Origin: a virus
Virus record (IMG/VR): IMGVR_UViG_3300017527_000194
Location: 1-29,072 of that record
Length of the DNA stretch: 29,072 nucleotides
Strand: one strand, 5' to 3'
The translations under genes were made by a program, and so were the position numbers. Below are positions 1 through 29,072 of the stretch, piece after piece (the stretch's first letter is position 1; every line of letters starts with the position of its first letter). The notes under the pieces were generated by a model. The model was given only the letters and a program-made list of their open reading frames with translations, made no database searches and was not told the origin of the DNA.

Positions 1-540
1 AGCTCAAGTTCTAAGAGTTCAAGCTCAGTAAGCTCAAGTTCAAGCTCATTAAGCTCAAGCTCAGTAAGCTCAAGTTCAAGCTCAGGATCAAGTTCAAGCT
101 CAGGATCAAGTTCAAGCACAAGTTCCAGTTCTGTCAGTTCCAGTTCATCCAGTTCCAGCGTGAGCAGTTCTTCGTCTTCTTCTTCTACTTCGGAATCGTC
201 ATCTTCGTCAAGTTCATCCTCTGTTAGTTCGTCAAGTAGTTCTTCAAGTTCGCTATCTTCTTCAAGTTCAAGCTCCAGCGTGAGCAGTTTTTCATCTTCT
301 TCTTCGTTATCGGTTAGCTCAAGTTCAAGTAGCTCTAGCCTGAGTTCTTCATCTTCTTCTACATCGTCAAGCTCAAGTGAGTCAAGTTCAAGTTCATTAA
401 GTTCTAGCCTGAGTTCCAGTTCAAGTGAATCAAGCTCAAGCTCCAGTAGATCATCCAGTAGCTCTAGTTTTAGTGGATTAAGTTCAAGTTCAAGTTCGTC
501 AAGTACCTCAAGTTCAAGTTCTTCTTCATTATCTTTTTAT
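1..540 (+). repeat. Imperfect tandem serine-codon repeat
   Basis: The DNA is built from short imperfect units such as AGCTCAAGTTCA, AGCTCAGGATCA and TCTTCTTCG, all encoding Ser with an occasional spacer codon. Both Ser codon families (AGY and TCN) are mixed, so the repeats are degenerate at DNA level although the protein is monotonous. A second smaller block lies at about 600-705. This kind of tract expands and contracts easily and is hard to assemble. Confidence 0.85.
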
Positions 541-930
541 CCTCCAGGTGGTGGTGGAGGAGGATATAGAAAACCTGAATGGAGATGGTTTGATATTTCG
601 TCATCCTCAAGTTCTTCATCTTCATCAATGTCTAGTTCAAGTTCGCTATCGTCATCGTCCAGCGAATCAAGCTCTTCATCTATATCTTCATCCTCATCTT
701 CAAGTACTCTGGTTGTTAAGGTTTCTGTACCTCAAGGATGGTATAATACACCAGTAATAATTGTAAGACAAATGGATGAAATTAGTGAAGAAGTAAATAT
801 AGAAGTTACTTTAAATGAAGAAGAGGATATAAAACTAAAATCATCATTTAAGGCTTTGAATAATGAAATAAATATAGGTATAAAATTATTAAAGCCATTA
901 AAGAAGATAAAAACGATAAAAATTAAATAA
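1..930 (+). CDS. Serine-rich repeat structural protein, 5' end outside window
   Basis: The reading frame is open from base 1, so this is the C-terminal 309 residues of a longer protein; the GTG at 160 is internal. Residues 1-180 are almost all Ser, in runs broken by single V, L, E, T, G or K residues. A short Gly-rich, aromatic insert (PPGGGGGGYRKPEWRWF) follows at about 181-198, then a second Ser run, and from about residue 235 a non-repetitive beta-type end with many I, V, K and E. Such low-complexity serine rods occur in phage fibre or decoration proteins and are possible glycosylation targets, but no enzymatic or receptor motif is visible. It lies directly before a late promoter and virion-type genes, which favours a structural role. 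Function is inference. Confidence 0.75.
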   Translation, partial: SSSSKSSSSVSSSSSSLSSSSVSSSSSSGSSSSSGSSSSTSSSSVSSSSSSSSVSSSSSSSSTSESSSSSSSSSVSSSSSSSSSLSSSSSSSSVSSFSSSSSLSVSSSSSSSSLSSSSSSTSSSSSESSSSSLSSSLSSSSSESSSSSSRSSSSSSFSGLSSSSSSSSTSSSSSSSLSFYPPGGGGGGYRKPEWRWFDISSSSSSSSSSMSSSSSLSSSSSESSSSSISSSSSSSTLVVKVSVPQGWYNTPVIIVRQMDEISEEVNIEVTLNEEEDIKLKSSFKALNNEINIGIKLLKPLKKIKTIKIK

Positions 931-934
931 AATT

Positions 935-942
935 TATAAATA
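935..942 (+). promoter_or_regulatory. T4-type late promoter box
   Basis: TATAAATA is an exact match to the T4 late promoter -10 element, read by the gp55-type sigma factor with the sliding clamp. It sits in the only gap between the serine-rich gene and the gene at 975, leaving a leader of about 27 bases with a good ribosome site (TTAGGAG). The bases after the box (TTA) also match those after the box at 23775. There is no -35 element, as expected for this promoter type. Confidence 0.6.
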
Positions 943-974
943 TTAATGAAAGCCTATAATTAGGAGATTGTAAA

Positions 975-1571
975 ATGAAAATAAAATTAGATGAATCCAG
1001 AGTGTTAGAATTTAAAATTGATACAAGTAGTGGAGTAGCATTAGAGGATCTTCAAGGATATCTTAGATTTAATGTAGCAGGAATAGAGTATGGGTTTCCT
1101 GCTATAGTTGAGGGTGATTTATTCAAAGTAGAAGTTCCAGCTTTTAAGAATGTAGTAAATTCTAAACTAACAGAATCCCTATCAAAAAATAAAGAACTTA
1201 TTGTAAAGGGAAGATTAGATGTTATTGCCAATAAAAACGCATATGTTGTTCCTTGGCAGGGAGATGTAGATATCGAAATTCCTATTACAATGAATGTTAG
1301 TGAAGGTGGCACTTTGGATGAGAAGAAAAAGATTACCGTAGTTAGTGATCCAGACAAAGATGGTATCATAGATGCATTTAACGATGTCTTTAATCCGAAA
1401 GAAGAGAAGGTAAGTAAATTCAAAGATATTTTAGATGTAAAAGTGGAAGAAAATGAAGAAGAAGAAACAGTAAAAGAAGAAGAAGAAGAAGCTCCAGAAG
1501 AAAAGGAAGAGAAAGTTACTAAATCTCGTTTCGCTCAATCACTAGAAAAAGCTTACGTTAAGGAGAAATAA
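975..1571 (+). CDS. Virion or prohead-associated protein with acidic tail
   Basis: 198 residues. Residues 1-105 look like a compact beta-rich domain (LEDLQGYLRF, IEYGFPAIVEGD, IVKGRLDVIA, YVVPWQGDVDIEIP). Residues 115-150 are a linker with an Asp-rich DPDKDGIID motif reminiscent of a calcium loop. Residues 155-180 are strongly Glu/Lys-rich, and the end (KSRFAQSLEKA) could form a helix. I recall similar proteins near head genes of T4-like marine phages, but I cannot give a firm family. It is the first gene behind the late promoter at 935 and is followed after 1 base by the next gene. A core or scaffold component is the best guess. Confidence 0.6.
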   Translation: MKIKLDESRVLEFKIDTSSGVALEDLQGYLRFNVAGIEYGFPAIVEGDLFKVEVPAFKNVVNSKLTESLSKNKELIVKGRLDVIANKNAYVVPWQGDVDIEIPITMNVSEGGTLDEKKKITVVSDPDKDGIIDAFNDVFNPKEEKVSKFKDILDVKVEENEEEETVKEEEEEAPEEKEEKVTKSRFAQSLEKAYVKEK

Positions 1572-1572
1572 T

Positions 1573-2058
1573 ATGCCAGTTCCGAAACCTAAAAAGGGTC
1601 AAAGTAAAAATCAATATATGGATACTTGTATGCATGAGATCAGCAAGAATAGCGATAAAGATCAAAATCAACGTGTAGCTATTTGTCTAGGCACATGGGG
1701 AAAAGCAAATGAAGAAGAAGCCATATTGAATAAGTTCGATTTATTTTTAACAGAAGAGAAAGCATGTCCAGAAGGTGAGAAGTACTGACCTGTCAAGGGA
1801 GAATGTGTACCAGTTGGTACAGGAAAAAGAATGAGAAAACGACAAGGCAATGGTAAGGGTATGCAGGAATCTGTAGCAGTAGCAGAAGATGGAATCTTGG
1901 ATGCTCTGGAATACGGACATATGAGTAAAGATGAAGTATTCAAAATGATTAAAAAAGAATACGGTTTAAAAAGACATGAATTTAATATAGCTTGGCAGGG
2001 ATTACAAGCTGATGCAGACATTGTTTCCGTTGGAAATAAAAAATATAAAAGAGGATAA
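1573..2058 (+). CDS. Head/prohead-type protein with in-frame UGA and internal tag-like segment
   Basis: Two open segments (1573-1785 and 1789-2058) lie in one frame, separated by a single TGA at 1786. The N-terminal part has a phage motif I recognise from prohead-region proteins (PKKGQSKNQYMDTCMHE, then QRVAICLGTWGK). Residues 53-63 (ILNKFDLFLTE) copy the N-terminal tag of the neighbouring genes, but internally. The part after it, CPEGEKY-[TGA]-PVKGECVPV, aligns without gaps to CPKGQRYDKNKKVCVPV in the gene at 2960, so the TGA occupies the place of a real residue. The C-terminal half (LDALEYGHMSKDEVFKMI) is helical. Either UGA is read through or recoded, a 71-residue product is made, or the sequence carries a point change. 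Function unknown. Confidence 0.6.
1786..1788 (+). other. In-frame UGA codon inside a conserved motif
   Basis: TAC TGA CCT. The frame is open on both sides, and the codon falls inside a Cys-x12-Cys motif whose spacing matches that of a related gene in this window. The base after the stop is C, the context generally regarded as leakiest for UGA in bacteria. Confidence 0.6.
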
Positions 2059-2059
2059 T

Positions 2060-2740
2060 ATGACTATATCTATATTAGAAAGGATAGACAAGATATTAAT
2101 TAATGAAGGAGCCACTAAATATATCTCTGTTAAAGATTTACCTGATTGGGTAAGGAGAACTTTAGGAAGGGGATTTAAAAGAGATGTAGAAGTAGAAATT
2201 GGAGAAACCGTAAGGACTGGTGGTAATTGGCATGATGCTAATGTTATGAATGTATATCTTTATAATAAAGGAAAAGTAGCTCATCAATCCGCTATTGGTG
2301 GTCAATCTCCTTGGGATACTTCGAATCAATCACAAGTTAAAAAAGGATTTGAAACCAGACTTAATAAAGATAAAATGATTTTAATAACCAACTCTTATCC
2401 TAAATCCGCAAAACTTTATGTCCATCCAGACGCTATGATAAAGTCTTTAGACGAACCAAAACAAAATATAACAGATGAAGAATATATGGTTCTAGCTATC
2501 ACTAGAGGACTTAAAGCCAGTTATGCAGGAAGACCTTTGAGAAAAGATACAGCGGAAGAGTATGGAATAAATTATGAAATGACTATAAAGCAATTAATTT
2601 CTAAAGGACTTGTTAACAGAAACGGAGCAATTAATAAAAACGGTAAAAATGCTCTTGCTTCTGGATTTAACGATGCCTTTGTAAACTATGAAACATTAGC
2701 TAGAAAGTTTGGCATGAAATCAAAAAAATATGGATGGTAA
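2060..2740 (+). CDS. Tagged putative capsid cargo protein
   Basis: 226 residues from ATG at 2060, preceded by GAGGATAAT; this start is preferred over the in-frame ATG at 2012, which would overlap the previous gene and bury the tag. The first 16 residues (MTISILERIDKILINE) are the shared tag, ending in I-N-E before Gly, a good T4 gp21-type cleavage site. The body contains GGNWHDANVMNVYLY, GGQSPWDTSNQSQVKKGF, a YPKSAKLYVHPDAM stretch and a helical C-terminal part (about 140-226). The well-ordered motifs suggest a folded enzyme-like domain, but I do not recognise the family. The next gene carries a very similar tag at DNA level. Confidence 0.75.
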   Translation: MTISILERIDKILINEGATKYISVKDLPDWVRRTLGRGFKRDVEVEIGETVRTGGNWHDANVMNVYLYNKGKVAHQSAIGGQSPWDTSNQSQVKKGFETRLNKDKMILITNSYPKSAKLYVHPDAMIKSLDEPKQNITDEEYMVLAITRGLKASYAGRPLRKDTAEEYGINYEMTIKQLISKGLVNRNGAINKNGKNALASGFNDAFVNYETLARKFGMKSKKYGW

Positions 2741-2741
2741 T

Positions 2742-2930
2742 ATGACTATATTAAAAAGGATAGATAAAATATTAATTGAAAGCAAAATGAATCAACTTCA
2801 TGTTGCCATACAAGAATTATTAAAGAAGAACCCTAAACCAAGTGATAAAGAAATGAAAGCACTTGCTAGCAAAATGGGAATCCCTGTAAATCAATTTAAA
2901 GAATACGTCAAGATGGTTAAAAATAGTTAG
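2742..2930 (+). CDS. Tagged small helical protein
   Basis: 62 residues from ATG at 2742, one base after the previous stop. The tag MTILKRIDKILIE ends in L-I-E before Ser. The first 30 bases closely match the start of the gene at 2060, pointing to a recent local copy of the tag-coding segment. The remainder (IQELLKKNPKPSDKEMKALA, then KMGIPVNQFKEYVKMV) looks like a small helical domain of the kind used to bind DNA or protein. Function is unknown; packaging in the head is inferred from the tag. Confidence 0.7.
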   Translation: MTILKRIDKILIESKMNQLHVAIQELLKKNPKPSDKEMKALASKMGIPVNQFKEYVKMVKNS

Positions 2931-2959
2931 TTTACAAATGCTTCAAAATGAGGTAGAAT

Positions 2960-3406
2960 ATGGATATTCTTAATAGAATAGATAAATTACTAGGAGATCA
3001 AGCTATGACCGCTGGTAGTGGAGCAACTACTACAGCTAACGTAGCTATTAATACTGCTAAAGGACATATAGATGTTGTGAGTGGTCAATGTCCTAAAGGC
3101 CAAAGGTATGATAAGAATAAAAAAGTATGCGTACCTGTAACAGATGAAATGTCTGTAGTTGGTGGATCTTACATAGCTGGAACAACCGTTAATATTATCG
3201 GGTCGGGGCAAACCAGAGCATGGGGAGTCAAGCGTGGTGATGGGCCACAAAGAGGAGGAGAAAGAGGAGAGATTACAGACTTAGATAGGAAAAATAAAAA
3301 AGAAGTAATGAGTGCTGATGCAACAATAGAAAACTTAGGCAGAAGGGGCTTAAAGTTTAATCATATCTTAGGTGCTTACGTGCCTAGTCAATGGGAGCAA
3401 AACTAA
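2960..3406 (+). CDS. Tagged protein with C-P-x-G-x-R-Y-x6-C-V-P-V motif
   Basis: 148 residues, with GAGGTAGAAT before the ATG. The tag MDILNRIDKLLGDQ has no Glu at the usual cleavage position, so it is either cut elsewhere or kept. Residues 43-60 hold the motif CPKGQRY-x6-CVPV, which is shared with the gene at 1573 and may form a disulfide or a metal-binding loop. The middle is Gly/Ser/Thr-rich, and the end (RRGLKFNHILGAYVPSQWEQN) is more structured. The stop codon overlaps the next ATG (TAATG), so the two are translationally coupled. Confidence 0.7.
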   Translation: MDILNRIDKLLGDQAMTAGSGATTTANVAINTAKGHIDVVSGQCPKGQRYDKNKKVCVPVTDEMSVVGGSYIAGTTVNIIGSGQTRAWGVKRGDGPQRGGERGEITDLDRKNKKEVMSADATIENLGRRGLKFNHILGAYVPSQWEQN

Positions 3407-3621
3407 TGGATAATGTAGACAAGTATATGAATGAAGGAAAAATTGAAGAAGCAAGTAAAACATATAAAAGCCTTGCTGATAGAATTAAAAGAGCTAATTC
3501 AGCTAAAGAAATTACAAAAGTATTGAATGACGTTAAGAAAGCAGTAGAGCAAAAAGAGGTAAGTCAAAAAGAAGCAATCAAAATTGCCGATTTAGCAGAT
3601 GATAAATTGGAGGATATATAA
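3406..3621 (+). CDS. Tagged small helical protein
   Basis: 71 residues. I prefer the ATG at 3406, overlapping the previous TAA, to the upstream ATG at 3391, because it puts the tag at the N-terminus: MDNVDKYMNE, with M-N-E before Gly. The rest is a continuous charged helical protein (EEASKTYKSLADRIKRANSA, EVSQKEAIKIADLADDKLED), probably a helical hairpin or coiled coil. Its stop overlaps the next start (TAATG). No specific function can be read. Confidence 0.7.
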   Translation: MDNVDKYMNEGKIEEASKTYKSLADRIKRANSAKEITKVLNDVKKAVEQKEVSQKEAIKIADLADDKLEDI

Positions 3622-3779
3622 TGGATCTTATAGAAAAATATTTAGATAAAACTAAAAAAGTTCCAGAGTATCAAAAAGGAAAAGGAAAAAAGAAAAAACT
3701 GCCTACTTTAAAATATCTAAGAAGTATTTTTGGGGATGACGTAATAAAGGATTTAAAAAAGGGTGTGGATTATGAATGA
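3621..3779 (+). CDS. Tagged small basic protein
   Basis: 52 residues, coupled to the previous gene by TAATG. It begins with the tag MDLIEKYLDKTKK, without the terminal Glu, followed by a Lys/Gly-rich stretch (KGKGKKKKL) and a short C-terminal helix (LKYLRSIFGDDVIKDL). Its TGA stop lies eight bases downstream of the next gene's ATG. The basic centre would suit a nucleic-acid contact, but this is inference. Real-gene status rests on the tag, the overlaps and the continuous operon. Confidence 0.6.
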   Translation: MDLIEKYLDKTKKVPEYQKGKGKKKKLPTLKYLRSIFGDDVIKDLKKGVDYE

Positions 3780-4056
3780 TATATTAGATAGACTAGAAGT
3801 AGAAGAACTAATCCAAGACACTAAAGAATTTATGTCTGATCCAGAGCTTAAAGAGGAAGCAGTTAAAACGGCTGGATGGACTAAATCTTCTGTAGAAAAA
3901 TTCGGCAATACTATTGGACATGCTCCGTCAAAGAAAGGATTCTTTGATGCTTGTGTAACTAAAATGAAAAGTAGAGTAGATGATCCAGATGGTTTTTGTG
4001 CCAGTCTCAAAGATAAGTACTATGGTACTACAAATTGGAGAGGTAAAGAGAAATGA
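3772..4056 (+). CDS. Tagged protein with phage head-type C-terminal motif
   Basis: 94 residues from ATG at 3772, which overlaps the previous gene; an upstream GTG at 3763 is less likely because it displaces the tag-like start MNDILDRLEVEEL. The C-terminal half (KKGFFDACVTKMKSRVDDPD, then GFCASLKDKYYGTTNWRG) is a motif I recognise from many phage proteins, often at the ends of prohead or scaffold-region proteins: two Cys, a DDP turn and a terminal WRGK. The stop TGA overlaps the next ATG (ATGA). Confidence 0.7.
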   Translation: MNDILDRLEVEELIQDTKEFMSDPELKEEAVKTAGWTKSSVEKFGNTIGHAPSKKGFFDACVTKMKSRVDDPDGFCASLKDKYYGTTNWRGKEK

Positions 4057-4643
4057 AGTTAAAAAGATATCTCAAAGAACAATGACCACTTCAAACCATG
4101 TATGGTGAAATGTCCACAGGTGGTGGACTTGGATCAAATACAGAGTATGAACTAGCTGGTCAAAATATGGCAGAAGCGGCTCATTGTATACTTGGATCAC
4201 TAGTCAAATTAACTCCTCAAACTCCGTTTTGGGTAGAGAAAGAACATATTAAAGAAGAAATGGGTATCATAGAAAGAGCTATGAAAGAGTATAGTAATGA
4301 TCTTTATGTTGGTCGTGTTTTTAAAGGTGATTGGGCCGAAAAATCAATAATTTCTATTAAGAAACAAGCTCCTAAATTAGAAAAAGCGGCAATGAGCGCA
4401 AGACGTAGAATAGATAAAAATTTACCAAAGGAAATACAAGAAGTAGCTAAATATGCATATGACTTCTTAATACTTCTAGCAAGAAAACTTTTAGATAGTG
4501 TAACTGACATAGAAGAAGGAAATATGACAAACGCATATCAAAATTTAGCATTAAAATCTTCTGTTAAAAATTTACGAAAAAGAGTAAATGTTTTTTTAAA
4601 ATTACCAGATGATGGATCTTTAGAAAATCCATATAATAAATAA
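4053..4643 (+). CDS. Tagged helical protein with in-frame UGA after the tag
   Basis: The ATG at 4053 overlaps the previous stop (ATGA) and gives MKLKRYLKEQ, a classic tag with L-K-E before Gln. The next codon is TGA (4083), after which the same frame stays open to 4643. Without read-through, the only start for the 181-residue body is the ATG at 4098, which lacks a visible ribosome site. The body is mainly helical (EYELAGQNMAEAAHCILGSL, YAYDFLILLARKLLDSV), with one hydrophobic segment near the middle that is probably a buried helix. Decoding of UGA would decide whether the body carries the tag. Function unknown. Confidence 0.55.
4083..4085 (+). other. In-frame UGA between capsid-targeting tag and protein body
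   Basis: CAA TGA CCA, at codon 11 of the gene starting at 4053. The frame is open for 186 codons afterwards. As at 1786, the following codon is Pro and the base after the stop is C. Confidence 0.6.
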
Positions 4644-5119
4644 TGAAGAAAAAAGACTTAAAAGAAACTACTTGGTCTGGTGGTAATTATCCAGATGACG
4701 GTACAGGCATCGCTACAGATGACGATAGACCACCTGGAAATATTATACTTGGATCAAAGTATAAAGAGAAACCATTCTTTAACAGATTGACTAGTTTCGT
4801 TAGAAATTGGGAACCTGATTCTGGAGATTGGAAATGGGATCACTTTGAAATGGCTGGTGGTCAAGAGGACTATGATAACTACTCGCAAAGCCTACAGACT
4901 ATGGCTTCTTTATTTCCAGAAGACGAATGGGAAAGGGTCTGGAGTCATATGACTCAAGTTGGTGATAAAGAAACTGATGTATCATTTGATAAAGCAGGGC
5001 AACCTTGGAGAACAGCTAAAACTGGTCAGTTAGGAAAAGATGACGTTATAGCCGCTTTACCTCCAGAAGAACTTGCAGTAGAGTCATTGCTAAAGCGCAT
5101 TGATATACTTACTATGTAA
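4643..5119 (+). CDS. Putative virion protein with tag-like segments at both ends
   Basis: 158 residues, with the ATG overlapping the previous stop (TAATG). The start MKKKDLKE (L-K-E before Thr) is a short variant of the tag. The body is rich in Trp, Asp and Gly (WEPDSGDWKWDHFEMAGGQE, then SLFPEDEWERVW), with a late GQPWRTAKTGQLGKDD stretch. The last 12 residues (ESLLKRIDILTM) look like a second tag, oddly at the C-terminus. A Cys-rich open frame follows directly in the +1 frame, so the protein may continue by frameshift or once did. Function unknown. Confidence 0.65.
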   Translation: MKKKDLKETTWSGGNYPDDGTGIATDDDRPPGNIILGSKYKEKPFFNRLTSFVRNWEPDSGDWKWDHFEMAGGQEDYDNYSQSLQTMASLFPEDEWERVWSHMTQVGDKETDVSFDKAGQPWRTAKTGQLGKDDVIAALPPEELAVESLLKRIDILTM

Positions 5120-5252
5120 AAGATGTAAGCATTATTGGGAAGACTTGAAATATTGTCCTAAAAATAAAATATTTCTACCGAAAGAACCTTGTGAAAAATT
5201 TGAAGAAGATGAAGAAAAAAATGTTGATAAATATAGGGAGGAAATTGTATGA
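5100..5252 (+). CDS. Small four-cysteine protein, start uncertain
   Basis: An open frame from 5094 to 5252 encodes LIYLLCKRCKHYWEDLKYCP, followed by a segment with a fourth Cys and an acidic end. The Cys pattern C-x2-C-x9-C-x11-C suits a small zinc-binding fold. The only possible near-cognate start is TTG at 5100 (50 residues), and it has no good ribosome site. The stop TGA overlaps the ATG of the next gene (ATGA), typical of genuine coupled genes. It may therefore be reached by +1 shifting from the gene at 4643, whose last residues it overlaps, or it may be a remnant. The protein-like composition supports coding; the start is unresolved. Confidence 0.45.
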   Translation: MIYLLCKRCKHYWEDLKYCPKNKIFLPKEPCEKFEEDEEKNVDKYREEIV

Positions 5253-6580
5253 CTAAAAAAGAACAGATACTAGAGAAGTATTGGAGCAACAATAATTTCA
5301 ACCGAAAAGAATTAGCACAAAAATTAAATGTAGGAGAATCCTACATAAGAAAAGTAATTAGAGGATCAAAAAAGAATACAATAAATCAAGGCGAAAAGCC
5401 TTTAGAAGAGAAACAAGAATTCAACCGCACTTCACAAAACCGAGCAACACTTAATTTAGAATCACTAACAATAACTACCTTAGAACAAGCTTTAGATGTA
5501 GCTAATGTAGATATGACTCAATGGAAAGTTGATAGATATACCATTGGATCATGGCAAGTTACTCTAAAGCTGAAAAGAGAAATAGGTAAAGATTCTAAAG
5601 GTAATCCAATTTCAGATGATTATCCTAAGACCGTTACTATGTATAAGATTCAGGTATGGTTGATTAAGCTTCACAATATGGAGTGGGTTGAAGCAATTCG
5701 ATTACTTATAAAAGAAGTACCACAAATTAAAACTCCTAAAAGAATAGAACCATTTATAGAAGAGACAGATAGATATCTTTTAGAAGTAGCATTATTCGAT
5801 GTTCATTTTGGTATGCTGGCATGGGATAAGGAAACTCCACATGACTATGACTTAGATATTGCTGAGAAATTATACCTATATGCCGTACAAGACCTTTTAA
5901 ATAAATCCGCTGGTTATAAGCCTTCAAGAATTATATTTCCATTTGGAAATGACTTCTTGCACATTGATGATCCGACAAACTTGACTCCGCAAAATCGTAA
6001 TCCGCTTGACGTAGATTCACGGTTGATCAAGATCTATCAGAAAGCTAAGAAAGCAGTAATTAGAGCAATTGATTACTGTAGACAAATAGCTCCTGTAGAT
6101 GTTGTATGGATTCCAGGCAATCATGATCCCAATGTATCTTACTATCTATGTGACGTTATCTCAGAAGTATTTGCAGATGACGAACATGTGAATGTAGATG
6201 TCGGGCCGAAGTGGAGAAAATTCTATACTTGGGGAGATTCTTTATTAGTCTATACTCATGGAGTAGAAGAACCTCTTAGAGATTTACCTAGTATTGTTGC
6301 TACGGAGAAACCTAAACTTTGGGGAAATTCTAAATACAGGGAAATCCATATAGGACACAAACATAAGAAACAAGAAATGCGCTGGACTAATGTAGATACT
6401 CATGCTGGAACTGTACTTAGAATGATTCCTTCAATTGCTACAGAGGATGCATGGCACTACAGAAAGGGATACATCAAAGGTTATCATGCCGCTGAATCTT
6501 ACATATGGGATAAGAACTTTGGTGTGATCGGACAATTCACTAGTTATATTGACTATCCTGAAATGGTAGACGAATCATAA
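5249..6580 (+). CDS. Metallophosphoesterase with N-terminal helix-turn-helix
   Basis: 443 residues with a strong ribosome site (AGGGAGGAAATT). Residues 1-40 form a helix-turn-helix (RKELAQKLNVGESYIRKVIRG), so it probably recognises DNA. From residue 180 it has the calcineurin-like metallophosphoesterase motifs in order: FDVHFG (D184, H186), GND (233-235), GNHD (290-293), THG (H337) and GHKH (369-372). These bind two metal ions and hydrolyse phosphodiesters or phosphomonoesters. Similar HTH-phosphoesterase proteins occur in phages and may act on DNA ends or nucleotides, but the substrate is unknown. It closes the first plus-strand block and overlaps the 3' end of uvsW by six bases. Confidence 0.9.
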   Translation: MTKKEQILEKYWSNNNFNRKELAQKLNVGESYIRKVIRGSKKNTINQGEKPLEEKQEFNRTSQNRATLNLESLTITTLEQALDVANVDMTQWKVDRYTIGSWQVTLKLKREIGKDSKGNPISDDYPKTVTMYKIQVWLIKLHNMEWVEAIRLLIKEVPQIKTPKRIEPFIEETDRYLLEVALFDVHFGMLAWDKETPHDYDLDIAEKLYLYAVQDLLNKSAGYKPSRIIFPFGNDFLHIDDPTNLTPQNRNPLDVDSRLIKIYQKAKKAVIRAIDYCRQIAPVDVVWIPGNHDPNVSYYLCDVISEVFADDEHVNVDVGPKWRKFYTWGDSLLVYTHGVEEPLRDLPSIVATEKPKLWGNSKYREIHIGHKHKKQEMRWTNVDTHAGTVLRMIPSIATEDAWHYRKGYIKGYHAAESYIWDKNFGVIGQFTSYIDYPEMVDES

Positions 6581-8947
6581 TGATTGGTAGAAGGATTCTT
6601 TATTGATAAATTCTTCAATATCGAATCCTTCACTTTCATAAAACATAAATCTTTTATCTCCATGCTTACGTAAATACTTCACGTTATCAACTAAATCAAA
6701 TACAAAAGCTCCATCTGTTTTATCTTCATGTTGCCTTAAAGCTCTTCCTATAGATTGAAGTACTCTAATCTTACTTTTAAACGGAGCCGCTAATATCAAA
6801 TATTTAAGGTTAGGAATATTTATACCTTGCTGGAAAATGCCGTATGTAGCAACTAGCGCAATATTTTTCTTAGCTTTCATTTTCAATCTCCACTCTTCCC
6901 TGAAATCAACGTCATCTGTTCCGCTAAGAAATACGGTATCTCTCTTTGTATAGTTTCCAAGATATTCTAATAACTGATTACCTTCTCTTCGATATCCTAC
7001 AAGTAGTAAGACATTATGATCAACACTTTTAACTATATCCTTTATCAATTTCATTCTGAATTTAGTTTCAAATGTTTCTTTTTTTACATCTACATAGGAT
7101 TCAGCTTCTATATTCGGATAGTCAATGTTTATTACTTTCACGGTGCATTTAGCTATGTATCCTTGCTCACCTAATAATCCAGAAGAGTATTCTCTAAGAA
7201 TTGGCCCGATAAAAGCCTTTGTATTAAGAGTTTCCAGAATATCATTAGGCATTGTACCAGTAAAGCCAAGTCTATATCTAGCTGGTGATTTTGAGAATAT
7301 CTTCTTTAACTCATGCGCTTTGACTTGGTGACAATTTCCAGTAATCATAACTTTATTATTTCTACGTATAACAATATTTCCATATGGAACTTCAACACAA
7401 TATACCTTTCCTTTATATGGAACTATAGTCTTTTCTAATCTTTGAGTACTTCTCCAAGATTTCTTAAAAAAAGACATTCTATGAACACTTTTATAATTTT
7501 CACTTCTATTATCATGTTGGATATATCTATTACATTCCCATCCACCTACAGCACATATAGCTTGTACGAAATTAGCATTAGTAGAAGATGTTGTGCTATA
7601 ATATAATCTTTCTTTTATACTTCCATCCCATTTTACTAATTCATTTATAAATTCATTTACGAAGTTATTATTAACTTCTTTAAGTTTAATTATATCCCAT
7701 AAATTTTTTCTTATATTCTTTGGGGCTTTAACGTGAAATCTACGTGCATCTTCTTGAGGTTTTAATTCTTTCCATTCTAACTTAGTTAATTCCATAATAT
7801 GAAAAAATCTTTTTATTTTTCTTTTCTTCTTAAATTTAAATTGCACTAGTCTATGATTTTTAGTTGAATTTTCCCTATGTAGATATCCATCTGCTTGAGT
7901 CATTATTATAAATCTCATAAAAGGAGTCAATTCACCTTTGCCTTTAAGATATCCAGAAACAGGAAATTCTATAGAATGATTAAATTTAACATCTTTTATT
8001 TTACGTCTTCTATTAAATCTATTTCTAGTTTTTCTATTTGTAGACCTAAAAGGTTGTTCATGGTTTGGAGTAACTAGTAAATCAGTTTGTCTTCCTTTTA
8101 TATGGATTAATTCACCATCAATTTCTTTTTCTATATATCGAAAAGGTTTAACAAAATGCATGTTTCCTTTTTCATCCCACTCTGCTACTTTTTCATCATC
8201 TTCTAAATCTTTTACTAATTTCCATCCATTTTCTGTTAATATTTCGGTATCAGGAGATAAACATTCATCACCAATAATAACGTCATAGTCTTTTAAATAA
8301 TCCATGTTATTTTTCAGGGATTGCCAAGTAGTAATGACTATAGTTTTAGCCCATTGAATAGGTTTATTTTTTATCTTGTCATAGATCCTACCGATATATT
8401 TTTCTTTCAATCCATATTCCTGCATATCGGTATAAAATTGTTCTACTAGTTGTTTGGAAGGAACTATAATAATTGATCTACGAACTCTAGTCACATCCCT
8501 GTTATCAAGAAGTGTCTTTATTATATAAGATATAACAAGCGACTTTCCTGATGCGGTGGCGCTCCTGATGATCCCTTTGGTGTATCTTAGACAATATTGA
8601 ATAGCTTCAAGCTGGTAAGGATGTGGAGTCAAAGCTAAGTCAAACTTTATTTCTAAGTCATCTCCTTTATACAGAGCCTTTACGGAGTCATCTATTTCTA
8701 GTCCAATGTCTGGATAGTTCTTTGCTTCTCTTAGGAAGTCAGGTAGTAGTCCATATGGGAATGTTCCAGTAGGAGTAATCAGAGATGATTCTCCATTCCA
8801 CATTCCAGCTTTATACTTTGGACTCCAGAAGTAACCCTTTACCTTATGGGTAAAATGTTTCTTCATTTTGGAAAGGAATTTAGGATGATTGGAAAGTACT
8901 TTAATTCGTAAATTACCGTATAATACTAGTTGTGTTTTATATGCCAT
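6575..8947 (-). CDS. uvsW: UvsW-type superfamily 2 helicase interrupted by an intein
   Basis: 790 residues in total; removing the intein (229-538) leaves 480, close to T4 UvsW. The N-terminal 90 residues match the UvsW substrate-recognition domain (GYFWSPKYKAGMWNGE, FPYGLLPDF). Helicase motifs: Walker A ATASGKS (130-136), motif II D-E-C-H (split by the intein), motif III GFTGT, then VATYGIFQQGINIPNL and QSIGRALRQ. UvsW unwinds R-loops and branched DNA and supports the switch from origin-dependent to recombination-dependent replication. It lies downstream of a UvsY homologue, the same association as in T4. Activity depends on protein splicing, because the DECH box is broken in the precursor. 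The TGA stop is genuine. Confidence 0.92.
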   Translation of the reverse strand: MAYKTQLVLYGNLRIKVLSNHPKFLSKMKKHFTHKVKGYFWSPKYKAGMWNGESSLITPTGTFPYGLLPDFLREAKNYPDIGLEIDDSVKALYKGDDLEIKFDLALTPHPYQLEAIQYCLRYTKGIIRSATASGKSLVISYIIKTLLDNRDVTRVRRSIIIVPSKQLVEQFYTDMQEYGLKEKYIGRIYDKIKNKPIQWAKTIVITTWQSLKNNMDYLKDYDVIIGDECLSPDTEILTENGWKLVKDLEDDEKVAEWDEKGNMHFVKPFRYIEKEIDGELIHIKGRQTDLLVTPNHEQPFRSTNRKTRNRFNRRRKIKDVKFNHSIEFPVSGYLKGKGELTPFMRFIIMTQADGYLHRENSTKNHRLVQFKFKKKRKIKRFFHIMELTKLEWKELKPQEDARRFHVKAPKNIRKNLWDIIKLKEVNNNFVNEFINELVKWDGSIKERLYYSTTSSTNANFVQAICAVGGWECNRYIQHDNRSENYKSVHRMSFFKKSWRSTQRLEKTIVPYKGKVYCVEVPYGNIVIRRNNKVMITGNCHQVKAHELKKIFSKSPARYRLGFTGTMPNDILETLNTKAFIGPILREYSSGLLGEQGYIAKCTVKVINIDYPNIEAESYVDVKKETFETKFRMKLIKDIVKSVDHNVLLLVGYRREGNQLLEYLGNYTKRDTVFLSGTDDVDFREEWRLKMKAKKNIALVATYGIFQQGINIPNLKYLILAAPFKSKIRVLQSIGRALRQHEDKTDGAFVFDLVDNVKYLRKHGDKRFMFYESEGFDIEEFINKESFYQSL
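7334..8263 (-). mobile_element. Intein with LAGLIDADG-type homing endonuclease in UvsW
   Basis: Residues 229-538 of the UvsW precursor. It starts with Cys1 in CLSPDTEIL (block A), has TPNHEQPF (block B, about 293-300), and ends with VYCVEVPYGNIVIRR and VMITGN, followed by Cys as the +1 residue. The penultimate residue is Gly rather than the usual His. A central segment (FIIMTQADGYL near 346-356 and FINELVKWDGSI near 433-444) fits a divergent dodecapeptide homing endonuclease. Insertion falls between E and C of the DECH helicase box, giving the host sequence GDE-CHQVKA after splicing. Boundaries are set by these junction residues. Confidence 0.93.
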
Positions 8948-8965
8948 TAAATGTTTTTCCTGTAT

Positions 8966-9043
8966 TTATTTTATATATAGTTGATTGAGTAACGAATAAT
9001 AAGTAGATTTAACATTTTTCCATTTTCCAAATATATTTTTCAT
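8966..9043 (-). CDS. Micro-ORF between uvsY and uvsW
   Basis: A 25-residue frame (starting MKNIFGKWKNVKS, ending LLNQLYIK) whose ATG overlaps the uvsY stop as ATATGA and which ends 18 bases before the uvsW ATG. It could be a translationally coupled leader that carries ribosomes across an otherwise empty gap. T4 also has very small frames around uvsY, but homology cannot be judged at this length. Low confidence. Confidence 0.35.
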   Translation of the reverse strand: MKNIFGKWKNVKSTYYSLLNQLYIK

Positions 9044-9453
9044 ATTCCTTGCCTTTCACGGTCTGAATAAGTTTTAATTCTCCAACCTTGCTGTTCTAAT
9101 CCTTTATAACATAACTCAAAAAATCGTACCCTTACCTTTTGTTTTTTCATTATCTTCTTTAAACCAATTATTTTCTTGTCCTGTGGTAAACAATATTTTT
9201 CTATTTCTACTTTTGTCCACTCTTCTTCTTGATCGAATCTATAATATTTATATTGTTTACCCGTCAATGCGTCCATTTTTCTTTCTAAATCTTCATATAT
9301 ATCAAGTTCTTTGTAGTAAAGTTCTTTAAATTTTATTACTTGAAAAACATTATCTTGTAACTTCTCTTGAATATCGGTTTCATCAAACCTAACTAATTCC
9401 TCAATTGGATATTCTTCTTTCAATTTTTTAAATATCTCTTCTTCTTCACTCAT
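9040..9453 (-). CDS. uvsY: UvsY-like recombination mediator
   Basis: 137 residues, the same length as T4 UvsY. The C-terminal half follows the UvsY pattern: a DRYE/S-like YRFDQEEEWTKVEIEKY, a KKIIGLKKIMKKQKVRVRFF segment and a terminal GWRIKTYSDRERQ. UvsY helps UvsX recombinase load on single-stranded DNA covered by the gp32 binding protein. The N-terminus is acidic and helical (SEEEEIFKKLKEEYPIEEL). It is the first gene of a minus-strand pair with uvsW, as in T4, which supports the assignment despite low overall identity. Confidence 0.75.
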   Translation of the reverse strand: MSEEEEIFKKLKEEYPIEELVRFDETDIQEKLQDNVFQVIKFKELYYKELDIYEDLERKMDALTGKQYKYYRFDQEEEWTKVEIEKYCLPQDKKIIGLKKIMKKQKVRVRFFELCYKGLEQQGWRIKTYSDRERQGI

Positions 9454-9513
9454 GGCAGTTCTCCTATTATAGTCATTTTACAGTATGTAACATAATAACA
9501 TAAATAAGAGTGA

Positions 9514-9536
9514 TTGTAAACTTAGTATGTTTACAA
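9514..9536. promoter_or_regulatory. Inverted repeat in the uvsY / gp41-operon divergent gap
   Basis: TTGTAAAC and GTTTACAA form a perfect 8+8 inverted repeat around a 7-base centre. It lies in the AT-rich gap between two divergently read operons (9454-9567), where an operator or promoter-associated site would be expected. A transcript hairpin is the alternative reading. No clear -35/-10 pair could be assigned here. Confidence 0.35.
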
Positions 9537-9567
9537 AATCCAAAAAATAGTGTATTATGGTAATCAA

Positions 9568-9921
9568 ATGAAAAAAGATTTATTATTCTCAATAACTAAA
9601 AAGGATTTAGAAGTACAAACTTTCCGTTCTGGTGGTAAAGGTGGACAACATCAAAATAAAACCGATTCTGGAGTAAGAATAATACATAGAGAATCAGGCG
9701 CTAGAGGAGAATGTAGAAATCATAGAGAACAACATAGAAATAAACAAGAAGCATTAAAACGATTATGTAATAATAAAATTTTTAAATTATGGTTGAACAG
9801 AAAAGCCAATGAAGTCATTAATAAAAAAACATTAGAACAACGTGTAGAGGAAATGATGAAACAAGATAATATAAAAATAGAAATTCAGGAAAACGGAAAA
9901 TGGGTGGATTATAAAAAATAA
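9568..9921 (+). CDS. GGQ (RF-1 domain) peptidyl-tRNA hydrolase-like protein
   Basis: 117 residues from ATG at 9568; a GTG at 9550 is possible but has no better support. Residues 18-60 carry the release-factor catalytic loop (FRSGGKGGQHQNKTDSGVRI, GGQ at 25-27), followed by RNHREQHRNKQEAL. It has no stop-codon-recognition domain, so it resembles ArfB/ICT1- or PrfH-type proteins, which free peptides from stalled or damaged ribosomes. The C-terminal 40 residues are Lys/Glu-rich. The TAA stop overlaps the helicase ATG (TAATG). Phage GGQ proteins are known, but their role is unsettled; ribosome rescue during infection is the likeliest. Confidence 0.85.
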   Translation: MKKDLLFSITKKDLEVQTFRSGGKGGQHQNKTDSGVRIIHRESGARGECRNHREQHRNKQEALKRLCNNKIFKLWLNRKANEVINKKTLEQRVEEMMKQDNIKIEIQENGKWVDYKK

Positions 9922-11282
9922 TGGAACGTGTAAATTCTGATTACTTAGAAAAAATCATTGTCAAGGGTATGACAAGTGATAAGGACTTCTTAGTTCTTGT
10001 CTCTTCTGTATTTGAAGCAAAGTACTTCGATGATCCCTATGTTAGACATGCATTTGATTTCTGTAAAGCATACTTCGGTGAAAATAATGATATTCCGTCC
10101 AAAGATACGATTATAAATTCTACGGAGGAGAATGTAGACGGATTAAGAACATTATTAACTGAGGTAGAGGAGCTTGATTTCAATGTTGCAGATGGATATC
10201 AATTTTTGTTGGATCAGTCTAATGATTATTTGAAGGAAAAGGCTCTTAAAAGTGCTATTATAGAATCTGTAGATGAAGTAGAAGATCCTGAAAGAAGAAA
10301 TTCGATACGTGATAGGATTGAACATGCACTAGTCAAAGATTTGAAGATAGATTTAGGTCTGCATTATTTTGAACATCTTGCTGAAAGACTAAGAAGAATA
10401 TTTACTGCAAGCGAACATAAAATACCTACATACTTTCCTGTATTCGATGAATTCATCAATGGTGGATTCCCACCTTTTACCCTTAGTATATTAACTGCAA
10501 AAATTCATGGTGGTAAAAGTAACACTATGGCTAACTTTGCGGCTAGGCAAGTTCTTAATGGGCTTAATCCAGTAGTTATTTCACTTGAAATGGCAGAAGA
10601 CGCTTTTGCTCAAAGGTTCGATGGTATTTATTCTTGTATGGATATAAACAGGATGTATTTATCCAATACCTACAGAAGACAGTTAATGTCAAGATTGACA
10701 GAAACTAAATCTACAGAGGGTCGGGGGGAATTGTTCATTAAGCAATTTCCAACTGGAGATGCTTCCGTACTGGACTTCAAAATATATCTACGTGAGTTGA
10801 TCATGAGAGGAGTTAATCCAGATATCCTTTATGTTGACTACATTAATTTAATGAAGACAGCTTATAAGGTAGAGAATAATTTATATTCTACAGTCAAGAG
10901 AGTCGCAGAAGAGTTAAGAGCCTTATCATTTGAATTCGAAATTCCTGTAGTATCAGTATCCCAATTAAACAGAGAAGGAACCTATATAAACTTTGAGTCA
11001 TTAGACTTTCAATACATTGCTGAATCACTAGGAGTTCCTGCTACCTGTGACTTTATGGCTATCTTAGGAACGGATGAAGATCAAATGATTTATCAAAATG
11101 AAGTACTTTATAAGATAACAAAAAATAGACTAGGTGGTAGAGTTGGGCAATGGGATAAATTTTATCTTGACGCACGAAGTTTAAAAATGTATGATAGTTC
11201 CGAATTAGATCCTTGGATTGAGGACGCTGAGATTTCTGGAGATGATAGAATTTCAATAGATCAAGCAGAAAATGAGGAATAA
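9921..11282 (+). CDS. 41: Replicative DNA helicase, DnaB/gp41 type
   Basis: 453 residues, close to T4 gp41. Residues 1-145 form the helical N-terminal domain. The RecA-like domain follows: Walker A variant AKIHGGKS (193-200), VVISLEMAEDAFAQRF (218-233), Walker B ILYVDYINL (302-310), and VSQLNREG with the downstream arginine region (TKNRLGG). It acts as the hexameric helicase on the lagging strand, with primase and the polymerase encoded four genes downstream. Walker A has G-G-K-S preceded by AKIH instead of a standard GxxxxGK, a mild variant also seen in other phage helicases. It is coupled to its neighbours by TAATG junctions on both sides. Confidence 0.88.
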   Translation: MERVNSDYLEKIIVKGMTSDKDFLVLVSSVFEAKYFDDPYVRHAFDFCKAYFGENNDIPSKDTIINSTEENVDGLRTLLTEVEELDFNVADGYQFLLDQSNDYLKEKALKSAIIESVDEVEDPERRNSIRDRIEHALVKDLKIDLGLHYFEHLAERLRRIFTASEHKIPTYFPVFDEFINGGFPPFTLSILTAKIHGGKSNTMANFAARQVLNGLNPVVISLEMAEDAFAQRFDGIYSCMDINRMYLSNTYRRQLMSRLTETKSTEGRGELFIKQFPTGDASVLDFKIYLRELIMRGVNPDILYVDYINLMKTAYKVENNLYSTVKRVAEELRALSFEFEIPVVSVSQLNREGTYINFESLDFQYIAESLGVPATCDFMAILGTDEDQMIYQNEVLYKITKNRLGGRVGQWDKFYLDARSLKMYDSSELDPWIEDAEISGDDRISIDQAENEE

Positions 11283-11629
11283 TGTTTAATAGATTACTTG
11301 GATATCTAGGTGGATATATTTCTGGAACAATGGCTAATTATGCATCTAGAAGACAAAGGGATTTATATACTCAAGCTCAATTGGAAATATTACAAACACA
11401 AGAAGCACGTTTCCATAATGAAGTATTTGAAGATGTATCATTGTCAATGTCTTCTTGGCAATCTTCAAGTTCTAGTGAAAGTAATAGTGGAGAAGAAGAA
11501 GTAGTTGCTACAGTTGAAGCAAATGCTTTAGGTATGCCATATTTTGCAAGTCTTGAAAAAAGAATGAAAGAAAAAGGATTGAAAGAGGAAGAAAAAGAAT
11601 TTTTCAAGAAGGAGGATTTTGATATATGA
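11282..11629 (+). CDS. Small protein with Ser/Glu linker and acidic C-terminal peptide
   Basis: 115 residues, start overlapping the helicase stop. The N-terminus (MFNRLLGYLGGYISGTMANY) is Gly-rich and mildly hydrophobic. Residues 53-73 are a Ser-rich then Glu-rich linker (SMSSWQSSSSSESNSGEEE). The C-terminus (KEFFKKEDFDI) resembles the C-terminal peptide of the next two genes. Position between helicase and polymerase suggests a replication or clamp-linked role, perhaps as a short-motif adaptor. Family not recognised. Confidence 0.6.
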   Translation: MFNRLLGYLGGYISGTMANYASRRQRDLYTQAQLEILQTQEARFHNEVFEDVSLSMSSWQSSSSSESNSGEEEVVATVEANALGMPYFASLEKRMKEKGLKEEEKEFFKKEDFDI

Positions 11630-11889
11630 CTATAAACAACGACCTTTTTGAAGAAGTAACATCATTTGGAGATGAGTTTAAAATTATAGTTCCTAGATCA
11701 ATGCCTGAATTAATGGCAAGAGAAATAATTGAAGTACAGCCAATGGATATCCCGATTAGTAAGGATTTTCTAGCACTACAAGAACAATTGGAACATGAGA
11801 TAAGATTAACATTTGGATATGACGCACATAAATTAGGACAACAAAAAAAGTTTCCAGATTTTTTTACAGAAGAGGAATTTAACTTATGA
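11626..11889 (+). CDS. Small protein ending in FFTEEEFNL, copy 1
   Basis: 87 residues, coupled to the previous gene by ATGA and behind a strong AAGGAGG site. The first 55 residues contain EEVTSFGDEFKIIVPRSMPE and LMAREIIEVQPMDIP. It ends with FPDFFTEEEFNL, which is repeated almost exactly at the end of the next gene. No known domain was recognised. Clamp-binding peptides of T4 proteins are short, acidic and aromatic at the C-terminus, so sliding-clamp or polymerase binding is plausible but unproven. Confidence 0.6.
   Translation: MTINNDLFEEVTSFGDEFKIIVPRSMPELMAREIIEVQPMDIPISKDFLALQEQLEHEIRLTFGYDAHKLGQQKKFPDFFTEEEFNL
11860..11887 (+). repeat. Direct repeat copy 1 (codes for FFTEEEFNL)
   Basis: 28 bases that match 12096-12123 at 27 of 28 positions; the only difference is G/A at 11874 versus 12110, a silent change (GAG/GAA). 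Near-identity at DNA level means a recent duplication or gene conversion of just the tail-coding segment. Confidence 0.85.
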
Positions 11890-12125
11890 CTACTATAGGA
11901 TATAAAGCAGATACATTATTTGATAACGGAAAAATTTATATGCCTTATATCCCACTTCAAATAGAAAAAAAGACAATTAAAGCAAGGACAAGAAAACTTA
12001 AATCTGTTTGGACATTAGAAGCCGATGATCATTTTAAAATGTATTCTGATGAGTTATATAAAGAAATAGAATTAGCTTTAATAGCAGAACAAGAATTTTT
12101 TACAGAAGAAGAATTTAACTTATAG
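11886..12125 (+). CDS. Small protein ending in FFTEEEFNL, copy 2
   Basis: 79 residues, start overlapping the previous stop (ATGA). The body is basic in the middle (KKTIKARTRKLKSVW) and then acidic helical (DELYKEIELALIAEQE). The last nine residues are identical to those of the gene before, while the N-terminal parts are not clearly alike. The conserved tail on different bodies suggests a docking peptide. It precedes DNA polymerase by 41 bases. Confidence 0.6.
   Translation: MTTIGYKADTLFDNGKIYMPYIPLQIEKKTIKARTRKLKSVWTLEADDHFKMYSDELYKEIELALIAEQEFFTEEEFNL
12096..12123 (+). repeat. Direct repeat copy 2 (codes for FFTEEEFNL)
   Basis: Partner of the repeat at 11860. It ends directly before the TAG stop of the second small gene. 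Confidence 0.85.
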
Positions 12126-12166
12126 GCCGATGGGTTGAGTTATGCCATAACGCTTGAGGAGGATTT

Positions 12167-14857
12167 ATGTTTAAGAATAGTTTTTATGATACGAAGAAGT
12201 CTATTATGCACCTTTGGGAGCAAGTAGACGGAGAAGAAAAGGCCCACCATTCACAAATCGACTGGACTCCATATTTATACATGCCTTCAAAAAAATCGAA
12301 GATTAAAACAATCTATGGGAAATCTGTTCACAAAAAAGAATTTGATTCATACTTTGACTTTCATAAATTTCAGAAAACAAATGATGCTAGTCATCTTTTC
12401 GAAAATAGCGTGAAATTTGAAATCCAATTTCTTAGCGAAAGGTATCATGGGATACCAGATGAAGAGCTTTATGTGCCTTTATTAACTACATACTACATTG
12501 ACATTGAAGTATTTACTGGAGGAGCGGATTTTCCAGATCCTAAATATGCAAAATATCCTATAACGCTTATCTCTATCAGGAATAGTACAAATTCAAAAAC
12601 AATTACATTTGGATTTAACTACCTTAATAATGAAACAAGGTATACTGGTAACTTAGAAGGAGTTACATACGTACATTGTGATACGGAGCATGATCTTTTA
12701 AGAAAATTTTTCTTGTTCATGGACAAATATGACTATGATATTATTAGTGGATGGTATATTTGGAATTTCGATTTACCTTACATAATCAATAGAACAAGAG
12801 AACTTTATGGAGAACAGAAAGGAAAAGAGATGTATAAAAAGTTTTCTCCTATCGGTGTAGTAAATATATGGAAGCAAAAAATGCGTGACGAAATCAATAT
12901 AGATATGGGAGGAGTCACAATTCTTGATTACTATAATGTCTACCGCTGGTATGGTAAGAAACTTGAGCGGTATACTCTGGAGTATGTATCTCAAAATGAA
13001 TTAGGAGAAGGTAAATTAGATTATTCACAATATAAAAACTTGGATGATCTAATGGATAAGGATTGGAACCTATATGTCGATTACAATGTAGTGGACTGTG
13101 AGCGTGTTCATGACCTTGAAAACCAATTAGGCTACATTAGAATGATTCAAGCATTAAGTCTTCTCTGTAAGTGTCCTATGAAGTTCTACAATGCACAAAC
13201 ACAATTGATCGAAGGATTAATGTTGACTTACTACAGAAGGAATAACTTATGCGCTCCTCATTTCTTTGGTGGCACACAAGAGAATTTTAAAGCCGCTCAT
13301 GTTAAAGATCCACAAGTAGGATTACATAATTGGGTTGTGGATGTAGATATCACAAGTAGTTATCCTTCTCATATTATTGCTTTGAACATGTCTCTTGAAA
13401 CATTTGTAGGTAAAGTATCTGGTATGCCAGAGTACCAAGTCATAAAGAATACTTCCAGGAGAGAATTCGGTGAATTCAAAATGTTGAAGAATGATCAGGG
13501 AAAATGGAAAGTTATAACAGTTGATGAAGTCAAATTACAAAAATTCAATCTTGCTCTGGAAAAAGGCTTATTAGCAATTGCGCCTAACGGAGCTATATTC
13601 TCAACTAAAAAAATAGGAGTAGTAGCAGAAGTTGAAAAAGCTGTATTCTTTAAACGAAAAGAAGTAAAAGGAAAACGTGATGAATTTGGTAAACAAGCTG
13701 ATGCATGTGAAGGTTTAGAACAAAAAGAATGTAAAGAACGTGAAAGAGAACTTGACTCATTACAGCTTGCTTTAAAGATTATGATGAACGCTTTTTTTGG
13801 AATTATTAGCGTACCATATTCTAGGTATTTCAATGTTCATATCGCTTCTGCTATTACCGCTGGAGGTAGACATACAATTAAAGAAGGTCAAAGGTTCTGT
13901 AATAAACTTCTGAATGAGCCTACCGATGATCTAGGCAATATTTTAAAAGATATGAAAGAAGGAAAGAGTCTTCTTAATCCGTTTATCAATCCAGAAGAAA
14001 AAGATTATGTGAAGTACATTGATACTGATTCATTATATGTAGGAATTGGCGAATGGGTTTTAGATCAGGGATATGAAGAAGTATGGAATCCTCTTGAAGA
14101 CAAACAGAAAATTGCTTGGATCAAAAAAATATCTGCTAACATGGAAGAGTATATTGACAATAGAATTTTTCACGAAGTTCAACTAGGAGATTATAATTCT
14201 CAAGTACATGACTTCAAGATAGGATTCAAACAAGAGATCATTGCTAAGTCTATTCTGTTTGTGAAGAAGAAAAAATATTCTTACCACCTTGTAGACAAAG
14301 AAGGATTTGAAAAGGATGAGCTAAAAACTACAGGATTAGAAATTGTTAGATCTGATAGTTCGGAAGCAATCAGACCACGACTGAAAAAAGTTATGGAGAT
14401 GATTGTAAGACAAAAAGAAGATTCAGATATAGCCGCTATTATCAGAAAATATAGAAAAGAGTTAAGAGAAATGTCACCAGCCGATTTAGCGGCAAATGTA
14501 GGCATTAACAATATCCGTAAATATTTGTCTGGTGAAACTCCGATTAAAGGAACTCCTTGGCATGTGAGAGGAGTTTGGAATTACCGAAGACTTTTAGAAC
14601 AACTAGACATTAAAAATAAGTACGAAGATATCTATGAAGGGTTAAAGGCTAAAGTTATTTACGTTAAGAAAAATCCTTTTGAAGTTGATATCGTAACCTT
14701 CCAAGAATGGCCCACCGAATTTGAAGACGTAATCCAGTACGACCATGAAACCATGATTGATAAATTTTTCATTAACAAGATCAGGACGCTTTTAGAGCCT
14801 TTGGAAAAGGAACATATCATTGATCATGACGATTCCAGATTGAAGGTTTTCTTTTGA
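12167..14857 (+). CDS. 43: Family B DNA polymerase, T4 gp43 type
   Basis: 896 residues, matching T4 gp43 in length, with a GAGGAGGA ribosome site. The 3'-5' exonuclease motifs are intact: YIDIEVF (D112, E114), WNFDLPY (D202) and YNVVDCERV (D310). The polymerase motifs are DVDITSSYPS (motif A, 392-401), LALKIMMNAFFG (motif B, about 534-545) and YIDTDS (motif C, 617-622), followed by the KKKYSY element. It is the replicative polymerase acting with gp41 helicase and the clamp. The C-terminus, DDSRLKVFF, is the sort of short aromatic tail used for clamp binding in T4 and RB69. The TGA stop is followed within six codons by TAA. Confidence 0.95.
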   Translation: MFKNSFYDTKKSIMHLWEQVDGEEKAHHSQIDWTPYLYMPSKKSKIKTIYGKSVHKKEFDSYFDFHKFQKTNDASHLFENSVKFEIQFLSERYHGIPDEELYVPLLTTYYIDIEVFTGGADFPDPKYAKYPITLISIRNSTNSKTITFGFNYLNNETRYTGNLEGVTYVHCDTEHDLLRKFFLFMDKYDYDIISGWYIWNFDLPYIINRTRELYGEQKGKEMYKKFSPIGVVNIWKQKMRDEINIDMGGVTILDYYNVYRWYGKKLERYTLEYVSQNELGEGKLDYSQYKNLDDLMDKDWNLYVDYNVVDCERVHDLENQLGYIRMIQALSLLCKCPMKFYNAQTQLIEGLMLTYYRRNNLCAPHFFGGTQENFKAAHVKDPQVGLHNWVVDVDITSSYPSHIIALNMSLETFVGKVSGMPEYQVIKNTSRREFGEFKMLKNDQGKWKVITVDEVKLQKFNLALEKGLLAIAPNGAIFSTKKIGVVAEVEKAVFFKRKEVKGKRDEFGKQADACEGLEQKECKERERELDSLQLALKIMMNAFFGIISVPYSRYFNVHIASAITAGGRHTIKEGQRFCNKLLNEPTDDLGNILKDMKEGKSLLNPFINPEEKDYVKYIDTDSLYVGIGEWVLDQGYEEVWNPLEDKQKIAWIKKISANMEEYIDNRIFHEVQLGDYNSQVHDFKIGFKQEIIAKSILFVKKKKYSYHLVDKEGFEKDELKTTGLEIVRSDSSEAIRPRLKKVMEMIVRQKEDSDIAAIIRKYRKELREMSPADLAANVGINNIRKYLSGETPIKGTPWHVRGVWNYRRLLEQLDIKNKYEDIYEGLKAKVIYVKKNPFEVDIVTFQEWPTEFEDVIQYDHETMIDKFFINKIRTLLEPLEKEHIIDHDDSRLKVFF

Positions 14858-15020
14858 AACCATCTACCTTAAAGTAGGACAAATCGACTAAGTATCTGAA
14901 TTTATAGTATATAAAAATTTGAAATGATGTCGATTTTCCTTGACATTTAATCTTATATAAGATAGAATTAGTGTAGAACAAAATGAAACAGAGAATTAAC
15001 CATTAAACAGGAGAGAAAAC
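14858..15020 (+). promoter_or_regulatory. Intergenic region with inverted repeat before early-type cassette
   Basis: 163 bases without a gene. They contain the inverted repeat AAATCGAC (14881-14888) / GTCGATTT (14929-14936), spaced by 40 bases, then a sigma70-type promoter (separate entry), and the AGGAGAG ribosome site of the gene at 15021. The inverted repeat could be an operator next to the -35 element or part of a transcript end for the polymerase operon. Confidence 0.5.
14940..14968 (+). promoter_or_regulatory. Sigma70-type promoter
   Basis: TTGACA at 14940-14945, a 17-base AT-rich spacer, then TAGAAT at 14963-14968. This is a near-consensus host vegetative promoter with ideal spacing, in the only sizable gap before the cassette at 15021-18383. 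It suggests early transcription by unmodified host polymerase, unlike the late boxes at 935 and 23727-23782. Confidence 0.7.
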
Positions 15021-15590
15021 ATGGGCTGGACTTACCATCAAAAACCCAATAATGTAACAGAATGGTTTAAAGAATCCCTTACATGGGAAAATGAAAAGAA
15101 GAAAAATACCTGTATAAAAACGGCTATTAAATTTAAAGAAGCCTATGCCGCTGTGGAAACTGTAGATAAAGAAACTGGTGAGCGTTACGTATGGGCCGCT
15201 TGTTTCATGCTTAACTATACAAGAGAAGATTACTATAACTTTGGCTATAAGGATATGAGCGAAGACATGGGGCCAAATATCAGCAATTGCCCTGCTTCCA
15301 TCCTGGATCTTTTGACTCCTGTAGAAGAGCATCCTATTTCCGAAGAGTCAAAGAAATGGGCCAATGCTTGGAGAGAACGCTGTAGGAAAAATCTGGCTGT
15401 ACCTAAGATCAAGTTCGGAGACAAGATTGAATTTCATCAAAAGCTCTATGGTGTTCCTGACGATTGCAGAGTCTTTGAGAAGGTGCGCTACGGACGCAGA
15501 CGGAATGTTTTTAAGTCTGCTACTGGCTATCTCATTCGCTTATCAAAGTCTACTTTAACTGGTTACGGATACAAACTACTGGAGAATTAA
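15021..15590 (+). CDS. Conserved phage protein, possibly DUF6927-like
   Basis: 189 residues. It opens with MGWTYHQKPNNVTEWFKESL, a start I associate tentatively with the DUF6927 family, and continues with a likely beta sheet (TCIKTAIKFKEAYAAVET, RYVWAACFMLNY). Next is MSEDMGPNISNCPASILDLL, and the basic C-terminus (VRYGRRRNVFKSATGYLIRL) could touch nucleic acid. It is the first gene behind the sigma70-type promoter. Its codons are slightly richer in C and G than those of the late genes. Biochemical function unknown. Confidence 0.65.
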   Translation: MGWTYHQKPNNVTEWFKESLTWENEKKKNTCIKTAIKFKEAYAAVETVDKETGERYVWAACFMLNYTREDYYNFGYKDMSEDMGPNISNCPASILDLLTPVEEHPISEESKKWANAWRERCRKNLAVPKIKFGDKIEFHQKLYGVPDDCRVFEKVRYGRRRNVFKSATGYLIRLSKSTLTGYGYKLLEN

Positions 15591-15591
15591 A

Positions 15592-15855
15592 ATGTATAAA
15601 CCATTAAAGCTAACGAATACCACAATTGCCCTGGAAAGTTTTGATAAGTTTGTTGAAACGTATAATCGCAAATGGGATGAGCCTAAAGAGATCAATAACA
15701 AAACGGCTTTACTTCTTTTGAAAGCCTATGAAGAAGCTGAGAACGTAGTACGTAAAGCGTTCTTTGAAGATACCAAGGATCGCAATTGCCTGGAAAATTG
15801 TATGCTGGTAGGAATCAACTGGCTCCGTGAAATGGTAGCAAAGGAAGGAAAATAA
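15592..15855 (+). CDS. Small helical hypothetical protein
   Basis: 87 residues, one base after the previous stop. Mostly helical (FDKFVETYNRKWDEPKEINN, TALLLLKAYEEAENVVRKAF), with a Cys pair in NCLENC. No recognised family. Co-transcribed with the NADAR and ligase genes. Confidence 0.6.
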   Translation: MYKPLKLTNTTIALESFDKFVETYNRKWDEPKEINNKTALLLLKAYEEAENVVRKAFFEDTKDRNCLENCMLVGINWLREMVAKEGK

Positions 15856-15856
15856 A

Positions 15857-16153
15857 ATGGAACGTACACGTACAATGTCTCAATATACGGTTGACATAGA
15901 TCTGTTAAAGGTCATGGAATTAGATTCTAAACATGAAGATGATAGGGATTGGGATAATACTCTTTTTCATCATGTAGATAAAATTAAAGGCGTTACGATG
16001 TGGTACAAGTATTCTTATGAAATATTTAAGTATGAAACAGATTACAATGGACATTTTGGATCTGTTGTTTTCATTAATCTGGATGCTGAATTTGATACTC
16101 CTGAGACTTGGGAAGTTATCGAAAAAACCATCAATGACTACATGGAAAGCTAA
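15857..16153 (+). CDS. Hypothetical protein of the early-type cassette
   Basis: 98 residues, alpha/beta by pattern (MWYKYSYEIFKYET, FGSVVFINLDAEFDTPETW). An internal ATG at 15875 (MSQYTVDIDLLKV) is an alternative start. Stop and next ATG overlap (TAATG), so it is coupled to the NADAR gene. Function unknown. Confidence 0.6.
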   Translation: MERTRTMSQYTVDIDLLKVMELDSKHEDDRDWDNTLFHHVDKIKGVTMWYKYSYEIFKYETDYNGHFGSVVFINLDAEFDTPETWEVIEKTINDYMES

Positions 16154-16611
16154 TGGATATCGGAAGCAAAAAAGGATACCCTTCAAGTGCATTGTCAAAC
16201 TTCTCTCCTCATCCGTTTTACTTTGAGGGAATTTACTGTGCAAGCATGGAAGGGCTTTTACAAGCGTTTAAGTTCAAAGACACAAACGTACAGATAGTTG
16301 TTTGTGAGCTTGTAGGGTTGAAAGCCAAGTACAGAGGGAAGAAGAGAAACAAAGCCTGGAAGAGTAGACAAACTCTCTGGTGGATGCATCAAGAATACAA
16401 AAGAGATAGTGACGAATACCAAGAACTTTTGAATAGGGCTTTTGATGCTCTGGCTAAAAATAAAAAATTTCAGAAAGCTCTGCTTGCTACTGGAAATGCT
16501 GTATTGAAACATAGTATCGGAAGCAGGGATATGCGACACACAGTTTTGACTAGAAGTGAATTTTGTTCACGTCTTACGAAAATAAGAGAAAAATTAAAGG
16601 GAGAAAAATAA
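16153..16611 (+). CDS. NADAR (YbiA-like) family protein
   Basis: 152 residues. The NADAR signature is clear: LSNFSPHPFYFEGIYCASME followed by GLLQAFKF near residues 14-41, then YRGKKRNKAW and the late CSRLTKIREKLK. Family members are N-glycosidases or ADP-ribose-linked hydrolases; some remove ADP-ribose from guanine bases in DNA and so reverse DarT-type modification, others act on riboflavin intermediates. In a phage, de-modification of DNA or NAD-linked counter-defence is the likeliest role. The direct coupling to DNA ligase (TAATG) is suggestive of DNA or NAD metabolism, but the substrate is not shown by the sequence. Confidence 0.85.
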   Translation: MDIGSKKGYPSSALSNFSPHPFYFEGIYCASMEGLLQAFKFKDTNVQIVVCELVGLKAKYRGKKRNKAWKSRQTLWWMHQEYKRDSDEYQELLNRAFDALAKNKKFQKALLATGNAVLKHSIGSRDMRHTVLTRSEFCSRLTKIREKLKGEK

Positions 16612-17972
16612 TGATATATGAAATCATCAAAGACCTAGAAGCCGAATCAAGTAAAAATTCTAAACTTGAAATACTGAAAGCAAACATCGACAATGACTTG
16701 CTCCGTCAGTTCTTTCTAATGGCATTAAATCCACATATGACATTTGGCATTAAGAAGATTCCTGATTATTCACCGAAAGTAGCTATTGGATCATTTCTAG
16801 GTGAAGCAATGCAAGGTCTAGATCAATTAGCCAATCGTGAAATTACAGGTAACGCAGCTATCGAACATTTGCGTCAAATTTTAAATAGCTGTTCGGCTGA
16901 ACATGCTGACCTCATTTGCCGTGTTATCACCAAAGAAACAAGATGCGGTGTGTCTTATAAAACTATTAACAAAGTCTGGAAAAAACTGATTCCTGTCACT
17001 CCATATATGCGGTGTGCTTCTGCAAATGATAAGAACTATGCTCGTATCAATTATCCTGCAATCGTGGAAAAGAAAGCAAATGGCGTGTTCCTGAATACCA
17101 TTGTACGCAATGGTCAGGTTGAAATTCAATCACGTAACGGCAAAGTTCTAGAATTATATAATTGTCTTGATAGTGATTTGTTAAAATTGACTGTAGACGA
17201 TTTCGTAATTCATGGTGAAGGTCTTGTTTTAAAAGAAGGTCGAAAAATTGACGATGAGGATGCGTTTCTTGATCGTAAGACTGGCAATGGTATAATCAAT
17301 AAAGCCATTCAAGGTACTATCTCAGTAGAAGAAGCAAACCGTATCGTGATTGAATGTTGGGATATTGTTGAATATGATAAATGGATTGAAGGTAAACAGG
17401 ATGCTGTTTATCAAAGACGATTTGATTTCTTATGTAAGCTGGTAAGGTCAGGCTCCGAAAAACTAACGATCATAGAAAATCGTGTAGTTAATAATTTTGG
17501 GGAAGCAGCAAAATACTACAATGAATTACTACAACGTGGAGAAGAAGGGGCTGTACTCAAAAACTTTAGTGGTATTTGGAAAGACCATACTTCTCCGAAT
17601 CAGGTTAAAATGAAGGTCAAAGATCCTGCTGATTTATTGTGTGTCGGTACATACGCACACAAACAAACAAGCGTCAAACGTGGCAAGAAAACCATCGACA
17701 CTAGTAATTGGATTGGTGGTCTGATTCTTGAGTCTTCGGATGGTATCATTAAAGTTAGAACAGGGTCAGGTTTGGTTGACGCAGATCGTGAAAAAGATCC
17801 TAGTGAATTTATCGGTAAGATTATTGAACTTGAGTATAATGAAATTACGGATGATAAATCAACAGGTCAGAAATCTCTGTTTCTGCCAATCTTTGTAGAT
17901 GTTCGTGAAGACAAAGACGAAGCAGACGATTACGAAACTATCTTGGAAAGGTCAACTGTAGGTAGGAAGTAA
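16611..17972 (+). CDS. 30: ATP-dependent DNA ligase, T4 gp30 type
   Basis: 453 residues from ATG at 16611, which overlaps the NADAR stop; a longer frame from 16563 would only add NADAR-overlapping codons. Colinear with T4 ligase: LTGNAAIE-like ITGNAAIEHLRQIL, CGVSYKTINKVWKKLIP, the nucleotidyl-lysine region EKKANGVF (K155), DFVIHGEGLVL, NGIINKAIQGTISVEEA, EEGAVLKN and the MKVKDPADLLCVG segment. It seals nicks in replication and repair. The usual K-x-D-G is K-A-N-G here, an Asp to Asn change next to the catalytic Lys that may be tolerated. Confidence 0.93.
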   Translation: MIYEIIKDLEAESSKNSKLEILKANIDNDLLRQFFLMALNPHMTFGIKKIPDYSPKVAIGSFLGEAMQGLDQLANREITGNAAIEHLRQILNSCSAEHADLICRVITKETRCGVSYKTINKVWKKLIPVTPYMRCASANDKNYARINYPAIVEKKANGVFLNTIVRNGQVEIQSRNGKVLELYNCLDSDLLKLTVDDFVIHGEGLVLKEGRKIDDEDAFLDRKTGNGIINKAIQGTISVEEANRIVIECWDIVEYDKWIEGKQDAVYQRRFDFLCKLVRSGSEKLTIIENRVVNNFGEAAKYYNELLQRGEEGAVLKNFSGIWKDHTSPNQVKMKVKDPADLLCVGTYAHKQTSVKRGKKTIDTSNWIGGLILESSDGIIKVRTGSGLVDADREKDPSEFIGKIIELEYNEITDDKSTGQKSLFLPIFVDVREDKDEADDYETILERSTVGRK

Positions 17973-17988
17973 AGGAAGGATAAATAAC

Positions 17989-18183
17989 ATGAGTTACATA
18001 GAAGAATATTATAAGGTAAGAGACTATACTGATCGTCATGGAGATCAATGGGAAGAATGGATGGGTGAAGATGCTCTTGACTTCTTTTGCTCTGATTGTG
18101 GTACTCTTCTTTCTTTAGATGGTATAGGTGGGATTTGCCAGGAATGTGAAGAAGCATTTGAAAAACTTTGGGGAGAAGAATAA
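17989..18183 (+). CDS. Small zinc-ribbon protein
   Basis: 64 residues with a GGAAGGA ribosome site. Two Cys pairs, FCSDCG and ICQECE, about 18 residues apart, form a probable zinc ribbon; the N-terminal half is acidic and aromatic (DQWEEWMGEDALDFF). Stop and next start overlap (TAATG). Likely a small regulator or adaptor; target unknown. Confidence 0.7.
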   Translation: MSYIEEYYKVRDYTDRHGDQWEEWMGEDALDFFCSDCGTLLSLDGIGGICQECEEAFEKLWGEE

Positions 18184-18383
18184 TGAAATTATACGGAATG
18201 GAAATTTCTAAAAATAGAATATCAGAAGACGAAATAGAAATTACCGCAGATGGTAAATATGTAGGTAATATTTTTTTGGGATGGTTACGTCTTGGTGGAA
18301 TGGGCTGGACGTTACATGGAATTTCAAGGACGTTCAAAACTCAAAAAGAAGCTATTAAGCGTTTACTACAATTAGAAACATGA
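18183..18383 (+). CDS. Small hypothetical protein, last gene of cassette
   Basis: 66 residues from ATG at 18183. It begins MKLYGMEISKNRIS, then EIEITADGKYVGNIF and GMGWTLHGISRTFKTQKEA, a small beta-beta-alpha pattern. Its TGA stop is the first base triplet before a strong hairpin, good evidence that TGA is a true stop in this genome. Function unknown. Confidence 0.65.
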   Translation: MKLYGMEISKNRISEDEIEITADGKYVGNIFLGWLRLGGMGWTLHGISRTFKTQKEAIKRLLQLET

Positions 18384-18412
18384 AAGGGGATGCTCGTCCA
18401 ACATCCCCTTTC
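18382..18412. terminator. Strong hairpin terminator between convergent operons
   Basis: GAAAGGGGATG (18382-18392) pairs perfectly with CATCCCCTTTC (18402-18412), an 11-bp stem with a 9-base loop. On the minus strand the same stem applies, so it can serve both converging operons. The following T-run is weak (CTTTC only). Confidence 0.75.
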
Positions 18413-18423
18413 GCTCCTCTTCG

Positions 18424-18457
18424 CATGGGAAGGGCTTCTTCACTACCACATCCCATG
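18424..18457. terminator. Second hairpin in the convergent gap
   Basis: CATGGGA (18424-18430) pairs with TCCCATG (18451-18457) around a 20-base loop. Together with the hairpin at 18382 it may give bidirectional termination for the minus-strand operon ending at 18484. No T-tract follows directly. Confidence 0.45.
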
Positions 18458-18483
18458 ACTTCCTCATTACTATTTATATTTTC

Positions 18484-19167
18484 TTAACTGAAAATTCCTA
18501 CTGTTTGATCTTTTTTATCTTCCACTTCTAAATCTTTTAATCTTGGTAGATCGGCAACGCCAAATTTCTTGTTTATTTTCTTTACTTGATCATCAGTTAA
18601 TATTTTAATTACTTTCATTGCTCCGCTAATCAACCATGCTCCAGTCATATTAGGATTTGTCTTATATGTATAATGACCACCTTTAGGTATTTGATCGGTT
18701 ATCTGTGCAGTTCTCGCAAGGATCTTCCCTGCTTTAGTTCTCTTCGCTCTTTTCTCTGCTTCTGCTTGCCAGTTTACATCTGCTGGTACTAGTACTTCTG
18801 CCCAAACTTGATTATCAGGTCTATAATCTGGAGCTTTCAATTTATTATTAGACTTACCACCAATATGTGTAGCTATAGGCATATTACCTGAGTGCCAGCC
18901 TGGTCTAAAAGCAAGAGCGCCTATTTTAGATTTTACTTTCCCACTTGCCAGTAGTGATCCAACATCGGCTTCAATCCATTTGCCTATAGGTATTTTGTCT
19001 TTCGCATTAACAAATAAAGGAAATAAACTTCCACCTTTTCTTATAAAAAGTTTATATGCCTTGACTGTTTTTTTAGGAACTGTAGTTAAAGGATTAACTT
19101 TTTCGTTTATATCTAGAAAATGATTACTATCATAATCTTCTGTATGTAAATAATTTTTAAATTTCAT
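18484..19167 (-). CDS. Tagged protein with conserved phage/polyvalent-type domain
   Basis: 227 residues. Start MKFKNYLHTE resembles the shared tag (Glu one residue later than usual). The body has strong motifs: VKAYKLFIRKGGSLFPLFVN, IGKWIEADVG, KSKIGALAFRPGWHSGNMP, ATHIGGK, NQVWAEVLVPADVNWQ, and IPKGGHYTYKTNPNMTGAWL. I recall the same series of motifs in large phage and mobile-element polyvalent proteins, delivered with DNA, but not an assigned activity. The conserved His, Arg and Trp residues look enzymatic. It is the last gene of the minus-strand operon. A packaged effector is inferred from the tag plus this domain. Confidence 0.75.
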   Translation of the reverse strand: MKFKNYLHTEDYDSNHFLDINEKVNPLTTVPKKTVKAYKLFIRKGGSLFPLFVNAKDKIPIGKWIEADVGSLLASGKVKSKIGALAFRPGWHSGNMPIATHIGGKSNNKLKAPDYRPDNQVWAEVLVPADVNWQAEAEKRAKRTKAGKILARTAQITDQIPKGGHYTYKTNPNMTGAWLISGAMKVIKILTDDQVKKINKKFGVADLPRLKDLEVEDKKDQTVGIFS

Positions 19168-19418
19168 AATTTTAACTTACCTTTTTTAGTAGTTCGTTTT
19201 TTTCGATAGTACCAAATATTTCCGTAGCCACCAGATGATCTAACAGGTACAAATTCAGTAGGAGTATAACTAGGAGCAGGAGAATTAAAATCTAACTTAG
19301 GATAACAAGGAGTACGATGGTGGATCTGCTTTAACTCTCCTCCGCAAGTGCAAGGATGGTGAAGTTTAAGAAAATGATCATAAAACTTTTTACATTTCTT
19401 ACACTTGTATTCGTACAT
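19164..19418 (-). CDS. Small zinc-ribbon protein, FmdB-like start
   Basis: 84 residues. YEYKCKKCKKFYDHFLKL and then HPCTCGGELK form a C-x2-C ... C-x-C zinc ribbon like that of FmdB-type regulators. The C-terminal half is Pro/Ser-rich, then basic (RKKRTTKKGKLKL). No tag. Stop overlaps the next start (ATGA). Probably a small DNA- or protein-binding factor; the basic tail fits nucleic acid. Confidence 0.7.
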   Translation of the reverse strand: MYEYKCKKCKKFYDHFLKLHHPCTCGGELKQIHHRTPCYPKLDFNSPAPSYTPTEFVPVRSSGGYGNIWYYRKKRTTKKGKLKL

Positions 19419-19425
19419 TTCTCCT

Positions 19426-19647
19426 CTATTTAATCATTTTTTGAACAGCTATAGATATTTCCCCTTGTTTATCCATTGACAGATTTTTGAATTCTTTAAT
19501 TTTCATAAGTTGATTATAAATCTGATCTACTAATTTGTTTCCACCTTTGCCATATTTTTTATCTAAGTCGCTTTTCATGCTAGCGGCTCTTCTACTCATA
19601 ATACCTTCGTCAATTTTTTTATCTATCTTATCTAAGATCTCACTCAT
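19426..19647 (-). CDS. Tagged small helical protein
   Basis: 73 residues. Tag MSEILDKIDKKIDE, with I-D-E before Gly, followed by a basic helical body (SRRAASMKSDLDKKYGKGG, KLVDQIYNQLMKIKEF). ATG overlaps the end of the upstream gene. No recognised family; cargo status inferred from the tag. Confidence 0.7.
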   Translation of the reverse strand: MSEILDKIDKKIDEGIMSRRAASMKSDLDKKYGKGGNKLVDQIYNQLMKIKEFKNLSMDKQGEISIAVQKMIK

Positions 19648-20134
19648 ATATCCCTCTCAACCGTTTTTCAAACGGAGTCATTAATTGAATATCTTCTTTC
19701 TTAAACGGATTCTTTTTCTTTTTCTTCTTACCATTCTTCTTCGGCTCTTCCTCTTCCTCTGGAGGATCTTCTTCTTCTTCCTCTTCTGGAGGTGGTTTCT
19801 CTTCTTCTGGAGGTGGTTCCTCTTCTTCTGGTGGAGGATTAGCTTTATCAGGATCATCGTCTTGAGCTTGTTCGGGTGGGATCTCCTGTTTGGTCTTAAC
19901 TGGTTTTGTTTCTTTATCTACACTACCCCATTTTTTCTTCTTATCTCGTAGATCCGCTACTGTAGCGTCATTAGCGTCATTCTCTTCTTTACTTTTCATT
20001 GCTTCTAACGCTTTATTAATTATCTCTATATATCGTTTGACCTTTTCAGAAGCATAATCTCCATCTACTTCTGGTTCTGGTAGATCTAAAGCTTTAGATA
20101 CCGCATCTTCATTTATAAATTTTTCTAGTCTCAT
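19640..20134 (-). CDS. Tagged protein with Pro/Glu repeats and basic end
   Basis: 164 residues. Tag MRLEKFINE, with I-N-E before Asp. After a helical stretch (KVKRYIEIINKALEAMKS) comes a repetitive section of PPPEEE units (about 100-132), then a Lys run (KKNGKKKKKKNPFKKED). Proline-glutamate repeats form extended acidic rods, as in core or scaffold proteins. Both ends overlap neighbouring genes by ATGA junctions. An internal core or spacer protein is possible. Confidence 0.7.
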   Translation of the reverse strand: MRLEKFINEDAVSKALDLPEPEVDGDYASEKVKRYIEIINKALEAMKSKEENDANDATVADLRDKKKKWGSVDKETKPVKTKQEIPPEQAQDDDPDKANPPPEEEEPPPEEEKPPPEEEEEEDPPEEEEEPKKNGKKKKKKNPFKKEDIQLMTPFEKRLRGIYE

Positions 20135-20850
20135 TTTAAAACACTCCCTTGTGTGCCTTTGCCTGGAACGTGAGTAGGAGTTCTAAAAGTTACCATTTGT
20201 GTGCCACCTAATTTACGTGGCTTTTCACTTCGCATGAAAACTTTACCTCCAGAGTCGATTGCAATTGAGCTTACTCTTCCTCCACCGTTGTTATCATTTC
20301 TAGTCAAAACTCTTACAGACCAACCACTACCCAATGTTTCAATATAAAAATTCTTTTTAGACATAACTTCTTTTGCTTCTTTCGCTTTCGGATTTTTATC
20401 AGTAGCGGCATCGGCAATGTTTCTAATTTTATCTTGAACTTCTGGAGAGTTTGGTTTTAAGTAAACTATTTTATCTAGTCCTTTTTTCTTTAGAAATGAT
20501 TTTACTTTTTTAGCGGCTTTAGCTACATCGAAGTCACCTTTAAATCCATCCCAAGGCAACATCTTGTAAAGCTCAGAGCTACCAAACATCCATTTAGTTC
20601 TAGCTTGTTTAATGTTTACTTCCTTACCAGATAACTTACCAATCCATCCTTGACCTTTAGGTTTGACATCCCAACCGCTTCCAGCATATCTATTTTCCTC
20701 AAAGTCAAGTCCAGCGGCTTGTAATGCTCTAACCATTTTAGCTTCAAACTTTTTTCCGACTTTACCCCAATCTTCTACAGTCTTTTCGTCAAGTTCTCCA
20801 TCTATAATGTCTAGGTCTTCATATTCCTCTAAATGTTGTTTGAATTTCAT
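20131..20850 (-). CDS. Tagged protein with possible nuclease-like domain
   Basis: 239 residues. Tag MKFKQHLEE, with L-E-E before Tyr. Residues 30-85 read GKKFEAKMVRALQAAGLDFE, then YAGSGWDVKPKG and GKEVNIKQARTKW. The order helix with Glu, then Asp on a strand, then a strand ending in Lys resembles PD-(D/E)xK nucleases, although the E-x-K position is N-I-K. The C-terminal part is beta-rich (WSVRVLTRND, GGRVSSIAIDSGG, GGTQMVTFRTP). A head-delivered nuclease would make biological sense but is inference. Overlaps the next gene by ATGA. Confidence 0.7.
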   Translation of the reverse strand: MKFKQHLEEYEDLDIIDGELDEKTVEDWGKVGKKFEAKMVRALQAAGLDFEENRYAGSGWDVKPKGQGWIGKLSGKEVNIKQARTKWMFGSSELYKMLPWDGFKGDFDVAKAAKKVKSFLKKKGLDKIVYLKPNSPEVQDKIRNIADAATDKNPKAKEAKEVMSKKNFYIETLGSGWSVRVLTRNDNNGGGRVSSIAIDSGGKVFMRSEKPRKLGGTQMVTFRTPTHVPGKGTQGSVLK

Positions 20851-21056
20851 TTTGAATATTCCGATTCGCCTTTTTTAATTTTAATTGTATCTCCATCAGA
20901 TAAAGTAGAAGACCAATCCATAAGAAGACCTTTAATACCTCTATTGTCTTTTACGAATTCACTAGCTAGTTCTCCACCTTTATTTGATAAAGTTACCCAA
21001 AACCCTCTTAGCATTTTTCCTTCATTAAGGAATTTGTCAATTTTTTCTATAGTCAT
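20847..21056 (-). CDS. Tagged small protein
   Basis: 69 residues. Tag MTIEKIDKFLNE, with L-N-E before Gly, an ideal T4-type cleavage motif. The remainder (RGFWVTLSNKGGELASEFVK, then SDGDTIKIKKGESEYSK) looks like a small beta domain. The stop overlaps the start of the next gene. No family recognised. Confidence 0.7.
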   Translation of the reverse strand: MTIEKIDKFLNEGKMLRGFWVTLSNKGGELASEFVKDNRGIKGLLMDWSSTLSDGDTIKIKKGESEYSK

Positions 21057-21064
21057 TATTTCTC

Positions 21065-21535
21065 CTATGCGTACCAGCTTTGATATTTAGGTTTACCATC
21101 CCATAAAGAAGTCCATCCATACTTAGATGGAAGATAAGGTTCACCATTACTCATACCAATTCTTTTAGTAACTGCTGGCCCTGTGAATTTTCCTTTTTTT
21201 GGAGTTGACTCACCACTCATAAATCCAGTCTCTTTAATTTTTCCTGCAATCGGTCTTACCTTTACTGACTTTCCAGTTTTGGTAAGTGCTGTAACCTGAT
21301 ACCAATCTATGTTAGTTTGATCATAACCCCATGAGTTATAGAATATATCTCCAACTTTTACAGGCGAATCAGCTTGCATGGACTTTGCCATTTTACTAGA
21401 TTTCTTTGGTTTACTATCACCTCTAATTGTAGTGAACCCTTTAAAATCTTTTGGAACTTTTCCTCTTTTTTTCAAAAGATCTATATCAGCTTGAGTCAAT
21501 TCAGTCAAGTATTTTTCTACTAAATTTTCAGTCAT
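21065..21535 (-). CDS. Tagged protein with conserved SWGYDQTN domain
   Basis: 156 residues. Tag MTENLVEKYLTE, with L-T-E before Leu. After a Lys-rich linker a compact domain follows: VGDIFYNSWGYDQTNIDWYQ, VTALTKTGKSVKVRPI, then a C-terminal YLPSKYGWTSLWDGKPKYQS. I have seen this SWGYDQTN domain in phage and mobile-element proteins without an assigned activity. It sits between the holin-like gene and the other tagged genes of the operon. Cargo status is inferred. Confidence 0.75.
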   Translation of the reverse strand: MTENLVEKYLTELTQADIDLLKKRGKVPKDFKGFTTIRGDSKPKKSSKMAKSMQADSPVKVGDIFYNSWGYDQTNIDWYQVTALTKTGKSVKVRPIAGKIKETGFMSGESTPKKGKFTGPAVTKRIGMSNGEPYLPSKYGWTSLWDGKPKYQSWYA

Positions 21536-21546
21536 AATTTTTCTCC

Positions 21547-22272
21547 TTAAATTACAATCTTATCGTCCATCTTTGTTCTATCTGCTCCTTTGAGTTCCAT
21601 AATAGTCTTTGCCATACGTCTATCACCAAACCACCATGTTACACAAGATACAGTTAGATAAATTACTATGGAAGTAGTGTCTTGAAAAATTTCCATTGCT
21701 TGAGTAGCAGTAATTTCAGTTCCACTATTTTGCATTATTTTCCATGCCATGAGTGTAACCCATGTAGTTACACCACATAGATACACGGTTAATGACGGTC
21801 TAATCATTCCTTTAATGAAGTCAACAAATCCGAATAGAAAAGAAATTAATGTAGCTACTGGAACTGTGAATAATTTCCAAGAAAGGAATTTGCGTTCCTT
21901 TGCAGGAATTATAGTTCCGTCTTTTGTTGTCTTTTCACTACTACTCCAAGTAAACAGATGACCTTCAATATTTAAGAGATTATCAATCCACTTGTTACTG
22001 AATAGTAATTTGTTTCCTTCTTTAAGACTTTGCATATAGGCATCCGAATCTTTAAGATCAATTGCCCCTTCTACTTGAGATTGAGTTATTTTGATATTGG
22101 CTTTTGCTTCCATTATCATAGCTTCTGTTTCCGCTGTAATAACTGCAATCTCATGTGCTTGATTTGCTACTTGTATTTCTTTTTGTAATCTAGCATGTTT
22201 CAGTTTGAACCAACCACCGACTACATTACCTATTAAACCTGTCACGCCACCTAATATAGTTTCTAATAACAT
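21547..22272 (-). CDS. Holin-like membrane protein (3TM holin type)
   Basis: 241 residues. A hydrophobic, Gly-rich N-terminus (LGGVTGLIGNVVGGWF) is followed by a helical coiled-coil-like segment (about 22-85), then three likely membrane helices at about 131-151, 158-178 and 198-216, ending in WWFGDRRMAK, a pattern typical of 3TM holins of phages and gene transfer agents. Such proteins open the inner membrane at the end of infection. The neighbouring DUF5675 gene and the coiled-coil/TM gene make up a lysis-type cassette. Confidence 0.75.
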   Translation of the reverse strand: MLLETILGGVTGLIGNVVGGWFKLKHARLQKEIQVANQAHEIAVITAETEAMIMEAKANIKITQSQVEGAIDLKDSDAYMQSLKEGNKLLFSNKWIDNLLNIEGHLFTWSSSEKTTKDGTIIPAKERKFLSWKLFTVPVATLISFLFGFVDFIKGMIRPSLTVYLCGVTTWVTLMAWKIMQNSGTEITATQAMEIFQDTTSIVIYLTVSCVTWWFGDRRMAKTIMELKGADRTKMDDKIVI

Positions 22273-22284
22273 AACATCCTCCTT

Positions 22285-22710
22285 CTACTGATTATCACCA
22301 CCTAAAACATTTAATACAAATGGTTTATCATTCATTGCGTGTCTAAACTTTCTTATTGTTACTCTGGAGCTTAGTATTGCTCTTTGCTCTGAAAGGAATC
22401 CATGAACCTTTCCTAGTAAAACACATCCGTTAACGTGAGTCTTGAATCCCTTACTTCTATCTCCAGCCCAATTGCCAGCATGTATAAGGATATAACTCCT
22501 ATTTGGAACCTTTGTTATATGATATGTAGATCCATACTTAGGAGATTGACGAATGACTACATTGTATTCTCCTGATGGTATACATGATATACTTTGCCGA
22601 TTTTCCCTCCAAGGTAATTCTAATGTCTTACATACAAATCCGTCTGTAATTAACATTCCTTCTGTACCTTGATTACTAGTACGTGTCCTTAACAAATATA
22701 CAGTTTTCAT
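22285..22710 (-). CDS. DUF5675 family protein
   Basis: 141 residues with the family pattern: LLRTRTSNQGTEGMLITDGF, CKTLELPWRENRQSISCIPS, GEYNVVI, RSYILIHAGNWAGD and HVNGCVLLGK. The H, G-N and G-C motifs recall cell-wall enzymes of the L,D-transpeptidase type, but the activity of DUF5675 is not established to my knowledge. Its place next to the holin-like gene supports a lysis role. Good AGGAGTGAG ribosome site. Confidence 0.85.
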   Translation of the reverse strand: MKTVYLLRTRTSNQGTEGMLITDGFVCKTLELPWRENRQSISCIPSGEYNVVIRQSPKYGSTYHITKVPNRSYILIHAGNWAGDRSKGFKTHVNGCVLLGKVHGFLSEQRAILSSRVTIRKFRHAMNDKPFVLNVLGGDNQ

Positions 22711-22720
22711 TTCTCACTCC

Positions 22721-23251
22721 TTATTCTATCTCATGATTTTTCATGAGTTCTGGTTCACATGAATCCACCGTAGTACTCTTACCAAGAATAGAATTTCTTA
22801 AAGATAAAATCATAGTTCTGTCATTGTCTATAACTTGTTTGTAATATGATCTAACTGACTCCGCTGATATTACTATTGGTTTTTCGGTTTCAATTCCAAT
22901 ACTGAAAGACCAATTGTAGTCATGATTAATGTGAGCATTAAACCATTTTATAGAAATAACTTCTCCTTTTAAAGTCATTATATCGTTGGTGTACTCATTA
23001 AACCTAGATGCATCTTCTGTATTAGTTGATATAGCCTGATGAATAGCAGAAATGGAATTAGCGTCTTCCGTTTTTATAAAATCTAGCCAGCATTTACCTA
23101 AAATATCCTTATGAGTATCAAAGCCCAAAGCAAAATATAAACTGTAATTAGCGAATTTAATATTCATCTTATCATCTAATACTAGTACATACATATTAGC
23201 AAAATTCATCATATCCCAAATTGCTTTTCTTAATTGATCGGCTTCTGACAT
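22721..23251 (-). CDS. PAS-domain protein in the lysis operon
   Basis: 176 residues from the ATG at 23251, chosen because GGAGGGG lies just upstream and the longer frame (to 23302) would overlap the previous gene. Residues 14-60 are a PAS core (ANMYVLVLDDKMNIKFANYS, FALGFDTHKDILGKCWLDFI), followed by the usual helix and beta strands (GEVISIKWFNAHINHDYNWS). No kinase or other output domain is attached. PAS folds bind small ligands or redox cofactors. In this position it could time lysis or sense cell state; unusual for a phage. Confidence 0.8.
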   Translation of the reverse strand: MSEADQLRKAIWDMMNFANMYVLVLDDKMNIKFANYSLYFALGFDTHKDILGKCWLDFIKTEDANSISAIHQAISTNTEDASRFNEYTNDIMTLKGEVISIKWFNAHINHDYNWSFSIGIETEKPIVISAESVRSYYKQVIDNDRTMILSLRNSILGKSTTVDSCEPELMKNHEIE

Positions 23252-23262
23252 ATTTGCCCCTC

Positions 23263-23682
23263 CTACGATTTTATTAAATCTATAATATCCGAAAACTTCC
23301 ATAATAAACCTAGTAATCCAATAATTATAGTTCCAGATAATCCAAATGCAATATATACTCTATTTTTAATTTTATTATGTTCTTTTATTGATTCTGTATT
23401 ATGATCCGATAGCTTTTCTTTGAGTTTATCAGTTGTGGTGTTTAATTTATCTCCGCTATCAGTTAATTTATCGGAACATTCATCTAATTTTGTAGTTATT
23501 CCTTGAAGAGCGGTACAGGTAGACATTTGTTTTCCAGAGATTTTATTTTGATTTGCTACTACTTCCGTCAATAATTTAGTCATCTCCGTTTGCTGATCTA
23601 AAACAGTTTTATGCAATAGAATCATGTTCTCATAACTATCCATATATATTTTTAAATCATTCTTAGTTATGTCTTCACTCAT
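23263..23682 (-). CDS. Coiled-coil protein with C-terminal membrane anchor
   Basis: 139 residues. Residues 10-100 are a long heptad-type coiled coil (TEMTKLLTEVVANQNKISGK, KLDECSDKLTDSGDKLN), with one transmembrane helix at about 109-128 (VYIAFGLSGTIIIGLLGLLW). It is the first gene behind the minus-strand late promoter and begins the lysis-type cassette. It may be an accessory holin, antiholin or spanin-like factor; no lipoprotein signal is seen. Confidence 0.65.
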   Translation of the reverse strand: MSEDITKNDLKIYMDSYENMILLHKTVLDQQTEMTKLLTEVVANQNKISGKQMSTCTALQGITTKLDECSDKLTDSGDKLNTTTDKLKEKLSDHNTESIKEHNKIKNRVYIAFGLSGTIIIGLLGLLWKFSDIIDLIKS

Positions 23683-23698
23683 ATAAAATTATTCTCCA

Positions 23699-23712
23699 CT
23701 TATTTAAATAAG
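23699..23712. promoter_or_regulatory. 14-bp perfect palindrome in divergent late-promoter region
   Basis: CTTATTTAAATAAG is a complete palindrome, lying between the minus-strand late box at 23727 and the gene that ends its leader at 23682. It could be a binding site or a hairpin-forming element in the leader transcript. Confidence 0.35.
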
Positions 23713-23726
23713 AGTATTCTAATAGT

Positions 23727-23734
23727 TATTTATA
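23727..23734 (-). promoter_or_regulatory. T4-type late promoter box, leftward
   Basis: TATAAATA on the minus strand, about 45 bases before the start at 23682. It would drive the whole minus-strand lysis and cargo operon (18484-23682). Back to back with the rightward box at 23775. Confidence 0.55.
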
Positions 23735-23774
23735 AAAAAATATATAAACGAAACCGAAAATATATATAAAAAAA

Positions 23775-23782
23775 TATAAATA
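23775..23782 (+). promoter_or_regulatory. T4-type late promoter box, rightward
   Basis: TATAAATA, followed by TTAG as at 935 (TTAA). It is only 8 bases from the ATG at 23791, so the transcript would start almost at the codon and the first gene would be leaderless or translated from a later start. Confidence 0.5.
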
Positions 23783-23790
23783 TTAGTAAT

Positions 23791-23997
23791 ATGGCAGAGC
23801 TTATTAATAGAATAGATAGCTACTTGGATATTCAATCCAAGAAAGAGCGTATAGAGGAATCCCTACATATATCTTCGGATATCAAAGAAGTAGTTGATTT
23901 GATTAGCAAGTCAGATAACAAAGAAGGGATTTTAAGATTACTGGATAAAGATATAAGACAAGAAGTAGAAAAGCTTATAGAGGGAGGATTACTATAA
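23791..23997 (+). CDS. Tagged small helical protein, first gene of right operon
   Basis: 68 residues. MAELINRIDSYLDIQSKKER continues to I-E-E before Ser at residues 21-23, a slightly longer tag than in the other genes. The body is helical (DIKEVVDLISKSDNKEGILR, DIRQEVEKLI). There is no ribosome site in front of the ATG, and the putative late promoter ends 8 bases away. The tag argues for this start. It is followed after one base by the next gene. Confidence 0.65.
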   Translation: MAELINRIDSYLDIQSKKERIEESLHISSDIKEVVDLISKSDNKEGILRLLDKDIRQEVEKLIEGGLL

Positions 23998-23998
23998 A

Positions 23999-24667
23999 AT
24001 GAGTGATAAATTAAAAAATGCTTTGGATGAAGCCGCTAAGAAAAAGAAAGAAGATAAGAAAAACGGTAAAGGCAAAATGCTTTCAGAGCTTCATGCGTTA
24101 GACGATAAAATTGAAGACTTCATTCAAAAGCTAGAAAAAAAAATTGATGCGGTAAAAGATAATCCTATATTTGTAAAGAAAGCTTTTCAATTACTAGCTG
24201 ACATGAGCAAGGAATATAGCGAGTTTATAGCCGCTCTAAGAGCTATTGTTAATGCGATAGATCGAAAAGGAATGACTCTTCCGAAAGAAAATCCAATTGG
24301 AAAAGTAAGAGATGTCAATTCCAGGAAAACTAATCCAGAAGATGAATTTGGACAACCACCTCCAGAAGAAGGAGGAGAACCACCTCAAGAATCCGTTCCA
24401 CCTAAAGGAGTTAAAGAAGCATTAACTTTAGAACCAAAAAAATGCAAACAAAATGAAAGCATTAGAGAAGCATTAAATGAAAAAGATAAATTTACTTCTA
24501 AGACAGCAAAAAATTTAAAGGTGAATGATATAATTAATAAAGTTGGTCAAATACAATCTATTTCTAAACAAAACCATTTGATAATTGTACATACATTAGG
24601 AAAAAAAGGAATGATAGTTAAAAAAATATACGATGAAAAGGAATCGGTAACAATAGTAGATTTATAA
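23999..24667 (+). CDS. Helical protein with Pro/Glu linker, possible core protein
   Basis: 222 residues. The N-terminus is Lys/Glu-rich helical (LKNALDEAAKKKKEDKK, LHALDDKIEDFIQKLEKKID), with two more helices to residue 95, then a Pro/Glu linker (QPPPEEGGEPPQESVPPK) near 117-135, and a beta-rich C-terminal domain (KNLKVNDIINKVGQIQSISK, NHLIIVHTLGKKGMIVKKIY). No tag. It could be a scaffold or core protein. Stop and next ATG overlap (TAATG). Confidence 0.65.
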   Translation: MSDKLKNALDEAAKKKKEDKKNGKGKMLSELHALDDKIEDFIQKLEKKIDAVKDNPIFVKKAFQLLADMSKEYSEFIAALRAIVNAIDRKGMTLPKENPIGKVRDVNSRKTNPEDEFGQPPPEEGGEPPQESVPPKGVKEALTLEPKKCKQNESIREALNEKDKFTSKTAKNLKVNDIINKVGQIQSISKQNHLIIVHTLGKKGMIVKKIYDEKESVTIVDL

Positions 24668-24921
24668 TGGATATACTAGATAAGATAAATATATTATTAG
24701 GAGAACGTATTGGCCCACGTAGCAAGAGAAAGCTATCTGGAAAAGCTTCCGCTGGTAAGAAGTCATACGAAAGAAAAAAATATCGAATGACTAAGCATAA
24801 GAAGAAATCCAGCAAGGAAAGATTAGAGAGATCAGCAGAAGGTGACAAAAGAAAAAAACGTAAAATGAGACAACCAGATAGAACACCAACTGGTAAAAGA
24901 CAAGTAAGATATCATGTATAG
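24667..24921 (+). CDS. Tagged strongly basic protein
   Basis: 84 residues. Tag MDILDKINILLGE, with L-G-E before Arg. The mature part (about 71 residues) is extremely rich in Lys and Arg (RSKRKLSGKASAGKKSYERK, KKRKMRQPDRTPTGKRQVRY), so it should bind DNA, as expected for a protein packed with the genome. The end T-P-T-G-K-R resembles the end of the gene at 25201. Coupled to the previous gene. Confidence 0.75.
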   Translation: MDILDKINILLGERIGPRSKRKLSGKASAGKKSYERKKYRMTKHKKKSSKERLERSAEGDKRKKRKMRQPDRTPTGKRQVRYHV

Positions 24922-24930
24922 GGAGGAATC

Positions 24931-25191
24931 ATGGGGAATACAGTACTAAATAAAATAGATAACTATATGGAAGAAATGGAAAAGAAACATCAGAAAAATA
25001 AAGCTGGTAAAGAAGTAAAATTTTTATACGTGACAGAAGAAGAAGAAAAGAGTACAGAATACCAAGCTTATTTCAAGAAGATGCTGAAAAAATATGGAGT
25101 AGATGAGCCTGATAAAATTCCAGAGAAGGATAAAAAGAAATTCTATGATGAAGTAGACAAAGGCTGGAAAGCTAAGAAAGAAACTGATTAA
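24931..25191 (+). CDS. Tagged protein with phage head-type C-terminus
   Basis: 86 residues with a strong AGGGAGGA site. Tag MGNTVLNKIDNYMEE, with M-E-E before Met. The C-terminal part (YQAYFKKMLKKYGVDEPDKI, then KKFYDEVDKGWKAKKETD) matches a motif I recognise from the ends of prohead-region proteins in T4-like phages. A capsid-internal or prohead protein is likely. Confidence 0.75.
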   Translation: MGNTVLNKIDNYMEEMEKKHQKNKAGKEVKFLYVTEEEEKSTEYQAYFKKMLKKYGVDEPDKIPEKDKKKFYDEVDKGWKAKKETD

Positions 25192-25200
25192 GGAGTAATT

Positions 25201-25602
25201 ATGAAGATACAAGACAAGATAGAAAATTATCTAACAGAAGATGAGGATCTTTTAGAAGAGGACGATGATTTTTCTGGTGACGCTGAATTAATGGATAAGA
25301 TGTTTGATTTTATTACTAGCTTGGAAGATCTACCAGAAGACAAACAAATTGAAGCGGTAGAGATCATAAATGAAGTTGCTCCAGCGGAAGTAGATGAAGC
25401 TATATCTGCTAAAAGAGTTAAAATCAAACCAGCCGAAAAGCGGAAACGTAAAAGAGAATACCGAAAGAAAAGAGCTAAAATGAAAATGAAGGGTAGACGA
25501 TTTCGTAGAACTGCTAAATTCAAGAAGTGGCAAAGAATGAAGAAGAGAAAGGCTAAATCAGGTAAGACAGCCACAGGTAAGAGAATTAGAAAATTCATCT
25601 AG
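25201..25602 (+). CDS. Tagged protein with acidic front and basic back
   Basis: 133 residues. Tag MKIQDKIENYLTE, with L-T-E before Asp. Residues 14-30 are very acidic (EDLLEEDDDF); a helical segment follows (LMDKMFDFITSLEDLPEDKQ). From about 70 the protein is densely Lys/Arg-rich (KPAEKRKRKREYRKKRAKMK, RRTAKFKKWQRMKKRKAKS), ending TATGKRIRKFI, like the gene at 24667. A DNA-binding internal head protein is plausible. Confidence 0.75.
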   Translation: MKIQDKIENYLTEDEDLLEEDDDFSGDAELMDKMFDFITSLEDLPEDKQIEAVEIINEVAPAEVDEAISAKRVKIKPAEKRKRKREYRKKRAKMKMKGRRFRRTAKFKKWQRMKKRKAKSGKTATGKRIRKFI

Positions 25603-25613
25603 GAGAAAAACAA

Positions 25614-25883
25614 ATGGATCTAATAGAGAAATACATGGGGTCAAAGGGAATCTCAGTATATGATAATGGAGGTAAAACGGCTGATAGATATACTGTAGTC
25701 ATTGGAACTGATGTATATGGTATGTCTGATAATGCTACTGCTCCTAATGGAGTAAATATGTATGTTGGAGAAATTGGAACTGATGTTCATCCTGATTTTA
25801 TAAAGAGCATGAAAAAAGTAAAAGTTAATTCTTTACCTCAAGCAGTACAAAAAGCCATTAAACAAAGAATGAAAATGGGTTAA
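25614..25883 (+). CDS. Tag-like small protein with conserved DRYTVVIGTDVYGMSDN motif
   Basis: 89 residues with AGGAGAAAAAC before the ATG. MDLIEKYMGSKG is tag-like (compare MDLIEKYLDKTKK at 3621) but lacks the h-x-E site. The body is a compact beta domain, TADRYTVVIGTDVYGMSDNA then NMYVGEIGTDVHPDF, which I have seen in phage genomes as a conserved protein of unknown role. It directly precedes gene 4. Confidence 0.7.
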   Translation: MDLIEKYMGSKGISVYDNGGKTADRYTVVIGTDVYGMSDNATAPNGVNMYVGEIGTDVHPDFIKSMKKVKVNSLPQAVQKAIKQRMKMG

Positions 25884-25892
25884 ATAATATGT

Positions 25893-26360
25893 ATGTTAAA
25901 AAATCGAAAACTAAGAAAGAATGAAAGACATTTCATTCCTAATAACATAGAAAAATACGTAGGTCAATATCCGATAGTATGTAGGAGTTCATGGGAGTAT
26001 AGATATTGTCAATGGCTAGATGTAAATAAAGCCGTTTTAGAATGGTCTAGTGAAGGACATTGTATAAGATACCTTGATCCTTTTCAGCCAAATAGAAGTA
26101 GAAGATATTTTCCTGATTACTACATATGCATATGGACAGGAGAAAGTAAGAAGAAATTTTTGGTGGAGATAAAACCAGAAAAGGATTTAAAACCTCCTCC
26201 TAAAAATTCTAAAAGAAGTCCTAAGACGCTCCAGATAATGGAGCATACATATATAGTCAATCAAGCTAAGTTTAAAGCCGCTATAGAATATTGCGGAAAA
26301 ATGGGATACGAATTTAAGATCCTTACAGAAAAACAATTATTTAGAGACAAGAGAGGATAA
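25893..26360 (+). CDS. 4: Head completion protein gp4, nuclease-like fold
   Basis: 155 residues, as T4 gp4 (about 150). The pattern follows T4 gp4 closely: FIPNNIEKYVGQYPIVCRSS, WEYRYCQWLD, RRYFPDYYICIW, FLVEIKPEKDLKPPPK, and YEFKILTEKQLF. E35, D75 and E92-x-K94 fit a PD-(D/E)xK active site. gp4 completes DNA-filled heads before tail joining and is thought to trim DNA ends. No tag, as expected for a protein added after packaging. An ATG at 25889 is out of frame. Confidence 0.92.
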   Translation: MLKNRKLRKNERHFIPNNIEKYVGQYPIVCRSSWEYRYCQWLDVNKAVLEWSSEGHCIRYLDPFQPNRSRRYFPDYYICIWTGESKKKFLVEIKPEKDLKPPPKNSKRSPKTLQIMEHTYIVNQAKFKAAIEYCGKMGYEFKILTEKQLFRDKRG

Positions 26361-26361
26361 T

Positions 26362-26955
26362 ATGCCTAATTTAATGGATAAGTATATAGGGGAAGCAAAG
26401 AAGAAGAAACCTATTCCTAAAGTCAAAGGAAAAGGTAAATATAATTTCGGTATAAAAAATGATCCTAATGGATGGTATCAGCAACCTTCAATGATGGGGC
26501 ATAGGTGGTCTGGTGAAACTTTAGATGCCTTAGAAGTAGTTCTTAATACATATAGTAAATCTAAAATGCAAAAATGGATCATAACTAGTGTTTATGGTTC
26601 TCCAGCAGATTTAAAAAAGGTAGATGGAGAAAATAGTTGGCATTACTTCAATAACATAACTAAAAAGGATATTGCTACTTTGCAATTTGTTTTACGTAAA
26701 GCGGATAGCATGAAGAAAGACTATAATGCTCTATTGAATAATGTTTCAAGAAAAACTGGTATGCTAAAGAGCCGTTTAATATGGGCTTTAGAAATACTAG
26801 CATATAAATATGATAAAGAAAGATATCTTACTTCTTATATAAAAACTTTTGGTTTTTACGGCTTGCCTAGAGAAGAAGCAATGGAAAGGTTTGAAAGATA
26901 TCACAAAGGAATAGCTAAAAAGATAGACGGACAAAGTAAAGCTTTGATGCAATAG
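26362..26955 (+). CDS. Tagged helical protein
   Basis: 197 residues, one base after gene 4. Tag MPNLMDKYIGE, with I-G-E before Ala. A Lys-rich linker follows, then a folded body: GWYQQPSMMGHRWSGETLDA, KMQKWIITSVYGSPADLKKV, WHYFNNITKKDIATLQFVLR, and a late YIKTFGFYGLPREEAMERFE. The conserved Trp, His and Arg residues suggest a real domain, not recognised. Cargo status is inferred from the tag. Confidence 0.7.
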   Translation: MPNLMDKYIGEAKKKKPIPKVKGKGKYNFGIKNDPNGWYQQPSMMGHRWSGETLDALEVVLNTYSKSKMQKWIITSVYGSPADLKKVDGENSWHYFNNITKKDIATLQFVLRKADSMKKDYNALLNNVSRKTGMLKSRLIWALEILAYKYDKERYLTSYIKTFGFYGLPREEAMERFERYHKGIAKKIDGQSKALMQ

Positions 26956-26963
26956 GAGGAATT

Positions 26964-27263
26964 ATGTCAGCATTAGATAAGATAGAAAAATTTTTAAAGG
27001 AAAGTGATTTTGCGGCTAAGTTTCCTCAAAACACTTCAAAGTATAGAGGACATCGACCAGTACAGTTTATGAAATGGTGGGAGAACTACAGACCTGGAGA
27101 TAGAGTTAATATAAACTTTGGTGAAGAAGGAATTGAAATATTTGGCACAAACTCAGAAGGTCAATTCGCAGGAGCTAAAGCAGAGAAGGAATTTTTCATT
27201 GAAGATCCAGAAGAAATGGATATGTTCAAAAGTTCCGAAGGTGATATTTGGAATTTTGTATAA
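26964..27263 (+). CDS. Tagged small acidic protein
   Basis: 99 residues with a strong AGGAGGAATT site. Tag MSALDKIEKFLKE, with L-K-E before Ser. The body reads RGHRPVQFMKWWENYRPGDR, VNINFGEEGIEIFG and FFIEDPEEMDMFKS, suggesting a small beta-barrel-like domain. Function unknown. A 67-base gap without a gene follows. Confidence 0.7.
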   Translation: MSALDKIEKFLKESDFAAKFPQNTSKYRGHRPVQFMKWWENYRPGDRVNINFGEEGIEIFGTNSEGQFAGAKAEKEFFIEDPEEMDMFKSSEGDIWNFV

Positions 27264-27330
27264 AGAAGTAAAAGTATTTGTAGTTATAAGTACAAAGCTT
27301 TGTATATGAAAATACAAAAGGAAAAATGTT

Positions 27331-27891
27331 ATGATTAGGCAACACCCCAAAAAAAGATTCGAAGGACTAGAATGGAAAAGTGGATACTTCTACACTTTTA
27401 AATACAAGGGATGGGAGAATGATCCTAAACCTCATATAATTTTTATGTATGCCTATTCAGGATTCCATCCGAATACTGGTAGAGAATGGAGATTTTTTCA
27501 AGGAATTAACTTCTCATATATACCTAGAAAAGTAAGAAGAAGATTTATGAAAACTTACTTGAAGGCTAGAGAAAAAAATACTAATATGAAATTTGTTTGG
27601 GATGACGTAAAAAGAAGATATCCTTGGTTAAAGATTGCTGTACGTAGATACTTTTATAGCCCTGGATCTTACATAGTAACTCCTAAAGAAATTCCATTTG
27701 AAGACGCTGAAAGGATTATAGTAAGTACATGGCAAAAAGATTTTAGTAAGAAAGCTATTACTGCAATAAGATCAAAATTTAGATTAGGGAAGAAGAAAAA
27801 AACTAGAAAGAAGAAAGTTCTTTCTGAAAAGAGATTTAAGAGTCCTAGATATTGGACTCATAAAGATACTCCAAGACAACATGGATTATAA
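27331..27891 (+). CDS. Conserved basic phage structural or assembly protein
   Basis: 186 residues. An N-terminal beta domain (EWKSGYFYTFKYKGWENDPK, PHIIFMYAYSGFHPNTGREW) leads to FFQGINFSYIPRKVRRRFMK, a helical part and a Lys/Arg-rich C-terminus (about 152-186). I recall similar proteins near neck and tail genes in phages but cannot name it. No tag. Upstream, TTTGTAT and ATACAAA can form a small hairpin in the 67-base gap. Confidence 0.65.
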   Translation: MIRQHPKKRFEGLEWKSGYFYTFKYKGWENDPKPHIIFMYAYSGFHPNTGREWRFFQGINFSYIPRKVRRRFMKTYLKAREKNTNMKFVWDDVKRRYPWLKIAVRRYFYSPGSYIVTPKEIPFEDAERIIVSTWQKDFSKKAITAIRSKFRLGKKKKTRKKKVLSEKRFKSPRYWTHKDTPRQHGL

Positions 27892-27893
27892 TT

Positions 27894-28190
27894 ATGGATA
27901 GAACCTATCAAGAACTTACTTTAAATGATCGAAGATGGATAAAGATAAATATTACTAGAGACAATGGGGAAGGTTATGCTCCTAGTGCGGCAAATTATGA
28001 AGTTAGGGGATCGCAAAAACAAAATATTTTGATTCCAAGTACTCCAGCAACTATAAATGGAAACCAAATTTCTGCCAGACTGACAGAAACAATTACTGCA
28101 TCTGCCGCTGAATATGATCTTATTTGGGAAGTGAAGAAAGACGGAGATACTAATTTCCATTGTACTGAATTGCTGGTGGAAGAATGTTAA
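27894..28190 (+). CDS. Small beta-sandwich-type virion protein
   Basis: 98 residues. Beta pattern throughout (RWIKINITRDNGEGYAPSAA, QKQNILIPSTPATINGNQIS, EYDLIWEVKKDGDT, ELLVEEC). It resembles small Ig-like or baseplate-upper domains found near phage fibre genes. It overlaps the start of the serine-linker gene. Structural role inferred. Confidence 0.55.
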   Translation: MDRTYQELTLNDRRWIKINITRDNGEGYAPSAANYEVRGSQKQNILIPSTPATINGNQISARLTETITASAAEYDLIWEVKKDGDTNFHCTELLVEEC

Positions 28191-28393
28191 GAGATTGTAT
28201 AAATTATTATAATGATACAGAAGTACTTCATTTTGAAGTATGTCAAAGAAGTAGTAGTTCTTCTTCATCATTTTCTGTATCAAGTTCAAGCAAAAGTTCT
28301 ACAAGTCAGAGTAGCAGTAGTGTATCCTTTCCTTTTAGGTGGCAAGATGATAATCCAGACCTTTGTGAAGAAGCGGCAAACTTAGATTGCTAG
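28184..28393 (+). CDS. Short protein with serine linker
   Basis: 69 residues. N-terminal part MLRDCINYYNDTEVLHFEVC, then about 25 residues that are almost all Ser, Thr, Lys or Val, and a C-terminal part FPFRWQDDNPDLCEEAANLD ending in Cys. Same serine style as the protein at 1-930. The paired Cys residues at both ends are notable. Its ATG overlaps the preceding stop. Confidence 0.55.
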   Translation: MLRDCINYYNDTEVLHFEVCQRSSSSSSSFSVSSSSKSSTSQSSSSVSFPFRWQDDNPDLCEEAANLDC

Positions 28394-28401
28394 GAGAAAA
28401 A

Positions 28402-29004
28402 ATGAGATTAAAAAAATACTTAGTAGAAAGTTATGGAAATCCGAAAGCAGGAGATAAAGTTTTATATAATAATAAAAAATTAACTATAAAAAATGTCGGA
28501 TCGGGGTTAGGACATGATAAATATATAAGAGTACGGTTTGATGGAGAAAAAAGTGATAGAGATATCAAGATGACTGATTTTTTCAAGCCACAAAATAAGA
28601 TCAAACTGCTTGAAGGATATACAAGGATGCCTAAAAATCAGATACCTCCTGCAATGATATCCAAAAAACATTTGAAAGCTGGTGAAAGAAATAAAGTAAA
28701 CAAAGATATACAAAAACTTCTTAAACCAACTTACTTTAAACAAATTCCACTAGACAAACTTTTCAAGATTATTGAAAAGCATAATATGATTGTACTACAA
28801 GAAGACATGACAGAATGGAGTGGATTCTTAATGGGTGGAGTAAAAGAAACTGAAATGGTAAACTTTACTCTTGGATGGAAACATGATGAGAGTGGACTTA
28901 AAAGTTTCAAAACATATATGGCTGTTCCAAATGCTATGCTGGTATTGACTTATTATAAAATGCCAGCATCAGGAAACTATGAAGTAATTTCTTATGTTAG
29001 TTAA
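28402..29004 (+). CDS. Tagged protein, KOW-like front and folded body
   Basis: 200 residues from ATG at 28402, behind TAGGAGAAAAA; the upstream in-frame ATG at 28387 would hide the tag. Tag MRLKKYLVE, with L-V-E before Ser. Residues 14-50 (PKAGDKVLYNNKKLTIKNVG, YIRVRFDGEKSDR) resemble a small SH3/KOW-like barrel. The C-terminal half (LFKIIEKHNMIVLQEDMTEW, LGWKHDESGLKSFKTYMAVP) forms a second alpha/beta domain. Family not recognised; cargo by tag. Confidence 0.7.
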   Translation: MRLKKYLVESYGNPKAGDKVLYNNKKLTIKNVGSGLGHDKYIRVRFDGEKSDRDIKMTDFFKPQNKIKLLEGYTRMPKNQIPPAMISKKHLKAGERNKVNKDIQKLLKPTYFKQIPLDKLFKIIEKHNMIVLQEDMTEWSGFLMGGVKETEMVNFTLGWKHDESGLKSFKTYMAVPNAMLVLTYYKMPASGNYEVISYVS

Positions 29005-29027
29005 AAATGTGAATAGGAGTTAAAAAT

Positions 29028-29072
29028 ATGGCTTTATTCGGAAAAAAGAAGAAGAAACACCTGTAATAAAAG
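29028..29072 (+). CDS. Start of a gene with possible -1 frameshift site, truncated by window
   Basis: ATG at 29028 behind AGGAGTT. In the zero frame it encodes only MALFGKKKKKHL before TAA. GGA AAA AAG contains A AAA AAG, the slippery heptamer of E. coli dnaX. A -1 shift would give MALFGKKEEETPVIK and stay open to the window edge. A missing A in the A6 run is an equal explanation. Function cannot be judged. Confidence 0.4.

Follow-up and report, generated by a model that had tools for sequence, protein, structure and literature searches.

Conserved in-frame UGA codons followed by SECIS-like hairpins in two neighbouring phage genes: candidate selenoproteins

The sequence analysed here, called the window throughout, is a 29-kb viral fragment from IMG/VR (29,072 nt) that consists of a single contig and encodes a DNA polymerase matching T4-like phage polymerases at <30% identity. 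Two neighbouring genes on its forward strand each contain an in-frame UGA codon. The site-1 gene (1573..2058, +) has 161 codons when its UGA (1786..1788, +) is counted as a residue, followed by TAA; it reads ...CPEGEKY-UGA-PVKGECVPVG..., and collinear homologues that also have UGA occur in the related records L009 and L043. In the site-2 gene, a start codon and tag, MKLKRYLKEQ (4053..4082, +), precede the UGA (4083..4085, +), and the reading MKLKRYLKEQ-UGA-PLQTMYGEM... continues through a body of 185 aa that ends in TAA (4086..4643, +). The initial annotation had placed a UGA directly between this tag and an open frame, with a Pro codon and the base C behind the UGA at both sites. Both details are borne out: 185 residues and TAA follow 4083-4085, and the next codon is CCA at site 2 and CCT at site 1.

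Both in the window and among its relatives, about one-fifth of the ORFs end in UGA, and tryptophan is written as TGG 156 times in the window. Behind most ORF-ending UGAs of the window lie only short further open frames, so these are ordinary stops and the code of the phage is unchanged; a reading of UGA as Trp throughout (code 4) was ruled out, UGA being a normal stop in this phage. A scan of 11 related records sought in-frame TGAs bridging conserved protein. Antisense frames dominated its raw output, and once antisense, repeat and leader artefacts had been removed by inspection, these records held no conserved in-frame UGA beyond the site-1 and site-2 families. The presence of two in-frame UGAs in one window could be taken to mean that the phage or its host has given UGA a new meaning, such as Trp, or that a phage tRNA suppresses it, yet the stop usage, the TGG count and the lack of other conserved in-frame UGAs make this very improbable, as does the finding that the many tRNAs of tRNA-rich phage records include no UCA tRNA. 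A phage-encoded UGA suppressor tRNA was rejected as a candidate, since those tRNA-rich relatives have no UCA anticodon and their CUA tRNAs concern UAG. A CUA-anticodon tRNA, labelled Pyl by ARAGORN, was seen in four records that are related or carry the site-1 module described below, L110 (G010), L168 (G019), L170 (G020) and L172 (G017); it is a possible UAG suppressor. Two of these four records also have a tmRNA gene.

The site-2 UGA recurs at the identical codon in a relative, as VKLKQFLKEGQ-UGA-PLQTMYGEM, whose protein is 73% identical over the full-length alignment. This relative is represented by seven IMG/VR contigs (L002-L008) that are identical in sequence at the locus and all have UGA, and the distinct site-2 UGA sequences number two, the window and the L002 group. 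Two further records encode the protein as one uninterrupted ORF in which Cys stands at the UGA position and the tag and body share a continuous frame, beginning MKFKNYLNEQ-C-PLQTQYGEM in L009 and MKLKKYLKEQ-C-PLQTQYGEM in L043. From 4098 on, the body is under purifying selection (pN/pS 0.47 against L002). The two halves, as these comparisons support, would form one gene whose UGA must be decoded in frame. To this extent the proposed read-through that joins both halves holds, given the uninterrupted Cys ORFs and the coding conservation across the UGA. The argument that two such sites make chance less likely is strengthened, the same in-frame UGA being kept in relatives of both.

A TGA that is one base from both TGT and TGG and is followed after 12 bases by an in-frame ATG could be a sequencing error or the mark of a nonsense mutation or pseudogene, the body being either started at ATG 4098 or left untranslated. 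We find this scarcely credible, because the same UGA recurs in diverged phages as well as in the seven identical contigs, the body is constrained as protein, and at site 1 protein conservation covers the codons between the UGA and the following ATG. No ribosome-binding site is evident before ATG 4098 (CAATGACCACTTCAAACC), and in the Cys orthologues L009 and L043 this codon is CAA (Gln) and forms part of the uninterrupted reading frame that begins with the tag, so that the argument for initiation there falls away. Body-only translation from 4098, which the initial annotation had named as an outcome that would overturn its reading, is thus disfavoured on both counts. The other such outcome, an error of assembly, is ruled out in the relative, whose seven contigs agree in sequence; the window itself is one contig.

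The site-1 UGA is part of a small module, C-x6-U-x5-C. The pattern CPxGxx[YFW]-UGA-xxxxx-CVP was found in 16 distinct viral sequences, which belong to several gene families and show protein conservation both before and after the UGA. They include the L002-group contigs together with L009, L035 and L043; L037, L041, L091 and L133, in which a different protein carries the module at its C-terminus; and the further variants L078, L138, L140, L141, L143, L144 and L145. The proteins that bear the module differ greatly and often carry it C-terminally, and L010 has one ORF that lacks the module but contains the parts found on either side of it in the site-1 protein. The UGA is therefore not tied to a junction between tag and cargo, as had been suggested. 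The Cys-Cys spacing of the motif is preserved when UGA counts as one residue. Across the first five codons after the UGA, the window and L002 differ by four synonymous and no non-synonymous codon changes, and by codon comparison and selection calculation both the codons directly after the UGA and the remainder evolve as protein. Among named phages no relative of the site-1 or site-2 protein was found, and a search of bacterial genomes for the UGA module gave 14 pattern matches, all chance frames by inspection. In the L002 group (L002-L008 and L011-L017), the site-1 frame is broken after GKGM in all seven contigs, which indicates either degeneration or a shorter protein.

Homologues indicate which residues take the place of UGA. 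At site 2 the alternative is the TGT codon for Cys in L009 and L043. For site 1, a second copy in L035 closely resembles the motif (CPEGQQW-C-PVQKKCVPVG) and has TGT in place of the UGA, and the paralogous motif of L010/G008 and L049/G014 likewise has Cys. The site-1 peptide motif is widespread in phages with Asp, sometimes Ser or Cys, at this position, and the majority of homologues have Asp rather than Cys. A neighbouring gene in the window (2960..3406, +) carries the motif with Asp for UGA (CPKGQRYDKNKKVCVP) and offers a natural comparison. No true homologue had Trp at the UGA codon, scans for TGN giving UGA and Cys, and a control scan that put TAA or TAG in place of the site-1 UGA yielded a single contig, a chance match in a frame full of stops. 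The pairing of Cys with UGA is the basis of a published SECIS-independent search for selenoproteins.

A compact hairpin follows each UGA. The site-1 hairpin, UGUACC[AGUU]GGUACA (1806..1821, +), has a 6-bp stem and a loop of 4 nt located 23 nt after the UGA, with a folding energy of -6.5 kcal/mol; that of site 2, GUCCAC[AGGUG]GUGGAC (4112..4128, +), has a 6-bp stem and a loop of 5 nt located 32 nt after the UGA, with -7.9 kcal/mol. In the published model of the bacterial SECIS, the loop is 3-9 nt, the stem 4-16 bp, the spacing 16-37 nt and the energy <=-7.5 kcal/mol, and a G, frequently with G or U behind it, occupies loop position 1 or 2 (PMC13188914). The hairpins of both window sites agree with this geometry in spacing, loop, stem and G position. 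The energy cut-off used by bSECISearch, which serves to filter searches and does not define the element biologically, is reached by window site 2 and missed by its relative (-6.6 kcal/mol) and by window site 1.

Because a minimum-energy score alone poorly separated UGA sequences from Asp homologues, we used a criterion of loop, spacing and stem: a stem of >=5 bp, a loop of 3-6 nt with G in the first two positions, and a spacing of 16-37 nt. These values were picked after the first hairpins had been seen and are in line with the published model. Such a hairpin was found in 15 of the 16 site-1 UGA sequences and in 6 of 48 sense-codon homologues (Fisher p 5e-9, indicative only, the 16 sequences being partly related). 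In L144, the one sequence that fails, the hairpin is present but contains an internal mismatch. In L078, L138, L141 and L145 the hairpin spans the stop codon of the gene, so the constraint there is on RNA. The seven hairpin codons encoding CVPVGTG are unchanged in five phages, while the five codons before them do change. L037 and L091 show covariation, a stem A-U pair having become U-A at synonymous third positions, and the Cys copy in L035 has lost the hairpin. At site 2, the hairpin of L002, GCCUAC[AGGUG]GUAGGU, differs from that of the window by two double compensatory changes and one change of G-C to G-U, and the hairpin is absent from the Cys orthologues. Since there are only two site-2 UGA sequences and 17% of shuffled sequences pass the same criterion, the argument for site 2 relies on the Cys pairs and on the accompanying site 1. 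When about 75 nt downstream of each window UGA were folded, neither result was significant, and an Rfam scan of the first 6 kb of the window gave nothing relevant. As read from these sequences, the hairpin signal is the compact hairpin combined with the comparison to sense-codon homologues.

The initial annotation had proposed that low-level read-through makes a small tagged fraction of the cargo and so sets its dose in the head. A UGA followed by C is regarded as a weak termination context. Programmed leaky read-through of the Q-beta A1 type, in which a near-cognate tRNA such as that for Trp reads the UGA, perhaps aided by the hairpin, and a minor product doses the tagged cargo, would fit the UGA-CC found at both window sites, the few ORF-terminal TGAs of related records that have CC behind them (3 counted), and the presence of a hairpin that could stimulate read-through. 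We nevertheless consider it unlikely. Homologues have Cys and never Trp at the UGA, TAA and TAG are unused at the site-1 codon, and the UGAs of L078, L138, L141 and L145 lack the CC context. Cys homologues lack the hairpin, whose geometry suits a SECIS. At site 2 the short product would be only 10 residues long, and in the Cys orthologues no stop interrupts the full-length protein. The proposed dose-setting thus gives way on the points of Cys at the UGA in orthologues, exclusive use of UGA, and a hairpin like those of bacterial SECIS elements.

Selenocysteine (Sec) decoding occurs in bacteria, archaea, eukaryotes and a few animal viruses. By sequence comparison, the UGAs are conserved inside conserved coding sequence, replaced by Cys in homologues and followed 3′ by a hairpin of SECIS geometry; from this we infer Sec as the residue and the host as the source of the machinery. 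Cys at the UGA, the use of UGA only and the SECIS-like hairpin together argue for Sec insertion and for the identity of the residue being important. Both UGAs are thus most probably selenocysteine sense codons, at which Sec would be inserted by host machinery by way of the downstream hairpin. Host SelA, SelB, tRNA-Sec and SelD would recognise the hairpin just 3′ of the UGA and insert Sec, and the products would be full-length, MKLKRYLKEQ-U-PLQTMYGEM... and ...CPEGEKY-U-PVKGECVPVG.... In the incomplete phage records neither SelB nor an above-threshold tRNA-Sec was found, and with no UCA tRNA among them either, the Sec machinery would therefore be that of the host. Sub-threshold matches to the tRNA-Sec model were rejected, those checked being tRNA-Leu and tRNA-Tyr.

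The tag bears on where the site-2 protein may go. The sequence [LIM]xE lies within residues 4-16 of 22 of the 49 window proteins, and a gp21-type prohead protease (Peptidase_S77) is encoded in the close relative G008, the one record out of eight fragment records in which it was seen. The protease fits the idea that MKLKRYLKEQ is a capsid-targeting tag and falls short of proving it. The resemblance, from the genes alone, is to T4 internal proteins with gp21-cut capsid tags, similar short N-terminal [LIM]xE tags standing on many window genes. A T4-type prohead-protease cut at LKE would leave a packaged site-2 protein with Gln-Sec-Pro at its new N-terminus. The body is predicted to be a helical bundle (pLDDT 80) whose first 27 residues are disordered; no family was found for it, and Foldseek gave no meaningful match (best E 0.12-0.17). 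Recurrent short [LIM]xE N-termini are seen, for example, at the gene starts 2060, 2742, 4053, 20134, 21056, 25201 and 26964.

More tentatively, diverse phages might share a small mobile Sec module, with the consensus C-P-x-G-x2-[YFW]-U-x5-C-V-P and a hairpin, on unrelated and probably virion-associated proteins, at least one Sec protein being capsid-tagged cargo; we think this possible and somewhat doubtful. If true, phage particles would contain packaged Sec and might also deliver it, and the phages would depend on selenium-using hosts.

The genes share with bacterial selenoproteins that have a bSECIS, of the E. coli formate dehydrogenase type, an in-frame UGA with Cys homologues and a hairpin that lies within the coding region just 3′ of the UGA at a spacing of 16-37 nt and has G at loop position 1 or 2. 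They differ in being phage genes of no known selenoprotein family, with many Asp homologues and weaker site-1 hairpins. In Q-beta, an RNA phage, the A1 protein is likewise extended past an in-frame UGA, but there the residue is unimportant and the short product is the major one, whereas here Cys replaces UGA and the site-2 short product is minute. Poxvirus glutathione peroxidases are another case of a virus using host Sec decoding (PMC8310308), host supply being assumed for the phages; those belong to animal viruses, use a eukaryotic SECIS, are captured host enzymes and are not homologous to the proteins described here. The selenoproteins that a 2021 review describes for viruses come from poxviruses (PMC8310308), a 2026 review of prokaryotic selenoproteins leaves phages and viruses unmentioned, and in the part of the literature covered we found no report of a phage selenoprotein. 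From their sequences, the two neighbouring genes look like they encode previously unreported selenium-containing phage proteins. If so, they represent new selenoprotein families, phages exploit host Sec machinery, their host range is tied to selenium metabolism, and standard gene callers split such phage genes at the UGA.

Some other features of the window were noted. Positions 1-930 encode a long serine-rich repeat protein that is cut off by the start of the contig. A UvsW-like helicase gene (6575-8947, -) has an apparent intein (CLSPDTEILTENGW ... VMITGNC). Immediately 5′ of the DNA polymerase start lies CATAACGCTTGAGGAGG (12146-12166), which is kept in four related phages and is probably a translation-initiation or regulatory leader.
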